Origin: Variovorax sp. DXTD-1
GTDB lineage: Bacteria; Pseudomonadota; Gammaproteobacteria; Burkholderiales; Burkholderiaceae_C
Length of the DNA stretch: 64,000 nucleotides
Direction of reading: 5' to 3'
Assembly (NCBI RefSeq): GCF_003984625.1
Contig: NZ_RWKH01000009.1
Location: 62,001 to 126,000 of the forward strand
Numbering within the stretch: position 1 is the stretch's first letter; each line of letters starts with the position of its first letter. The notes beneath the pieces were generated by a model. That model saw only the letters and a program-made list of their open reading frames with translations. It searched no databases and was not told the origin of the DNA. Of this stretch, positions 1-64,000 are shown piece after piece. The translations under genes and the position numbers were made by a program.

Positions 1-1056
1 CGCGCCGACGGCTGGAAGGGCCTTGCCGCGCGCTACGGCTTCACGCAGACGCCGACCGGCCTCGACCACGGCCTGGCCTACGAAGCCGTGGCCGCGAAGC
101 AGATTGATGCGATCGACATCTACACCACCGACGCCAAGATCGAGCACCTCGGCCTGCGCGTGCTCGAAGACGACAAGAAGTACTTTCCACGCTACGACGC
201 CGTGCTGCTGTACCGGCTCGACCTGCCCGCGCGGCTACCGAAAGCCTGGGCCGCGCTGCAGACGCTCGAAGGCCGCATCGACGAGCACGCGATGATTGCG
301 ATGAACGCGCGCGCCGAGCTGCAAAGCGTGCCCTTCGATGCGATTGCGCGCGACTTTCTCGCCAGCACGGGCAAGGGTGGCACGGCCCAGCCCCAGGACC
401 TCCGGTGCGGCTTCACCGCCAAGCTCTTCGGGCCCGACCTTTGGCAACTTACGCGGCAGCACCTGGTGCTGGTGTTCGTTTCGGTGGGCGTCGCGATCCT
501 GATTGGCGTGCCGCTCGCGATCCTGGTGTTCTCGCATGTGCGGCTGCGGGCGGCGGTGCTTGGTATTGCAAGCATCTTGCAGACCGTGCCGTCGCTCGCA
601 TTGCTCGCGGTGCTCATTTCACTGCTCGGCGCCATCGGTGCATTGCCGGCGTTGATTGCGCTCACGCTCTATTCGCTGCTGCCGATCATGCGCAACACGG
701 TGACCGGCCTTGCCGAAGTGCCGAACGGCCTGCGCATGGCGGGCACGGCCCTTGGCATGACGCCGCCGCAGAGCCTGCTGCTGGTGCTGCTGCCGCTTGC
801 GTTGCCCACGCTGCTGGCGGGCATTCGAACAGCCACGGCCATTGCCATCGGCACGGCCACCATTGCGGCTTTCATCGGCGCGGGCGGCTTCGGCGAGCGC
901 ATCGTGACCGGTCTCGCGCTCAACGACCGCGAGCTGCTCTTGGCCGGGGCGCTGCCGGCCGCGGCGCTGGCGCTGCTGAGCGAGGGGATTTTCGAGCTCG
1001 TGGAAATGCTGATGCGGCGCCGCCGCCGGGCGCCGCCGCTTTCGCTTCCGCCATGA
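1..1056 (+). CDS. Osmoprotectant (glycine betaine/choline-type) ABC transporter, substrate-binding domain fused to permease; 5' end missing
   Basis: The reading frame is open from base 1, so the start lies outside the window. Roughly residues 1-120 of the visible part look like the second lobe of an OpuAC/YehZ-type binding domain (YTTDAKIEHLGLRVLEDD). After a linker comes a BPD_transp_1 permease with about five hydrophobic segments and the typical EAA-loop region (GLAEVPNGLRMAGTALGMTP). It should import a quaternary-ammonium compatible solute with an ATPase partner encoded outside the window. Receptor before permease is the reverse of the better-known BusB/OpuFB fusions. The 3' end overlaps the convergent LysR gene by 137 bp. 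The family call is firm; the substrate is inferred. Confidence 0.85.
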   Translation, partial: RADGWKGLAARYGFTQTPTGLDHGLAYEAVAAKQIDAIDIYTTDAKIEHLGLRVLEDDKKYFPRYDAVLLYRLDLPARLPKAWAALQTLEGRIDEHAMIAMNARAELQSVPFDAIARDFLASTGKGGTAQPQDLRCGFTAKLFGPDLWQLTRQHLVLVFVSVGVAILIGVPLAILVFSHVRLRAAVLGIASILQTVPSLALLAVLISLLGAIGALPALIALTLYSLLPIMRNTVTGLAEVPNGLRMAGTALGMTPPQSLLLVLLPLALPTLLAGIRTATAIAIGTATIAAFIGAGGFGERIVTGLALNDRELLLAGALPAAALALLSEGIFELVEMLMRRRRRAPPLSLPP

Positions 1057-1945
1057 GGCACTCGCGCAGCAGCGCGGCGCCTGCGCCCGGTGTCTTGTCG
1101 GCACGGTGGCAAAAGTGGCACTGCTGGCTGGTTGCGCCTTCAGGGCCGATGCGGCTCACCGGCAATTGCACCAGCGTTCCGGCGGCCAGGTCGCCCGCCA
1201 CGAGCCACGAGGGCATCTTTCCCCACCCCAGGCCCGCGCGCAGCAGCGCAAGCTTGGCGTACATGTCGGTCACGCGCCAGGTCGAAGGCGAGAGCACGTC
1301 GATGTCGTAGCCCTGGCTGAGCGTGCTCGGGTCTTCCACCACGATTTGCACGTGCTCCGCCGCGGCGGTGTCCAGGCCCTTGGCGCCGCGTTGCCGCGCG
1401 TGGACGGCCAGTGCGTGGGAAGGCGCCGCTACGGCCAGCGTATGCAGCACCATCAAAAATTCGCGGCTGATCTTTTCGTCGGCATGGCCGAAGGCCGCAA
1501 TGGCCAGATCGCACCGGCCCGCGCTCAATGCATCGATGGTGCCGCCCATCGAGCTGTATTCCACGCGAATGGCAATGCTCGGGTAGACCGCATGCATGCC
1601 GCGCAGCGCGCTGGCCAGGAGATCGGGCGGATAAAGCGTGTCGACCGCTATCGCGAGCCCGAGCTCGATGCCTTGCTCGAGCCCCTGCGCACGCGAGCGC
1701 AGCGCCTCGACCTTCGACAGGATGACCCTCACGTCGCCAAGCAGCGCCTTGCCCGTGGGCGTGAGCACCGGCTTGTGGCCCGACCGGTCGAAGAGCCGCA
1801 CCTGGAGCTGCTCTTCGAGATTGGCAATGGCATGGCTCACGGCCGACTGCACGCGGTGCAGCCGCGCGGCGCCGGCGCGAAAACTCCCCGCGTCCGCCAC
1901 GGCGACGAACATCTGCATCTGGCTGAGCGTGAGGATGTCCAGCAT
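920..1945 (-). CDS. LysR-family transcriptional regulator
   Basis: The N-terminal winged helix-turn-helix is typical (LSQMQMFVAVADAGSFRAGAARLHRVQSAVSHAIANLEEQL), followed by a periplasmic-binding-like effector domain to about residue 290. The protein is 341 aa against a usual 300. The extra C-terminal stretch of about 45 residues is Ala/Pro/Arg-rich and is simply the antisense of the last codons of the convergent ABC permease, so it is probably an unstructured run-on. The start ATG at 1945 lies just downstream of a palindromic promoter region shared with a divergent MFS gene, which it probably controls. The effector is unknown. Confidence 0.9.
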   Translation of the reverse strand: MLDILTLSQMQMFVAVADAGSFRAGAARLHRVQSAVSHAIANLEEQLQVRLFDRSGHKPVLTPTGKALLGDVRVILSKVEALRSRAQGLEQGIELGLAIAVDTLYPPDLLASALRGMHAVYPSIAIRVEYSSMGGTIDALSAGRCDLAIAAFGHADEKISREFLMVLHTLAVAAPSHALAVHARQRGAKGLDTAAAEHVQIVVEDPSTLSQGYDIDVLSPSTWRVTDMYAKLALLRAGLGWGKMPSWLVAGDLAAGTLVQLPVSRIGPEGATSQQCHFCHRADKTPGAGAALLRECLMAEAKAAAPGGGAASAFPRARKSPRSAAPAPRPAAPRPRAARGR

Positions 1946-1953
1946 GATCTTTT

Positions 1954-1989
1954 CAATCGATTGACTTGGCCAATATTATTCGCTTTTAT
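1954..1989 (+). promoter_or_regulatory. Promoter of the MFS gene with LysR-type operator
   Basis: TTGACT (1961-1966), a 17-nt spacer and TTTTAT (1984-1989) form a good sigma70-type promoter towards the MFS gene. Overlapping the -35 is ATTG-N7-CAAT (1960-1974), which contains the T-N11-A signature of LysR operators, next to the 10-bp palindrome CAATCGATTG (1954-1963). The position between divergent lysR and MFS genes fits autoregulation plus activation of the transporter. This is sequence-based inference. Confidence 0.5.
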
Positions 1990-2018
1990 TGATCACGCAT
2001 TCGCTGCAAAGTGGCGGC

Positions 2019-3257
2019 ATGCAGAAGCAATTCGAAATGGCCGGCGCACCGCCCGCCGCCCTCCCCCTCTCGTCTTCAACACACTGGCGCGGCGTGGCGC
2101 TGGTGGTGGCCGCCGGTGTGGTGGCCTCTCTCCAGGTCGGCAAGGTCGCCATTGCAGTGCCGCAACTGCGCGCCGATTTCGGTCTCGACCTCTCGATGGT
2201 CGGCTGGCTGATGGCGATGTTTTCGCTGCTGGGCGTGGCCGGGGCCGTGCCAGTCGGCGCATGGGTCGCGCGCGCCGGCGACAGGCACCTGGTGCTCGCC
2301 GGGCTGCTGGCCATTGCCGCCGGCAGCACGGCGGGCGCGTTGGCAAACGACGTGGCCATGCTGCTGGCCGGCCGCGTTGTCGAGGGCTTGGGCTTCGTGC
2401 TGATCACCATTGCCGGCCCGTCGGTGCTGCAGCGCATGGTCTCGCCCGGCGGCAAGGACCTGGCCTTTGCCATCTGGAGCTGCTTCATGCCGACCGGCAT
2501 TGCAATTGCGCTGTTCAGCGGTTCGCTGCTCGATGGCTGGCGGGGCTTCTGGCTGGGCAATGCCGCGTTGGCGGCCTTGCTCGCGGTGTTACTGCTGCTC
2601 GGCGTTTCGGGGGGCACCACCACCAGTGCCGCGCCGGTGTCGTGGCACAGCATGGCTCGCGATGCGGCCGCCACCGCCAGAGCTGGCGCGCCGGCACTGA
2701 TAGCGGCCTCGTTCGTGATCTACAGCCTGCAGTTCTTTGCGCTCTTCAGCTTTCTGCCGGTGCTGCTGATCGAGCGCATGGGCGTGGGCATGGCGGCCGC
2801 CGGATCGCTGAGCGCGGTGGCCTGCTGCGTCAACGTGGCGGGCAATCTTGCAGCCGGCGTGCTGCTGAAACGCGGCGTGGCGCGCTGGCTGCTGGCAGCG
2901 GTGGCCAGCGCATTGATGGGGCTCTCGGCCATCGGCATCTTCCTGCCGGTGCTCGGCGCGTTGCCGGCGTTCTTGCTGTGCCTGGCCTTTTCGGGCGCGG
3001 GGGGCCTGCTTCCTGCAACGCTGATCGGCACCTCCCCCATCGTGTCGCCGAGTGCGCGGCTGGTACCGATGTCGATGGGCCTGCTCATGCTGGGCAGCAA
3101 TCTCGGCCAGATGATCGGCCCCGTGGTCGTGGGGGGTGCGGTGGATTCGATGGGCTGGCCGGCGGCGGCCATCATCGTCGCACTGGCAGGCGCGATGGGT
3201 GTGCTGCTTGCACTGGGCCTGCGGCGCTCGATGGCGCGCAGCGGCCACCCACTTTGA
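2019..3257 (+). CDS. MFS transporter (major facilitator superfamily)
   Basis: About 412 aa with some 12 hydrophobic segments. The cytoplasmic loop between TM2 and TM3 has the MFS pattern G-x-W-V-A-R-A-G-D-R (GAWVARAGDRHLVLAG). Residue composition resembles cyanate/nitroimidazole-type or small aromatic-acid MFS porters, but the substrate cannot be told. An in-frame TTG at 1989 was rejected as start because it falls inside the predicted -10 element, so ATG 2019 is used. It is divergent from the LysR gene, its likely regulator, and convergent with the aldehyde dehydrogenase gene 21 bp downstream. Confidence 0.85.
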   Translation: MQKQFEMAGAPPAALPLSSSTHWRGVALVVAAGVVASLQVGKVAIAVPQLRADFGLDLSMVGWLMAMFSLLGVAGAVPVGAWVARAGDRHLVLAGLLAIAAGSTAGALANDVAMLLAGRVVEGLGFVLITIAGPSVLQRMVSPGGKDLAFAIWSCFMPTGIAIALFSGSLLDGWRGFWLGNAALAALLAVLLLLGVSGGTTTSAAPVSWHSMARDAAATARAGAPALIAASFVIYSLQFFALFSFLPVLLIERMGVGMAAAGSLSAVACCVNVAGNLAAGVLLKRGVARWLLAAVASALMGLSAIGIFLPVLGALPAFLLCLAFSGAGGLLPATLIGTSPIVSPSARLVPMSMGLLMLGSNLGQMIGPVVVGGAVDSMGWPAAAIIVALAGAMGVLLALGLRRSMARSGHPL

Positions 3258-3278
3258 AGGCGGGTGGCCGGGGGAACA

Positions 3279-4715
3279 TCAAGCCAGCGTGTAGGCCGTC
3301 TTCACCGTGGTGAAGAACTCCTGCGCGTACTTGCCCTGCTCGCGCGGGCCGTAGCTCGAACCCTTGCGGCCGCCGAACGGCACGTGATAGTCCACGCCCG
3401 CGGTCGGCAGGTTCACCATCACCATGCCGGCCTGGCTGTGGCGCTTGAAATGCGTGGCGTACTTCAGGCTCGTGGTCGCAATGCCGGCCGACAAGCCAAA
3501 CTCCGTGTCGTTGGCCGTGGCCAGCGCTTCTTCGTAGTTCTTCACGCGAATCACGCTCGCCACCGGGCCGAAGATTTCTTCCTTGTTGATGCGCATGGCG
3601 GCAGCCGTTTCGCTGAAGAGGGCCGGCGACATGTAGTAGCCGTCGGTCTCCAGCTTCAGGAGCTCGCCGCCGGCCGCCAGCGTGGCGCCTTCGCCCTTGC
3701 CGATGGCGATGTATTCCATGTCCTGGTCGAGCTGCGACTTGGACGAGACGGGGCCGATGTCGGTGCCCTGGGCCAGCGCGTCGCCGACCTTGATCTTGGC
3801 CATGCGGGCCTTCATCGCTTCGATGAACTTGGGGTAGATGCCTTCGGTGACGATCAGGCGGCTGGAAGCCGTGCAACGCTGGCCGGTGGAATAGAAGGCG
3901 CTTTGCACGCTCAGTTCCACGGCCTGGGCCAGGTCGGCGTCGTCCAGGATGACTTGCGGGTTCTTGCCGCCCATCTCCAACTGCACCTTCTTGTGGTTGG
4001 TCACGCATTGGATGGCGATGTTGCGGCCCACGCCCACCGAGCCGGTGAAGCTGATGGCATGGATGCCGGGGTGGTTGACCAGCGCGTTGCCGATGACGCT
4101 GCCGCGGCCCATCACCAGATTGAACACGCCCGCTGGAATGCCCGAGCGGTGGATGATTTCGGACAGGGCCCAGGCGCTGCCGGGCACCAGGTCGGCGGGC
4201 TTCAACACCACGCAGTTGCCGAAGGCCAGCGCGGGCGCGATCTTCCAGGCCGGAATGGCAATGGGAAAGTTCCAGGGCGTGATAAGGCCGACGACGCCGA
4301 CGGGCTCGCGGGTGATTTCAACCCCGATGTTGGGGCGTACAGAGGGCAGCACCTCGCCCGACAGGCGCAGGCATTCGCCGGCGAAGAACTTGAAGATCTG
4401 GCCGGCGCGGGTGGCCTCGCCGATGCCTTCGGCCTTGGTCTTGCCTTCTTCACGGGCGAGCAGGGTGCCGAGCTCTTCCTTGCGCGCAAGGATTTCGGTG
4501 CCGATCTTGTCCAGCGCATCGGAGCGTGCCTGAATGCCGCTGGTCGCCCAGGCGGGGAAGGCGGCGGTGGCTGCGGCCACGGCGGCCTCCACGTGCGATG
4601 CGTCGCCCTGGGTGTACTGGCCCAGCACGTCGGCCAGGTTGCTGGGGTTCAGGTTGGGGCTGTAGCTGCTGCCCGCGCGCCATTCGCCGCCGATCAGGTT
4701 GTCGAAGTTTTGCAT
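3279..4715 (-). CDS. Alpha-ketoglutarate semialdehyde (2,5-dioxovalerate) dehydrogenase
   Basis: A 478-aa NAD(P)-dependent aldehyde dehydrogenase. Visible catalytic residues are N149 (PWNF), K172 (LKPAD), E247 (LEMGG) and nucleophile C281 (GQRCTASS). The start is ATG 4715, preceded by AAGGAAAA; an upstream ATG adds 14 residues without homology. It is the last gene of a minus-strand run with glucarate dehydratase and KdgD, which identifies its likely job: oxidising 2-oxoglutarate semialdehyde to 2-oxoglutarate, the last step of the aldarate route (EC 1.2.1.26). Family assignment is certain; substrate is inferred from context and the KGSADH-like N-terminus. Confidence 0.88.
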   Translation of the reverse strand: MQNFDNLIGGEWRAGSSYSPNLNPSNLADVLGQYTQGDASHVEAAVAAATAAFPAWATSGIQARSDALDKIGTEILARKEELGTLLAREEGKTKAEGIGEATRAGQIFKFFAGECLRLSGEVLPSVRPNIGVEITREPVGVVGLITPWNFPIAIPAWKIAPALAFGNCVVLKPADLVPGSAWALSEIIHRSGIPAGVFNLVMGRGSVIGNALVNHPGIHAISFTGSVGVGRNIAIQCVTNHKKVQLEMGGKNPQVILDDADLAQAVELSVQSAFYSTGQRCTASSRLIVTEGIYPKFIEAMKARMAKIKVGDALAQGTDIGPVSSKSQLDQDMEYIAIGKGEGATLAAGGELLKLETDGYYMSPALFSETAAAMRINKEEIFGPVASVIRVKNYEEALATANDTEFGLSAGIATTSLKYATHFKRHSQAGMVMVNLPTAGVDYHVPFGGRKGSSYGPREQGKYAQEFFTTVKTAYTLA

Positions 4716-4798
4716 GTGTTTTCCTTGCTGCTCGATGAAAAGAAAGAAGCCGGGCACTGGGTGTCCGGCTGCGGAAATGGAAACGGGAGACTAAACCT

Positions 4799-6154
4799 TC
4801 AGCGGACCAGACATGGTTTCTTATTGTCGAAAGTCCACCCGGGGATGAGGTATTGCATGGCCTGCGCATCGTTGCGCGCACCCAGCCCGTGCTTCAGGTA
4901 GAGCTGGTGCGCCTTCTCGACCTCGTCCATGTCGAGCTCGATGCCCAGCCCGCCGCGGGTCGGCACCTTCACGAAGCCGCCCTCGATCTGCAGCGGCGCC
5001 TTGGTCAGGTGCTGGCCGTCCTGCCAGATCCAGTGCGTGTCGATGGCCGTGACCTTGCCCGGCGCCGCCGCCGCCACGTGCGTGAACATGGCAAGCGACA
5101 CATCGAAGTGGTTGTTCGAATGCGAGCCCCAGGTCAGGCCCCAGGCCTGGCACAGCTGGGCCACGCGCACGGAGCCCTGCAGCGTCCAGAAGTGCGGGTC
5201 GGCCAACGGAATGTCCACCGACTGCAGCGAGAGGCTGTGCACCATCTCGCGCCAGTCGGTGGCCACCATGTTGGTGGCGGTCGGCAGGCCGGTGGCACGG
5301 CGGAACTCGGCCATGACTTCGCGGCCGGAGAACACGCCTTCGGCACCGCACGGGTCTTCGGCATAGGCCATGACGCCGTGCAGATCGCGGCAGAGGCGAA
5401 TGGCGTCTTGCAGCAGCCAGCCGCCGTTCGGGTCGAGCGTGACGCGTGCTTGCGGAAAGCGCTCGTGCAGCGCGCGAATGGCCTCGACTTCTTCTTCGCC
5501 GCGCAGCACGCCGCCCTTGAGCTTGAAGTCGGTGAAGCCGTAGCGCGCATGCGTGGCCTCGGCCAGCCGCACGATGGCTTCGGGCGTCATCGCTTCTTCG
5601 TGGCGCAGGCGAAACCAGTCGTTGTCGGCGCCGGGGCCGCTCTCGTACGGCAGGTCGGTCTTCTTGCGGTCGCCCACGTAGAACAGGTAGCCGAGCATCT
5701 GCACCGCGTCACGCTGCTGGCCTTCGCCGAGCAGTGCGGCCACCGGCACCTCGAGGTGTTGGCCCAGCAGGTCGAGCAGCGCCGCTTCGACGGCGGTGAC
5801 CGCATGAATGGTCACGCGCAGGTCGAAGGTCTGCTGGCCGCGCCCGCCGCTGTCGCGGTTGGCGAAGGCGCTGCGCATGCTGTTGAGCACGGCGTTGTAC
5901 TTGCCGATGGGCTGGCCCACGATGAGGCCGCGCGCATCTTCGAGCGTCTGGCGGATCTTCTCGCCGCCGGGCACTTCGCCAACGCCGGTGTGGCCGGCGC
6001 TGTCGGTCAGGATCAGCAGGTTGCGCGTGAAAAACGGGCCGTGCGCACCGCTCAGGTTCATCAGCATGCTGTCGTGGCCCGCGACGGGCACCACGCGCAT
6101 GCCGGTGACCACAGGCGCGCCGGAAACGGAAGAGATGGAAGCTGGATTTGTCAT
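4799..6154 (-). CDS. gudD: Glucarate dehydratase
   Basis: A 451-aa enolase-superfamily enzyme that removes water from D-glucarate (or L-idarate) to give 5-keto-4-deoxyglucarate (EC 4.2.1.40). Signature residues are present: the K-x-K motif K211-L-K213 (DFKLKGG), metal ligand D241 in DPNGGW, E266 in AEDPCG, and the catalytic histidine near H345 in [10 protein letters not shown]. Length matches the family (about 446 aa). It lies 83 bp upstream of the semialdehyde dehydrogenase and 28 bp downstream of a small lipoprotein gene in the same minus-strand operon. Its product is the substrate of KdgD encoded two genes upstream. Confidence 0.95.
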
Positions 6155-6182
6155 TTGCGCGAAACCTGGTGGAGAGCGAATG

Positions 6183-6632
6183 CTAGATGCGCACGGCTTG
6201 CCGGGCCAGCAACTTCCAGTCGTTGCCCTGCTTCTTCCAGATGCCGAGGATCTTCAGCGCCACCTTGCCGGGCTTGCCCGAATCCAGTGTATCGGCCGCA
6301 AGCGTGTGGCGCACGATGGCCGTATCGCCGCCCACCACCTTGATGGTCTGCTCGGTGATGGTGATGCTGACGAAGTCCGACTTGCCGGCGACCAGGTCGC
6401 CGATGAAGCTGTCCTTGGTGTCGACCCTGCCGCCCGAATGGCCGTAGCTCAGGTCGTCGGCCACCAGCGCGCCAAGGGCGGCCGGGGTCGGATCGATCAT
6501 TGCCACGCGCAGCCGCTCGGCGGCCGCCGCCACCGCCGGCTCCGCCGATGCACCGCCGCCCGCGGGCATCATCGCGCAGCCCGTGAACAGCATGGCCGAT
6601 GCGGCGGCCAGAAAAAGCTTCTTGATGAACAT
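6183..6632 (-). CDS. SnoaL/NTF2-like (DUF4440-type) lipoprotein
   Basis: 149 aa with a lipoprotein signal: positively charged start, hydrophobic core and lipobox LFTGC with Cys at residue 19, so the mature protein should be membrane-anchored in the periplasm. The rest looks like a nuclear-transport-factor-2 fold ([26 protein letters not shown]...[12 protein letters not shown]). Such domains may be enzymes or ligand-binding scaffolds. It sits inside the glucarate operon between kdgD and gudD, so a role in handling sugar acids is possible but unproven. Confidence 0.75.
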
Positions 6633-6682
6633 GTGTCGTTGTCTCCGTTGTTGTTGTTGATTGATTCGGCTGTTCGTTCTGC

Positions 6683-7594
6683 TTACTGCGGGCCGAGCGC
6701 GTCGATGAGCGCCTTCAGTTGCTCCATCTCGGCGGGCTTCAGATCGGTGAGCGGTGCGCGCACCGGGCCTGCGTCGTGGCCGACGATCTTGGCGCCGGCC
6801 TTGACGATGCTCACTGCGTAGCCGGGCGTGCGGTTGCGCAGCTCCAGGTACGGCATGAAGAAGTTCTTCAGCAGGCGATGCTGGGTGGCCATGTCGTCAT
6901 CGCGCACGGCTTCGTAGAACTGCACCGCGGTCTTCGGAATGAAGTTGAAGACAGCCGACGAATACACCGGCGTGCCCATGGCCTTGTAGGCCGCTGCATA
7001 CACCTCGGCCGTGGGCAGGCCGCCCAGGTAGGCAAAGCGGTCGCCCATCTTCTGGTAGATGGCAACCATGGCTTCGATGTCGCCGATGCCGTCCTTGAAG
7101 CCGACGAGGTTCGGGTTGCGCTCGGCCAGGCCGGCCAGCGTGTCGGGCTTGAGGCGGCTGGTGGCGCGATTGTAGACGATCACGCCGAACTTCACGCTCT
7201 TGCACACGGCCTCGACGTGCGCGGCCAGGCCTTCCTGGCCGGCTTCGGTCAGGTAGTGCGGCAGCAGCAGGATGCCGTGGGCGCCGGCCTTCTCGGCTTC
7301 TTGCGCGCACTGGATGGCAAAGCGCGTGGGGCCGCCGGCGCCCGCGATGATCGGCACCACGCCGCGGCAGGTGTCGACCGCGGTCTTGATGATGCCGGGG
7401 TACTCGTCGCCCGTCAGCGAGAAGAACTCACCCGTGCCGCCGGCCGCGAACAGCGCGCTTGCGCCGTAGGGAGCAAGCCACTCGAGACGCTTCTCGTAGC
7501 GGCTCTTGTTGAAGTCCCCGTTCGCGTCGAAGTCGGTCAACGGGAACGAGAGCAGGCCGGAGCCCATGATGGTTTTGAGTTCTTGAGGGTTCAT
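6683..7594 (-). CDS. kdgD: 5-dehydro-4-deoxyglucarate dehydratase
   Basis: A 303-aa DapA/N-acetylneuraminate lyase-family TIM barrel. It converts 5-keto-4-deoxyglucarate to 2-oxoglutarate semialdehyde with loss of water and CO2 (EC 4.2.1.41). The Schiff-base lysine is K167 (VGFKDGIGD), the catalytic tyrosine is Y141 (VYNRA), and the GTGEFFSL motif that marks the KdgD subfamily is near residue 53. It joins both dehydratases (GudD here, GarD on the plus strand) to the semialdehyde dehydrogenase. A 97-bp dispersed repeat separates it from the Bug receptor gene upstream. Confidence 0.93.
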
Positions 7595-7639
7595 CGAGAC
7601 ACCAGTAAGGGTAATAAAAAAAGAATCTGTTCTTTTCGG

Positions 7640-7735
7640 GGACTACCGCGGAACCGGCTTTGCCGGGCCGCTGGTAGTGCCCCCGGAAGGGGGTTGGCGA
7701 AGCGACACGAAGTGCGCGCAGACTGGGGGAGAGCC
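7640..7735 (-). repeat. Dispersed intergenic repeat, copy A
   Basis: This whole spacer between the Bug and kdgD genes is a near copy, in inverse orientation, of 22163-22260. Read on the minus strand it begins GGCTCTCCCCCAGTCTGCGC and ends CCGGTTCCGCGGTAGTCCCC. By eye the two copies are about 88% identical over 97 bp. It contains a short CCCCC-TTCC-GGGGG hairpin. No coding potential was seen. The match supports a genome-wide repeat family, which cannot be counted from one window. Confidence 0.75.
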
Positions 7736-8713
7736 TTAATCCAGCTTGATGCCGGCGTCGGCGACGACCTTGGCCCAGCGCACGCGCTCCTTGCCGAAGA
7801 ACTGCTCTTCTTCGGCCGGCGCCATGGTCACGACCTCGGCGCCCTGCCCCGCAAGGCGCGAGCGGATGTCGGCCGAGCGGATGACGGTGATCAGCTCCTT
7901 GTTGAGGCGCTGCACGACGGCGTCCGGAGTGCCCTTGGCAACCCGCACGCCCTGCCACGTGCCGGACTCGAAGCCGGTCACGCCCTGCTCCGCGATGGTG
8001 GGCACTTCGCCGATGAGCGGCATGCGCGTCGACTTGGAAACACCGAGCACCTTGAGCTTGCCGCTCTGCACGTGCGGCAAGGTGGCGAGCATGCCGTTCA
8101 TCAGGATCTGCGTCTGGCCGGCCACGGTGTCTTGCACTGCCTGCACGCCGCCCTTGTAGGGCACGTACTGCCAGCGCGCGCCGCTGGCACGCTCGAGCGC
8201 CACGCCGGCAAGGTGCGGCGCGCTGCCCGTGGCGGTCACGGCAAAATTGATGTCCGACTTTTTCGACAGCGCAATCAGCTCTTTCAGGCTGTTGGCCTGC
8301 ACCGACGGGTGCACCACGAGCAAGTGCGGCGAATAAGCCAGCATGGTCACGCCGCGCAGGTCCTTCGAAGGATCGAACGGCAGCTTCGTATAGACGGAGG
8401 GGCTGATGGCGAGCGCGCCCACGTCGCACAGCAGCAGCGTGTAGCCATCGGGCTTGGACTTGGCGACGTAGTCGGCGCCGAGGTTGCCGTTGGCACCCGG
8501 CTTGTTCTCGACGATGACCGGCTGGCCGAGCGCTTCCGACAGTGGCTGGCTGATGGAGCGGGCAATGATGTCGGACGAACCGCCCGGCGGGTAAGGCACC
8601 ACAATACGAATCGGCTTCGATGGCCAGTTGTCGGCTGCATGCGCAGCGCCGCTGGCTGCAAGTACACCGCCGCCGAGGGCGCCGAGCATCAGATCGCGTC
8701 TTTTCAAACTCAT
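7736..8713 (-). CDS. Bug/TctC-type tripartite tricarboxylate transporter receptor
   Basis: 325 aa. The signal peptide looks Tat-like (KRRDLMLGALGGG, cleaved near AHA-AD), followed by the Bug signature WPSKPIRIVVPYPPGGSSDIIAR and the second-lobe P-DGYTLL motif. Bug proteins bind small carboxylates in the periplasm and deliver them to a TctAB membrane pair; no tctA or tctB lies in this window. Being first in the kdgD/gudD operon makes glucarate or galactarate the likely ligand. A GntR-type operator overlaps the predicted -10 of its promoter. Confidence 0.9.
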   Translation of the reverse strand: MSLKRRDLMLGALGGGVLAASGAAHAADNWPSKPIRIVVPYPPGGSSDIIARSISQPLSEALGQPVIVENKPGANGNLGADYVAKSKPDGYTLLLCDVGALAISPSVYTKLPFDPSKDLRGVTMLAYSPHLLVVHPSVQANSLKELIALSKKSDINFAVTATGSAPHLAGVALERASGARWQYVPYKGGVQAVQDTVAGQTQILMNGMLATLPHVQSGKLKVLGVSKSTRMPLIGEVPTIAEQGVTGFESGTWQGVRVAKGTPDAVVQRLNKELITVIRSADIRSRLAGQGAEVVTMAPAEEEQFFGKERVRWAKVVADAGIKLD

Positions 8714-8741
8714 TCAAGTCTCCAGCTGGTTTGTGTTGTCA

Positions 8742-8777
8742 GTCATCGTACAACTACAAACAACGATTGTCCAGCGT
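8742..8777 (-). promoter_or_regulatory. Promoter and GntR-type operator of the Bug-kdgD-gudD operon
   Basis: On the minus strand TGGACA, 17 nt and TACGAT form a plausible sigma70 promoter. Overlapping the -10 is GTTGTACGATGAC (8742-8754), which matches 11 of 13 positions of the perfect palindrome GTTGTACGACAAC at 9635-9647. The shared sequence at both ends of the GntR gene points to the GntR protein as repressor of this operon. A small CCAGC-N5-GCTGG hairpin (8771-8785) lies next to it. Confidence 0.55.
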
Positions 8778-8794
8778 ATTGCTGGAAATTTCGC

Positions 8795-9610
8795 TCAGGA
8801 AGCCGCGGGCGGCGTGGTGGCGGCCGTCTGCTGGGCCGCTTCCTGCGCCACGCGCAACCGCTCGCGGCTGTTGGTCAGGTGGATGCGCATGGCCGCGCGG
8901 GCCGATTCAGGATCGCGGCGCGCAATGGCTGCGTAGATCTCTTCATGCTCGCGGTTCACGCGGCTCAGGTATTCGCCGCGCCGGTCGTAGTTGCGGATCG
9001 CGGTGATGCGCGTGCGCGGAATGATCGTGGTGCCAAGGTGGCTCATGATGTCCGCGAAATACGGGTTGCCCGTGGCCTGGGCGATCTGCAGGTGAAAGCG
9101 GAAGTCCGGCGCCACCGTGTCCCCTGCCACCGCCACGTTGCGTTCGAAATCGTCGAGCGCCTGGCGCATGGCCAGCAGGTGCTCCTCCGTGCGGCGCGAG
9201 GCGGCCAGCCCTGCGGATTCGGTCTCGAGGCTGATGCGAAGCTCGAGCACCGCCAGCACGTCGACCGAGTTGGCAATGTCGGTCGAATCGAGCCGGAACA
9301 TGCCTGCCGCGCGCGGCTGCAGCACGAAGGTGCCGACGCCGTGATGCGTTTCCACCAGGCCGGCGGCCTGCAGCTTCGACAGCGCTTCGCGCACCACGGT
9401 GCGGCTCACGCCAAACGACTTCATGATGGCCGATTCGGTGGGCAGTTTGTCACCCGGGCGCAGCGACTGGTTGCGAATTTTTTCGCCCAGGTCTTCGACC
9501 AGCCCGTGGGCCAAGCCGCGCGGGCGCGCGCGCCCCACAAAGGAGCCGCCGCCGGCGACTTCCGTCGCCGCATCCGAAATTGAGGGATTACCCGTAGCCG
9601 TTTGGACCAT
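8795..9610 (-). CDS. GntR-family (FadR/FCD subfamily) transcriptional regulator of sugar-acid catabolism
   Basis: About 271 aa. An N-terminal winged helix (LRPGDKLPTESAIMKSFGVSRTVVREAL) is followed by an all-helical FCD effector domain with conserved metal/ligand-binding residues (DFRFH, HEEIYAAI). FCD regulators commonly bind carboxylates such as aldarates or galactonate. The ATG at 9610 was chosen over a TTG at 9616; a predicted -10 ends at 9618, so the mRNA may be leaderless. The gene lies between the two arms of the uronate/aldarate island, with palindromic operators at its own promoter and at the downstream Bug promoter. Confidence 0.9.
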   Translation of the reverse strand: MVQTATGNPSISDAATEVAGGGSFVGRARPRGLAHGLVEDLGEKIRNQSLRPGDKLPTESAIMKSFGVSRTVVREALSKLQAAGLVETHHGVGTFVLQPRAAGMFRLDSTDIANSVDVLAVLELRISLETESAGLAASRRTEEHLLAMRQALDDFERNVAVAGDTVAPDFRFHLQIAQATGNPYFADIMSHLGTTIIPRTRITAIRNYDRRGEYLSRVNREHEEIYAAIARRDPESARAAMRIHLTNSRERLRVAQEAAQQTAATTPPAAS

Positions 9611-9617
9611 GGTCAAG

Positions 9618-9647
9618 ATAATAATCCCCTATTAGTTGTACGACAAC
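9618..9647 (-). promoter_or_regulatory. gntR promoter with 13-bp palindromic operator
   Basis: The minus strand carries TTGTCG (9646-9641), a 17-nt spacer and TATTAT (9623-9618). The -35 lies inside the perfect palindrome GTTGTACGACAAC (9635-9647). The expected start point, about 7 nt after the -10, coincides with the ATG at 9610. The remaining spacer to udh at 9799 (about 150 bp) holds the udh leader; no clear promoter was recognised there. Confidence 0.6.
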
Positions 9648-9798
9648 AGATAACTTATCACTCCAATCCTTCGTAAGTGCCGCTCTATCCATCGGCCGGT
9701 TATTTGGACTGACTCGATATCCGGATGAAGTTTGCCGCCCGATTAGGCCGCCTGGATTCACGGCCTACAGGAACCCACCCATTCACGCGCCAATAAAC

Positions 9799-10629
9799 AT
9801 GTCGACGTCCTCACAAGTTTCAAACAACAAGCTCCACCGGATTCTGCTCACCGGTGCGGCCGGCGGCCTGGGTAAGGTGTTGCGCGAACGCCTGCGCCCC
9901 TATGCCGAGATCCTGCGCCTTTCCGACATTGCAGCGCTCGCGCGTTCCGAAGGCGCGCATGAAGAAACGGTGCCTTGCGACCTTTCGGACAAAGCAGCGG
10001 TGCATGCGCTGGTCGAGGGCTGCGACGCGATCGTGCACCTTGGCGGCGTTTCGGTCGAGCGTCCGTTCGAGGAGATTCTCGAGGCCAACATCAAGGGCGT
10101 GTTCCATATCTATGAAGCCGCCCGCCGCCACGGGGTGAAGCGCGTGGTGTTCGCGAGTTCGAACCACGTGATCGGCTTCTACAAGCAGGACGAACGGCTC
10201 GACGCCGGCGTTGCGCGCCGGCCCGACGGCTACTACGGCCTTTCCAAATCGTTCGGCGAAGATGTGGCGCAGTTCTACTTCGACCGCTACGGCATCGAGA
10301 CCGTGAGCATCCGCATCGGCTCGTCTTTCCCCGAGCCGCTCAACCGCCGGATGATGAGCACCTGGCTCAGCTACCGCGACCTCACTGCGCTGATCGAAAA
10401 ATCGCTCTTCACGCCCGACGTGAAGCACACGGTGGTCTACGGCATGTCGGCCAACCGCGATGTGTGGTGGGACAACAGCGCGGCGGCGCACCTGGGCTTC
10501 GTGCCGCAGGACACCTCCGAAGTGTTCCGCGACAAGGTCGAGGCCCAGCCTCCCGTGGCGCCGACCGACCCCAATGCCATCTATCAAGGCGGTGCCTTCA
10601 CGGCGCAAGGCCCGTTCGGCGATCAATGA
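9799..10629 (+). CDS. udh: Uronate dehydrogenase
   Basis: A 276-aa extended SDR/NAD-epimerase fold enzyme. It has the nucleotide-binding motif TGAAGGLGK, DLSD for the adenine pocket, VFASSNHVIGFY and the catalytic Y-x3-K in GYYGLSK. These match Pseudomonas/Agrobacterium uronate dehydrogenases (EC 1.1.1.203), which oxidise D-galacturonate or D-glucuronate C1 to aldaro-lactones using NAD+. The stop overlaps the start of the lactonase gene (ATGA), and TRAP transporter and galactarate dehydratase genes follow, which fits this role. Confidence 0.92.
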   Translation: MSTSSQVSNNKLHRILLTGAAGGLGKVLRERLRPYAEILRLSDIAALARSEGAHEETVPCDLSDKAAVHALVEGCDAIVHLGGVSVERPFEEILEANIKGVFHIYEAARRHGVKRVVFASSNHVIGFYKQDERLDAGVARRPDGYYGLSKSFGEDVAQFYFDRYGIETVSIRIGSSFPEPLNRRMMSTWLSYRDLTALIEKSLFTPDVKHTVVYGMSANRDVWWDNSAAAHLGFVPQDTSEVFRDKVEAQPPVAPTDPNAIYQGGAFTAQGPFGDQ

Positions 10630-11537
10630 GAACCGGCATGCAAGCGGAACTCGTTCTCGATGCGAAGTGCGCGACCGGCGAAAGCCCGGTCTGGCGCGCC
10701 GACGAGCAGGCACTTTACTGGGTCGACATTCCGGCGAAGCAGCTGCACCGCTGGCACGCCGCAACCGGCGAACACAGCGTCTGGACCGGCGACGAGATGC
10801 TCGCCTGCATTGCGCCGCGCGCCGGACATTCGGGCGAATGGATTGCCGGCATGGAGAGCGGCCTGTTCGCGATCGCAACGCGCGCCGACGGTACGCTGGC
10901 CGCGAGTCCCATTGCTGGCGCAGCCCATGCCGAACACGGCATGCGCTTCAACGACGGCCGCTGCGACCGGCAGGGTCGCTTCTGGGCCGGCACCATGCAG
11001 ATGGACATGGCGGCGGCCCACGAGGTTGGCCGCGTCTACCGCTACCAGGCCGACGTGAACGCGGGTGCCGCATTGCGCCCGCAGTTCGAACACATGATCG
11101 TTCCGAACGGCCTCGCCTTCAGCCCGGACGGCAAGACGATGTACCTCTCTGACTCGCATCCGCTGGTTCAAACCATCTGGGCCTTCGACTACGACATCGA
11201 CACCGGCACTCCGCATGGCCGCCGCGTGTTCGTCGACATGAAGCCCCTGCCGGGCCGCCCCGACGGCGCCGCGGTCGACGCCGACGGCTGCTACTGGATC
11301 TGCGGCAACGACGCAGGCCTGGTGCACCGCTTCACGCCCGAGGGAAAGCTCGACCGTTCGCTCGAAGTGCCGGTCAAGAAGCCCGCCATGTGCGCCTTTG
11401 GCGGTCCGCAACTCGACACCCTCTACGTGACATCGATCCGCCCCGGCGGCGACCTGTCCGATCAACCGCTGGCGGGCGGCGTTTTTGCACTGCGTCCTGG
11501 CGTCAAGGGTCTTCCAGAACCCGAATGCCGTTTCTGA
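10626..11537 (+). CDS. SMP-30/gluconolactonase family aldarolactonase
   Basis: A 303-aa six-bladed beta-propeller of the regucalcin family. Metal-ligand motifs are visible: E in the early GESPVW, N in RFNDGRCDRQGRFWAG, N in VPNGLAFSPDGKTMYLSDS, and D in RPDGAAVDADG. It probably opens the glucaro- or galactaro-lactone made by Udh, releasing free glucarate or galactarate. The ATG overlaps the udh stop by 4 bp, indicating translational coupling. No signal peptide, so cytoplasmic, unlike the second lactonase at 17963. Confidence 0.88.
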   Translation: MRTGMQAELVLDAKCATGESPVWRADEQALYWVDIPAKQLHRWHAATGEHSVWTGDEMLACIAPRAGHSGEWIAGMESGLFAIATRADGTLAASPIAGAAHAEHGMRFNDGRCDRQGRFWAGTMQMDMAAAHEVGRVYRYQADVNAGAALRPQFEHMIVPNGLAFSPDGKTMYLSDSHPLVQTIWAFDYDIDTGTPHGRRVFVDMKPLPGRPDGAAVDADGCYWICGNDAGLVHRFTPEGKLDRSLEVPVKKPAMCAFGGPQLDTLYVTSIRPGGDLSDQPLAGGVFALRPGVKGLPEPECRF

Positions 11538-11572
11538 TTGCTTTTTAACCACCAACCCGAAGAGGAAGACAA

Positions 11573-12541
11573 ATGAAATACAACCGTCACCTGATTGCGC
11601 TGGCTGCCGGCCTGTGCGCCATGGCTGCAGGCGCCGTCGAGTTCCGCTCGGCCGACGTGCACAACAGCGACGACTACCCCACGGTCGCAGCCGTCAAGCA
11701 CATGAGCGAACTGCTCGACAAGCGCAGCAACGGCAAATACAAGATCAAGGTGTTCAACAAGAGCGCACTGGGCAGCGAGAAGGAAACGCTCGACCAGGTC
11801 AAGATCGGCGCGCTCGAAATGAACCGCGTGAACATCAGCGCGCTGAATTCGATCTGCCCCAAGACGCTGGTGCCGACGATGCCCTTCCTGTTCGACTCGA
11901 TCGCCCATATGCGCAAGTCGCTCGACGGCCCCATCGGCGAAGAAATCTTGAAGGGCTGCGAGCACGAAGGCCTGGTCGGCCTGGCCTTCTACGACAGCGG
12001 CGCGCGCTCCATCTACGCCAAGAAGCCGGTGAAGACGCTGGCCGACGCCAAGGGGCTGAAGATCCGCGTGCAGCAGTCCGACCTGTGGGTTGCGCTTGTG
12101 AGCGCCATGGGTGCCAACGCCACGCCAATGCCCGCTGGCGAGGTGTTCACCGCGCTCAAGACCGGCCTCATCGACGCCGCCGAAAACAACATTCCTTCGT
12201 ACGACGGTTTCAAGCACTACGAAGCAGTGAAGTTCTATTCGCGCACCGAACATTCCATGGCGCCTGAAATGCTCGTGATGTCCAAGGCCATCTACGACAA
12301 GCTGCCCAAGGCCGATCAGGACCTGTTCCGCGCCACGGCCAAGGAATCGGTCGCGTTCCAGCGCAAGAAGTGGGACGAGCAGGAAGCCAAGTCGCTCGAA
12401 GTCGTGACCAAGGGCGGCGCCCAGATCGTGGCCGACGTGGACAAGGCCTCGTTCCGCTCGGCCATGACGCCGGTCTACACCAAGTTCATCTCGACGCCTG
12501 ACCTGCAGCGCCTGGTCAAGGCCGTGCAAGACAACAAGTAG
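11573..12541 (+). CDS. dctP: TRAP transporter substrate-binding protein (DctP family), probably uronate-specific
   Basis: 322 aa with a Sec signal peptide ending near AGA-VEF. DctP features include [25 protein letters not shown], the specificity helix region [28 protein letters not shown], and AENNIPSY. It captures the ligand in the periplasm for the DctQM permease encoded next. Its place between the lactonase and garD suggests D-galacturonate/D-glucuronate as ligands. A GC-rich stem-loop follows the gene. Confidence 0.92.
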
Positions 12542-12549
12542 CGCGCCCC

Positions 12550-12576
12550 GGCCCTTCCCGTCCTGCGGGGAGGGCC
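12550..12576 (+). terminator. Stem-loop between dctP and dctQ (attenuator or mRNA stabiliser)
   Basis: GGCCCTTCCC (12550-12559) pairs with GGGGAGGGCC (12567-12576) around a 7-nt loop, with one G-T wobble. No T-run follows, so it is unlikely to terminate fully. Such hairpins after binding-protein genes often raise receptor expression above that of the permease. Confidence 0.45.
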
Positions 12577-12600
12577 CCACCCATATTCAGGGAATTTCCC

Positions 12601-13188
12601 ATGACACTGACCGTTCCCGCGGTAGACACGATGGCGACCGGCGTGCCGGTCGAGCTCGAAGACCTGGTGAATCCGAACGGACGCCCTCCGTCCAACCACG
12701 CCTATTCCCGCTTTTGCGCGTTTCTCTCCAAGGCCAGCCTGATGCTCGCCGTGGCGATGCTCATCACCATCATCGTGTGCGTTCAGTACCAGGTGGTCGG
12801 CCGCTATGTATTCAACGACACGCCGACCTGGGCCGAAGGCCTTGCGCTGCAGCTGGTGCTGTATGTCACCGCGCTCGGCGTTGCCGTGGGCGTGCGGGAT
12901 GCCGGCCACATCGGGCTCGACTCGCTGGTGGTGCTGCTGCCCGAATCGCTGCGCCTGAAGATCGAAGTGCTGATTCATGCGCTGGTTGCGCTCTTCGGCG
13001 GAATCATGGCGTGGAGCGGCTGGATCTGGACATCGCTCAAGTGGACCGACATCAAGCCCATGATGGGCATTCCGGTGGGCCTGGACTATCTGGCGCTCGT
13101 GATCGCGGGCCTCCTGATCGTACTTTTTTCGATTGAACATATCGTCGCCCTGCTGCGCGATGAAGAAGTGGTGCCCGCGTGGAACTGA
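12601..13188 (+). CDS. dctQ: TRAP transporter small permease subunit (DctQ family)
   Basis: 195 aa with four predicted transmembrane segments. Family features are the QYQVVGRYVFNDTPTWAEGLALQLVLYVTALG motif around TM2 and the DAGHIGLDSLV loop. An unusually long hydrophilic N-terminus of about 40 residues precedes TM1. It forms the membrane complex with DctM, whose gene starts 10 bp before this one ends. Confidence 0.93.
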   Translation: MTLTVPAVDTMATGVPVELEDLVNPNGRPPSNHAYSRFCAFLSKASLMLAVAMLITIIVCVQYQVVGRYVFNDTPTWAEGLALQLVLYVTALGVAVGVRDAGHIGLDSLVVLLPESLRLKIEVLIHALVALFGGIMAWSGWIWTSLKWTDIKPMMGIPVGLDYLALVIAGLLIVLFSIEHIVALLRDEEVVPAWN

Positions 13189-14477
13189 CTGTCCTCTCTC
13201 TCGTTTTCCTGGTGCTGCTGGTGCTGGGCGTACCGGTCGCGTTCTCGATCGGCCTGGCCTCCGTTGCCACGGTGCTGTATGCGGGCCTGCCCGTTGCCGT
13301 CGTGTTCCAGAAGATGGTCGGCGGCATGCAGATCTTCTCTTTCCTCGCGATTCCGTTCTTCGTGTTTGCCGGTGAACTCATGCTCTACGGCGGCATTGCG
13401 CAGCGCATCGTGCGCTTTGCGAACAGCCTGGTGGGCCACGTGCGCGGCGGCCTGGGCATGAGCAACGTGATCGGCTGCACGCTGTTCGGCGGCGTTGCCG
13501 GCTCGCCGGTGGCCGACGTCTCGGCCATGGGCTCGGTGATGATTCCGCTCATGAAGAAGGAAGGCTACGACGCCGACTACGCCGTCAACGTGACGACGCA
13601 CGCGGCCCTGGTGGGCGCGCTGATGCCCACGTCGCACAACCTGATCATCTTCACGCTCGCGACCACCGGCATCGCATCGGTCAGCGTGCTGAGCCTGATT
13701 CTGGCGGGCCTGATTCCCGCGCTGCTGCTCACGGTGTGCAACCTGGCCGCCGCCTACTACGTGGCAATCCGCCGCGGCTATCCGATCCGCGGCGCCTTCC
13801 CCGGCTGGGGCGAGGTGCTGGCAGCGTTCATCGGCGCGCTGCCCGGCTTGATGATCGTGGTGATCATCCTGGTGGGCATTCTGTCGGGCGTGTTCACCGC
13901 CACCGAATCGGCCGCAACGGCCGTGCTGTGGGCGTTGGGCGTAACGGTGCTTGTCTACCGCTCGCTCAGCCGCAAGGACTTTCTCAAGGCCTGCGCCAAG
14001 GCATGCAAGACGACCGGCGTGGTGCTGCTGCTGATCGGCATCTCTTCCGCCTTCGGCTACTTCATGGCGCTGTACGAAGTGCCGCAGAAGACCGGCGAGC
14101 TCATGACCAGCGTCTCGAGCGATCCGTGGGTCATCTTCCTGATGATCAACGTGCTGCTGTTCGTGCTGGGCACCTTCCTGGACATGGCCGCCACGATCCT
14201 GATCTGCACGCCCATCTTCCTGCCCATTGCCATGCAGTTCGGCATGAGCCCGGTGCAGTTCGGCATCGTGATGCTGATCAACTGCGCGCTCGGTCTGAAC
14301 ACGCCGCCGGTGGGCACCACGCAGTTCATAGGCTGCGCGATCGGAGGGGTATCGGTCGGGCAGGTGATGCGGTCGATCTGGCCGTTCTATGGTGCTCTCT
14401 TGATCTGCCTGATGCTCGTGACCTACGTGCCGGCGTTCTCGATGTGGCTGCCCGACCTCGTCAACGCGGTGAAGTAA
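13179..14477 (+). CDS. dctM: TRAP transporter large permease subunit (DctM family)
   Basis: 432 aa, highly hydrophobic with about 11-12 transmembrane segments. It has the DctM hallmarks [21 protein letters not shown] near the N-terminus and a conserved [10 protein letters not shown] loop near the C-terminus. It catalyses Na+-driven uptake of the acid delivered by DctP. The gene overlaps dctQ, as usual for TRAP operons, and is followed 34 bp later by garD. Confidence 0.95.
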
Positions 14478-14511
14478 CAGCAAAGACCCGCAACGCAACG
14501 CTCGTTTCCCG

Positions 14512-16119
14512 ATGGCCGACTCACCCCTCCCCTCTTCCGCGGCGGCGCGCCCGCCCCACCGCATCCACATGCACGCGGCGGACAACGTCGCCATTGTTGC
14601 CAACGACGGCGGGCTGAAGGCCGGCGCCACGTTCGCCGATGGCCTGGTGCTGGTCGACAACGTGCCGCAGGGCCACAAGGTCTCGCTGACCGACTTGGCC
14701 GAAGGCGATGCAGTCGTCCGCTACAACGTGCCAATCGGCTACGCGCTCAAGGCCATTCCGCGCGGCAGCTGGGTGCACGAGCGGCTGCTCAGGATGCCCG
14801 CCGCGCGCGAGCTCGAGGGCCTGCCGATCGCCACCGTCAAGCCGCCTGCGCAAGCGCCGCTCGAGGGCTACACCTTCGAGGGCTACCGCAACCTGGACGG
14901 ATCGGTGGGCACGCGCAACATCCTTGCCATTACGCAGACCGTGCAGTGCGTGGCGGGCGTGGTCGACTTTGCGGTCCAGCGCATCAAGGCCGAGCTGCTG
15001 CCGAAGTACCCCAACGTCGACGATGTGGTGGGCCTTTCGCACAGCTACGGCTGCGGCGTGGCCATCGACGCACCCGATGCGGTGATTCCAATCCGTACGC
15101 TGCGCAACATCAGCCTCAACCCGAATTTCGGCGGCGAGGTGATGGTCATCAGCCTGGGCTGCGAAAAGCTGCAGCCCGAGCGCCTGCTGCCGCCGGGCAG
15201 CATTGCGCTGGTGGACGAGCGCAATGTGGCCGACATCGGTGAGACGGCCAATGCCAAGCTCGACGTGGTGTGCCTGCAGGACGACGCCCACGTGGGCTTC
15301 ATGTCGATGATCGATTCGATCATGCGGCAGGCCGAGGAACACCTGGAGCGGCTGAACGCCCGCAGGCGCGAGACCGTGCCGGCCAGCGAGCTGGTGGTGG
15401 GCGTGCAGTGCGGCGGCAGCGATGCGTTTTCGGGCGTCACGGCCAACCCGGCCGTGGGCTTTTGCACCGACCTGCTGGTGCGCGCCGGCGCCACCGTGAT
15501 GTTCTCGGAAGTGACCGAGGTGCGCGACGGCATCGACCAGCTCACCTCGCGCGCAACCACGCCCGAAGTGGCCGAGGCCATGATCCGCGAAATGGCCTGG
15601 TACGACGCCTACCTGGACCGCGGCCGCGTCGACCGCAGCGCCAACACCACGCCCGGCAACAAGAAGGGCGGGCTCTCGAACATCGTCGAAAAGGCCATGG
15701 GCTCGATCGTGAAGAGCGGCAGCGCGCCGATCTCCGGCGTGGTCTCGCCGGGCGAGAAGGCAAGGCAGAAAGGCCTGCTCTACGCCGCAACACCCGCCAG
15801 CGACTTCATCTGCGGCACGCTGCAGCTGGCGGCCGGCATGAACCTGCACGTGTTCACCACCGGCCGCGGCACGCCGTACGGCCTGGCCGAAGTGCCGGTG
15901 ATCAAGGTCGCCACGCGCAGCGACCTTGCGCGCCGCTGGCACGACCTGATGGACGTGAACGCAGGCCGCATTGCCGACGGCGACGCCACCATCGAGGACG
16001 TGGGCTGGGAAATGTTCCGCCTGATGCTCGACGTGGCCAGCGGCCGCAAGAAAACCTGGGCCGAACAGTGGAAGCTGCACAACGCGCTGGTGCTGTTCAA
16101 CCCCGCACCCGTGACCTGA
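14512..16119 (+). CDS. garD: Galactarate dehydratase (UxaA/GarD family)
   Basis: 535 aa. The N-terminal SAF domain ([13 protein letters not shown]...) is followed by the UxaA catalytic region with conserved cysteines and motifs [50 protein letters not shown] and TTGRGTPYG. GarD forms 5-keto-4-deoxyglucarate from galactarate (EC 4.2.1.42), the same intermediate made by GudD and used by KdgD. Altronate dehydratase is the close alternative, but the Udh/lactonase context and length favour GarD. Confidence 0.9.
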
Positions 16120-16149
16120 CTTCATTCGACGACCTCGAAAGGAAACACC

Positions 16150-16911
16150 ATGGAAGACCTCAAGGGCAAGACAGCCCTCATCACCGGCGCCAGCACCGGC
16201 ATCGGCGCGGCTGTGGCCGTTGCATTCGCGGCGCGCGGCATGCGCGTGGCGGTGCACTACAACAGCTCGGCCGACGCCGCCAACCAGGTCGTCGAGACGA
16301 TCCGCAAGGCCGGCGGCGACGCCTTCGCGCTGCAGGGTGACGTGCTCGACACAGCCGCCATCCGCGAATGCGTGAAGCAGACGGCCGCCCGGTTCGGCCG
16401 CATCGACGTGCTGGTGAACAACGCGGGCAGCCTGGTGAAGCGCGTGCCCATTGCGGAGTTCGACGATGCGCTGTTCGACGAAGTGATGCACATCAACGCG
16501 CGCTCGGTGCTCGCGTTTGCGCGCGAGGTGGTGCCGCTCATGCGCACCCACGGCGGCGGCAACATCATCAACGTGACGTCGGTGGCGGCGCGCACTGGCG
16601 GCGGGCCCGGCGCCTACCTGTATGCAGGCTCGAAGGGCTTCGTGAGCACGGCCACGCACGGGCTCGCACGGGAACTCGTCGGCGACAAGATCCGTGTCAA
16701 CGCGGTGGCGCCAGGCGTGATCCAGACACCGTTCCAGGACCGCTTTTCCACGCCCGCGATGCTCGAGTCGTTCCGTGCCGGCATTCCGATGGGGCGCATC
16801 GGCACGCCGGACGAATGCGTGGGCGCTTTCCTCTACTTGGCCTCCGAGCAGCTTTCGGGCTACGTGACGGGCCAAGTGATCGAGGTGAACGGCGGGCAGT
16901 ACATGCCCTGA
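16150..16911 (+). CDS. SDR-family NAD(P)-dependent oxidoreductase
   Basis: 253 aa classical short-chain dehydrogenase: cofactor motif TGASTGIG, NNAG (VNNAGSLV), catalytic S-Y-K in TSVAARTGGGPGAYLYAGSKGF, and a C-terminal GQVIEVNGGQYMP. It sits 30 bp after garD in the same operon and probably acts on a sugar acid, keto-acid or lactone, but nothing shows which. RBS GAAAGGAAA precedes the ATG. Confidence 0.85.
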   Translation: MEDLKGKTALITGASTGIGAAVAVAFAARGMRVAVHYNSSADAANQVVETIRKAGGDAFALQGDVLDTAAIRECVKQTAARFGRIDVLVNNAGSLVKRVPIAEFDDALFDEVMHINARSVLAFAREVVPLMRTHGGGNIINVTSVAARTGGGPGAYLYAGSKGFVSTATHGLARELVGDKIRVNAVAPGVIQTPFQDRFSTPAMLESFRAGIPMGRIGTPDECVGAFLYLASEQLSGYVTGQVIEVNGGQYMP

Positions 16912-16979
16912 CGGCCAGACGAATTTCAGCCTTTTTCCCGAGGCTTGCGAATCAAGATCAATAACGGAGACAACAACCA

Positions 16980-17966
16980 ATGAGAAGAAACAGATTCCTG
17001 CGCGGCCTGGCCGCCCTTTCGGCGACAGCGGGCCTTTCGTTCGGCTACGCGGCATTGGCCACGGCCCAGAGCAACAGCAACAACTTTCCAAATCACGCCA
17101 TCGAGCTGCTGGTGCCCTACCAGCCGGGCGGCGGCACCGACGGTCTGGCGCGCGCGTTTTCCGAAGCGAGCCGCAAGCACACGTCGCAGAGCATCGTGAT
17201 CGTCAACCGCCCGGGCGCCGGTGGCGCCATCGGCTGGACCGAGGTGATCAACGCCCGGCCCGACGGCTACAAGCTCGCGGTGCTGACGGTAGAGCTGCTC
17301 ACGCTGCCGCACCTGGGCCTGGCCAAGTTCAACTACGACGACTTCCAGCCGATTGCGCAACTCAATGCCGACCCGGCCGCCATCACCGTCAAGGCCGATG
17401 CGCCCTGGAACACCATCGAGGAGTTCCTGGCCGCGGCAAAGAAGTCGCCCGAAAGCGTGCGCGTCGGAAACTCGGGCAACGGCTCGATCTGGCACCTGGC
17501 CGCGGCCGCGCTCGAAGACAAGACCGGCACCAAGTTCGGCCACATTCCGTTCCAGGGCGCGGCGCCCGCGGTGCTGGCCCTCTTGGGCGGACACATCGAG
17601 GCGGTGGCGGTGAGCCCGGCCGAGGTCACCACGCACGTGCAGTCCGGCAAGCTCAAGGTGCTGATGGTCATGGCCGACAAGCGGGTGAAGGGCTTCGACA
17701 AGGTGCCCACCGCCAAGGAGCGCGGCATCGACCTGTCGATCGGCACGTGGCGCGGCCTGGGCGCGCCCAAGAACACGCCGCCCGAAGTGATGGCAAAGCT
17801 GCGCGAGATCACGGCCAAGACGGCGGCCGAGCCGCTCATGCATGAAGTGATGGACAAGCAGAACCTCGGCTATGTCTACACCGATGGCGCGGTGTTCAAG
17901 GAAACGCTGGCCAAGGACAACGCCTACTTCAAGGCGCTGATCGCCAAACTCAACATCAAGCCATGA
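16980..17966 (+). CDS. Bug/TctC-type tripartite tricarboxylate transporter receptor
   Basis: 328 aa with N-terminal signal (RRNRFLRGLAALSATAG, cleavage near TAQ-SN) and Bug motif FPNHAIELLVPYQPGGGTDGLARA plus PDGYKLAVL. It binds a carboxylate in the periplasm. It is translationally coupled (ATGA overlap) to a periplasmic lactonase, so the ligand may be an aldarate released by that enzyme. No TctAB genes are present nearby. Confidence 0.9.
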   Translation: MRRNRFLRGLAALSATAGLSFGYAALATAQSNSNNFPNHAIELLVPYQPGGGTDGLARAFSEASRKHTSQSIVIVNRPGAGGAIGWTEVINARPDGYKLAVLTVELLTLPHLGLAKFNYDDFQPIAQLNADPAAITVKADAPWNTIEEFLAAAKKSPESVRVGNSGNGSIWHLAAAALEDKTGTKFGHIPFQGAAPAVLALLGGHIEAVAVSPAEVTTHVQSGKLKVLMVMADKRVKGFDKVPTAKERGIDLSIGTWRGLGAPKNTPPEVMAKLREITAKTAAEPLMHEVMDKQNLGYVYTDGAVFKETLAKDNAYFKALIAKLNIKP

Positions 17967-19051
17967 ACCGCACGCCCATCATTCGCGCGCTTCGCGGCGC
18001 GGTTGCGCTGCTGTCGCTGGCTGCCGCGGGGCACGCCTCGGCGGGCACCTGGGTTTACGTTTCCAACGCCGACAGCCAGGAAGTCTCCGTGCTCGAGCTG
18101 GACCGCGCGCTCGGCGTGCTCAAGCCGGTGCAGGCGCTGAATGTTGGCGGCACCGTGATGCCGATGGCGGTGAGCCCCGACAAGCGCGTGCTGCATGCCG
18201 CGCTCCGTTCGCAGCCGTTCCGCGTGGTCAGCATGTCCATCGACCCGGCCACCGGCAAGCTGCAGAAAATCGGCGAAGCGCCGCTGGCCGACAGCATGGC
18301 CAACATCGATCTCGATGCAAGCGGCAAGTGGCTCTTCGCGGCCTCTTACCAGGGCGGCAAGATCTCGGTCAATGCCATCGGCAAGGACGGTGCCGCGGGC
18401 GCAATCCAGCAGCTGGTGCAGACCGGGCCGAATGCGCACGCGATCCACGCGGACGCGAGCAACCGCTTCGTGCTTGCCACCAGCCTGGGCGGTGACAACG
18501 TGTCGAGCTGGCGCTTCGATGCGGACAAGGGCCTGCTCTCGCCCAACGATCCGCCGCTGACCATGGCCGCCGCGAAGTCGGGCCCGCGCCACTTCGTCTG
18601 GGACAAGGCGCAACGCCGCGTCTACCTGCTGAACGAACTCGACGCGAGCCTGCACGTGTACGGCTGGGACGCCGCGCGCGGCACGCTCAAGCTGGAGCAG
18701 AGCACCACCACGCTGCCGCCCGGATTCACCGGCAAGCCCTGGGCGGCCGATCTGCACCTGACGCCCGACGGGCGCTTTCTGTACGCATCGGAGCGCACGT
18801 CGAGCACGATTTCAGCCTTCAGGGTGGACGCGTCCACCGGTCAGCTGAAACCGCTCGGCCAGACACCGACCGAGAAAACGCCGCGCGGCTTTGCCATCGA
18901 TTCGAGCGGCCGCTACCTGGTTGCCGCCGGGCAGGAGTCGCACAGCGTTGCGCTGTACGCCATCGACTCGGCCACCGGCGCCCTGGGCAAGCCTTCACGC
19001 ATCAGCGTGGGCAAGAACCCGAACTGGATCGAAATCGTCGACACGCCGTGA
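17963..19051 (+). CDS. Exported YbhE-type beta-propeller lactonase (6-phosphogluconolactonase fold)
   Basis: 362 aa. A signal peptide (ALRGAVALLSLAAAGHASA) is followed by repeated seven-bladed propeller elements: YVSNADSQEVSVLELD, MPMAVSPDKRVLHAALR, TPDGRFLYASERTSSTISAF and SSGRYLVAAGQESHSVALY. The fold is that of Pgl/carboxy-cis,cis-muconate cyclase, but cytosolic 6-phosphogluconolactonase is excluded by the export signal. Likely role: hydrolysis of sugar-acid lactones in the periplasm before uptake by a flanking Bug receptor. The substrate is inferred only. Confidence 0.8.
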   Translation: MNRTPIIRALRGAVALLSLAAAGHASAGTWVYVSNADSQEVSVLELDRALGVLKPVQALNVGGTVMPMAVSPDKRVLHAALRSQPFRVVSMSIDPATGKLQKIGEAPLADSMANIDLDASGKWLFAASYQGGKISVNAIGKDGAAGAIQQLVQTGPNAHAIHADASNRFVLATSLGGDNVSSWRFDADKGLLSPNDPPLTMAAAKSGPRHFVWDKAQRRVYLLNELDASLHVYGWDAARGTLKLEQSTTTLPPGFTGKPWAADLHLTPDGRFLYASERTSSTISAFRVDASTGQLKPLGQTPTEKTPRGFAIDSSGRYLVAAGQESHSVALYAIDSATGALGKPSRISVGKNPNWIEIVDTP

Positions 19052-19086
19052 CGACGACCCGCAACATCATCAAAGGAGACCTCGCC

Positions 19087-20079
19087 ATGCAACGCCGCAC
19101 ACTCATCCGCACCGCTCTCGCCTCTTCGATTGCCGTGGGCCTGCCCGCCTTCGCGCAGGGCCCCGGCAACTGGCCCACGGGCAAAGCCATCACCTATCTC
19201 GTGCCGTTTCCCGCGGGCGGCACCACCGACGTGCTGGCCCGCCTGATCGGGCAGAAGCTCGGCACGGTGCTGGGCACCAGCGTGATCATCGACAACAAGG
19301 GCGGCGCCGGCGGCAGCGTGGGCTCCGAAATCGGCGCGCGCGCCGCACCCGACGGCTTCACGATGGTGGGCGGCACGATCAGCTCGCATGCCATCAACAT
19401 CAGCCTGTACCCGAAGCTCGGCTACGACCCGCAGAAGTCGTTTGCGCCCGTTACGCTCATCGGCACCAACCCGCTGGTGCTGGTGGTGAACCAGGCCAGC
19501 CCCTACAAGACCTTGAAGGACGTGCTGGAAGCCAGCAAGACCAAGTCGGGCGGGCTTTCATCGGCGTCGGCCGGCACGGGCACGTCGCAACACCTGTCGC
19601 TCGAGCTGCTGGCGTTCAAGTCGGGCGTGAAGTTCACGCACATTCCTTACAAGGGCAGCGGCCCGGCCATCCAGGACGTGATCGGCGGCCAGGTCGACAT
19701 GATGTTCGACACCTCCGTGGTGGCGGGCCCGCATGTGCAGAGCGGCAAGCTGCGCGCCATTGCCGTGACCTCGGCCAAGCGCCTGGCCTCGATGCCCGAC
19801 GTGCCGACGGTTGCGGAATCCGGCATTGCGGGGCTGCAGGACTTCGAGGTGCTGTCGTGGCAGGCGATCTTCGTGCCCGCGGGCACGCCGGCGCCCATCG
19901 TCGACCGGCTGCACACCGAGATCCGCAAGATTCTTGCAACGCCCGAAATGCAGGAAAAGCTCAAGGGCTTCGGCATGGAGCCCGCGGACCTGAGCACGGC
20001 AAAGATCGCGGCCTTCCAGAAATCCGAAGTCGAGAAGTGGGCTCAGGTAATCAAGGCGGCGGGCATCAAGGCGGATTGA
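19087..20079 (+). CDS. Bug/TctC-type tripartite tricarboxylate transporter receptor
   Basis: 330 aa. Start ATG 19087 follows AAAGGAGA at good spacing; an upstream GTG lacks such support. The signal peptide (RRTLIRTALASSIAVGLPAFAQG) precedes the Bug motif WPTGKAITYLVPFPAGGTTDVLAR and VGSEIGARAAPDGFTM. Third Bug gene of the sugar-acid island and last gene of its plus-strand arm; a hairpin follows. Confidence 0.9.
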   Translation: MQRRTLIRTALASSIAVGLPAFAQGPGNWPTGKAITYLVPFPAGGTTDVLARLIGQKLGTVLGTSVIIDNKGGAGGSVGSEIGARAAPDGFTMVGGTISSHAINISLYPKLGYDPQKSFAPVTLIGTNPLVLVVNQASPYKTLKDVLEASKTKSGGLSSASAGTGTSQHLSLELLAFKSGVKFTHIPYKGSGPAIQDVIGGQVDMMFDTSVVAGPHVQSGKLRAIAVTSAKRLASMPDVPTVAESGIAGLQDFEVLSWQAIFVPAGTPAPIVDRLHTEIRKILATPEMQEKLKGFGMEPADLSTAKIAAFQKSEVEKWAQVIKAAGIKAD

Positions 20080-20088
20080 TTTCGCCCC

Positions 20089-20106
20089 GGGGGCCGGCGA
20101 GCCCCC
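20089..20106 (+). terminator. Stem-loop at the end of the sugar-acid operon
   Basis: GGGGGC (20089-20094), loop CGGCGA, GCCCCC (20101-20106): a perfect 6-bp GC stem 10 nt after the Bug stop. No T-tract follows, so it may be a weak or Rho-assisted terminator. The rest of the 150-bp spacer includes TATAGA (20180-20185), a possible -10 for psd; no convincing -35 was seen. Confidence 0.45.
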
Positions 20107-20229
20107 TGCCCGCTTGCGCGCCCGGTTAGCCGGTGCGCAATACAAGGGAAGCTTCCTACGTCCGGACGCCGGGGGCCTTTATAGAATGCCCCTCCGATTT
20201 GCATTCCAGGCCTGCCCGGCCATTCACAC

Positions 20230-21081
20230 GTGTCCGACCGCTCAGCCGTACTGCACCAATACCTGTTTCCCAAGCAGGCACTGACAAATTTTGCCGGCTG
20301 GGTCGCAGGCAAGGAACGCGGCGCCGTCACCACCTGGATCATCCGGCGCTTCGTGGCCAAGTACGGTGTCGACATGGACGAAGCGCTCGAGTCGGACATC
20401 AACCACTACAAGAGCTTCAACCAGTTTTTCACGCGCGCGCTCAAGCCGGGCGTGCGCCCCCTGGCCGATGCCGACCTGGTGTGCCCGGTGGACGGCGCAA
20501 TCAGCCAGTTCGGCGCCATCGAGGGCGACCAGATCTTCCAGGCCAAGGGCCACAACTACACGACCACCGCGCTGGTCGGCGGCGACTCGACGCTGGCGGC
20601 CCGCTTCGCGCACGGCAGCTTTGCCACGCTGTACCTGAGCCCCAGGGACTACCACCGCATTCACATGCCGTGCGACGGCCGGCTGCTGCGCATGATCTAC
20701 GTGCCCGGCGACCTGTTCTCGGTCAACCCGGCCACCGCGCGCGGCGTGCCCGGCCTGTTTGCGCGCAACGAGCGCGTGGTGTGCGTTTTCGAAACCGCGC
20801 GCGGCCCCTTCGTGCTGGTGCTGGTGGGTGCCACCATCGTCGGCAGCATGGCCACCGTGTGGCATGGCGTGATCAATCCGCCGCGCGGCGGCGAGCTGCG
20901 CGAATGGAATTACGCCGACCAAGAGATCGTGCTCAAGAAGGGCGAGGAGATGGGTCGCTTCTTGCTCGGCTCCACCGTGGTCATGCTGTTCCCGGCGCCC
21001 GCGCTGGTGTTCAACCCCGATTGGTCGCCGACCCGTGCCGTTCGCCTGGGCGAAGCCATGGCCGATTTTGTCAGTTTGTGA
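20230..21081 (+). CDS. psd: Phosphatidylserine decarboxylase proenzyme
   Basis: 283 aa, start GTG. It makes phosphatidylethanolamine from phosphatidylserine at the inner membrane. The self-cleavage motif LGST is at 246-249 (cleavage G247/S248, serine becoming the pyruvoyl group). The protease-triad motifs are present: D88 in CPVDGAISQFG and the histidine motif SPRDYHRIHMP near residue 142. Length fits the bacterial PSD-B type. Confidence 0.95.
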   Translation: MSDRSAVLHQYLFPKQALTNFAGWVAGKERGAVTTWIIRRFVAKYGVDMDEALESDINHYKSFNQFFTRALKPGVRPLADADLVCPVDGAISQFGAIEGDQIFQAKGHNYTTTALVGGDSTLAARFAHGSFATLYLSPRDYHRIHMPCDGRLLRMIYVPGDLFSVNPATARGVPGLFARNERVVCVFETARGPFVLVLVGATIVGSMATVWHGVINPPRGGELREWNYADQEIVLKKGEEMGRFLLGSTVVMLFPAPALVFNPDWSPTRAVRLGEAMADFVSL

Positions 21082-21257
21082 GGCTTTGTCTCAGGGCCCG
21101 CATGCAGCATGCACCCGTAGCTATAAAACTAGTAGCATCGTGATCCTTGCGCTATAGTCGCCGACCAACGAGCGGCCATAGCAAGCCAACAAGAACGCGA
21201 GGCACCGGCCCTGCCGCCAGGACCGATGGCCCGCCCAGCCCCGAGGAGATGATGTCG

Positions 21258-21710
21258 ATGAGTACCAAGGAAAACGCAGCCATCAGCCAGCTGCTCGCAT
21301 TGCTCGAAGCACGCTATGCACTGCGCGTGCTCTGGGCGCTACGGGACGGGCATGCGCAAACCTTCAGGCTGCTACAGGACAGTGTCGGCGGCATTACTCC
21401 CAACACGCTCAATACGCGCATCAAGGAATTGCGCGAGGCCGGTCTCGTCAGCCATGGCGGCGACGGCTACAGCCTCACGGTGAGCGGGCAAGACCTGCTC
21501 AAGCGGCTGTCCGACCTGCAGGCCTTTGCGAGCAAGTGGCAGCTGGGCCAGGTCAAGAAGGCCGCGGCACCGGCGCCTGCCGCGCCTGCTTCATCGCCGG
21601 CGGCTGCCACGCCTGCGGCACCCGCTGCTTCCGGCTCGGCGGAATCTCCGGCGCCGGCACCGTCCGCCCCGCCCTCATCATCTACCCCGCCCGCCGACCC
21701 TGCCAATTGA
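21258..21710 (+). CDS. HxlR-like winged-helix transcriptional regulator with Ala/Pro-rich tail
   Basis: About 150 aa from ATG 21258, which has GAGGAG at 9-nt spacing; in-frame ATGs at 21249 and 21252 are too close to that RBS. Residues 5-90 resemble the HxlR winged helix (LLEARYALRVLWALRDGHAQTFRLLQDSVGGITPNTLNTRIKELREAGLV). From about residue 95 the protein is low-complexity Ala/Pro/Ser. Target genes are unknown. The 176-bp spacer before it contains AGCTATAAAACTAGTAGC (from about 21119), which resembles an intergenic motif of related genomes, but this is from memory. Confidence 0.7.
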   Translation: MSTKENAAISQLLALLEARYALRVLWALRDGHAQTFRLLQDSVGGITPNTLNTRIKELREAGLVSHGGDGYSLTVSGQDLLKRLSDLQAFASKWQLGQVKKAAAPAPAAPASSPAAATPAAPAASGSAESPAPAPSAPPSSSTPPADPAN

Positions 21711-21803
21711 GCAGGCCGGCAGGCCGGCCGCGGGGCATCGGTAAACTTCGCGCCTTCGCTGGTCCATCCATTCATCATCCAAATTGACGCAAGGAGCGTT
21801 CAC

Positions 21804-22154
21804 ATGCCTACCACTCCCTCCGGCCTCCAATACGAAGACACCACCGTGGGCGACGGCGCCGAAGCCAAGGCCGGCCAGCACGTGCACGTGCACTACACCG
21901 GCTGGCTCTACAACGACGGTGTGCAAGGCGCCAAGTTCGATTCGAGCCGCGACCGCAACGACCCCTTCGCGTTTTCGCTGGGCGCCGGACAAGTCATCAA
22001 GGGCTGGGACGAAGGCGTTGCCGGCATGAAGATCGGCGGCAAGCGCACGCTGATCATTCCCGCCTCGCTGGGCTACGGCGCACGCGGCGCCGGCGGCGTG
22101 ATTCCTCCCAATGCCACGCTGAAGTTCGACGTCGAGCTGCTCGACGCGCACTGA
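21804..22154 (+). CDS. FKBP-type peptidyl-prolyl cis-trans isomerase
   Basis: 116 aa single-domain cytoplasmic FKBP with no signal peptide. Conserved active-site pieces: VHVHYTGWLYNDG, KFDSSRDRNDPFAFSLGAGQVIKGWDEGVAGMKIGGKRTLIIPASLGYGARGAGGVIPPNATLKFDVELLD. It assists folding by isomerising X-Pro bonds. Good RBS (CAAGGAG). Followed by the repeat copy B and the grpE promoter. Confidence 0.95.
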   Translation: MPTTPSGLQYEDTTVGDGAEAKAGQHVHVHYTGWLYNDGVQGAKFDSSRDRNDPFAFSLGAGQVIKGWDEGVAGMKIGGKRTLIIPASLGYGARGAGGVIPPNATLKFDVELLDAH

Positions 22155-22162
22155 ACAGGCCA

Positions 22163-22260
22163 GGCTCGCCCCCAGGCTGCGCGGCACTTCGTGTCCGCTT
22201 CGCCCACCCCCTACCGGGGGCGACACCAGCGGCCCGGCAAAGCCGGTTCCGCGGTGTCCC
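22163..22260 (+). repeat. Dispersed intergenic repeat, copy B
   Basis: Starts GGCTCGCCCCCAGGCTGCGC, ends GGTTCCGCGGTGTCCC, and matches copy A (7640-7735, opposite strand) with about a dozen differences. It holds the stretch CACTTCGTGTCCGCTTCGCC and a CCCCC-TACC-GGGGG hairpin that could act as terminator for the FKBP gene. A shortened third version seems to lie at 60782-60811. Confidence 0.75.
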
Positions 22261-22314
22261 ACGTGAAATTCACTTCGCACCCCCTGTTGCGGCCACTTAG
22301 GCCGCATTTTTTCG

Positions 22315-22342
22315 CTTGAAATGCCCCTGACCAGCCCCAAGT
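22315..22342 (+). promoter_or_regulatory. Sigma32-type heat-shock promoter of grpE
   Basis: CTTGAAA (22315-22321), 13-nt spacer, CCCCAAGT (22335-22342) compares well with the heat-shock consensus CTTGAAA-N11-15-CCCCATNT. It lies 46 bp before the grpE start, as expected for this chaperone operon. Confidence 0.65.
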
Positions 22343-22387
22343 GGCTGGCTATCGTTTGTTTCCCGGCACACGCCGGTTCTTTGAAAA

Positions 22388-22963
22388 ATGTCTGACCCGC
22401 AACAATCCGCACAGAATTCTCAAATGCTGCAAGGCGAGCCAAGCCCCGAAGAACTGGAGGCCGCACAGGCTGCCAACGAAGCCGAGGCGCAAGACGCCCT
22501 GGCTGCAGCCCAAGGCGAACTCGCCGCACTGCAGGCCAAGAATGCCGAACTGGCCGATCAATACCTGCGCGCGCAGGCCGACGTGCAGAACGCGCGCCGC
22601 CGTGCCGACGACGAGATCACCAAGGCGCGCAAGTTTGCAGTCGAAGCCTTTGCGGAGAGCCTGCTGCCAGTGACGGACAGCCTCGAAGCCGGCCTGGCCA
22701 TCATGGACGCCACGCCTGAACAAATCCGCGAAGGCGCCGAAGCCACGCTGCGCCAGCTGAAGAGCGCGCTCGAACGCAACAAGGTCATCGAGGTGGCTCC
22801 GGCCCCCGGCACCAAGTTCGACCCGCACCAGCATCAGGCCATCTCGGTGGTGCCCGCGCCCGACCAGGAGCCCAACACCGTGGTGAGCGTGCTGCAGAAG
22901 GGCTACACCATCAACGAGCGCGTGCTGCGCCCGGCGCTGGTCACGGTCAGCGCGCCCAAGTAA
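22388..22963 (+). CDS. grpE: Nucleotide exchange factor GrpE
   Basis: 191 aa. Acidic N-terminus, a long coiled-coil helix (about 18-90, rich in heptad A/L/E), then the beta domain with [12 protein letters not shown] and [17 protein letters not shown]. It releases ADP from DnaK. Located 118 bp upstream of dnaK with its own sigma32-like promoter. Confidence 0.97.
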
Positions 22964-23012
22964 TCCGCTCTAACGATACACACGATTCCCACAGGAAATC
23001 CCCGCTTCATAC

Positions 23013-23040
23013 CTTGAATCGCGCCGGGTTATCCACAAGT
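23013..23040 (+). promoter_or_regulatory. Second sigma32-like promoter, upstream of dnaK
   Basis: CTTGAAT (23013-23019), 13 nt, CCACAAGT (23033-23040). Both the spacing and the terminal CAAGT match the grpE promoter candidate. The -10 is weaker than consensus. It would let dnaK be transcribed separately from grpE. Confidence 0.5.
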
Positions 23041-23080
23041 TCATAACAACATATTTTTCAGGCTTTCAGGAGTAAAGAAC

Positions 23081-25018
<1,938 letters not shown>

Positions 25019-25037
25019 TCCTCAGCCCTTCGAACAA

Positions 25038-25071
25038 GGCTGGAATACCTGAGCGGGTGTTCCAGCCTTTC
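25038..25071 (+). terminator. Intrinsic-terminator-like hairpin after dnaK
   Basis: GGCTGGAA (25038-25045) pairs perfectly with TTCCAGCC (25060-25067) around a 14-nt loop and is followed by TTTCTC. It should lower read-through into dnaJ and so set the DnaK:DnaJ ratio. Confidence 0.65.
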
Positions 25072-25115
25072 TCGCTTCAAGTTACGGCTTCACGCCCGCC
25101 CCGACCGAACCAGCC

Positions 25116-26252
25116 ATGGCCACAAAACGCGACTACTACGAAACCCTCGGTGTTCCCAAGAATGCGAGCGAGGAAGAAATCAAGAAGGCTTATCGCAAGC
25201 TCGCGATGAAGCACCACCCTGACCGCAACCACGGCGACACCAGCAAGGACGCCGAGGCCAAGTTCAAGGAGGTGAAGGAAGCCTATGAAATGCTGTCGGA
25301 CAGCCAGAAGCGCGCGGCTTACGACCAGTACGGCCACGCCGGCGTCGACCCCAACATGCGCGGCGGCCCGGGTGCAGAGGGCTTCGGCGGATTCGCGGAA
25401 GCGTTCGGCGACATCTTCGGCGACGTGTTCGGCGGCGGCCGCGGCCGCACCAGCGGCGGGCGCCAGGTGTTCCGCGGCAGCGACCTGAGCTACGCCATGG
25501 AGGTCACGCTCGAAGAGGCCGCAGAAGGCAAGGAAGCGCAGATCCGCATTCCGAGCTGGGATGACTGCGGCACCTGCCACGGCTCGGGCGCCAAGCCCGG
25601 CACCAAGCCCATCACCTGCACCACCTGCCACGGCGCCGGCGCCGTGCAGATGCGCCAGGGCTTCTTCAGCGTGCAGCAGACCTGCCCCACCTGCCACGGC
25701 AGCGGCAAGATCATTCCCGAGCCCTGCACGGTGTGCCACGGCCAGGGCAAGATCAAGAACAACAAGACGCTCGAGGTCAAGATCCCGGCGGGCATCGACG
25801 ACGGCATGCGCATTCGCAGCACCGGCAACGGCGAGCCGGGCACCAATGGCGGGCCACCGGGCGACCTCTACATCGAGATCCGCCTCAAGAAGCACGAGCT
25901 CTTCGAACGCGACGGCGACGACCTGCACTGCGTGGTGCCCGTCAGCGTGACCACGGCCGCGCTGGGCGGCGAGATCAGCGTGCCCACGCTCAAGGGACCG
26001 GCCGCCATCGACATTCCCGACGGCACGCAAAGCGGCAAGCAGTTCCGCCTGCGCGGCAAGGGCATCAAGGGCGTGCGGTCAAGCTACCCGGGCGACCTGT
26101 ATTGCCACGTGCGTGTCGAAACGCCGGTCAAGCTCACCGAGCACCAGCGCAAGCTGCTGAAGGAGCTTGATGAGTCGCTCAAGAAGGGTGGCGACAAGCA
26201 CAGCCCCACCGACAAGGGCTGGCTCGACAAGGCCAAGGAATTCTTCAGCTGA
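25116..26252 (+). CDS. dnaJ: Chaperone protein DnaJ (Hsp40)
   Basis: 378 aa type I DnaJ. J domain at 1-70 with the HPD motif (KHHPDRN), G/F-rich linker ([18 protein letters not shown]), four CxxCxGxG zinc-binding repeats around residues 150-210 ([32 protein letters not shown]), then the C-terminal substrate-binding domains. It stimulates DnaK ATPase and delivers clients. Confidence 0.98.
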
Positions 26253-26271
26253 AGAAGCTGAAGTAGCAAAC

Positions 26272-26294
26272 ACAGGGGCCCATGCGGCCCCTGT
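26272..26294 (+). terminator. Hairpin terminating dnaJ transcription
   Basis: ACAGGGGCC (26272-26280), loop CATGC, GGCCCCTGT (26286-26294): a perfect 9-bp stem 20 nt after the dnaJ stop, followed by CTTCGTT. The T-run is weak but position and stem strength fit a terminator. Confidence 0.65.
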
Positions 26295-26881
26295 CTTCGT
26301 TCATGCACGCGAACGGTGCCTGCCGACCTTGTTCGGTGCCGCGCACCATGAAGGCTCCCGCCAGAACCACGCCGACCGGCGATTGGCGCGCGTTCCCACG
26401 CGGACATGCGCGACTTGCCCATCAAAAGATGGCGCGCAGATTGCTTTTATATATTTTTGGTTTGAGCAATAAACCCAAACAGCACATGGCGCGTTATTGT
26501 GGTGTAACCGTTTTTGGGCCGCGGGGGGCTCAATAGGAGGTGCTTTCCCCGGAAAAGAAGCAATGAGTGCATAGACCGATTGCCATAGGTATTTTCACTG
26601 GGCATCGGGATAGCACCGAGTCCGTTTGCCGAACCTTGGAATTTAGCTGGAATTGAGAAATGGTGCGGGTTTTTCTTGGGAACTTTACTCGGCACTGTGG
26701 TTCTGATTTAACAAACAATATTCCGGGTGCACTCTTTGCTTTATGCTGTTTGTGCAGATGTGATTAAGGGAGTTTTCCACGGCTTGCAGCCATGGGGCGG
26801 GCACACCTTTAAAAAGTTGCGACGCATTGCGGCTGCAGGCTTCGGGTTATTAAAACCCGCAGACTTGATGGAGGCGTGACC
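26295..26881 (+). promoter_or_regulatory. Long lower-GC leader of prkA with candidate sigma54 promoter
   Basis: This 590-bp stretch has no credible gene and is visibly richer in A/T than its surroundings from about 26430 to 26765. At 26726-26739 GG-N10-GC (GGTGCACTCTTTGC) has the -24/-12 spacing of sigma54 promoters with TTTGCT at -12, but the -24 box departs from TGGCAC. A hairpin CGGGTT-ATTAA-AACCCG (26843-26859) lies just before the RBS. Another imperfect stem (TTTGGTTT/AAACCCAAA) is at about 26456-26479. An unused SD-like AGGAGG is at 26535. Confidence 0.4.
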
Positions 26882-28804
26882 ATGGATGTGATCAGCAACT
26901 TTGCCGCCCGCTACGAGCGCACCCGCGAGGAAGTCCTCTCGCTGCAGGACTACCTGGATATTTGCAAACGCGATCCCACAGCGTATGCCACTGCGTCCGA
27001 GCGGATGCTCAAGGCGATCGGCGAACCCGAGCTGGTCGACACGCGCAACGATCCCAGGCTTTCGCGAATCTTCGCGAATAAGGTCATCAAGATCTACCCC
27101 GCGTTCAAGGAGTTCTACGGCATGGAGGACGCCATCGAGCAGGTGGTGTCGTACTTCAGGCATGCGGCCCAGGGCCTCGAGGAAAAGAAGCAGATCCTCT
27201 ACCTGCTGGGCCCCGTCGGCGGCGGCAAGAGCTCGATTGCCGAGCGCCTGAAGCAGCTCATGGAGCATGTGCCCTTCTATGCCATCCAGGGTTCGCCGGT
27301 CAACGAAACGCCGCTCGGCCTTTTCGACGCGGTGGAAGACGGCGAGATCCTTGAAAAGGAATACGGCATTCCGCGCCGCTACCTGAACCGCATCCTCTCG
27401 CCGTGGGCCGTCAAGCGCCTTGAAGAGTACGGCGGCGACATCCGCCAGTTCAAGGTGGTCAAGCGCTACCCTTCCGTGCTTCGGCAGATTGCCGTTGCCA
27501 AGACCGAGCCGGGCGATGAGAACAACCAGGACATCTCCTCGCTGGTCGGCAAGATCGACATCCGCAAGCTCGAGACCTACGCCCAGGACGACCCCGACGC
27601 CTACGCCTACTCCGGCGGCCTGTGCCTGGCCAACCAGGGCCTGCTCGAATTCGTGGAAATGTTCAAGGCACCCATCAAGGTGCTGCACCCGCTGCTTACC
27701 GCCACGCAGGAAGGCAACTTCAAGGGCACCGAAGGCTTCGGCGCCATTCCGTTCGACGGCATCGTGCTGGCGCACAGCAACGAGAGCGAATGGAAGGCCT
27801 TCCGCAACAACAAGAACAACGAGGCTTTTCTCGACCGGATCTACATCGTCAAGATTCCCTATTGCCTGCGCGCCTCGGAAGAAATCAAGATCTACGAGAA
27901 GCTGGTGCGCAACTCATCCTTGGCCAAGGCGCCCTGCGCTCCCGGCACGCTGCGCATGATGGCCCAGCTCTCGGTGCTCACGCGGCTGAAGGAGCCCGAG
28001 AACTCCAGCATCTACAGCAAGATGCAGGTGTACGACGGCGAGAACCTGAAGGACACCGATCCCAAGGCCAAGTCGATCCAGGAATACCGCGACTACGCCG
28101 GGGTTGATGAAGGCATGAGCGGCGTCTCCACCCGCTTTGCGTTCAAGATCATCTCCAAGGTGTTCAACTTCGACAGTTCCGAGGTGGCCGCCAACCCGGT
28201 GCACCTGATGTATGTGCTCGAGCAGCAGATCGAACGTGAGCAGTTTCCGCCGGAAACAGAACAGAAGTACATCAGCTACATCAAGGAGCTGCTGGCGCCG
28301 CGCTATGCCGAATTCATCGGCAAGGAAATTCAGACGGCCTACCTGGAGAGCTACAGCGAATACGGCCAGAACATCTTCGACCGTTACGTCACCTACGCCG
28401 ACTACTGGATCCAGGACCAGGAGTTCCGCGACGTGGACACCGGCGAGGTGTTCGACCGGGCCGCGCTCAACGCCGAACTCGAGAAGATCGAGCGGCCCGC
28501 AGGCATCGGCAATCCGAAGGACTTCCGCAACGAGATCGTCAACTTCGTGCTGCGTGCGCGTGCCGGCAACGCCGGGCGCAACCCTGCATGGACGAGCTAC
28601 GAAAAGCTGCGCGCCGTCATCGAGAAGAAGATGTTCTCCAACACCGAGGAACTCCTGCCGGTGATCAGCTTCAACACGAAGAGCAGTGCCGACGAACAGA
28701 AGAAGCACGAAGACTTCGTGACCCGCATGGTCGAAAAGGGCTATACGGCCAAGCAGGTTCGCCTGCTCTGCGAGTGGTACCTGCGGGTACGCAAGAGTTC
28801 ATAG
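26882..28804 (+). CDS. prkA: PrkA family AAA+ serine protein kinase (YeaG)
   Basis: 640 aa. AAA+ PrkA domain with Walker A GPVGGGKSS at about 110-118, and a C-terminal PrkA kinase-like domain (ISYIKELLAPRYAEFIGKEIQTAYLESYSEYGQNIFDRYVTYADYW). ATG 26882 is 7 nt after TGGAGG; a GTG at 26876 overlaps the RBS spacing. In enterobacteria the yeaG-yeaH pair is tied to nitrogen starvation and stationary phase. A terminator-like hairpin separates it from yeaH. Confidence 0.95.
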   Translation: MDVISNFAARYERTREEVLSLQDYLDICKRDPTAYATASERMLKAIGEPELVDTRNDPRLSRIFANKVIKIYPAFKEFYGMEDAIEQVVSYFRHAAQGLEEKKQILYLLGPVGGGKSSIAERLKQLMEHVPFYAIQGSPVNETPLGLFDAVEDGEILEKEYGIPRRYLNRILSPWAVKRLEEYGGDIRQFKVVKRYPSVLRQIAVAKTEPGDENNQDISSLVGKIDIRKLETYAQDDPDAYAYSGGLCLANQGLLEFVEMFKAPIKVLHPLLTATQEGNFKGTEGFGAIPFDGIVLAHSNESEWKAFRNNKNNEAFLDRIYIVKIPYCLRASEEIKIYEKLVRNSSLAKAPCAPGTLRMMAQLSVLTRLKEPENSSIYSKMQVYDGENLKDTDPKAKSIQEYRDYAGVDEGMSGVSTRFAFKIISKVFNFDSSEVAANPVHLMYVLEQQIEREQFPPETEQKYISYIKELLAPRYAEFIGKEIQTAYLESYSEYGQNIFDRYVTYADYWIQDQEFRDVDTGEVFDRAALNAELEKIERPAGIGNPKDFRNEIVNFVLRARAGNAGRNPAWTSYEKLRAVIEKKMFSNTEELLPVISFNTKSSADEQKKHEDFVTRMVEKGYTAKQVRLLCEWYLRVRKSS

Positions 28805-28818
28805 CGGTAGTCCATAGC

Positions 28819-28845
28819 GGCGAGGCCGGGGCCTCGCCCCCTTTT
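28819..28845 (+). terminator. Strong intrinsic terminator between prkA and yeaH
   Basis: GGCGAGGCC (28819-28827) and GGCCTCGCC (28830-28837) form a GC-rich hairpin followed directly by CCCTTTTT (28838-28845). This is textbook Rho-independent structure, placed inside the prkA-yeaH-spoVR operon, so prkA mRNA should exceed that of the two downstream genes. Confidence 0.75.
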
Positions 28846-28867
28846 TGCAAGGAGCTTTGACATCATC

Positions 28868-30160
28868 GTGGCCATCCTGCAGCAGATCATCGACCGCCGG
28901 CTCTCGGGCAAGAACAAATCCATCGGCAACCGGGAGCGCTTCCTCCGGCGCTACAAAGGCCAGATCCAGGAAGCCGTGCGGCGCGCGGTCAGCGGGCGCA
29001 ACATCCGCGAACTGGAGCAAGGCGAAGATGTCACCCTGCCGCGCCACGATGTGTCCGAACCAGTGTTCGGCCATGCGCGCGGCGGCGACCGCGAGTACGT
29101 GCACCCGGGCAACCAGGAATACCTGAAGGGCGACCGCATTGCACGCCCCGAAGGGCAGGCCGGCGGCGGCTCGGGCAGTGGAGAGGCCGGAGACGGAGGC
29201 GAAGGCGAAGACGACTTCGTGTTCCGCCTCACGCGCGAAGAGTTCATGCGCGTGTTCTTCGACGACCTGGCGCTGCCGCACCTGGTTCGCACGCAGATTG
29301 CCGAAGTGCCCGAATGGAAGAGCCACCGAGCCGGCTTCACGAACGACGGCACGCCCAACAACCTACACGTGGTGCGCTCGATGCGCGGCGCCCTTGCGCG
29401 GCGCATTGCGCTCGGCGGGGAGCCGCGCAAGGAGCTGCGGCGCCTGGAGGCGCACCTGCTGCACCTGAAGCAGCATCCGCAGGCGGAGCAGCCCTTCATC
29501 CAGAAAGAAATCCGCGAGACTGAAGAGCACATTGAAGAGCTGCGTAGAACCGCGCGGCATGTGCCCTACATCGACCCGATCGACCTGCGCTACCGCAACC
29601 GCGTGAAGACTCCTGTGCCCAGCGCCAAGGCGGTGATGTTCTGCCTGATGGACGTTTCCGGCTCCATGGACGAGGCCCGCAAGGACATGGCGAAGCGCTT
29701 CTTCATGCTGCTCTATCTGTTTCTCACGCGGCACTATGAACGCATCGACCTCGTCTTTTTGCGCCACCACACGCAGGCGCAGGAGGTGAACGAGGAAGAA
29801 TTCTTCCATGCCACCGAGACCGGCGGCACCGTGGTGTCGAGCGCGCTGGTATTGATGGACGAGATCATCAAGGCTCGCTACCCGAGCGGCGAGTGGAACG
29901 TGTACGGCGCGCAGGCGAGCGACGGCGACAACTGGCACCAGGACAGCGGTCGCTGCCGCGAGCTGCTGGTCGAAAACATCCTTCCGGTGGTGCGCTACTA
30001 CGCCTACGTGCAGGTGGCCGAAACCGAGCAGAACCTGTGGCAGGAATACGCGCAGCTGGAGGGCCTGCAGCCCAACTTCGCGATGCGCAAGGTATCGGAC
30101 GCAAGCGACATCTACCCCGTGTTCCGCGACCTCTTCAAGAAGGAAGGGGTGCCCGCATGA
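28868..30160 (+). CDS. yeaH: YeaH/YhbH family protein (DUF444, VWA-like)
   Basis: 430 aa, start GTG with AAGGAG 13 nt upstream (rather far). The N-terminus is typical (IDRRLSGKNKSIGNRERFLRRYKGQIQEAV). After a Gly-rich acidic linker near residue 100 there is a von Willebrand A-like domain with MIDAS motif DVSGSMD near residue 260, and ETGGTVVSSAL. It functions with PrkA and SpoVR in an unresolved stress pathway. Its stop overlaps the spoVR start (ATGA). Confidence 0.95.
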   Translation: MAILQQIIDRRLSGKNKSIGNRERFLRRYKGQIQEAVRRAVSGRNIRELEQGEDVTLPRHDVSEPVFGHARGGDREYVHPGNQEYLKGDRIARPEGQAGGGSGSGEAGDGGEGEDDFVFRLTREEFMRVFFDDLALPHLVRTQIAEVPEWKSHRAGFTNDGTPNNLHVVRSMRGALARRIALGGEPRKELRRLEAHLLHLKQHPQAEQPFIQKEIRETEEHIEELRRTARHVPYIDPIDLRYRNRVKTPVPSAKAVMFCLMDVSGSMDEARKDMAKRFFMLLYLFLTRHYERIDLVFLRHHTQAQEVNEEEFFHATETGGTVVSSALVLMDEIIKARYPSGEWNVYGAQASDGDNWHQDSGRCRELLVENILPVVRYYAYVQVAETEQNLWQEYAQLEGLQPNFAMRKVSDASDIYPVFRDLFKKEGVPA

Positions 30161-31710
30161 CCTCCGAACACCCTCCCTTCGAGCGCATGAACTCCACCGG
30201 ACGCCTGGAGCGGCTGGCCAGCCCGTCCGACTGGACCTTCGACCTCATCGAGACCTATCACACGGAGATAGCGAAAACCGCCAAGGGCTTCGGGCTGGAC
30301 GTGTACCCCAACCAGCTCGAGGTGATTACCGCCGAGCAGATGATGGATGCCTACGCCAGCGTGGGCATGCCCATGATCTACCGCCACTGGTCGTACGGCA
30401 AACAGTTCATCGCTACCGAGAAGAACTACCGCCGCGGCCACATGGGGCTGGCCTACGAGATCGTCATCAACTCCGATCCCTGCATTGCCTACCTGATGGA
30501 AGAAAACACCATGGCCATGCAGGCCCTGGTGATTGCGCATGCGGCCTACGGCCACAACAGCTTCTTCAAGGGCAACTACCTGTTCCGCATGTGGACCGAT
30601 GCGTCGTCGATCATCGACTACCTCGTGTACGCGCGGCACTACATCGCCGAATGCGAAGAGCGCCATGGCCTCGATGCGGTGGAGCAGCTGCTCGACTCCT
30701 GCCACGCACTGATGAACTACGGTGTCGACCGCTATCGCCGTCCGCAGAAGCGTTCACTCGCGCAAGAGGGCATGCAGCGCGCCGAACGCGAGCGCCACAT
30801 GCAGCAGCAGGTGAACGACCTGTGGCGCACCCTGCCCCGCCGCAGCGAACAGGCCACGGAATCCGATGCTTCCCGCCGCTTTCCTTCGGAGCCGCAGGAG
30901 AACCTGCTCTACTTCATCGAGAAGAACGCCGCGCTGCTCGAGCCCTGGCAGCGCGAGGTGGTGCGCATCGTGCGCAAGATCGCCCAGTACTTCTATCCCC
31001 AGCGCCAGACGCAGGTCATGAACGAAGGCTGGGCAACCTTCTGGCACTACACCCTGCTCAACACCATGTACGACCGCGGCCAGCTCGCCGACGGCTTCAT
31101 GATGGAATGGCTCAGTTCGCACACGGGCGTGATCTTTCAGCCGCCGGTGGGGCACCGCGCCTACAGCGGCATCAACCCCTACGCGCTGGGTTTTGCCATG
31201 TTCACCGAGCTGCGGCGTATCTGCGAAAAGCCCAACGACGAAGACAAGCGCTGGTTCCCCGACTTTGCGGGCACCGACTGGGTCAAGACGCTCGACTATG
31301 CAATGCGCAACTTCAAGGACGAGAGCTTCATCGGACAGTTCCTGAGCCCGAAGACGATGCGTGATTTCAGGCTGTTCGCGATCCGCGACCACCAGAGCGA
31401 GCCCGAGCTCGAGGTGTCCGCCATTCACGACGACAGCGGCTATCACGCGCTGCGCGAATCGCTGTCACGCCAGTACGACATCAGCAGCAGGGAGCCCGAC
31501 ATCCAGGTGTGGAACGTCAACATGCGAGGCGACCGCGCCCTGACGCTGCGCCACACGCAGCGCAACAACCTGCCGCTGCACGACGATGCGGAAGAAGTGC
31601 TGAAGCACGTCGCCCGGCTGTGGGGCTTTGACGTTCACCTGGAGAGCGTCGACGCCCAAGGCCACATCAGCCGCAGCTGGAAGGCCGCGGCTCCAAGGCA
31701 AACCGACTGA
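30157..31710 (+). CDS. spoVR: SpoVR family protein
   Basis: 517 aa. SpoVR hallmarks are VYPNQLEVITAEQMMDAYASVGMPMIYRHWSYGKQF, AHAAYGHNSFFKGNYLF, NEGWATFWHYTLLN and SGINPYALGFAMF. The biochemical function is unknown; H- and E-rich motifs suggest a metal site. Coupled to yeaH by a 4-bp overlap. Convergent with aroQ 19 bp further on. Confidence 0.96.
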   Translation: MTSEHPPFERMNSTGRLERLASPSDWTFDLIETYHTEIAKTAKGFGLDVYPNQLEVITAEQMMDAYASVGMPMIYRHWSYGKQFIATEKNYRRGHMGLAYEIVINSDPCIAYLMEENTMAMQALVIAHAAYGHNSFFKGNYLFRMWTDASSIIDYLVYARHYIAECEERHGLDAVEQLLDSCHALMNYGVDRYRRPQKRSLAQEGMQRAERERHMQQQVNDLWRTLPRRSEQATESDASRRFPSEPQENLLYFIEKNAALLEPWQREVVRIVRKIAQYFYPQRQTQVMNEGWATFWHYTLLNTMYDRGQLADGFMMEWLSSHTGVIFQPPVGHRAYSGINPYALGFAMFTELRRICEKPNDEDKRWFPDFAGTDWVKTLDYAMRNFKDESFIGQFLSPKTMRDFRLFAIRDHQSEPELEVSAIHDDSGYHALRESLSRQYDISSREPDIQVWNVNMRGDRALTLRHTQRNNLPLHDDAEEVLKHVARLWGFDVHLESVDAQGHISRSWKAAAPRQTD

Positions 31711-31729
31711 TCGGAACGGCCCGAAGGGC

Positions 31730-32170
31730 TCAGGGCAACAGGGCCGCGATGGCCAGTGCGTAGCCCTTTACGCCAAGGCCGACGATGATGCCGCGCGCCG
31801 CCGGCGAAATGTACGAGCGGTGGCGAAACTCCTCGCGCGCGTGCACGTTCGAGATGTGCAGTTCGATCAACGGCACGCTCGCGCCCTTGATGGCGTCGTG
31901 CAGCGCGATCGATGTGTGGGTGTAGGCGCCGGGGTTCATCACCACGCCCAGCATGTTGCCCGCGGCCACCTCGCGGCCGGCCTCATGGATCCAGTCGATC
32001 AGCACGCCCTCGTGGTTCGACTGGCGGCACTCGATTTCCACGCCGTGCGCGGCGCCCGCCTCCTTGCACAGTCGTTCGACGTCGGCCAGCGTGTCGCGGC
32101 CGTATTGCTCGGGTTCGCGTGTGCCAAGCAGGTTGAGGTTGGGGCCGTTGAGGACGAGTATTTTCTTCAT
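31730..32170 (-). CDS. aroQ: Type II 3-dehydroquinate dehydratase
   Basis: 146 aa. Third step of the shikimate pathway (3-dehydroquinate to 3-dehydroshikimate). Diagnostic motifs: [18 protein letters not shown] with the catalytic Arg/Tyr, [22 protein letters not shown] and [15 protein letters not shown] with the catalytic histidine. Divergent from the Rieske gene. Confidence 0.97.
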
Positions 32171-32245
32171 GATGAGTAGCGTCTGGCGATGCCTCCATTA
32201 TGAGTGTGCGCCCCGCCTGGGACTTGCGCTAAGGTAGCGCGCATC

Positions 32246-32950
32246 ATGATGAGCGCAGACAGCATTTCAGCCTGGCATCCGGTGGCCCGTTCGGCCGATG
32301 TGCGCCCCGGCGCCAACATCTTTGCAGGCTTCGCGCAGGGGCAGGAGCTTGCGCTCTGGCGTTCGGCCGACGGCACGCCCCAGGCATGGGAGAACCGCTG
32401 CCCCCATCGCAGCGTGCGGTTCACGCTCGGCCAGGTGGTGGAAAACCGCCTCTCCTGTGCTTACCACGGCTGGCAGTACGCCGCCGGCAGCGGGCAGTGC
32501 AAGAGCATCCCTGCGCATCCCGATATGCCGCCGCCAAGCAACCTGTGCGCCAAGGTGTTCAGCGCCGTGGATGCAGCGGGCATGCTGTGGGTGAACCTCG
32601 CTGGTGAGACCGCACAAGCCCAGCCGCAAGACGACATCGTGCCTGCGGGATGGTCGTTCTGCCGCACCCTCGCCGTGCGCGCCGATGCGGCAAGCCTGCA
32701 CGATGCACTCGCCCGGCGCGGCTTCGCGAGCGACACCGCAACGGCGGCATGGCGCGGCCCGCTCGGCCAGTCCGGCACAGTGGCACTGGTGCTCGACGCA
32801 CAACCGCTGCTGGCCTTCATCCACCTCTGGACAGATGCCGCGCCCGGCACCGCCGCAATGAAGACACTGCACATCGCCGCACGCAGCCTCCGCAGCGAGA
32901 TCGAAGAAGAAGAAGAAGAAGAAAGTCGACGACCGCAATCGGCAGCCTGA
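32246..32950 (+). CDS. Rieske [2Fe-2S] protein, electron-transfer half of a split oxygenase
   Basis: 234 aa from ATG 32246 (32249 also possible). A complete Rieske cluster site is present: C52-P-H54 and C71-A-Y-H74-G-W, in the context of an aromatic-ring-hydroxylating oxygenase N-terminal domain (WHPVARSADV...). After residue 125 there is only a short, divergent stretch without the D-x2-H-x4-H iron site, ending in a Glu-rich tail. It should carry electrons but cannot hydroxylate alone. The next gene has the opposite make-up: catalytic site kept, Rieske ligands lost. No reductase is visible. Confidence 0.85.
   Translation: MMSADSISAWHPVARSADVRPGANIFAGFAQGQELALWRSADGTPQAWENRCPHRSVRFTLGQVVENRLSCAYHGWQYAAGSGQCKSIPAHPDMPPPSNLCAKVFSAVDAAGMLWVNLAGETAQAQPQDDIVPAGWSFCRTLAVRADAASLHDALARRGFASDTATAAWRGPLGQSGTVALVLDAQPLLAFIHLWTDAAPGTAAMKTLHIAARSLRSEIEEEEEEESRRPQSAA
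32903..32923 (+). repeat. GAA trinucleotide microsatellite (7 units) in the Rieske gene
   Basis: Seven consecutive GAA codons encode the Glu run near the C-terminus of the Rieske protein. A change by a whole unit only alters tail length; a one- or two-base slip would change the frame only after the functional domain. Confidence 0.85.
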
Positions 32951-32958
32951 AGAGAACC

Positions 32959-33822
32959 ATGCCCTTCACCACAGACGATCCCAACATGCTCGACGACTGG
33001 CTGGTCGTCGGCCCTTCGACGACGCTCGCCGGCACCTCCGATGTGCATCCCCGCACGACTCGCCTGCTCGGCGAAACACTGCACGTGTGGAGCAACGGGT
33101 CCGGTGCACCGCAGTGCCGGCTCGGCACGCAAACGCTCGCCGTCCAGTCGCGCTACGGCTACCTCTGGGTCTGCCCAAGCGGCAAGCCGACGCGGCCCCT
33201 GTTCGACTTTCCCGAATATGGCGAACAGGGGCGCCGCATGGTCGACTGCGGCAGCATCGGCGTGGCCGTATCGGGCTTGCGCGTGATCGAGAACTTTCTG
33301 GACATGGCGCACTTCCCCTTCGTGCACGCCGGCTTCCTGGGCAAGGTGCCGCACACCGAAGTGGCAAAGTACCAGGTGCAGGTCGACCCGGCCACCCAGG
33401 AAATCTGGGCCACCGATTGCCGCTTCTGGCAACCCCGCGCCTCGGCCGCCCACGACAGCGGGGCGGAGGTGACCTACAAATACCGCGTCATGCAGCCGCT
33501 CACGGCCATGCTCTACAAATCGAGCCACCGCGCCGGTGAGCTCGATGCCATCGCGCTGTTCCTGCAGCCACTCGATGACGAGCGCGTGATCGCCCACACA
33601 CTGCTCGCCTGCTACGACGACACCTCGACAGACGCCGAACTCATCGCTTTCCAGCAGACGATCTTCGGGCAGGACAAGCCGATTCTCGAGAACCACGCCT
33701 TCAAGCGCATGCCGCTCGAAGGCCGCGCCGAAACGCCGACGCGCGGCGACACGACCTCCGTCACCTACCGGCGCTGGCTGCGCGAGCGCGGCATGCGCTT
33801 TGGCGTGAGGCAAGCCGCATGA
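32959..33822 (+). CDS. Rieske-type oxygenase catalytic subunit lacking its own Rieske ligands
   Basis: 287 aa. The C-terminal part is a mononuclear-iron catalytic domain like VanA-type demethylases: N112-F-L-D115-M-A-H118-F-P-F-V-H123 gives the bridging Asp and the two His ligands. The N-terminal 75 residues align in shape with a Rieske domain (LAVQSRYGYLWVCPSGK) but have no C-x-H or C-x2-H pair. It starts 9 bp after the preceding gene and in a different frame. The upstream protein presumably feeds it electrons. Neighbouring formaldehyde genes suggest an O- or N-demethylase; this is inference. Confidence 0.8.
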   Translation: MPFTTDDPNMLDDWLVVGPSTTLAGTSDVHPRTTRLLGETLHVWSNGSGAPQCRLGTQTLAVQSRYGYLWVCPSGKPTRPLFDFPEYGEQGRRMVDCGSIGVAVSGLRVIENFLDMAHFPFVHAGFLGKVPHTEVAKYQVQVDPATQEIWATDCRFWQPRASAAHDSGAEVTYKYRVMQPLTAMLYKSSHRAGELDAIALFLQPLDDERVIAHTLLACYDDTSTDAELIAFQQTIFGQDKPILENHAFKRMPLEGRAETPTRGDTTSVTYRRWLRERGMRFGVRQAA

Positions 33823-34457
33823 TCAAGCTCTACGACTACGCCCTTTCCGGCAACTGCTTCAAGGTGCGGCAGATGCTGGCCTGGCTGGGCCTCGGCTACC
33901 AGAGCGTGCCGGTCGACTTTCACCCCGGCCGCGAGCACAAGTCGGCTGCGTTCCTGGCGCACGTCAACCCGCTCGGGCAGATTCCGGTGATCGACGACCA
34001 CGGCTTTGTGCTGCGCGAAGCGCAAGGCATCCTCGTCTATCTTGCGAGCAAGTACGACGCACAGCACCGCTGGTACCCGGACGAACCGCAGCTGCGCGGC
34101 CAGGTTGCGATGTGGTTCGCCACCGCCGATGAAATTACCCGCACCGCATCGGCGGCCCGGCTGCACGACGCGTTCGGCTACGAAAATCTCGACATCGAAG
34201 CCTGCCGGCGCGGCGCGCACGCGGCCTTTCGTTTGCTGGACGACCACCTGGCCGAGCGCGCCTGCGAAGGGCTGCAATGGCTGGTCGGGCAACACGCCAC
34301 CGTGGCCGACCTGGCCTGTTTTCCGTATGTGGCGCTGGCCGGCGAAGGCGGCATCCCTTTGGACGAATACCCTGCGCTGCGTACCTGGATGTGGGACTTT
34401 CGCCATCTGCCCGGCTTCATCGGCATGTCGGGTATCTTTCCTGCCGGCCCGGCCTGA
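33819..34457 (+). CDS. Glutathione S-transferase
   Basis: 212 aa: thioredoxin-like N-domain ([25 protein letters not shown] ... [11 protein letters not shown] ... [15 protein letters not shown]) and an all-helical C-domain ([15 protein letters not shown]). Its ATG overlaps the stop of the oxygenase subunit (ATGA), so the two are probably co-translated. It may handle a reactive oxidation product with glutathione. Confidence 0.92.
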
Positions 34458-34507
34458 GCGCCGGTCTGGGTATCCTTGCCCCTCTTCTCCTTTTTGCCCT
34501 CAAGCCC

Positions 34508-35614
34508 ATGAAAACAAAAGCTGCCGTCGCCTGGAAATCCGGAGCCCCCCTCACCATCGAAACCGTCGACCTCGAGGGCCCGAAATTCGGCGAGGTGCTG
34601 GTCGAGATCAAGGCCACCGGCATCTGCCACACCGATTACTACACGCTCTCCGGCGCCGACCCCGAAGGCATCTTTCCGGCCATCCTCGGCCATGAAGGCG
34701 CGGGCATCGTGGTCGACGTGGGCCCCGGCGTCACCACGCTGAAAAAGGGCGACCACGTCATTCCGCTCTACACGCCCGAGTGCCGCCAGTGCAAGTTCTG
34801 CCTGTCGCGCAAGACCAATCTCTGCCAGCTGATCCGCGGCACGCAGGGCAAGGGGCTGATGCCCGACGCAACCTCGCGCTTCAGCCTCGACGGCAAGCCG
34901 ATCTTTCACTACATGGGCACGTCGACCTTCAGCAACTACACGGTCGCGCCCGAGATTTCGCTGGCCAAGATCCGCGAAGACGCCCCGTTCGACAAGGTCT
35001 GCTACATCGGCTGCGGCGTGACCACCGGCATCGGCGCGGTGATCTTCACGGCCAAGGTGGAAGCCGGCGCCAATGTGGTGGTGTTCGGGCTCGGCGGCAT
35101 CGGCCTGAACGTGATCCAGGGCGCCAAGATGGTGGGCGCCGACAAGATCATCGGCGTCGACCTGAACCCCGAGCGCGAAGCCATGGCGCGCAAGTTCGGC
35201 ATGACGCATTTCATCAACCCGAAGGACACCGAGAACGTGGTCGATGCCATCGTGCAGCTGACCGACGGCGGCGCCGACTACAGCTTCGAGTGCATCGGCA
35301 ACACCAAGGTGATGCGCCAGGCGCTCGAATGCACGCACAAGGGCTGGGGCCGCAGCATCATCATCGGCGTGGCCGAGGCCGGCGCGGAAATCAGCACGCG
35401 GCCGTTCCAGCTGGTCACCGGCCGCAAATGGGAAGGCTCGGCCTTCGGCGGCGCGCGCGGCCGCACCGACGTGCCGAAGATCGTCGACTGGTACATGGAA
35501 GGCAAGATCAACATCGACGACCTGATCACCCACACCATGCCGCTCGAAGACATCAACAAGGGCTTCGACCTGATGAAGCGCGGCGAGTCGATCCGCGGCG
35601 TGGTTCTTTACTAG
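34508..35614 (+). CDS. frmA: S-(hydroxymethyl)glutathione dehydrogenase / class III alcohol dehydrogenase
   Basis: 368 aa zinc enzyme oxidising S-hydroxymethylglutathione (formaldehyde adduct) to S-formylglutathione. Motifs: catalytic-zinc [12 protein letters not shown] and GHEGAGIV, structural-zinc cysteines in [15 protein letters not shown], and coenzyme loop [18 protein letters not shown]. The usual frmR regulator is not next to it. Followed by an alpha/beta hydrolase and fghA. Confidence 0.97.
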
Positions 35615-35636
35615 CCTCTCGAGGAGAACGCCGGCC

Positions 35637-36560
35637 ATGAACCGCATGGAGCCCTTGCGCAAGATCGAAGCGGGCGTTCTCGACATCGCCTATTACGAAG
35701 CCGGGCCCGACGACGGCCCGCCCGTGCTGCTGATGCACGGCTTTCCCTACGACATTCACACCTACGCCGAAGTGGCGCCGATGCTCGCCGACAAGGGCTG
35801 CCGCGTCATCGTGCCCTACCTGCGAGGCTACGGCGCCACGCGCTTCCTGAGCGATGCCACGCCGCGCTCCGGCGAACAGGCCGCGCTCGGCGCCGACCTG
35901 CTCGCGCTGCTCGACGCGCTCGGCATCCAGCGCGCGGTGCTTGCCGGCTACGACTGGGGCGGCCGCGCTGCGTGCGTGGTGGCGGCGCTCTGGCCCGAGC
36001 GTTGCGCGGGGCTGGTCTCGTTCAACAGCTACAACATCCAGGACATCGCCAAGGCGATGGAGCCCGACACGCCGGCGAACGAACACAGCCTCTGGTACCA
36101 GTACTACTTTCACAGCGAGCGCGGCCGCGCCGGCCTGGCGAAGGACCGCAAGGCGCTCACCCGCCTGCTGTGGCAGCTCTGGTCGCCGACATGGAAGTTC
36201 GACGACGCCACCTTCGAGTGCAGCGCGGCGGCGTTCGACCATCCGGACTTCGTCGAAGTGGTGATTCATTCATACCGCCACCGCTTCGGGTTGGTGGCGG
36301 GCGACCCGGCTTACGCCGACATCGAACGCGGCCTGGCCGCGCAGCCTGCGATATCGGTGCCCACCATCACCTTCGACGGCCTGGACGACGGCGTGCGCCC
36401 GCCCGCCGAAGCCTCTGCCCACGCGCACCGCTTCAGCGGGCCGCGCTCGCACCGGCTGGTGCCCGGCGTGGGCCACAACATGCCGCAAGAGGCGCCGCGC
36501 ACATTTGCCGACGCCGTGCTCGAACTCGTGCCCGCGCTACGGCCCAACAACAACTCCTGA
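35637..36560 (+). CDS. Alpha/beta hydrolase, epoxide hydrolase/haloalkane dehalogenase-like
   Basis: 307 aa. Oxyanion motif HGFP (34-37), nucleophile elbow G-Y-D106-W-G-G with Asp instead of Ser, and the catalytic His in PGVGHNMPQEAP. An Asp nucleophile is typical of epoxide hydrolases and haloalkane dehalogenases, not of esterases. It is inserted between frmA (22 bp away) and fghA (TGATG overlap), which ties it to the same pathway. The substrate is unknown. Confidence 0.85.
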   Translation: MNRMEPLRKIEAGVLDIAYYEAGPDDGPPVLLMHGFPYDIHTYAEVAPMLADKGCRVIVPYLRGYGATRFLSDATPRSGEQAALGADLLALLDALGIQRAVLAGYDWGGRAACVVAALWPERCAGLVSFNSYNIQDIAKAMEPDTPANEHSLWYQYYFHSERGRAGLAKDRKALTRLLWQLWSPTWKFDDATFECSAAAFDHPDFVEVVIHSYRHRFGLVAGDPAYADIERGLAAQPAISVPTITFDGLDDGVRPPAEASAHAHRFSGPRSHRLVPGVGHNMPQEAPRTFADAVLELVPALRPNNNS

Positions 36561-37435
36561 TGACCGACATCTTCAAGACCCTTTCCGAGCACCATGTCTT
36601 CAGCGGCGTGCAAAGTTTTCACGAGCATGCCTCACACGAAATCGGCTTGCCGATGCGCTTCTCGGTCTACCTGCCGCCGCAAGCCGCGCACGAGCGGGTG
36701 CCGGCCCTGCTCTACCTTGCAGGGCTCACTTGCAACGAAGAAACCTTCGCAGTGAAGGCGGGCGCGCAGCGCATGGCGGCCAGCCTGGGCCTGGCGCTGA
36801 TCGCGCCCGACACCAGTCCGCGCGGAAGCGCGGTGGAAGGCCTGCCCGGCGCCACCGCCAACTGGGACTTCGGCATTGGCGCGGGCTTCTACCTCGACGC
36901 CACCGAGGCCCCGTGGTCTGCCCACTGGCGCATGGAAAGCTGGATCGTGCATGAGCTGCTGCCCTTCGTGGCAAAGCACTTCGCGGTCGACGACCAGCGC
37001 CTTGGCATCTTCGGCCATTCGATGGGCGGCCACGGCGCGCTCACGCTGGCAATGCGGCACCCGGGGCGCTTCAAGTCGCTCTCGGCATTCGCGCCCATCT
37101 GTGCGCCCACGCAATGCCCGTGGGGCGAAAAGGCGTTCAGCGGCTACCTGGGAGAGCCCGGCGGCGACCGTGCGCAATGGCTTGCGCACGACGCCAGCGC
37201 GCTCATGAAATCGCAGACCGCCGCGCCGTACCCGCAAGGCATATTGATCGACCAGGGACTGGCCGACAAATTCCTTGCCGAGCAGCTGTATCCGGAAGCC
37301 TTCGAAGCCGCCTGCTTTGCCGCGGGCCAGCCGCTCACGCTGCGCCGCCACGCGGGCTACGACCACGGCTACTACTTCATCCAGACCTTCATGGCGGACC
37401 ACCTCGCTCACCACGCCCAAACCTTGCGTGGCTGA
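36560..37435 (+). CDS. fghA: S-formylglutathione hydrolase
   Basis: 291 aa esterase-D family. It hydrolyses S-formylglutathione to formate and glutathione, completing glutathione-dependent formaldehyde detoxification. Motifs: LAGLTCNEETF, the PDTSPRG loop, nucleophile S154 in GHSMGGHGA, and D/H in the C-terminal part (IDQGLADKFL, HAGYDHGYYFI). The start overlaps the preceding stop by 1 nt. Confidence 0.96.
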   Translation: MTDIFKTLSEHHVFSGVQSFHEHASHEIGLPMRFSVYLPPQAAHERVPALLYLAGLTCNEETFAVKAGAQRMAASLGLALIAPDTSPRGSAVEGLPGATANWDFGIGAGFYLDATEAPWSAHWRMESWIVHELLPFVAKHFAVDDQRLGIFGHSMGGHGALTLAMRHPGRFKSLSAFAPICAPTQCPWGEKAFSGYLGEPGGDRAQWLAHDASALMKSQTAAPYPQGILIDQGLADKFLAEQLYPEAFEAACFAAGQPLTLRRHAGYDHGYYFIQTFMADHLAHHAQTLRG

Positions 37436-37475
37436 TCGGCCACTCGTATCGACCGCGGCACACGGGCGCCGTATC

Positions 37476-37988
37476 ATGAGTCGCATGTCCGCAGCACAGA
37501 TTCCCGCGTTTCAATTGCGCTCTCGCGACGGCGCCCCCGAAGAGAGCCTGGTGCTGGCCGGCATCTGGCGCCGGGCCTGGATAGCGGCCAACCGCAGGGC
37601 CACCGTGATCGAGCCGATCACGCACTGGCTGCGGCGCGTGCAAACGGAATTCGTACCGCCGGCCGACGTGGTGCTGGCCGAGCGCGAAGGCCAGGTGCTC
37701 GCCTTCATGGTGATGCTCGCCCGGCGCGAATACGTGGCCCAACTGTTCGTCGAACCGCATCTGCGTAACCAGGGCCTGGGGCAGGCGCTGCTCGACGAGG
37801 CCAGCGTGCGCATGCCGCTCGGCTGGAAGCTGCACGTTGCCATCAACAACACCGCGGCACAGCGTTTCTACGAGCGCTACGGCCTCGTGCGCGGCGCGGT
37901 CGACCGGCATCCCACGAGCGGACGCGAGCGGGTCGCCTACCATTGGTTTCCGCAGGGCACGCCACGCCAGCCGCGACGCATCGGCTGA
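37476..37988 (+). CDS. GNAT-family N-acetyltransferase
   Basis: 170 aa. The acetyl-CoA site is visible as QLFVEPHLRNQGLGQALLDEA (V-x-P-x-x-R-x-x-G-x-G), followed by LHVAINNTAAQRFYERYGL, the usual GNAT C-terminal motif. The acceptor is unknown. ATG 37485 is an alternative start. It is separated from fghA by 40 bp. Confidence 0.85.
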   Translation: MSRMSAAQIPAFQLRSRDGAPEESLVLAGIWRRAWIAANRRATVIEPITHWLRRVQTEFVPPADVVLAEREGQVLAFMVMLARREYVAQLFVEPHLRNQGLGQALLDEASVRMPLGWKLHVAINNTAAQRFYERYGLVRGAVDRHPTSGRERVAYHWFPQGTPRQPRRIG

Positions 37989-38016
37989 ACGCTCATCTCC
38001 TTCGTCTTGTCTTTCC

Positions 38017-38406
38017 ATGCGCATCGATCACATCGCTCTCTGGACCACCGATCTCGAACGCTGCAAGCGCTTCTACGTCGACTACTTCGGTGCCACGGCC
38101 GGCGCGGGCTATGTCAACCCGGCCAAGGGTTTTGCATCGTGCTTCCTGAGCCTGGGCGATGGGGCCCGCATCGAAGCCATGACCACCAGCACCCTCTCGC
38201 CCGTGCCCGCCGAACCCGGCGCGCAGCGCATGGGCTGGACGCACCTGGCCATCAGCGTGGGGTCCGACGCGGCGGTGGACGAGCTCACGCAGCGCCTGAA
38301 GGCCGACGGCTACCCGCTGCTCGATGGCCCGCGCCGCACCGGCGACGGCTACTACGAAAGCGTGGTGCTCGACCCGGATGGCAACCGGGTCGAGATCACG
38401 TCATGA
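38017..38406 (+). CDS. VOC-family (glyoxalase/bleomycin-resistance fold) protein
   Basis: 129 aa with two beta-alpha-beta-beta-beta units: IDHIALWTTDLERCKRFYVDYFGATAG at the start and GYYESVVLDPDGNRVEITS at the end, including H4, E/D metal-ligand positions typical of VOC metalloenzymes. Could be a glyoxalase, thiol transferase or lyase; no substrate evidence. Confidence 0.85.
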   Translation: MRIDHIALWTTDLERCKRFYVDYFGATAGAGYVNPAKGFASCFLSLGDGARIEAMTTSTLSPVPAEPGAQRMGWTHLAISVGSDAAVDELTQRLKADGYPLLDGPRRTGDGYYESVVLDPDGNRVEITS

Positions 38407-38418
38407 GCGGCTTGCGCG

Positions 38419-38838
38419 ATGAGTGAATTCGTAGAAAGCCTGCATGAGATTTTCGAGCGCCTCGGCCGCATCCAGACGCGCCGCATGTTCGGCGGCCATG
38501 GCATCTTTCATGAGGGGCGCATGATCGCGATCGTCCTGAAGGACACGCTCTACCTGAAGTCCGATGCCGACAGCGCCGAGCATTTCGACAAACTGAATCT
38601 GCCGCCCTTCACCTACGAGCGCAACGGCAAGACCATGCCGATGTCGTACCGGCAGGCCCCTGCCGATCTCTTCGAGGACCGGCACGAAGCCGCGCTCTGG
38701 GGTCGCCGGGCCTACGAGGCAGCCTTGCGCTCGGGCCAGCCGCCAAAGCAGAAAAAAATCACCGCCGGCAAGTCGGCCACCAGGAAAACACCAGCAAAGA
38801 AAGCCCCAGTGAAGAAAAAGAAAGCAGCCACCTCGTGA
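38419..38838 (+). CDS. TfoX N-terminal domain protein with Lys-rich tail
   Basis: 139 aa. Residues 1-100 match the TfoX/Sxy N-domain (RRMFGGHGIFHEGRMIAIVLKDTLYLKSDADS). Residues 108-139 are a Lys/Ala tail (KKAPVKKKKAATS) reminiscent of nucleic-acid-binding H1-like tails. The TfoX C-domain is absent, so it need not be a competence regulator. Its stop overlaps the exonuclease GTG start. Confidence 0.8.
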   Translation: MSEFVESLHEIFERLGRIQTRRMFGGHGIFHEGRMIAIVLKDTLYLKSDADSAEHFDKLNLPPFTYERNGKTMPMSYRQAPADLFEDRHEAALWGRRAYEAALRSGQPPKQKKITAGKSATRKTPAKKAPVKKKKAATS

Positions 38839-39443
38839 GCGGCGACGTCACCGCATTGCCGCCCCTTCCCGAACGCGAGCAGATCGCGCTCCTGGAAGCC
38901 TTCGAAGGCCTCGGCCTCCAGGACATCGTCGTCGTCGCGACGCTGCAAGACGCCGAGCACGCCGCCGCCGCGCTGCTGGCCGCCGGCGTTGCAGGCTTCG
39001 ACACCGAATCGAAACCCACCTTCGCCAAGAACGAAGTGTCTGGCGGCCCGCACGTGGTGCAGTTTTCCACGCGCGAGAAGGCCTGGCTGTTCCAGCTGCA
39101 CCGCACCGAATGCAACCCGGTCGTCGCGGCGCTGCTCGCCTCGACCGAACTCAAGAAGGTCGGCTTCGGGCTTTCGAGCGACCTCACGCTCATACGCAAC
39201 CGCCTCGACATCGAGCCGAAGGCGGTGTTCGACATCGACACCGAGTTTCGCCGCCAGGGCTACCGCAAATCGGTGGGCGTGAAGACGGCCGTGGCGCTGG
39301 TGTTCAACCGGCGCTTCGTCAAGTCGCGCAAGGCGACCACGTCGAACTGGGCCAACAAGCAGCTGACCGAGGCGCAGATCCGCTATGCGGCCAACGATGC
39401 GTATGCCTCGATCCGCGTGTTCGATGCGCTCTTCGGCGGCTGA
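38835..39443 (+). CDS. 3'-5' exonuclease domain protein (DEDD, RNase D-like)
   Basis: 202 aa, start GTG overlapping the previous stop (GTGA). Exo I: GFDTESKPTF; exo II: LKKVGFGLSSDLTLI; exo III: QIRYAANDAYASIRVF, giving the DEDDy residues. It contains no HRDC domain, so it is shorter than RNase D. Likely processes RNA or DNA 3' ends. Confidence 0.88.
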   Translation: MSGDVTALPPLPEREQIALLEAFEGLGLQDIVVVATLQDAEHAAAALLAAGVAGFDTESKPTFAKNEVSGGPHVVQFSTREKAWLFQLHRTECNPVVAALLASTELKKVGFGLSSDLTLIRNRLDIEPKAVFDIDTEFRRQGYRKSVGVKTAVALVFNRRFVKSRKATTSNWANKQLTEAQIRYAANDAYASIRVFDALFGG

Positions 39444-39548
39444 ACTGCCGCCCCTGCGGCCCGCTCGGCCATAGGCGCGCTCCGGCAGCAGCTCCGCGGC
39501 ACCCCCGGCACAATGCCGGTCACATCTATCGCACACGAAAGAAGGGCC

Positions 39549-40967
39549 ATGAGCAACAAAAGCGATTTCGGTTTGATCGGCCTGGCCGTGATGGGCCAGA
39601 ACCTGGTGCTGAACGTGGAAAGCCGCGGCTTCCAGGTCAGCGTGTATAACCGCACCGAAGCCACCACCGAGGCCTTCATTGCCGCGAACCCGGGCAAGAA
39701 GCTGGTAGGCGCGAAGACGCTGGAGGAGTTCGTTCAGAGCCTTGCCAAGCCGCGCAAGATCCAGATCATGGTGAAGGCCGGCGCGCCAGTCGACCAGGTC
39801 ATCGAACAGCTGATTCCGCTGCTCGACAAGGACGACATCGTCATCGATGGCGGCAACAGCCTCTATACCGACACCGAGCGCCGCGATGCGTATCTCGCGG
39901 ACAAGGGCCTGCGCTTCATCGGCGCGGGCGTGTCGGGCGGCGAGGAAGGCGCGCGCAAGGGCCCTTCGATCATGCCGGGCGGACCGCTTTCCACCTGGGA
40001 AGTGATGAAGCCGATCTTCGAGAGCATCGCGGCCAAGGTCGACGGCGAGCCTTGCGTGATTCACATCGGTCCCGGTGGTGCGGGCCACTACGTGAAGATG
40101 GTGCACAACGGCATCGAATATGGCGACATGCAGCTGATCTGCGAGGCCTACAGCCTGTTCAAGGCCGCGGGCTTCACCACCGACGAAATGGCCGCGGTCT
40201 TCAACGAATGGAACGACGGAGAGCTGCAGAGCTACCTGATCCAGATCACCGCCAAGGCACTCGAACAGAAAGACCCGGAAACGGGCAAGCCGATCGTCGA
40301 CGTGATTCTCGACAAGGCGGGCCAGAAGGGCACGGGTCAATGGACGCTCATCAACGCGGCCGAGAACGCGGTGGTCATCAGCACCATCAACGCAGCCGTT
40401 GAAGCACGCGTGCTGTCTTCGCAGAAGAAGCAGCGCGTGGCCGCAAGCAAGCTGCTGCAGGGGCCGAAGGCCGAGCTTTCGCTCGAGAAGAAGGCGCTCG
40501 TTGCCAAGGTGCACGATGCGCTCTATGCCTCGAAGGTCATCAGCTACACCCAAGGCTTCGACCTCATCAAGACGATGGGCGAAAAGAAAGAGTGGAAGCT
40601 CGACCTCGGCCGCATCGCGGCAATATGGCGCGGCGGCTGCATCATTCGCGCCCGCTTCCTGAACCGCATCACCGATGCCTACCGCACCGATCCCGCGCTG
40701 GGCAACCTGATGCTAGACCCGTTCTTCAAGGACCTGCTCAACCGAACGCAGCAGAACTGGCGCGAAGTGGTGGCGCTGGCAGTGAGCAACGGCATACCGG
40801 TGCCGGCGTTCAGCGCATCGCTCGCCTACTACGACAGCTACCGCACCGAGCGGCTATCGGCAAACCTGCTGCAGGCGCAGCGCGACTTCTTCGGCGCGCA
40901 CACGTATGAGCGGGTCGACAAGCCCGCGGGCGAGTTCTTCCATACCAACTGGCCTGATGTGATCTGA
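39549..40967 (+). CDS. gnd: 6-phosphogluconate dehydrogenase, decarboxylating
   Basis: 472 aa. Oxidises 6-phosphogluconate to ribulose 5-phosphate. Motifs: N-terminal GLIGLAVMGQNL, VIDGGNSLYTDTERR, GVSGGEEGARKGPSIMPGG, GAGHYVKMVHNGIEYGDMQ and the C-terminal LNRTQQNWREVVALAVSNGIP. Start chosen at ATG 39549 after AAGAAGG. Convergent with gntK, whose product supplies its substrate. Confidence 0.98.
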   Translation: MSNKSDFGLIGLAVMGQNLVLNVESRGFQVSVYNRTEATTEAFIAANPGKKLVGAKTLEEFVQSLAKPRKIQIMVKAGAPVDQVIEQLIPLLDKDDIVIDGGNSLYTDTERRDAYLADKGLRFIGAGVSGGEEGARKGPSIMPGGPLSTWEVMKPIFESIAAKVDGEPCVIHIGPGGAGHYVKMVHNGIEYGDMQLICEAYSLFKAAGFTTDEMAAVFNEWNDGELQSYLIQITAKALEQKDPETGKPIVDVILDKAGQKGTGQWTLINAAENAVVISTINAAVEARVLSSQKKQRVAASKLLQGPKAELSLEKKALVAKVHDALYASKVISYTQGFDLIKTMGEKKEWKLDLGRIAAIWRGGCIIRARFLNRITDAYRTDPALGNLMLDPFFKDLLNRTQQNWREVVALAVSNGIPVPAFSASLAYYDSYRTERLSANLLQAQRDFFGAHTYERVDKPAGEFFHTNWPDVI

Positions 40968-40998
40968 CGGCCGGCGCAGAGAGCGAGGTACTTGCGCT

Positions 40999-41514
40999 CT
41001 AGCGGCGCGCTGCGTCGGGTATTTCGCGCTTCACCTGTGCGACCAGTTCCGTGAGCGGCGCGGTGGCGTCGACGGCCACCACGCCCGCCTCGCCCACCGG
41101 CGATTCAAGCGTCGCGAACTGGTTGGCCACCAGGCTGGCCGGAAACATGTGCTCGCCCGCCCCCGCACGCGCGGCCACGCGGCGCTCGGCCTCGTCGCGT
41201 TCGATGGACATGAACACGAACCGCAGGTCCGGCACGGCCGCACGCAACTGCTCGCGGTAGGCACGCTTGAGCGCAGAGCATGTCAGCACCGCACCCTGCG
41301 GCTTGTCGGCAAGCGCGCGACCCAGCGTGGCAAGCCAGCCGGCGCGGTCGGCATCGGTCAACGGAATGCCCTGGCGCATTTTTTCGACGTTCGACCCAGG
41401 GTGGTGGTCGTCCCCTTCGATCAGCGGCAGCGCAAAGGCGGTGGCAAGCGCCGCCCCCAGGCTCGATTTGCCGCAGCCTGAAACTCCCATTACCACCATC
41501 CATATCCCGTTCAT
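40999..41514 (-). CDS. gntK: Gluconokinase
   Basis: 171 aa. P-loop GVSGCGKSS near the N-terminus, EGDDHHPGSNVEKMRQGIPLTDADRAGWL, TCSALKRAYREQLR and HMFPASLVANQFATLE, all GntK hallmarks. Phosphorylates gluconate to 6-phosphogluconate, the substrate of the convergent gnd gene. ATG 41514 follows AAAGGT; a start 6 codons upstream is less likely. Confidence 0.96.
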   Translation of the reverse strand: MNGIWMVVMGVSGCGKSSLGAALATAFALPLIEGDDHHPGSNVEKMRQGIPLTDADRAGWLATLGRALADKPQGAVLTCSALKRAYREQLRAAVPDLRFVFMSIERDEAERRVAARAGAGEHMFPASLVANQFATLESPVGEAGVVAVDATAPLTELVAQVKREIPDAARR

Positions 41515-41628
41515 GCGTACCTTTGCAGCCAAGGCCGGACGGTCGATGCCGCCGGCGGGTTGAATCTACCGCTTATTTTGAAGCGGATTCGATCCGATAC
41601 CCGGCTGCGGGCCGCACGCGAAGAGCCC

Positions 41629-42723
41629 TCAGAAAAGACTGCCCTGCCCCGCTGCCCCGGGCGGCCGAAAGGCGCCCAAGTCGAGTGGAATGCGCTCGCG
41701 GTTGAAGCCGATACGGTTTGCCGCCTTCTCGAATCGCTGGCGGATCAGGTCGGCCCAGAGGCCGGTACCCTTCATGCGCGTCGCAAAGTCGGCGTCGTAG
41801 TCCTTGCCGCCGCGCATTTCGTGGATGCGCGCCATGATGCGGTCGGCGCGCTGCGGGTAGTGCAATGCCAGCCACTCCTTGAAGAGCGGCGCCACCTCCC
41901 ACGGCAGCCGTATCACCGTGTAGAAGGCGCTGCGCGCACCAGCCTCCCAGGCCGCTTCGAGCACCTGTTCCATGTCTTCGTTGACGAACGGAATCTGCGG
42001 CGCCACGCTCACGCCCACCGGCACGCCCGCCTCGGCCAAAGTGCGAATAGTGCGCAGCCTCCGATGCGGCGCGGCCGCGCGCGGCTCGAGCTTGCGGGCC
42101 AGTTCGCCGTCGAGCGTGGTCACTGTCACGTACACCGCGGCCAGGTGCTGGGCGGCCATGGGCGCGATCAGGTCGAGGTCGCGCTCCACCGCGCTCGACT
42201 TGGTGACCAGCGCAAACGGATGCTGCGTTTCTTGCAGCAGCTCGATGATCGAACGGGTGAGCCGCAAGTCGCGCTCGATGGGCTGATAGCAATCGGTGGC
42301 GGTGCCGATGGCGACATGGCTCGGCTTGTAGCTTTTTCGGCCGAGTTCGGCACGCAGCACCTCGACGATGTTGCGCTTGGCAATGAGCTTGGTTTCGAAG
42401 TCGAGCCCCGGCGAGAGGTTGAGGTAGCTGTGGGTGGGCCGTGCAAAGCAATAGATGCAGCCGTGCTCGCAGCCGCGATACGGGTTGAGCGAACGATCGA
42501 ACGACACGTCGGGCGATTCGTTTTCGTTGAGCACCGACTTCACGTCTTCGAAACGCACCTCGGTCGCCAGCGGAGGCAGGTCTTCCGCTTCGGCCGCGCC
42601 TTCTTCGAGCGTGCCCCAGCCGTCGTCGAAGGCGTTACGCTCATCGCGCGAAAAGCGGTGCGCCAGGTGCGTGGCCGCGCCGCGGCCCTTGATGGCGTGG
42701 ATGGGAATGCGGGCAGCTGGCAT
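41629..42723 (-). CDS. PA0069-family radical SAM protein (spore photoproduct lyase-like), SOS box at promoter
   Basis: 364 aa from ATG 42723 with RBS AAGGAA. The 4Fe-4S/SAM motif C85-x3-C89-x2-C92 (RGCEHGCIYCFARP) differs from the usual CX3CX2C context only slightly. KRNIVEVL, TATDCYQPIERDL, TKSSAVERDLDL and a C-terminal AANRIGFNRERIPLDLGAFRPP complete the PA0069/Rv2578c type. The function is unsolved; relatives resemble DNA-lesion lyases. A perfect LexA box overlaps its probable -10, so it should be induced by DNA damage. From memory, PA0069 itself belongs to the P. aeruginosa LexA regulon. Confidence 0.9.
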   Translation of the reverse strand: MPAARIPIHAIKGRGAATHLAHRFSRDERNAFDDGWGTLEEGAAEAEDLPPLATEVRFEDVKSVLNENESPDVSFDRSLNPYRGCEHGCIYCFARPTHSYLNLSPGLDFETKLIAKRNIVEVLRAELGRKSYKPSHVAIGTATDCYQPIERDLRLTRSIIELLQETQHPFALVTKSSAVERDLDLIAPMAAQHLAAVYVTVTTLDGELARKLEPRAAAPHRRLRTIRTLAEAGVPVGVSVAPQIPFVNEDMEQVLEAAWEAGARSAFYTVIRLPWEVAPLFKEWLALHYPQRADRIMARIHEMRGGKDYDADFATRMKGTGLWADLIRQRFEKAANRIGFNRERIPLDLGAFRPPGAAGQGSLF

Positions 42724-42748
42724 GGCGGTTCCTTCTTTCAGCTGAAGA

Positions 42749-42768
42749 TACTGTTTATTCATACAGTA
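42749..42768 (-). promoter_or_regulatory. LexA (SOS) box upstream of the radical SAM gene
   Basis: TACTGTTTATTCATACAGTA fits the consensus TACTG-N10-CAGTA at every fixed position and CTGT-N8-ACAG exactly. It starts 26 bp before the gene. On the minus strand TTGCGC-N17-TACTGT is a possible promoter whose -10 is the left half of the box, ideal for repression. Confidence 0.8.
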
Positions 42769-42801
42769 TTCCAAACCAGCAGCATGCGCAAATGAATTTT
42801 C

Positions 42802-42838
42802 ATTTCTCTATTGACAGAAATTTCAAGAATCCTAGACT
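42802..42838 (+). promoter_or_regulatory. gbsR-like gene promoter with 20-bp palindromic operator (site 1)
   Basis: ATTTCTCTATTGACAGAAAT (42802-42821) is an inverted repeat, differing at two positions from the site at 43469-43488. It includes the -35 TTGACA (42811-42816); a 16-nt spacer leads to TAGACT (42833-42838). The start point would fall at about the ATG 42846, so the mRNA may be leaderless. Confidence 0.65.
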
Positions 42839-42845
42839 TCGAAGC

Positions 42846-43448
42846 ATGGAACTCACCGACATCCAACGCAAGTTCGTCCTCCACTGGGGCGAAATGGGCT
42901 CCATGTGGGGTGTCAACCGCACGGTCTCGCAAATTCATGCGCTGCTGTTCGCCCATGGCAAGCCCATGCATGCCGAAGAGCTCGCCGACACTTTGGGCGT
43001 GGCCCGCTCCAACGTGAGCAACAGCCTGAAGGAACTCCAGGCGTGGAACCTGGTGCGGGTCACGCACATCCTTGGCGACCGCCGCGACTACTTCGAAACC
43101 AGCGTGGACGTGTGGGAGCTGTTTCGCACCGTGGTGCGCGAGCGCAAGGAACGCGAGTTCGATCCCACCATCCGCGTGCTGCGCGAAATCGTCTCGAGCC
43201 CCGACTTCCAGAAGGAGCCCGCCGATGCGCAAGACCGCATCCGCTCCACCATGGACCTGATGACCAAGCTTGCCACCTGGGCCGACGAAATGCTGCGGCT
43301 CTCGCCCGGCACGCTCGACAAGGTGCTGACGCTGGGCGCCAGCGTGCAGAAGTTCGTTCGCGGCGATGTGCCTCCGGCAGCGCCCGCGGCATCGATGAAA
43401 AACGACGATGACCCGGACGCCCATCACGCCAGCCCGCCGATGATCTGA
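42846..43448 (+). CDS. GbsR/MarR-family transcriptional regulator
   Basis: 200 aa. MarR-type winged helix (VSQIHALLFAHGKPMHAEELADTLGVARSNVSNSLKELQAWNLVRVTHILGDRRDYFET), then a helical dimerisation region and a disordered Asp/His-rich tail. GbsR-type proteins commonly repress genes for choline/betaine or lipid-related functions. Operators at its own promoter and in front of DUF393 suggest it controls itself and the downstream cluster. The ligand is unknown. Confidence 0.9.
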   Translation: MELTDIQRKFVLHWGEMGSMWGVNRTVSQIHALLFAHGKPMHAEELADTLGVARSNVSNSLKELQAWNLVRVTHILGDRRDYFETSVDVWELFRTVVRERKEREFDPTIRVLREIVSSPDFQKEPADAQDRIRSTMDLMTKLATWADEMLRLSPGTLDKVLTLGASVQKFVRGDVPPAAPAASMKNDDDPDAHHASPPMI

Positions 43449-43468
43449 GCTTCTCTTTTTTGCCCTGC

Positions 43469-43488
43469 ATTTCTGTTTTGACAGAAAT
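43469..43488 (+). promoter_or_regulatory. GbsR-type operator (site 2), upstream of the DUF393 operon
   Basis: ATTTCTGT-TTTG-ACAGAAAT is a perfect 8-bp inverted repeat with a 4-nt spacer, ending 14 bp before the DUF393 ATG. It matches site 1 (42802-42821) at 18 of 20 positions. The same TTGACA core is present but no good -10 follows it, so the site may act as a roadblock or overlap the start point. Confidence 0.65.
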
Positions 43489-43502
43489 AACGAAACAAAA
43501 CC

Positions 43503-43928
43503 ATGCACCCTGCTGTCACCTACCCTCTCACGGTCTACTACGACGCCACTTGCGCCCTCTGCACGGCCGAGATGAACGGCATGAAAGCGCGCGATGCCGC
43601 GGAACGCCTTCAACTGGTCGACTGCTCGCCGTCCGGCTTCAGCGAAGGGCCCGCGCCGCGCGAGGCGCTGATGACGGCGATTCACGCGGTAGACGCCGCC
43701 GGCCAGGTGTTCGCGGGCGTCCCCGCCCTTCGGGCCTGCCGCGATGCCGTCGGGCTGCCGAGCGGAAGCTTCCTTCTCGACCTGCCGCTCGTCGCGCCGC
43801 TGGCCGACCGCGCCTATGCGGTGCTCGCGCGCAACCGCTACCGGCTGCCGCGCTGGCTGGTCACCCTGCTGGCCGGAAAGGCCGCCCGCTCGTCGGCCAC
43901 ATGTGCCGGCGGCAATTGCCGAATCTGA
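43503..43928 (+). CDS. DCC-type thiol-disulfide oxidoreductase domain protein (DUF393)
   Basis: 141 aa. The DUF393 signature D-x-x-C-x-x-C is at YYDATCALC (about 15-23), with VPALRACRDAVGLP further on. The C-terminus has a second Cys pair (SATCAGGNC). The family is predicted to have a thioredoxin-like redox role. First gene after operator site 2; the methyltransferase gene follows after 19 bp. Confidence 0.85.
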   Translation: MHPAVTYPLTVYYDATCALCTAEMNGMKARDAAERLQLVDCSPSGFSEGPAPREALMTAIHAVDAAGQVFAGVPALRACRDAVGLPSGSFLLDLPLVAPLADRAYAVLARNRYRLPRWLVTLLAGKAARSSATCAGGNCRI

Positions 43929-43947
43929 AAAGAAAAAAGGAGCTTTT

Positions 43948-44907
43948 GTGCCCACTGTTTTTCAGCCCGATTTCCACGCGGCGCAGACGCCTGAAGCTCC
44001 GCTGTCCAACCCGGCCATCACACGCGCGGACACGCAGGACTACTTCACCGAGGTGGCCGACGACTACCGCGCATGGAGCCCCAGCTACAACATGCATTTC
44101 GGCTTCTGGCGGCTCGGCCTCAACCCATTGCGGCGCGAAGGCATGCTCGTGGAGATGAACCGAACGGTCGGCCGCGCACTGAAGCTCGACGAGGCCGACG
44201 CTCCGAATTCGAAGCAGGAGGCCGCACATCCACGCCGCTGCGTGATCGACCTGGGCTGCGGCGCCGGCGCCACCGCGCGCACGCTGGTGAGCGAAGACCC
44301 GTCGCTGTATGCCGTCACCGTCACGAACGTGGCCGTGCAGAACAGCATCGCCGCGCGGCTCGACGCCCGGGCCGGCGTGGCCGATCGCATGGCGCACATC
44401 GAGGCCGACTACACGCGCACCGGGCTGCCGGCAGCGCAAGCCGACGGCGCGTGGGCGGTGGAGAGCGCCTGTTACGCCAGCGGTACGGCCAAGGCCGATT
44501 TCGTGCGCGAGGCGGCCCGCCTGCTGAAGCCCGGCGCCCGGCTGGCGGTGGTCGATGGCTTTCTGCTGCGGCGCCAGCCCGGTCGCGTTGCCGGCTGGCT
44601 GCACCGCCTGTGGGCCGACAGCTGGGCCGTGCCCACGCTGGCCGTAAAGGAAGACTTTGTGGCCGCGCTGCGCGACAACGGGTTCGAAGACATCGAGGTG
44701 AGGTCTTTGCGGTGGCGTGTGGCGCCCAGCGCGCTGCACATTCCGGCGCTGGCCACGCGCTTTGCGCTGGCCGAGCTCTGGAAGGCGCGCGGCAAGCTCA
44801 GCCCCTGGCGCCGCAAGCACATCGTCGCGAGCTACTGCGCCCTGGTGCTGGGCGCTTTCTGGCGCGACTTCGACTACTGCATGGTGACCGCCAGGCGCAG
44901 CGGCTGA
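43948..44907 (+). CDS. SAM-dependent methyltransferase
   Basis: 319 aa from GTG 43948, 4 nt after a strong AAAAAAGGAGC. SAM motif I is VIDLGCGAGATARTL (about 93-107); motif ADGAWAVESACYA and LLKPGARLAVVDGF follow, as in sterol/tocopherol/cyclopropane-type class I methyltransferases. The N-terminal YFTEVADDYRAWSPSYNMHFGFW is typical of enzymes acting on lipids or quinones. Lies in the GbsR-controlled cluster with a membrane SRPBCC protein. Confidence 0.88.
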   Translation: MPTVFQPDFHAAQTPEAPLSNPAITRADTQDYFTEVADDYRAWSPSYNMHFGFWRLGLNPLRREGMLVEMNRTVGRALKLDEADAPNSKQEAAHPRRCVIDLGCGAGATARTLVSEDPSLYAVTVTNVAVQNSIAARLDARAGVADRMAHIEADYTRTGLPAAQADGAWAVESACYASGTAKADFVREAARLLKPGARLAVVDGFLLRRQPGRVAGWLHRLWADSWAVPTLAVKEDFVAALRDNGFEDIEVRSLRWRVAPSALHIPALATRFALAELWKARGKLSPWRRKHIVASYCALVLGAFWRDFDYCMVTARRSG

Positions 44908-44963
44908 CAACAAGCGCCACCGAAACAACAAGACAGCAAACACAAAGAGGAGAAGAAACCTTC

Positions 44964-46010
44964 ATGAGCACCGAACCCGAAGACGCCGCACCGCGCGAGT
45001 TGCCACCCGCCGCGGCCAGCTCAGCAGAAATGCAGGAGACGCCGGAGCGCCGCATGCCCTTTGCCTGGTTCTGGCCACTGCTGGTGGGCGCCGCGGCCGC
45101 CTTCGTGCTGCGCATTGCCTTCAGCGGATTGCCGGGCCAACGCTTCTCGGCCATGCTGGGCTCCTTCATCTACCTTGCCCCCGCGGTGTGCGGTGCCGTC
45201 ACGGTCTACATGGCCGAGCGCATCGAGCGCCGCGGCTGGGGCTACTACATCTGGGCGCCCTGGGTCGCCACCGCGCTGTTCGTGGTCGGCACGCTGCTGG
45301 TCTACATCGAGGGAATGATCTGCGCCATCGTGATCGTGCCGATGTTCGCCTTCATGGGCAGCCTCGGCGGGCTGGCCATGGGGCTGGTCTGCCGCGTTAC
45401 CAACTGGCCCAAGCCCGCGCTCTACAGCTTTGCGGTGCTGCCGCTGCTGCTTGGCGCCATCGAGCCGCAGTTGCCCAACCCGGAACTGATCTCGAAAACG
45501 TCGCGCACGGTCTTCATCGCCGCGCCCGCCGAACGCGTGTGGAATGAGCTCAACGATGCGCGCGACATCCGCCCCAGCGAAGTCGGCGACGCTTGGGCGT
45601 ATCGCATCGGCGTGCCCATGCCGGTGGCGGCCGTCACCGAGCAAACGCCCGAAGGCCGCGTGCGCAAGGTGCAGTGGCAGAAGAACGTGCACTTCGATGA
45701 AATCGTCACCGACTGGCAGCCGCTGCAGCGCGTGAAGTGGCGCTACCGCTTCTCGCCCGACTCTTTTCCGGCCGGTGCGCTCGACGACCACGTGGTCATC
45801 GGCGGCCACTATTTCGACCTGCGCGACTCGGCCTACACGCTCACGCCGCGCGACGGCGGCACGGAACTTCGCATCGACGTTTCATGGCGCGTGAGCACGC
45901 GCTTCAACTGGTATGCCGACCGCGTGGCGCACTTTCTCCTCGGCGATTTTTCCGAGCACATCCTGCGCTTCTACAAGGTGCGCAGCGAAGCGGCCGCGGC
46001 GGCCGCATGA
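44964..46010 (+). CDS. Membrane protein with C-terminal SRPBCC (START-like) domain
   Basis: 348 aa. About 30 acidic residues, then five or so transmembrane segments (32-175), then a soluble SRPBCC domain from about 180 (RTVFIAAPAERVWNELNDARDIRPSEVGDAWAYRIG ... FDLRDSAYTLTPRDGGTELRIDVSWRVSTRFNWYADRVAHFLLGDFSEHIL). SRPBCC folds bind lipophilic molecules, so this may move or sense a lipid or polyketide-like compound. RBS AAAGAGGAGAAG. No specific function known. Confidence 0.8.
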   Translation: MSTEPEDAAPRELPPAAASSAEMQETPERRMPFAWFWPLLVGAAAAFVLRIAFSGLPGQRFSAMLGSFIYLAPAVCGAVTVYMAERIERRGWGYYIWAPWVATALFVVGTLLVYIEGMICAIVIVPMFAFMGSLGGLAMGLVCRVTNWPKPALYSFAVLPLLLGAIEPQLPNPELISKTSRTVFIAAPAERVWNELNDARDIRPSEVGDAWAYRIGVPMPVAAVTEQTPEGRVRKVQWQKNVHFDEIVTDWQPLQRVKWRYRFSPDSFPAGALDDHVVIGGHYFDLRDSAYTLTPRDGGTELRIDVSWRVSTRFNWYADRVAHFLLGDFSEHILRFYKVRSEAAAAAA

Positions 46011-46627
46011 GCGACATCCGGCCCGTGTTCCAGCAAGTGCTCGGCCCCGCCTGGGAGCGGCTGGGCGAGGTGATCCGCCGCCACTACACCATGGCGCCGT
46101 TCTCGAATGCCCACGTCTGCGTGCGTGGCACCATGGACGAAGTGCACCACGCACCGTGGGCAAGGCTGCTCATGCCCTTCGGCCGCCTGTTCGGGGCGCT
46201 GGTTCCCTACACCGGCACCGGCGTGCCGATCGATGTGCACTACCGCTGCCGGCCGGACGATGCTCTCTTGTACTGGGACCGTGTCTTCCGCTTCGAAGGC
46301 CGCGCGCCGTTTCACTTTCGCTCGCACATGGCCCATGTGGCAGAGCGCGGCAGCGAGGTCGTCGAATACGTGCGCTTCGGCATCGGCATGCGCCTGGCCG
46401 TGAGCGCGGAGGAAGGCGCGCTGGTGTTTCGCGACAAAGGCTACATCTGGCGCCTTGGCAGGATGCGCTTGCCGCTGCCGCTGGGCCTGCTGCTGGGCAC
46501 GGCCTACGTCGAGGAGCGGCCCGACCCGGCCGATGCCGACGGCTTCACCATGAAGATGGTGCTGCGCCACCGCTGGTTCGGCGACGTGTTCCGCTACAGC
46601 GGGCGCTTCAGGTTAGGGCCACAATGA
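46007..46627 (+). CDS. DUF4166 domain protein
   Basis: 206 aa. DUF4166-like: FQQVLGPAWERLGEVIRRHY, GTMDEVHHAPWARLLMPFGRLFGALVPYTGTGVPIDVHYRC, FRDKGYIWRLG and a C-terminal RHRWFGDVFRYSG. Often found fused to or beside saccharopine-dehydrogenase-like or lipid enzymes; function unknown. ATGA overlap with the SRPBCC gene shows they form one operon. Confidence 0.8.
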   Translation: MSDIRPVFQQVLGPAWERLGEVIRRHYTMAPFSNAHVCVRGTMDEVHHAPWARLLMPFGRLFGALVPYTGTGVPIDVHYRCRPDDALLYWDRVFRFEGRAPFHFRSHMAHVAERGSEVVEYVRFGIGMRLAVSAEEGALVFRDKGYIWRLGRMRLPLPLGLLLGTAYVEERPDPADADGFTMKMVLRHRWFGDVFRYSGRFRLGPQ

Positions 46628-46633
46628 GCCGCT

Positions 46634-46981
46634 ATGCCGCGCCGCCCTGAAAACCTCTATCCGCAATACCACGCCCACGTCTACTTCGGCCCCGACACCG
46701 TCGCACAGGCAAGGCAGCTGTGCGAGCGCGCGGGCCGCGAGCTGATGGTGGTGGTCGGCCGGGTGCATGAGCGCCTGGTCGGGCCGCATCCGCACTGGAG
46801 CTGCCAGCTGGCGTTCGACGCGGCCGAGTTCGACCAGGTGATCGAATGGCTGGAGGCCAACCGCAACGGTCTCGACATTTTTGTGCACGGCGTCACGGGC
46901 GACGACCTGGCCGACCACACGGCGCATGCCATGTGGCTGGGCGAGGAAAGCGCCCTCGACCTGCGGATGTTCCGGCACTAG
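46634..46981 (+). CDS. DOPA 4,5-dioxygenase family protein
   Basis: 115 aa. Begins YPQYHAHVYFGPDTVAQARQL and contains HPHWSCQLAF and DIFVHGVTGDDLADHTAHAMWLG, the histidine pattern of the bacterial DOPA-dioxygenase-like family. Bacterial members are small and their natural substrates mostly unknown (catechol cleavage has been shown for some). It may belong to the GbsR cluster (6-bp spacing) or simply follow it. Confidence 0.85.
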   Translation: MPRRPENLYPQYHAHVYFGPDTVAQARQLCERAGRELMVVVGRVHERLVGPHPHWSCQLAFDAAEFDQVIEWLEANRNGLDIFVHGVTGDDLADHTAHAMWLGEESALDLRMFRH

Positions 46982-46995
46982 GCGGCCGGCTCCGC

Positions 46996-47652
46996 TCAGA
47001 ACTCCGCATCCAGTTCGTCGATTTCCTCGGGTTCCTGCTTCGCGGCGGCCACCCACTCCTGCATGGCGGGCAAGTCCATCACTCGCTTGCAGTAAGAGGC
47101 GCAAACGGTGTCGAGCGGCACGTCGTAGCTCAGAAAGCGCGTGACCACCGGGGCGTACATGGCGTCGGCCATGCCGGGCTGTTTGCCGAAGAGGAAGGGG
47201 CCGCCGTAGGTCTTGAGGCATTCGCGCCAGATGGCGACGATGCGGTCGATGTCGGCCTGCGCGCGCGACCAGATCTTGAAACCCGGAAAACGGGCCTTGA
47301 TGTTCATCGGCAAGGCCCCGCGCATCGAAGCAAAGCCGGAATGCATTTCGCCGCAGATCGCGCGGCAATGCGCGCGCGCCTGGATGTCCGCCGGCAGCAA
47401 TCCGGCCTTGGGCTTGATCTCGTTCAGGTATTCGCCGATGGCCAGCGTGTCCCACACCTTCACGCCGCCGTGCTGCAGCGAGGGCACCAGCATCGACGAC
47501 GAGAGCAGCAGCATCTCGGCCTTCATGGCCGGGTCGTCGGGCGGAATGATCTTTTCGCTGAAGTCCAGCCCGGCCAGCCTGCACATCAGCCAGCCGCGCA
47601 GCGCCCAGGCGCCGTAGTTCTTGCTGCTGATGGTGAGAACGGGTTTGGCCAT
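46996..47652 (-). CDS. Glutathione S-transferase family protein
   Basis: 218 aa. Thioredoxin-fold N-domain (VLTISSKNYGAWALRGWLMCRLAGLDFSEKII ... SSSMLVPSLQHGG ... WDTLAIGEYLNE) and helical C-domain (GGPFLFGKQPGMADAMYAPVVTRFLSY). Distinct subfamily from the GST at 33819. Divergent from phaZ with about 100 bp between; no promoter was clearly recognised there. Confidence 0.92.
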   Translation of the reverse strand: MAKPVLTISSKNYGAWALRGWLMCRLAGLDFSEKIIPPDDPAMKAEMLLLSSSMLVPSLQHGGVKVWDTLAIGEYLNEIKPKAGLLPADIQARAHCRAICGEMHSGFASMRGALPMNIKARFPGFKIWSRAQADIDRIVAIWRECLKTYGGPFLFGKQPGMADAMYAPVVTRFLSYDVPLDTVCASYCKRVMDLPAMQEWVAAAKQEPEEIDELDAEF

Positions 47653-47753
47653 CGTGGGTCTCCTTGGCGGGTCTGCCTAGCTGCCGGGTTGGCTCCCATT
47701 GCCGTGCAAGGCCTGTGCCACCGCTTGGCCCGCAACTTGCCTGTACTGCTTAT

Positions 47754-48971
47754 ATGTTGTACCGGGCCTACCAGAACCAAGCCGACCTGCTCTCGCCCTC
47801 CCGGCTCGCAGCCCAGTACCTCGGCCAGGCACTCTGGAAGGACGGCACCGAACGCACCATGGTGCGGCGCATGGCCGCGCAGTTCGAGGTGTTTTCGCGC
47901 ATGCGGCTCACCCATTCGCGGCCGGCCTACGCCATTCGCAGCGTTGTGGTGGACGGTGTGGAAACCGCCGTGCACGAAGAGAAAACACTGGTTTCGCCTT
48001 TCGGCACGCTGCTGCACTTCCGCAAGGACACGAAGGCCGTGCACCCGCCCGTGCTGCTGGTTGCACCACTGTCGGGCCACTTTGCCACGCTGCTGCGCGA
48101 AACCGTGCGCACGCTGCTGCGCGACAACGACGTGTACCTGACCGACTGGCACAACGCGCGCGACGTGCCGCTGTGGCATGGCGGCTTCAGCCTTGACGAC
48201 TACACGCTGCAGCTCATCCAGTTTCTGGAAGCGGTCGGCCCGGGCGTGCACATGGTGGCCGTGTGCCAGCCCTGCGTGGCTGCGCTGGCCGCCACAGCGC
48301 TCATGGCCGAAGACGACAACCCCGCCACGCCGCGCAGCCTCACGCTCATGGCCGGCCCGGTCGATTGCCGCATCAACCCCACTGGTGTGAACAAGCTCGC
48401 CACCAGCAAGCCTATCGAGTGGTTCCGGCGCAACCTGATCAGCCACGTGCCATGGCCGCACGCCGGCATGATGCGGCGCGTGTACCCGGGCTTCCTGCAG
48501 CTTTCGGCCTTCATGAGCATGAACCCGGAGCGCCACAAGAAGCAGTTCGAGGACATGGCCAAGCACCTGGTCGAGGGCGAGATCGAGAAGGCGCGCACCA
48601 TCGCCGCCTTCTACGAGGAATACCTGGCGGTGAACGACCTGCCGGCCGAGTTCTACCTGGAGACGGTGGAGCGCGTGTTCCAGACCTACGACCTGCCGCG
48701 CGGCGTGCTCATCGTGGGCGACCGCACGGTCAACCCCGCCGCCATCCGCCGCACCGCGCTGCTCACGGTCGAAGGCGAGCGCGACGACATCTGCGCTGTC
48801 GGCCAGACGGTGGCGGCGCAAGACCTGTGCACCGGCATCCGGCCTTACCTGAAGGCGCACCACCTGCAGGCCGGCGTGGGCCACTACGGCGTTTTCAGCG
48901 GCAGCAAGTGGAATGCGCAGATCTATCCGCGCGTGCGCGAAACCATTCACGCCGCGGCTGAGCTGCACTAG
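47754..48971 (+). CDS. phaZ: Intracellular polyhydroxyalkanoate depolymerase
   Basis: 405 aa, same length and order as PhaZa-type enzymes that mobilise PHB granules. Likely nucleophile C171 in VAVCQPC (Cys replaces Ser in this family). Acid and base follow in GERDDICAVGQT and AGVGHYGVFSG. Other family marks: LYRAYQNQADLLSP, LTDWHNARDVPLWHGGFSLDDY and LMAGPVDCRINPTGVN. Cytoplasmic. Confidence 0.95.
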   Translation: MLYRAYQNQADLLSPSRLAAQYLGQALWKDGTERTMVRRMAAQFEVFSRMRLTHSRPAYAIRSVVVDGVETAVHEEKTLVSPFGTLLHFRKDTKAVHPPVLLVAPLSGHFATLLRETVRTLLRDNDVYLTDWHNARDVPLWHGGFSLDDYTLQLIQFLEAVGPGVHMVAVCQPCVAALAATALMAEDDNPATPRSLTLMAGPVDCRINPTGVNKLATSKPIEWFRRNLISHVPWPHAGMMRRVYPGFLQLSAFMSMNPERHKKQFEDMAKHLVEGEIEKARTIAAFYEEYLAVNDLPAEFYLETVERVFQTYDLPRGVLIVGDRTVNPAAIRRTALLTVEGERDDICAVGQTVAAQDLCTGIRPYLKAHHLQAGVGHYGVFSGSKWNAQIYPRVRETIHAAAELH

Positions 48972-48995
48972 ATCGACCCGGGTTCAGCGCCGATC

Positions 48996-49952
48996 TCAGC
49001 GCCGGCTGCGCGCGCCCTTCGCCGCCACGCGCCGCACCACGGCTTCGCCGGCCTGTGGAAGCCGATCGCGCAGAAACGCAATCAGCTCTTGCGCCGCCAC
49101 GTTGCGCATCGGCCCCGGCAGGTAGGCCAGCACCACGCGTCGCTCGATGCGCGGCTTCGACAGCGGAACCACCACCAGTTCAGGGTCGCGCAGCGACGAG
49201 GTATACAGCCGCGGCATCAATCCCAAGGCCTGGCCGCTTCGCACCAGTGCATACAGCGTTTCGGAATAGCTCACGCGGTAGGGCTCGGGCCCCTGCTCGA
49301 ACTGCGCGCGGGCAGGGTTGCCGAGCGCCGGCATGCTGCCGCTCTCGAACAGCACAAGGCGTTCCTTGCCGATGGCCTCCCAACTCGCGTCGGCGGCCGC
49401 GGCCAGCGCATGGTCGCGCCGCACCACCAGCACCAGCGGATCGCGGAACAGGTCGACGCAGGCCAGCCCGCCCGGTGGCTCCGTGATGGCTGCAATCGCC
49501 ATGTCGAGCTGGCCGCTGCGCAGTTCGGCCAGCAACACGGTCGAGGGCGCGTCACGCCAGGCAATTTCGACCTCGCGCCGTCCGGTTTCGAGAAATTCGC
49601 CCGCAGCGGCCATGACGCGCCCGCTCGCCGAAGGAATCACCCCCACGCGCACGAAAGCCCGCCCGCGCTGCACCGTGCTTTCGATGTCGCGCAGCGCCAC
49701 GTCGAACGCATTGACCAAAAAGTCGGTGCGCGCCAGCACCTCGGCGCCCACGGAGGTGAGCTCCAGCCGGTGGGTGGAACGGGTCAGCAGCTCGGCGCCG
49801 AGCAGCTTTTCCATCTGCTTGATGGCATTGCTCAGCGCAGGCTGCGTAATGGCCAACCGCCGCGCCGCGCGGCCAAAGTGACCTTCTTCCACCAGCACCG
49901 AGAAGAACTGAAGCTGGCGCAGCGTGAGCGCCCGAAGCGGCGAAGAGGCCAT
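48996..49952 (-). CDS. LysR-family transcriptional regulator
   Basis: 318 aa. Winged helix at 8-67 (LTLRQLQFFSVLVEEGHFGRAARRLAITQPALSNAIKQMEKLLGAELLTR), then the effector domain. Divergent from the adenosine-deaminase-family/Bug operon with an 87-bp shared promoter region carrying a perfect palindrome, so it most likely controls that operon. Confidence 0.92.
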   Translation of the reverse strand: MASSPLRALTLRQLQFFSVLVEEGHFGRAARRLAITQPALSNAIKQMEKLLGAELLTRSTHRLELTSVGAEVLARTDFLVNAFDVALRDIESTVQRGRAFVRVGVIPSASGRVMAAAGEFLETGRREVEIAWRDAPSTVLLAELRSGQLDMAIAAITEPPGGLACVDLFRDPLVLVVRRDHALAAAADASWEAIGKERLVLFESGSMPALGNPARAQFEQGPEPYRVSYSETLYALVRSGQALGLMPRLYTSSLRDPELVVVPLSKPRIERRVVLAYLPGPMRNVAAQELIAFLRDRLPQAGEAVVRRVAAKGARSRR

Positions 49953-49968
49953 GGATTTGGGTCGGCGA

Positions 49969-49985
49969 TTGATTCGGTGAATCAA
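49969..49985. promoter_or_regulatory. Palindromic LysR operator candidate between lysR and the deaminase operon
   Basis: TTGATTC-GGT-GAATCAA, a perfect 7-bp inverted repeat, 17 bp upstream of the lysR start and 54 bp upstream of the deaminase gene. The following AT-rich stretch (TTATAG, about 49987) may hold the deaminase promoter. Confidence 0.5.
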
Positions 49986-50039
49986 ATTATAGAAATTCAA
50001 AATTTTGCTTATGAGGCGCCGCTCCCTAGACTGCCCGCC

Positions 50040-51131
50040 ATGGCCCCCCTCGATCTGCCGCCCCTCACGCTGGAATCCATGCTGCATGCGATGCCCAAGG
50101 TGGAGCTGCATTGCCACCTGTTCGGCACGGTGCGCCACGAAACCTTCAAGCAACTCAACCATCGCGCCGGTTCGCCGCTGGCGGCCGATGAAATCGAAGG
50201 CTTCTACACGCGCGGAGAAAAGCCCGTCGGCGTGCTGCGCGTGCTGCGCGCACTCGACGCGCAGTTGGTTCGCAGCCCCGGCGACCTGTACCAGCTGACG
50301 CATGAATACCTGGAAGACGCCGCGGCCCACAACGTGCGCTACGCCGAGTTCTTCTGGAACCCGACGGGCACGGTGCACGGCTCCGGCATTCCGTATCCGA
50401 CGGCGCAGTGCGCGATCGTGCGCGCCATCCAGGACGCGCAGCAGGAGTTCGGCATCATCGGCCGCCTCATTGCTGCCATCGACCGCGAAGCCAGCCCCGA
50501 GGCTGCCGTGGAGATGGTGGAATGGGTCAAAGCGCACCGTTGCGACGAGGTGATCGGCATCGGCATCGACTACCGCGAGGTCGACCGGCCGCCCGAGCTT
50601 TTTGCCGAGGCGTATGCCGAAGCGCGGCGCGCAGGGCTCAAGGCCACCGCGCACGCGGGCGAGTTCGGCATGCCTTGGACCAACGTGCGCACCGCGCTCG
50701 ACGTGCTGCAGGTCGACCGCATCGACCACGGCTACACGGTGGTCGACCAGCCCGACTTCGCACGCCAGTGCGCCGAGCGCGGCGTGATCTTTACCGTTGT
50801 GCCCACCAACTCCTACTACCTGCGCACCCTGCCGCCGGAGCGCTGGGCGCTCGACCACCCCATTCGGCGCATGCCCGGCCTGGGCCTGCGCATCCATCCC
50901 AACACCGACGATCCGACGCTGCACAAGGTCACGCCCACGCAGGCCTGGCTGATGATGGTGCGCGACTTCGGCTTTGGCCTGGACGACCTGCGCGGCTTCA
51001 TGCACAACGGGCTCGACGGCGCGTGGATCGACGACACCCAGCGCCGCGAATGGCGCACCCAATGGAGCCAGGAGTTCGACGCGCTACGCGCCCGCCTTGC
51101 ACAAGAACCGCAACCCGCCCACCCGCAATGA
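50040..51131 (+). CDS. Adenosine deaminase family amidohydrolase
   Basis: 363 aa TIM-barrel. Zinc and catalytic residues are complete: H24-C-H26 (ELHCHLFG), H/E in ATAHAGEFG, H in RIDHGYTV and DD in NTDDPTLHKV. The family removes an amino group from adenosine, adenine or related purine/pterin compounds. The pocket region WNPTGTVHGSGIPYPT differs from classical adenosine deaminase, and coupling with a Bug receptor under LysR control points to catabolism of an imported compound rather than housekeeping salvage. Exact substrate unknown. Confidence 0.85.
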   Translation: MAPLDLPPLTLESMLHAMPKVELHCHLFGTVRHETFKQLNHRAGSPLAADEIEGFYTRGEKPVGVLRVLRALDAQLVRSPGDLYQLTHEYLEDAAAHNVRYAEFFWNPTGTVHGSGIPYPTAQCAIVRAIQDAQQEFGIIGRLIAAIDREASPEAAVEMVEWVKAHRCDEVIGIGIDYREVDRPPELFAEAYAEARRAGLKATAHAGEFGMPWTNVRTALDVLQVDRIDHGYTVVDQPDFARQCAERGVIFTVVPTNSYYLRTLPPERWALDHPIRRMPGLGLRIHPNTDDPTLHKVTPTQAWLMMVRDFGFGLDDLRGFMHNGLDGAWIDDTQRREWRTQWSQEFDALRARLAQEPQPAHPQ

Positions 51132-52135
51132 GCCAAGCCATGACCCAATCCGCCCGCCTTCCCCGCCGCACTCTTCTGGCCGCCACCCTCTTCTGCGCGA
51201 TGCTGCCTGCCACGGCACTCGCCCAGGCCGCGTGGCCCGCTGCCAAGCCGATCACGCTGATCGTTCCGTACACGGCGGGCGGGAGCGTGGACGTCAACGC
51301 CCGCCTCGTTGCCACGCGGCTGGCCGAGCGGCTGAAGCAGTCGGTCGTGATCGAAAACGTGAGCGGCGCGGGCGGTGCCATCGGCGTGGCCAAGGCTGTG
51401 AATGCGGCGCCCGACGGCTACACGCTGGTGGTCGGGCCCGACAGTGCCATCGCCATCGGGCGACTGGTCAATCCCTCGGCCTTCAAGTTCGATCCGCTCA
51501 AGGACCTGGCGCCTGTGGGCATGCTCAACACCGCGCCGATGGTGCTGCTGGCACGCCCCGGCCTGGAGGCGCAGACCTACGCCGACTTCGTGAAGCTCGC
51601 CAAGGCCAAGCCCGGCGCCTACAACTACGCCACCTCGGGTGTGGGCACGGTGCTGCAGCTGGCCATGGAACTCTTGAAGCAGCGCAGCGGCATCTTCGTG
51701 ACCCACGTGCCCTACCGCGGCGGTGCGCAAATCGCCACGGACGTGATCGGCAACCAGGTCGACCTGGCGATGCTGGTCAGCACCAGCGCCATTCCGCATG
51801 TGGACGGCAATCGCCTGAAGGCGCTGGGCATCACCGGCAGCCAGCGCCTTGCCGCGCTGCCCAACGTGCCCACTTTCAACGAGATGCCCGGGCTCAAGGG
51901 CTACGACATGGTGAGCTGGACCGGCATCTTCTCGCCCGCCAAGACCCCGCCCGCCGTGGTGGCGCGCCTCAATCAGGAGCTGAACGCGGTGCTGGCCGAG
52001 GAGCAGGTGCGTGCCAAGCTCAACGAGCAAGGCGCCCTGCCCGGCAGCGGCACGCCGGAGCAATTCGGCCAGTTCGTGCAGGCCGAGTACGCCCGCAATC
52101 AGAAGATCGTGCAGACGGCTAATATCAAGGAATAA
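51128..52135 (+). CDS. Bug/TctC-type tripartite tricarboxylate transporter receptor
   Basis: 335 aa from ATG 51128 (overlaps previous stop, ATGA); ATG 51140 is an alternative. Signal peptide RRTLLAATLFCAMLPATALAQ, then WPAAKPITLIVPYTAGGSVDVNARL and the AAPDGYTLVVG motif. Probably binds the substrate, or a precursor, of the preceding deaminase-family enzyme. Confidence 0.9.
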   Translation: MSQAMTQSARLPRRTLLAATLFCAMLPATALAQAAWPAAKPITLIVPYTAGGSVDVNARLVATRLAERLKQSVVIENVSGAGGAIGVAKAVNAAPDGYTLVVGPDSAIAIGRLVNPSAFKFDPLKDLAPVGMLNTAPMVLLARPGLEAQTYADFVKLAKAKPGAYNYATSGVGTVLQLAMELLKQRSGIFVTHVPYRGGAQIATDVIGNQVDLAMLVSTSAIPHVDGNRLKALGITGSQRLAALPNVPTFNEMPGLKGYDMVSWTGIFSPAKTPPAVVARLNQELNAVLAEEQVRAKLNEQGALPGSGTPEQFGQFVQAEYARNQKIVQTANIKE

Positions 52136-52165
52136 GCTCGCCGGCCAGAGCCGGAGCGCGGCTGG

Positions 52166-52606
52166 TTACTGCTCTTCGGGCCAGTCGCGGATGTAGGCCT
52201 TGAGCATCTTGTTCTCGAAGTTCTGGCTGTCCACCACCGCCTTGGCCACGTCGTAGAAGCTGATCACGCCCATCAGCATGCGCTTGTCCATCACGGGCAT
52301 GTAGCGCGCGTGGCGCTCCAGCATGATGCGGCGGATTTCGTCGAGTTCGGTTTCGAGCGTGCAGGTTACGGGCGCGTCGTCCATGGCCTTGCGCACGAGC
52401 GTGCCGCCCACCTGGCCGCCGTTGTCGACCAGGGCGACGATCACTTCCCTGAAAGTGAGCATGCCGACCAGGTCGCCGTGTTCCATGACCACCAGGGAGC
52501 CGATGTCCTTTTCCGCCATGGTCTTGACCGCTTCGGCCAGCAGGTCGTCAGGCGTGATGGTGAAGAGCGTGTTGCCCTTGACGCGAAGGATGTCGCTGAC
52601 TTTCAT
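52166..52606 (-). CDS. CBS-domain pair protein
   Basis: 146 aa, start ATG 52606 with GAGGAG. Two CBS domains: about 8-62 (NTLFTITPDDLLAEAVKTMAEKDIGSLVVMEHGDLVGMLTFREV) and 75-130 (APVTCTLETELDEIRRIMLERHARYMPVMDKRMLMGVISFYDVAKAV). Such stand-alone pairs bind adenine nucleotides and act as energy sensors on partner proteins, not identifiable here. Confidence 0.9.
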   Translation of the reverse strand: MKVSDILRVKGNTLFTITPDDLLAEAVKTMAEKDIGSLVVMEHGDLVGMLTFREVIVALVDNGGQVGGTLVRKAMDDAPVTCTLETELDEIRRIMLERHARYMPVMDKRMLMGVISFYDVAKAVVDSQNFENKMLKAYIRDWPEEQ

Positions 52607-52749
52607 CGTGTGCTCCTCTCGGAAATCGTTCTCGGCGGCGGTGCCGATTTGAATATAGCCCACAATCGGCGCCGACTCCCACGCCCATGATGCGCGCGCA
52701 TGATTAGCAGACGTAACGGGGCATTGCGAACGAACCCAGAAAGGTGCTC

Positions 52750-54060
52750 ATGCCCGGCTATTCCGACCCCGGATTCGATACTTTGGCGCTGCACGCCGGC
52801 GCCGCACCCGACCCCGCCACCGGCGCGCGGGCGGTGCCGATCCATCTCACCACTTCTTTCGTCTTCGAGTCGAGCGACCATGCGGCGGCGCTCTTCAACC
52901 TGGAGCGCGCGGGCCATGTCTACTCGCGCATCAGCAACCCGACCAATGCGGTGCTGGAGCAGCGAGTTTCGGCGCTCGAAGGCGGCATTGGTGCCATTGC
53001 CACGGCCAGCGGGCAAGCGGCGCTGCACCTTTCGATTGCCACGCTCATGGGCGCGGGCTCGCACATCGTGGCCAGCACCGCGCTCTACGGTGGCTCGCAG
53101 AACCTGCTGCACTACACGATGCGGCGCTTTGGCATCGAAACCACCTTCGTGAAGCCGGGCGACCTGGACGGCTGGCGCGCCGCGGTGCGCCCCGAAACCA
53201 AGCTCTTCTTCGGCGAAACCGTGGGCAACCCCGGGCTCGACGTGCTCGACATTCCGGCCGTGAGCGACATTGCCCACGAAGCCGGCGTGCCGCTGCTGGT
53301 CGACTCCACGCTCACCTCGCCCTACCTGATCAAGCCCTTCGACTGGGGCGCCGACCTCGTCTATCACTCGGCCACCAAGTTCCTCTCGGGCCACGGCACC
53401 GTGATTGGCGGCGTGGTGGTCGACGGCGGCAGTTTCGACTGGGAAAAATCCGGCAAATTCGCGGAGCTGACCCAGGCCTACGACGGCTTTCACAACATGG
53501 TCTTCAGCGAGGAGAGCACGGTCGGCGCATTCTTGCTGCGCGCGCGGCGCGAGGGCCTGCGCGACTTCGGCGCCTCGATGAGCCCGCACACGGCCTGGCT
53601 GATATTGCAGGGCATCGAAACCCTGCCGCTGCGCATGGAACGCCACATCGACAACACGCAAAAGGTGGTCGAGTTTCTCGCGAGCCACCCCTTCGTGTCG
53701 CGCGTGGGGCATCCGCTGATCGAGTCGCACCCCAGCCACGCACTGGCGCAGAAGCTGCTGCGCCATGGCGCACGCGGTGCCGGCGCCGTGTTCAGCTTCG
53801 ACATGAAGGGCAGCCGCGCGCAGGGCAAGGCCTTCATCGAGGCGCTCAAGCTCTTCAGCCACCTGGCCAATGTGGGTGATTGCCGCAGCCTGGTGATCCA
53901 CCCGGCCAGCACCACGCACTTCCGCATGACCGACGAGGCGCTGGCGGGTGCGGGCATTTCGCAGGGAACGATCCGGCTTTCCATCGGTCTTGAGGACCCA
54001 GCCGACCTGATCGACGATCTGAAGCGTGCGCTGAAGGCTGCGGAAAAGGCGGGTGGCTGA
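52750..54060 (+). CDS. O-acetyl-/O-succinylhomoserine sulfhydrylase (Cys/Met metabolism PLP enzyme)
   Basis: 436 aa. PLP fold type I: FDTLALHAGAAPDPATGARAVPIHLTTSFVF at the N-terminus, SRISNPTNAVLEQRVSALEGG, ATASGQAAL, and the PLP lysine in YHSATKFLSGHG. The length and N-terminus fit MetY-like O-acetylhomoserine sulfhydrylase, which makes homocysteine from sulfide; MetZ is the alternative. The 334-bp spacer after it contains a pair of palindromic repeat units. Confidence 0.9.
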   Translation: MPGYSDPGFDTLALHAGAAPDPATGARAVPIHLTTSFVFESSDHAAALFNLERAGHVYSRISNPTNAVLEQRVSALEGGIGAIATASGQAALHLSIATLMGAGSHIVASTALYGGSQNLLHYTMRRFGIETTFVKPGDLDGWRAAVRPETKLFFGETVGNPGLDVLDIPAVSDIAHEAGVPLLVDSTLTSPYLIKPFDWGADLVYHSATKFLSGHGTVIGGVVVDGGSFDWEKSGKFAELTQAYDGFHNMVFSEESTVGAFLLRARREGLRDFGASMSPHTAWLILQGIETLPLRMERHIDNTQKVVEFLASHPFVSRVGHPLIESHPSHALAQKLLRHGARGAGAVFSFDMKGSRAQGKAFIEALKLFSHLANVGDCRSLVIHPASTTHFRMTDEALAGAGISQGTIRLSIGLEDPADLIDDLKRALKAAEKAGG

Positions 54061-54117
54061 ATGTTTTGTTTTCGTGTTCGGCGCTCGTGGGTTCGTTCGG
54101 GGCGCGCACCCGCCGAC

Positions 54118-54187
54118 GGGGTACCTTGCTCCGCGAATGTCCCCCGGCCTGCGGCCTCCTCCTTTATTTCGCTGCGCAAGGCACCCC
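54118..54187 (+). repeat. Palindromic repeat unit 1 (REP/MITE-like)
   Basis: 70-bp unit with near-perfect terminal inverted repeats GGGGTACCTTG (54118-54128) and CAAGGCACCCC (54177-54187). The core CCGCGAATGTCCCCCGGCCT...TTTATTTCGCTGCG is repeated inverted in unit 2. No gene is encoded in the 54061-54394 spacer; flanking sequence (TTCGGGGCG at 54096) also recurs inverted at about 54343. Confidence 0.75.
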
Positions 54188-54261
54188 ATCGACGTGTGCG
54201 TGATGAACGGTGGTCGTTGATCGGCCGCCCACCAGCAGCGTGCCCCGGTGCACAGGGCATC

Positions 54262-54327
54262 GGGTACTCCCCGCAGCGAAATAAAGGAGGAGCCGAAGGC
54301 GGGGGACATTCGCGGAGGGGAGTACCC
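54262..54327 (-). repeat. Palindromic repeat unit 2, inverted copy of unit 1
   Basis: 66-bp unit bounded by perfect 11-bp terminal repeats GGGTACTCCCC (54262-54272) and GGGGAGTACCC (54317-54327). Its core CGCAGCGAAATAAAGGAGGA...GGGGGACATTCGCGG is the reverse complement of unit 1 with few changes. Units are separated by 74 bp. The arrangement resembles BIME-type pairs of REP elements and could form a large cruciform or terminator. Confidence 0.75.
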
Positions 54328-54394
54328 GGTGGCCTTTGCACTCGCCCCGAACAAGACGACCCGCAATCCGCAACACAACGGCAAAGCAACTGAC

Positions 54395-55207
54395 ATGAAC
54401 TACACAGTCAACAGCCACACCACTTATTGCTACACAGGCGGCAAGACCTTCGACGCAAACAAGCCGACAGTGGTATTCATCCACGGCGTGCTAAACGACC
54501 ACAGCGTGTGGATCCTGCAAAGCCGCTGGTTAGCCAACCACGGCTGGAACGTGCTCGCGCTCGACCTGCCCGGCCATTGCAAGAGCGAAGGCCCGCCGCC
54601 CGCGAGCGTGGAAGAGGCTGCGCAGTTCGTCATTGCACTGCTCGACGCAGCCGGTGTGCAAAAGGCTGCGCTGGTCGGCCACAGCTTCGGCTCGCTCATT
54701 GCGCTCGAAGCGGCTTCGCGTGCACCCGAGCGCGTCACCCATCTTGCGCTGGTGGGCACCGCCTATCCGATGACCGTGTCGCCTGCACTTCTGGACGGCG
54801 CGCTCAACGATCCGCAGCGCGCCATCGCCATGGTCAACACCTTCTCGCACTCGCTGCTTGCGCCACCGCCCTCCTCGCTCGGCCCCGGCACCTGGCTTTA
54901 CGGCAGCTCGCGCGCGCTGATGCGCCGCGTGCTCGCCAGCAACCGCAGCGCCAACGTGTTCCATATCGGCTTCAAGGCCTGCAACGACTACGCCAACGGC
55001 GAGAAGGCCATCGAAGCCGTGCAATGCCCTGTGCTCTTCCTGCTTGGCGACGCCGACCAGATGACGCCGCCGCGCGCCACCAAGGCACTCGCCGGCAAGG
55101 CGAAGCAGGGCAAGGTCGTCACGGTGCATGCGGGGCACTCGCTGATGAGCGAGGCACCCGACGAAGTGCTGTTTGCGCTGCGCGACTTCGTCGGCGCGCC
55201 CGCCTGA
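54395..55207 (+). CDS. Alpha/beta hydrolase
   Basis: 270 aa. HGVLNDHSVW (oxyanion region), LDLPGHGKS-like LDLPGHCKSEGPPP, nucleophile serine in VGHSFGSLIALEA, Asp in LLGDADQMTPP and His in HAGHSLMSEAP: a complete Ser-Asp-His triad. Typical of esterases, lipases or C-C hydrolases; the substrate is not predictable. No partner genes. Confidence 0.9.
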   Translation: MNYTVNSHTTYCYTGGKTFDANKPTVVFIHGVLNDHSVWILQSRWLANHGWNVLALDLPGHCKSEGPPPASVEEAAQFVIALLDAAGVQKAALVGHSFGSLIALEAASRAPERVTHLALVGTAYPMTVSPALLDGALNDPQRAIAMVNTFSHSLLAPPPSSLGPGTWLYGSSRALMRRVLASNRSANVFHIGFKACNDYANGEKAIEAVQCPVLFLLGDADQMTPPRATKALAGKAKQGKVVTVHAGHSLMSEAPDEVLFALRDFVGAPA

Positions 55208-55219
55208 GCCAATCGCTCG

Positions 55220-56209
55220 TTATTCCGCCGCGATGCCCGCGCGATGGGCCAGCGCGCGATAGCGCGAGATCTCGCCCTCCATCTGGCTGCGGAACGCCGC
55301 TGCGCCGATGACGACGGGCTCCATGCCCTGCGCGCGCAGTTGCGCCTGCAGGGCCGGGCTGCCCATCGTGGCCGTGACCGCCCGTGTGAGTTTGTCGAGC
55401 AGGGGTGCCGGCGTGCGGGCCGGCGCGGCAAAGCCGTACCAGGCGTCGAAGGTGGCATCGGGCAGCCCTTGCTCGGCCAGGGTGCGCACCTCGGGCAGCA
55501 TGCTGGAGCGCACCGCGCCCACAATGCCCAGCGCGCGCAGCTTGCCCGAACGCACGTGCGGCGCCACGGCGGCGACGGTGTCCAGGCCGATCTCTATCTC
55601 TCCGCCGATCACCGCCATCGAGCCCTGGCTGCTGCCCTTGTATGGGATGTCCTGCAGCTGGATGCCCGCGGCCAACGCGAGCAATTCGCCCGCCAGGTGC
55701 GGCCCTGAGCCGGCGCCGAAGGTCGCGTAGCGAATGCTCTTCGGCTTGGCCTTCGCGGCGGCGATGAGTTCCGGCAACGAGCGCCACGGCGTGCCGGCGC
55801 CCACCACCAGCACCAGCGGCGTGCGCGCGACGATGGCAATGGGCGCGAGGTCGCGCGCCGGGTCGTAGGGCAGCTTGGCGCGAAGCGCGGGGTTCACGCT
55901 GTAGCTGGTCGAGCCCGAGAGCAGCAGCGTGTAGCCGTCCGGCGCGGCCTTGGCGACCGCATCGGTGCCGATGATGGTGGAGGCGCCGGGCTTGTTGTCG
56001 ATGACCACGGGCTGGCCGAGCCGCTCCGACAGGCCCTGCCCCATCGCCCGCGCGACGATGTCGGTGCCGCCGCCGGGTGGAAAGGGCACGACCAGCTTCA
56101 CGGGCCTGTCGGGCCAGGCGTCCTGCGCGAGGGCGGGCGCATGCAGGGCGATGAATGCCGAAGCACAGGCCAGCAGGCTTCGAAGGCTAAGGGAGAGAGC
56201 AGTTTTCAT
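55220..56209 (-). CDS. Bug/TctC-type tripartite tricarboxylate transporter receptor
   Basis: 329 aa. Signal peptide SLRSLLACASAFIALHAPALAQ, then WPDRPVKLVVPFPPGGGTDIVARA and AAPDGYTLLLSG. It is 19 bp downstream of the M20 peptidase gene in the same minus-strand operon, suggesting the ligand is a peptide-like or N-acylated carboxylate hydrolysed by that enzyme. Confidence 0.9.
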   Translation of the reverse strand: MKTALSLSLRSLLACASAFIALHAPALAQDAWPDRPVKLVVPFPPGGGTDIVARAMGQGLSERLGQPVVIDNKPGASTIIGTDAVAKAAPDGYTLLLSGSTSYSVNPALRAKLPYDPARDLAPIAIVARTPLVLVVGAGTPWRSLPELIAAAKAKPKSIRYATFGAGSGPHLAGELLALAAGIQLQDIPYKGSSQGSMAVIGGEIEIGLDTVAAVAPHVRSGKLRALGIVGAVRSSMLPEVRTLAEQGLPDATFDAWYGFAAPARTPAPLLDKLTRAVTATMGSPALQAQLRAQGMEPVVIGAAAFRSQMEGEISRYRALAHRAGIAAE

Positions 56210-56228
56210 GGTTCGTCCAGAAAGAAGA

Positions 56229-57647
56229 TCAGGAGGCGGCGTGCTGTTTTTTCTCGGCTGCCCACGGCGCGAGCCCCGGTTCGCCCAGGTCCCAATACAG
56301 GCCCGCCATGATCTGCAGGCCCTCCCGCGCGAGCGACGCCAGCAGATGTTCGTTGGGCGCATGCTGCGCGCAAGCCGGATAGGAATGCGGCACCCACAGC
56401 GTGGGCAAGCCCAGGAGGTCGGCAAAGACGTCGTTGGGCAACGAGCCCGCGAGGTTGGGCAGCAGGTCGATGCGCTGGCCGCTGCTGTCTTCGATGGAGC
56501 GCCGGGCCCAGCCGACCCAGGGGTTCTCCACGTCGAGCCGCGTGGCGGCGCCCTCGAGCGTGACCTGCACCTCGACGTTGCCGAAGCCGCGCGCATCCAG
56601 ATGCGCGCGCACGATGTTCGCGAGCTCCCGCCACGGCGTTCCTACGACGAAGCGCAACTGACAATGGGCCACCGCCTCCGGCGGAATCGCATTGACGGGC
56701 CGCTGCGGCGATCCGGCACCGAGTGCGAGCACCTCGATGGTGTTCCACGCCACGAGCCGCTCCGCGGGGCTTAGACCGGGCTCGCCCCAGCCTTCGTCCA
56801 GCGTGGGGTCGTCGGCACCGCCTCCGATTCCAATATTGGCCAGCGCCTTGCGCACGCCCTGCGGAATTTCCGGCGGGCGAAGGGCATCGACCAGAATGCG
56901 ACCGCGCGCGTCCACCAGCGAGGCCACCGCGTGGCTCAGCACCGTGGCCGGGTTGGCGAGCACGCCGCCCCAGTTGCCGGAGTGGTAACCCCGCGCCCGT
57001 GCACGCAGCCGCAGGCTGAAGTTGACGGCACCGCGCGAGCCAAGAAAAAGCGTGGGCCGCTCGGCGCTCACGCGCGGCCCGTCGCTGGCAATGAACAGGT
57101 CGGCGCGCAGCTTGTCGCGCTGCTGCTCGCACACCGCATGCAGGCCCGGTGACGCGGCCTCTTCGCCTGTTTCGATGAGCCAGGTGATGTTGTAGCCCAG
57201 GCGCCCGCCCCGCGCGCGCAGCGCAGCTGCCAGCCCGCCGAGCGCAATGGTGTGCTGGCCCTTGTTGTCGGCCGTGCCGCGCCCGTACCAGCGGTCGCCG
57301 CGCACGGTGAGCGCCCAGGGCCCGAGGCCTTCGTCCCAATGCGCGTCCTGCCCGCTCACCACGTCGCCGTGGCCGTAGCTCAGCACGGTGGGCAATGCGG
57401 GGTCTTCGATGCGCCGCGCGATCAGGAAGGGCCCGCCGCCGGGCACGGGGTTCTCGACGATCTCGCACTCGAAGCCCAGCGCAGCCAGCGGCGGCATGAG
57501 CTCGTCGCGCAGGTAGGCGCCAAGCGCGGGTGTGGCAGCGCCGGTATCGCTCTCGGTACGAAAGGCGACACGCCGCTGCAGGTCGGCGAAGAAGCCGCCG
57601 TCGTCGAAATAGGCGGCGGCAGCGGCAAGGCTGTCGGTACGTTGCAT
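56229..57647 (-). CDS. M20-family metallopeptidase (dipeptidase/deacylase type)
   Basis: 472 aa. Zinc-ligand motifs: SYGHGDVV (His/Asp), GRGTADNKGQ (bridging Asp), ETGEEAASPG (catalytic and ligand Glu pair) and a C-terminal PHSYPACAQHAPNEH (His). A dimerisation lid domain lies at about 200-330. M20 enzymes cut dipeptides, acylated amino acids or carbamoyl groups; pairing with a Bug receptor and LysR suggests catabolism of an imported amide. Confidence 0.9.
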   Translation of the reverse strand: MQRTDSLAAAAAYFDDGGFFADLQRRVAFRTESDTGAATPALGAYLRDELMPPLAALGFECEIVENPVPGGGPFLIARRIEDPALPTVLSYGHGDVVSGQDAHWDEGLGPWALTVRGDRWYGRGTADNKGQHTIALGGLAAALRARGGRLGYNITWLIETGEEAASPGLHAVCEQQRDKLRADLFIASDGPRVSAERPTLFLGSRGAVNFSLRLRARARGYHSGNWGGVLANPATVLSHAVASLVDARGRILVDALRPPEIPQGVRKALANIGIGGGADDPTLDEGWGEPGLSPAERLVAWNTIEVLALGAGSPQRPVNAIPPEAVAHCQLRFVVGTPWRELANIVRAHLDARGFGNVEVQVTLEGAATRLDVENPWVGWARRSIEDSSGQRIDLLPNLAGSLPNDVFADLLGLPTLWVPHSYPACAQHAPNEHLLASLAREGLQIMAGLYWDLGEPGLAPWAAEKKQHAAS

Positions 57648-57732
57648 GAAGAGGTTTTCCTGTGTCGGAGGGGGTGCAGCAAGTACAAGGCCTGAAGCGC
57701 GATGCTTCCAGCATCGTTTTCGCAAGCTACCA

Positions 57733-57747
57733 TTGCCTTCAAGGCAA
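57733..57747. promoter_or_regulatory. Perfect 15-bp palindrome, LysR operator candidate
   Basis: TTGCCTT-C-AAGGCAA lies 12 bp before the lysR start and 85 bp from the divergent M20 gene. It contains T-N11-A (57734-57746). Its position at the lysR start suggests autorepression. Confidence 0.55.
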
Positions 57748-57759
57748 GGCTCGAATCCC

Positions 57760-58704
57760 ATGACACCACCGCTTCTCAGCATTCCGATGCGCCACTTCCT
57801 CGAGGTGGCGCGCAGCGGCTCGGTGAGCCAGGCGGCGGCGCGGCTGTTCGTGGCCTCCTCCGCGATCAGTCGGCAGATCACCAAGCTTGAGGACAGCTTG
57901 GGCACGCCCCTGTTCGAGCGCCACGCACGTGGCATGGCGCTCAACGCAGCCGGCGAGCGGCTCGCTGCGCATCTGCGCAATGCGCAGCTCGATATCGAAC
58001 AGGTCATCGAGCAAGTGCGCGACCTTGGCGGCCGCAGCGCACACCGCATTCGCATGGCTTGCACTGAAGGCTTCGCAGCGCATTTCATGCCGCAGGTCAT
58101 GCGCGGATTCGAGTCGGCCCATCCGGGCACGCAGCTCGAACTCCACGTGGGCTCGCCCGATGGCGTGAGCGCGCTGCTCGCGCGCGGCGAGGCCGACATC
58201 GCACTCAAATACGTGGTGGCGCCGGAGCCCGGCCTGAGGATCGAACATTCGGCGAATGCGCCCGTGTTCGCGGTGCTGCGCCCCGACCATCCGCTGGCGC
58301 GGCAGCGCGTGGTTTCGGTGGCAGACGCCGTGCGTTACCCGCTGGCCGTGGGCGACAAGGGCGTGACCGCGCGGCAACTGTTCGACCAGGCGTGCAGCCT
58401 GCAGGGCCTGCAATACCGTGCGATCTTCGTCAGCAACTTTTCATCCGTGCTGCTGCCGCTCTTGCGCACGCCGGACGTGATGCTTTCCGGACACCTCACG
58501 GTCACGCACCTTATCGACGCGGGCACGGTGGTGGCGCGCCCGTTCGCGGAGGCGCCGCTGCAGCAGCGGCAATTGCAGGTGCTGGCGCTCGAAGGCCGCA
58601 CGCTCACGCCACTGGCGCAGGAGTTCGTGCAGCACCTGGTGCATGCCATTGCCAGCGCGGGGCGGCGCAAGCTGGGGCGCGCGCGTTCCGGCGCGCCGGG
58701 GTAA
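57760..58704 (+). CDS. LysR-family transcriptional regulator
   Basis: 314 aa. Winged helix IPMRHFLEVARSGSVSQAAARLFVASSAISRQITKLEDSLGTPLFER at 8-55, effector domain after residue 90. Divergent from the M20 peptidase-Bug operon, which it probably regulates through the palindrome at 57733-57747. The stop is 2 bp from the convergent thioredoxin gene. Confidence 0.92.
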   Translation: MTPPLLSIPMRHFLEVARSGSVSQAAARLFVASSAISRQITKLEDSLGTPLFERHARGMALNAAGERLAAHLRNAQLDIEQVIEQVRDLGGRSAHRIRMACTEGFAAHFMPQVMRGFESAHPGTQLELHVGSPDGVSALLARGEADIALKYVVAPEPGLRIEHSANAPVFAVLRPDHPLARQRVVSVADAVRYPLAVGDKGVTARQLFDQACSLQGLQYRAIFVSNFSSVLLPLLRTPDVMLSGHLTVTHLIDAGTVVARPFAEAPLQQRQLQVLALEGRTLTPLAQEFVQHLVHAIASAGRRKLGRARSGAPG

Positions 58705-58706
58705 GG

Positions 58707-59105
58707 TCAGACCGCGAATTCGGCGGGCCGCTTCTCGAGCACGGCCAGCAGCAGGTCGACGTCGAGGCTGGAGGGCTGGGGCGCCTGCAGCGCGCCGAGC
58801 ATGCGCGAGAGCGTTTCGGCATGCGGCAGCAGCGGGCCCAGAAAGCGGGTGCCCTCGGCGCCGGCGATCAGCAGCGTGGGAAAGGTCTCCACGTCGAACG
58901 CATCTGCGATTTCGGCGTGGTCTTCGATGTCGACCCAGGCAAAGCGGAATTGCGGATGCGCCCGCGCCACCTGCTCCAGCAGCGGCCGGTAGTCGCGGCA
59001 GGTGCCGCACCATTCGGCGCACAGGCACACGACCCATGGCGCGTCGCCGGCCGGCTCGGCGGATTCGGGGGCGGCGGCGGGAAGAGCGCTCAAAGCTGAT
59101 GCCAC
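58707..59105 (-). CDS. Thioredoxin-family protein
   Basis: 132 aa from GTG 59105. Active site W-C-G-T-C in CLCAEWCGTCRDYRPLLEQVA, VDIEDHAEIADAFDVETFPTLLI with the cis-Pro, and a C-terminal extension of about 25 residues. No signal peptide, so cytoplasmic. The usual GP between the cysteines is replaced by GT. Confidence 0.88.
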   Translation of the reverse strand: MASALSALPAAAPESAEPAGDAPWVVCLCAEWCGTCRDYRPLLEQVARAHPQFRFAWVDIEDHAEIADAFDVETFPTLLIAGAEGTRFLGPLLPHAETLSRMLGALQAPQPSSLDVDLLLAVLEKRPAEFAV

Positions 59106-59194
59106 AAAGGTGTGAATACAAAGCCGCAGTGGTGCGGCCGGAAGGTCGTGGCTATTATGAACAAAGCGCCTTTGGCGCCCAGGAGACTCGCACG

Positions 59195-59533
59195 ATGAAC
59201 ACCACGACTGCCCCGGAATCTGCTGTCGATCCGCGACGTTTCAAGAGCTTTGCGGAGTTCTACCCGTTCTACCTGACCGAGCACGCCAACCGCACCTGCC
59301 GTCGCCTGCACTTCGTGGGTTCGACCATTTCGCTGGTTTGCCTGGTGGCCCTGGTGGTCACGCTCGATCCGCTCTGGCTGCTGGCCGGGCTGGTCGCAGG
59401 CTACGGCTTTGCCTGGATCGGGCATTTCGGCTTCGAGAAGAACCGGCCCGCCTCGTTCAAGCGCCCGCTCTATTCCTTCATGGGAGATTGGGCGATGTAC
59501 CGCGATATCTGGCTGGGCAGGGTCAAGATCTGA
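59195..59533 (+). CDS. Mpo1-like (DUF962) membrane protein
   Basis: 112 aa. SFAEFYPFYLTEHANRTCRRLHFVGSTI with conserved histidines, two transmembrane segments (45-85), then AWIGHFGFEKNRPASFKRPLYSFMGDWAMYRDIWLG. The yeast relative Mpo1 is an Fe(II)-dependent dioxygenase of 2-hydroxy fatty acids; its His motifs are kept here. RBS AGGAGA. Confidence 0.88.
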   Translation: MNTTTAPESAVDPRRFKSFAEFYPFYLTEHANRTCRRLHFVGSTISLVCLVALVVTLDPLWLLAGLVAGYGFAWIGHFGFEKNRPASFKRPLYSFMGDWAMYRDIWLGRVKI

Positions 59534-59539
59534 CCGCTA

Positions 59540-60739
59540 CTAAATAAGGAGCACGTCACCCAGGCGCAGCGACCGAAGCGGCCCTTTTTGCCACAGGTCT
59601 TCGAGCGGCTCGGCGCAGGGCATCAGCAGTTCCCTGAGCAGCGGCTCGATCGGTGTGGACGGGTCGGCCAGCAGCACGTAGCGCGGGTCTTCGTTCGGCG
59701 TTTCTTCGGCGAGCGGCGCAATCCAGTCGAGCGCCACCAGGGTTTCGAGCACCGGCACCAGTTGCAGCGTGTCCACCCGCATGCGCGTGACGAGCTCGGT
59801 CGCGCCCATGCCCTTGGCCGGCGTGGCCCGCGCACGTGCGAGGTGCTGCAGCACTTCCATGGCCAGTTGCAGCGGCCACCCCGCCCGGCCCCCGCGGCGT
59901 GCCACACCGGTCAGCAGGCTGGGCAGATAGGCCGCGATGACCGCCCCCAGCAGCACGATCACCCAGGCCACGTAGATCCACACCAGCAGGATCGGCACCG
60001 TGGCAAAGGCGCCATAAAGCACCGAATAGGTCGGCACCAGGCTCATGTAGTAGCCCAGCACGCGCTTGGCAATCTCGATGGCCGCCGCCACGAAGAAGCC
60101 GCCGGCCCATGCATGCGACCAGCGTACGTTGGTGTTGGGCACATAGTGATAGAGCGAGGCCATTCCGGCCGCGAGCAGCACGAATTCGAAGGTGTCGAAG
60201 AACAGCTTCAGGATGCTTCCGCCCACCACGTCGCGCGAAGCGGCAAATACATACGAAGTGGTCGAAAGGCTCACCGCAAGAATGAGCGGGCCGAGTGTGA
60301 TCGCGGCCCAGTAGATGAGCACACGCTGGGCAAGCGGCCGCGGCGAGCGCACCCGCCAGATGTTGTTGAGTGTCTTGTCGATGGTGAGGATCAGCGCAAT
60401 GGCGGTGATCAGCAGCACCACCAGGCCCGCTATGCCCAGCCCACCGGCCTTGCTGGAAAACTGGTTCAGGTAGCCCAGCACCTGCCGCGCGATGTTGTCC
60501 GGAATCAGGCTTTCGATGAACCAGCGCTGCAGCCGCCCCTGCAGCTTGGCGAACATCGGAAACACCGTGAAGAGCGCCAGTGCCACCGTGAAGAACGGCA
60601 CCATTGCAATGGTGGTGGTGAAGGTGAGGCTGCTGGCCGTCAGCCCCAGGCGGTCTTCGCGAAAACGCTCGCCCAGCACCGCCGCGGTGTTGCCCCACGG
60701 AAAGCGCGAAAGATCCCTCCAGAGCTGACGACGATTCAT
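59540..60739 (-). CDS. YihY/BrkB-family inner-membrane protein
   Basis: 399 aa with about six transmembrane segments and family motifs LTASSLTFTTTIAMVPFF, DKTLNNIWRVRSPRPLAQRVLIYW, YHYVPNTNVRWSHAWAGGFF and AFATVPILLVWIYVAWVIVLLGAVIAA. A C-terminal cytoplasmic region of about 110 residues resembles a winged helix (GMGATELVTRMRVDTLQLVPVLETLVALDWI). Old annotations as ribonuclease BN are not supported. ATG 60751 is an alternative start. Confidence 0.9.
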   Translation of the reverse strand: MNRRQLWRDLSRFPWGNTAAVLGERFREDRLGLTASSLTFTTTIAMVPFFTVALALFTVFPMFAKLQGRLQRWFIESLIPDNIARQVLGYLNQFSSKAGGLGIAGLVVLLITAIALILTIDKTLNNIWRVRSPRPLAQRVLIYWAAITLGPLILAVSLSTTSYVFAASRDVVGGSILKLFFDTFEFVLLAAGMASLYHYVPNTNVRWSHAWAGGFFVAAAIEIAKRVLGYYMSLVPTYSVLYGAFATVPILLVWIYVAWVIVLLGAVIAAYLPSLLTGVARRGGRAGWPLQLAMEVLQHLARARATPAKGMGATELVTRMRVDTLQLVPVLETLVALDWIAPLAEETPNEDPRYVLLADPSTPIEPLLRELLMPCAEPLEDLWQKGPLRSLRLGDVLLI

Positions 60740-60781
60740 GGCCGGTATCATAAGAACCCGAACCCTCTCCTCGTCTTTGCA

Positions 60782-60811
60782 CACTTCGTGTCGCCAGTTC
60801 CGCGGTGTTCC
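60782..60811 (+). repeat. Probable shortened remnant of the dispersed repeat
   Basis: CACTTCGTGTCGC joined directly to CAGTTCCGCGGTGTTCC. These two pieces correspond to the left-centre and right end of copies A and B with about 50 bp between them missing. Could be chance; the pieces are 13 and 17 nt long. Confidence 0.4.
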
Positions 60812-60815
60812 ATCC

Positions 60816-61223
60816 ATGCAAATCATCACACCGCACGCCTCTTCTTCCGTCCGCGCCACCCGCTGGCTTGCCGTGGGCAGCCTTGTCGGGCTGATCGTGC
60901 TCGGCTTGGCCTGGGAGCTCTGGCTGGCGCCGCTGCGGCCCGGCGGTTCGCTGCTGGCGCTCAAGGTGCTGCCGCTTGTCATTCCGCTTGCGGGGCTCTA
61001 CAAGAACCGCATGTACACCTACCGCTGGGTCAGCCTGATGATCTGGCTTTATTTCACCGAAGGCGTGGTGCGTGCCTGGAGCGACACGAACGGCGTGGGG
61101 CAAGTGCTCGCGCTGGTCGAGGTGCTGCTGTGCCTCATGCTCTTTGCCGCCTGCGCCTGGCATGTGCGGCTGCGCCTTCGCAATGCCAAGGCTGCCCGCC
61201 AACTTGAGGCTTCCGCCCAATGA
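60816..61223 (+). CDS. DUF2069 small membrane protein
   Basis: 135 aa from ATG 60816. Four hydrophobic segments with LVIPLAGLYKNRMYTYRWVSLMIWLYFTEGVVRAWSD, the DUF2069 core conserved in Beta/Gammaproteobacteria. Function unknown. Stop overlaps the next start (ATGA). Confidence 0.88.
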   Translation: MQIITPHASSSVRATRWLAVGSLVGLIVLGLAWELWLAPLRPGGSLLALKVLPLVIPLAGLYKNRMYTYRWVSLMIWLYFTEGVVRAWSDTNGVGQVLALVEVLLCLMLFAACAWHVRLRLRNAKAARQLEASAQ

Positions 61224-62656
61224 CGCCAATGACTTCTTCCGCCCCCCTCATCGACCAACTCCGCGCCATCGTCGGCGCCCAGCACGTGCTGAACGAGGGC
61301 GACCTCGCCGCCTACGAGCAGGACTGGCGCAAGCGCGCGCGCGGCAAGTCGCTGGCCGTGGTGCGGCCCGCCAACACGCAGCAGGTGGCCGACGTGGTCA
61401 AGGCCTGCGCCGCGACCGGCACGGCCATCGTGCCGCAGGGCGGCAACACCGGGCTGGCAGTGGGTTCCATTCCCGACGACAGCGGCACGCAAGTGGTGCT
61501 GAGCCTGCAGCGGCTGAACGCAATTCGCACCGTTGACGCGGCCAACCTCACGATGACGGTGGAGGCCGGGTGCATCCTGCAGACGCTGCAGGAAACGGCG
61601 GAGAAGCAGGGCTTTCTGTTCCCGCTGAGCCTTGCGGCCGAAGGCAGCTGCACCATCGGCGGCAACCTTGCCACCAACGCCGGCGGCACGCAGGTGGTTC
61701 GCTACGGCAACACGCGCGAGCTGTGCCTGGGCCTCGAAGTCGTTACGCCGCAGGGCGACATCTGGGAAGGCACCAGCGGCCTGCGCAAGGACAACACCGG
61801 CTACGACCTGCGCGACCTGATGATCGGCAGCGAAGGCACGCTAGGCATCATCACCGCGGCGACCATGAAGCTCTACCCGCTGCCCGCCGCGCAGCTCACG
61901 GCCTGGGCCGCGGTGCCTTCGCTCGACCATGCGGTCACGCTGCTGGGCCTTGCGCACAAGCACCTGGGTTCGGGCCTCACCGGCTTCGAGGTGATGGGCA
62001 AGTTTGCGCTGAGCCTGGTCGACAAGCACATGCCGCAACTGCGCGCGCCCTTCATCGGCGACGAAGGCGTGCCGTACTGCGTGTTGCTGGAGAACTCCGA
62101 CAACGAATCGGAGGACCATGCACGTTCGCGCTTCGAGGCGCTGCTCGAAACCGCTTTCGAAGACGGCTGCGTGACCGACGCGGTGGTGGCCGAGAACCTC
62201 ACGCAGGCGCACCAGCTCTGGCACATCCGCGAGAGCATTCCGCTCGCGCAGGCCGAAGAGGGCTTGAACATCAAGCACGACATCTCGATTCCCGTCTCCA
62301 GCATTCCAGCCTTCGTGGCCGAGACCGATGCGCTGCTGGCGCGCGAGATCGCCGGGGTGCGGCTGGTGAACTTCGGCCACCTGGGCGACGGCAACCTGCA
62401 CTACAACGTGCAGGCGCCCGAGAACATCGACACCAAGGCTTTCCTGAAGAACGAGGAAGAGCGCATCAACACGCTGGTGTACGACGCGGTCGAGAAGTTC
62501 GGCGGCTCGTTCTCGGCCGAGCATGGCGTGGGCTCGCTCAAGGTCGACAAGCTCGAAAAGCACAAGTCGCCGGTGGCGCTGGAGATGATGCGCGCCATCA
62601 AGCGCGGGCTCGACCCGAAGAACATCCTGAACCCGGGCCGCGTGATCCGCGTCTAG
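61220..62656 (+). CDS. FAD-linked D-2-hydroxyacid dehydrogenase (GlcD/D2HGDH family)
   Basis: 478 aa. FAD-binding type 4 motifs: VPQGGNTGLAVGS and IGSEGTLGIITAATMKLYP; C-terminal catalytic/metal motifs NFGHLGDGNLHYNV, FSAEHGVGSLK and LDPKNILNPGRV. The family oxidises D-lactate, D-2-hydroxyglutarate or similar acids to the keto-acid. No GlcE/GlcF-type partners follow, which favours the single-subunit D-2-hydroxyglutarate/D-lactate group. Its TAG stop shares CTAG with the convergent nitrile hydratase accessory gene. Confidence 0.9.
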   Translation: MTPMTSSAPLIDQLRAIVGAQHVLNEGDLAAYEQDWRKRARGKSLAVVRPANTQQVADVVKACAATGTAIVPQGGNTGLAVGSIPDDSGTQVVLSLQRLNAIRTVDAANLTMTVEAGCILQTLQETAEKQGFLFPLSLAAEGSCTIGGNLATNAGGTQVVRYGNTRELCLGLEVVTPQGDIWEGTSGLRKDNTGYDLRDLMIGSEGTLGIITAATMKLYPLPAAQLTAWAAVPSLDHAVTLLGLAHKHLGSGLTGFEVMGKFALSLVDKHMPQLRAPFIGDEGVPYCVLLENSDNESEDHARSRFEALLETAFEDGCVTDAVVAENLTQAHQLWHIRESIPLAQAEEGLNIKHDISIPVSSIPAFVAETDALLAREIAGVRLVNFGHLGDGNLHYNVQAPENIDTKAFLKNEEERINTLVYDAVEKFGGSFSAEHGVGSLKVDKLEKHKSPVALEMMRAIKRGLDPKNILNPGRVIRV

Positions 62657-63027
62657 GCGGGAAAGTCCTCGCCGCGCAGCTCGATGGGCTGGCCATGCGG
62701 CGTGCGATCGGCCGCGTGGTCCCAGGCGTGGCGGTAGCGCGCGAGTTCGTCGCCCGAGCTCGCACCCTTGCGGGCCACCAGGCCTTCGAGCGCGGCAAGC
62801 CAATGCCGGTAGTAGGTGTCACCAGCATCGGGGTCTCCCGCGGCTTGCGCGGCGGCGATCTGCGCCGCCAGCGCTTCGGCCCACTCCACCCAGCTGAACA
62901 GGCCCCGCTCGTGCAGCGCGAGCGTCATCGCAAAGGCCTGCGCTTCCCACGGCTCGCGGAACACCGGGCCATCGGCATCGCGCGGCATGCCGGGTGCGAG
63001 CGCGAGCGGTGGCATGTCGATCTTCAT
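62653..63027 (-). CDS. Nitrile hydratase accessory protein (metallochaperone/activator)
   Basis: 124 aa, start ATG 63027 overlapping the beta-subunit stop (ATGA). VFREPWEAQAFAMTLALHERGLFSWVEWAEALAAQI and GDTYYRHWLAALEGLVARKG resemble the N-terminal domain of NHase beta, as P14K/NhlE-type cobalt activators do. It is needed to load cobalt into the alpha subunit. Confidence 0.9.
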   Translation of the reverse strand: MKIDMPPLALAPGMPRDADGPVFREPWEAQAFAMTLALHERGLFSWVEWAEALAAQIAAAQAAGDPDAGDTYYRHWLAALEGLVARKGASSGDELARYRHAWDHAADRTPHGQPIELRGEDFPA

Positions 63028-63689
63028 GCGGCGGGCTCCAGGTAGCTTTCCCACGCGTCGACCGACACCGAGAGGTTTTGGCGCGGCGCCGCATCTCCCC
63101 ACAGTTCAGCTTCCTCGAACACGACGGTGTAGAGCCACTGTGGCTGTTCACCGAGGCCCTGCGCATTCGCATCGGGGAACACATGCGCGCCGTGGACATG
63201 TTCGATGGTGCCGCGCTTGCCCTGCACATAGCTTGGCAGCCGCGTGTGATGGTCGGCCTTGCCGATGTGCATGCGCACAGCCTGCCCGACGGCAAAGCGT
63301 GCGGGGCCTGGCGCGGCGCGCTCAGTCGGCGAGCCCTTGGCGAGCACCGCGGGCACGTTCCCGGCCTGCAGCACGCGGGCGACCGGCGCGGCCGGATGGC
63401 GCATCTCGCCGGAGGCGATCTCGTCGGCAAAAACCTGCCCGCGCTGCAGCATCAACTGCTCGAGCGCCCCAAGCCATATCTGGTAGTAGCTCAGGTCGCG
63501 GTAGTCCGGCAGCGTCTCGCGCATGGCGCGGCTTGCATCGATGTTCCAGGAGCCGGTTGCGCCCATGGCAAGCGTGAGCGCCAGCGCACGCGGCTCCCAG
63601 CCGGCGTGGAAGAGTTCGCCCTCGGGCTCGGGCGTGACCGGCCCGAAGCCGGGCTGGCCGCCCAGGTCTGCATGCGTGACGTAGCTCAT
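63024..63689 (-). CDS. nthB: Nitrile hydratase subunit beta
   Basis: 221 aa. N-terminus of beta type ([55 protein letters not shown]), helical region [13 protein letters not shown], and C-terminal SH3-like barrel ([56 protein letters not shown]). Converts nitriles to amides with the alpha subunit. The start overlaps the alpha stop. Confidence 0.95.
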
Positions 63690-64000
63690 GCGGCGCTCCT
63701 TGCGGCGGCTGGCGCATCGGCAAGGCGCGTGCCGATCATCGAATCGCGCGAAACGAGGATGGCGAGTTCGTCTTCGCTCCAGCCTTCGGTTCCGGCAGGC
63801 CTCTGGGGAATCACGAGGTAGCGCACCTCGGCGGTCGAATCCCAGACGCGGATGCGCGTCGTCTCGGGCAGCACCGTGCCGAAATCGGCCAGCACGCCGC
63901 GCGGGTCTTTCACGGCGCGTGAGCGGTATGGCGCGCTCTTGTACCAGGTGGGCGGCAGGCCGAGCACGGGCCAGGGGTAGCAGCTGCACAGGGTGCAGAC
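63686..64000 (-). CDS. nthA: Nitrile hydratase subunit alpha, cobalt type; 5' part outside window
   Basis: The last 104 codons are visible. The window ends inside the metal site: the first visible residues are V-C-T-L-C-S-C, whose threonine marks cobalt-type enzymes (iron types have Ser there). [30 protein letters not shown] and [30 protein letters not shown] follow, as in known alpha subunits. Alpha-beta-accessory order; whether amidase genes precede cannot be seen. Confidence 0.95.

Follow-up and report, generated by a model that had tools for sequence, protein, structure and literature searches.

We analyzed a 64,000-nucleotide stretch of DNA from Variovorax sp. DXTD-1, here called the window, which contains a run of genes that are all on the + strand and encode, in order, a 233-aa Rieske subunit (Rsk), a 287-aa NdmC-like catalytic subunit (Cat), a GST-like protein, FrmA, an alpha/beta hydrolase, and FrmB. 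Rsk is encoded at 32249..32950, from an ATG at 32249 (with 32246 as an alternative start) to a stop at 32950, and Cat at 32959..33822, from an ATG at 32959 to a stop at 33822. The two genes are intact and lie in different frames, as an earlier note on this DNA had described, although the gap between them is 8 bp and not the 9 bp given there. Each gene also has its own stop and its own start in 29 further loci of the same genus, where the two overlap by as much as 4 nt or lie up to 18 nt apart, in any of the three relative frames; with starts and stops so arranged, a sequencing frameshift is ruled out as the cause of the split. Apparent Rsk-Cat fusions were ruled out by the presence of separate stops. 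Directly upstream of aroQ and of the two oxygenase genes, window positions 26876-31707 (+) encode a PrkA serine kinase, a YeaH-type DUF444 protein, and a SpoVR family protein.

Rieske oxygenases normally carry the electron-feeding cluster and the catalytic iron on a single chain. When Rsk was compared with Pfam, the Rieske family was the only match (E 3e-20, residues 9-92), with no match to a catalytic domain. The full set of [2Fe-2S] ligands is present, as had been claimed, under a corrected numbering: the earlier C52/H54/C71/H74 counted an extra Met, and the ligands are C51-P-H53 (32399..32407, +) and C70 and H73, the latter two encoded together with Y72 at 32456..32467 (+). An alignment of Rsk relatives showed that all four ligands and Y72 are invariant in 43/43 proteins, none of which has the mononuclear iron motif, in agreement with the prior claim that Rsk has lost it. 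An AlphaFold model of Rsk (pLDDT 95.0, pTM 0.89) comprises a Rieske domain (residues 1-118) followed by a shrunken helix-grip remnant (residues 136-227). Because the model matches GxtA/SxtT along its whole length (Z about 19, 3.9 Å over 223 residues), the C-terminal part is best described as a shrunken helix-grip domain rather than a disordered tail. A GAA repeat at window positions 32904-32924 encodes an E-rich C-terminal stretch of Rsk and differs in length among close relatives.

The small size of Rsk, the superposition of its residues 1-118 on Rieske ferredoxins (Z 15-16), and weak matches to ferredoxin profiles might instead indicate that it is a conventional Rieske ferredoxin from a three-component system and no more than a neighbor of an atypical oxygenase. 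We consider this improbable, since the best relatives of Rsk are oxygenase alpha subunits (E 1e-26 for SxtT versus E 0.002 for the ferredoxin 2qpz) and electrons from a ferredoxin would find no Rieske cluster on Cat to accept them. Furthermore, Rieske ferredoxins are single-domain proteins of about 100 aa whose nearest relatives are other ferredoxins, whereas Rsk has 233 aa and bears a folded remnant of the catalytic domain.

Cat presents the opposite picture. Its matches in Pfam are VanA_C (E 1e-19) and KshA_C, with no Rieske match, and its N terminus (residues 1-60) is Rieske-shaped and ligand-free, as had been noted, followed by a full helix-grip catalytic domain. The motif N112-F-L-D115-x2-H118-x4-H123 is present exactly as first reported, with the bridging residue D115 and the iron ligands H118 and H123 encoded at 33301..33327 (+). 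To these we add D239 (33673..33675, +) as the third iron ligand; in a phmmer alignment this residue, within QDKPILEN, pairs with the Asp of EEDIRIL in SxtT. Residues E111, N112, D115, H118, H123, and D239 are invariant across 53/53 aligned Cat proteins, and a Rieske motif was detected in 0/53. The AlphaFold model of Cat (pLDDT 90.8, pTM 0.90) superposed on SxtT with a Z of 32.0 and 1.9 Å over 273 residues; by these scores both Cat and Rsk have the Rieske plus helix-grip fold.

Neither protein singly combines Rieske ligands with a 2-His-1-carboxylate site, as an oxygenase alpha subunit does on one chain; the combination is found only across Rsk and Cat together. The iron site is present in every one of the 53 Cat proteins and the cluster ligands in every one of the 43 Rsk proteins with no cross-presence, which bears out the complementary loss that had been proposed. 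Half of the usual metal sites would also be absent from each protein if the locus were decaying, whether as one broken gene or as a pair of noncatalytic pseudoenzymes. This explanation is extremely unlikely given that every metal ligand of Rsk and Cat is invariant and that the genes are intact, each with its own start, not only in the 29 additional same-genus loci but also across actinobacteria and alpha-, beta-, and gammaproteobacteria. Profiles of the two proteins built from larger alignments aligned with each other over 198 columns (hhalign, E 8e-14); with small alignments, only the N-terminal match was obtained. Cat was without the stretch of the Rieske ligands and Rsk without that of the two-histidine motif, while a strand pair of the catalytic domain persists in Rsk. 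By this profile alignment, Rsk and Cat probably descend from one full-length oxygenase by duplication and complementary losses.

If the two proteins are halves of one enzyme, neither should be kept without the other. In a sample of 398 genomes across the phylum, with cut-offs of >300 bits for short Cat and >170 bits for Rsk, both proteins were found in an identical set of 15 genomes and in 0 of the 383 others (Fisher p 1.7e-27, uncorrected for relatedness); below the cut-offs, the next scores came from full-length oxygenases. This distribution supports the obligate pairing suggested earlier. A survey of 80 named loci detected Rsk within the locus in 67 and in tandem with Cat in 61. Eighteen genomes with Rsk distant from or missing at the locus were searched whole, and Rsk was found in 17 of them, often as an Rsk-GST pair with Cat not adjoining; in the sole genome without it, a metagenome bin, the contig breaks off shortly past Cat. 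Hence, conservation of each protein alone, which would have spoken against the pairing, was not seen, and adjacency is not universal. Pairwise distances among Cat and Rsk proteins were correlated (r 0.89 over 57 loci), with shared ancestry accounting for part of the correlation. The loci at which an Rsk-GST pair stands without an adjoining Cat, which is located elsewhere in the genome, are L199-L202, L204-L208, and L210; these pairs are possibly a shared electron-delivery module.

The gene for the GST-like protein (33819..34457, +) overlaps the stop of Cat by 4 nt, and a GST gene is near Rsk in 60 of 67 loci (34/39 unfused and 26/28 fused). Farther downstream are FrmA, an S-(hydroxymethyl)glutathione dehydrogenase (34508..35614, +; TIGR02818, 628.8 bits, above cut-off), an alpha/beta hydrolase that is kept downstream of FrmA in related clusters (35637..36560, +; Pfam Abhydrolase_1, E 5e-21), and FrmB, an S-formylglutathione hydrolase (36560..37435, +; TIGR02821, 407.8 bits, above cut-off). 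FrmA lies downstream in 27 of 30 same-genus loci and in many others; formaldehyde genes were found within the 6-kb flanks of only 29 of the 80 named loci. The adjoining FrmA and FrmB genes suggest that the reaction releases formaldehyde, i.e., that it is an oxidative demethylation. In several betaproteobacteria, a full-length Rieske oxygenase gene lies directly downstream of the cluster (L101:5192-6283, L105:8414-9589, and L107:8423-9568).

For the substrate, an 8-oxoguanine-deaminase-like amidohydrolase (below its family cut-off) and BMP-type transporters are encoded beside the cluster in several relatives, which suggests a purine-like compound; we give an N-methylated, purine-like substrate about an even chance. 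It is nearly as probable that the oxygenase is split and that its reaction is something other than purine N-demethylation, with FrmA/FrmB functionally unlinked or the substrate not a purine. The neighbors of the window cluster include no identified purine gene, the purine context being confined to relatives outside Variovorax; the type A loci (defined below) of Rhodoferax and a Comamonadaceae isolate have a D-erythronate dehydrogenase-like gene in place of FrmA, and the nearest solved structures are saxitoxin hydroxylases. Against this reading stand the regular position of FrmA in the genus, the purine-related neighbors in relatives, and the characterized relative NdmCDE, which is an N-demethylase (PMC4408171).

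No reductase gene is present in the window cluster. The genome itself encodes several PDR/VanB-type reductases, none adjoining the cluster and none clearly dedicated to it. The best match in this genome to the NdmD reductase, C27:12206, was rejected because it is the reductase half of what looks like a cytochrome P450-reductase fusion protein of 782 aa, presumably CYP116B-like, encoded on contig 27 of this genome (L065:4875-7223). The other good matches each lie beside an oxygenase of their own. A VanAB-type oxygenase-reductase pair is located about 47 kb from the cluster on the same contig, and in four relatives matching reductase positions are 41-48 kb away. In vitro, VanB is known to support Rieske oxygenases other than its own partner (PMC9615114, PMC7293229), which makes a shared VanB-like donor plausible. 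The reductase is probably encoded outside the cluster and shared in this genome.

Comparison of gene order revealed several architectures. Type A, with Rsk, Cat, and GST and no reductase, is that of the window, of most cluster-bearing Variovorax, of several Comamonadaceae, and of alphaproteobacteria (Rhizobium and Qingshengfaniella plasmids). Type A', in which Rsk, Cat, reductase, and GST are all separate, occurs in Piscinibacter, Hydrogenophaga, Azohydromonas, and Zoogloea. Type B, found in a few Variovorax genomes, has Rsk, a Cat-reductase fusion, and GST, whereas type C, the NdmCDE arrangement, has one or two Cat genes, an Rsk-reductase fusion, and GST and is found in S. meliloti, Mesorhizobium, Aminobacter, Granulosicoccus, and others. 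The type B fusion is an unbroken frame of 604-641 aa in four genomes (L072:9185-11041, L074:9745-11595, L071:8458-10272, and L073:1870-3795), each with a separate Rieske gene upstream; in a fifth, G015, a stretch of Ns in the assembly interrupts the frame, and this genome was not counted. The one fusion protein that was scanned with Pfam contains VanA_C, NAD-binding, and Fer2 domains. This arrangement mirrors the NdmD fusion, and with the reductase joined to Rsk in S. meliloti and to Cat in a few Variovorax, fusion evidently links the reductase to either half. In a quick tree of Cat, the window protein falls in a clade (support 98) that is betaproteobacterial and comprises types A and A', and type A recurs in another clade, of alphaproteobacteria; the outgroup was distant and the root is unsure.

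Taken together, we regard it as highly likely that Rsk and Cat complement each other as the two halves of a single NdmC/NdmD/NdmE-type Rieske non-heme iron oxygenase, predicted to form a split heteromer; this degree of confidence applies to the split heteromeric oxygenase and not to its substrate. In SxtT, a distance of about 45 Å separates the two centers within a chain, and electrons pass from one subunit to another, with Tyr76 and Asp161 bridging the cluster and the iron, whose ligands are His164, His169, and Asp280 (PMC7293229). The counterparts of the iron ligands are H118, H123, and D239 of Cat, and those of the bridge, Y72 of Rsk and D115 of Cat, are on different proteins. That both halves of an SxtT-type bridge are kept favors the electron transfer between subunits that the earlier note had envisaged. 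Since electrons already cross from subunit to subunit in ordinary oxygenases, the chemistry need not change when donor and acceptor belong to two proteins.

We propose the following mechanism. After duplication of a full-length oxygenase, one copy, Rsk, would have kept the [2Fe-2S] domain and shrunk its catalytic domain, and the other, Cat, would have retained the iron site but not the segment that binds the cluster, as the profile alignment implies. The two proteins would then assemble, probably with the GST-like protein as a scaffold. NdmE is needed for the solubility and activity of NdmCDE and is thought to align its partners (PMC4408171); by analogy, the protein encoded at 33819-34457 may do the same here. 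The interface would place H73/Y72 of Rsk opposite D115/H118 of Cat, so that Rsk, once reduced by an external NAD(P)H reductase, could hand electrons on to the Cat iron, as neighboring subunits do in ordinary alpha3 trimers. More tentatively, and with a likelihood below even, the separate Rieske subunit and its GST-like partner might form a shared electron-delivery module for several interchangeable catalytic subunits, with the reductase free or attached in evolution to either half (Rsk in NdmD, Cat in some Variovorax). The Rsk-GST pairs located apart from Cat in some genomes and the two Cat genes per Rsk in some clusters fit such a module.

In ordinary Rieske oxygenases each subunit both donates and accepts electrons, and transfer between subunits is hard to isolate. 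With the donor and acceptor sites on different genes, each can be mutated, swapped, or depleted of metal alone, making electron transfer between separate subunits directly testable. The architectures with all components separate, with the reductase on Rsk, and with the reductase on Cat provide a natural series for the study of electron-chain wiring and offer components from which demethylases could be engineered. The data also suggest that many proteins that bear no annotation beyond "aromatic ring-hydroxylating dioxygenase subunit alpha" represent half of an enzyme.

The earlier note knew of no characterized pair of this kind; such pairs are in fact on record. In caffeine N-demethylation, NdmC is without a Rieske cluster and is served by the Rieske domain of NdmD, with the GST-like NdmE as the third component, and the NdmCDE complex has been characterized as the 7-methylxanthine N7-demethylase of Pseudomonas putida CBB5 (PMC4408171). 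We made the comparison via homologues from S. meliloti, whose genus that study names as carrying ndmCDE clusters. Within a single operon of the window, Rsk corresponds to the N-terminal ~230 residues of NdmD, Cat to NdmC, and the next gene to NdmE; Cat and its 52 relatives share with NdmC the absence of a Rieske cluster, and frmA and frmB adjoin both clusters. The systems differ in that the Rieske domain of NdmD is fused to a reductase, whereas Rsk of the window ends at 233 aa, free, in a cluster with no reductase. The ndmCDE-like clusters of S. meliloti pSymA and of Mesorhizobium/Aminobacter resemble the window in Cat (46-49% identity to the S. meliloti NdmC-type proteins), in the Rieske domain (41% between Rsk and the N terminus of the NdmD homologue), and in GST (59%) but have an Rsk-reductase fusion and often two Cat genes per Rsk. 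The full-length oxygenase downstream of some betaproteobacterial clusters is reminiscent of NdmA/NdmB, which accompany NdmCDE. Thus, the split itself is known, while we found no description in the open-access literature of the bacterial arrangement with every protein unfused, of Cat joined to a reductase, or of so strict a co-occurrence. Another two-chain Rieske oxygenase, chlorophyllide a oxygenase of Micromonas pusilla, is active with VanB (PMC9615114); it is likened here by description only, and it is eukaryotic and belongs to the chlorophyll pathway. SxtT and GxtA of the saxitoxin pathway are the nearest solved structures to both halves and share their ligand and bridge residues, but they are homotrimers that carry on one chain the two centers divided here between Rsk and Cat.
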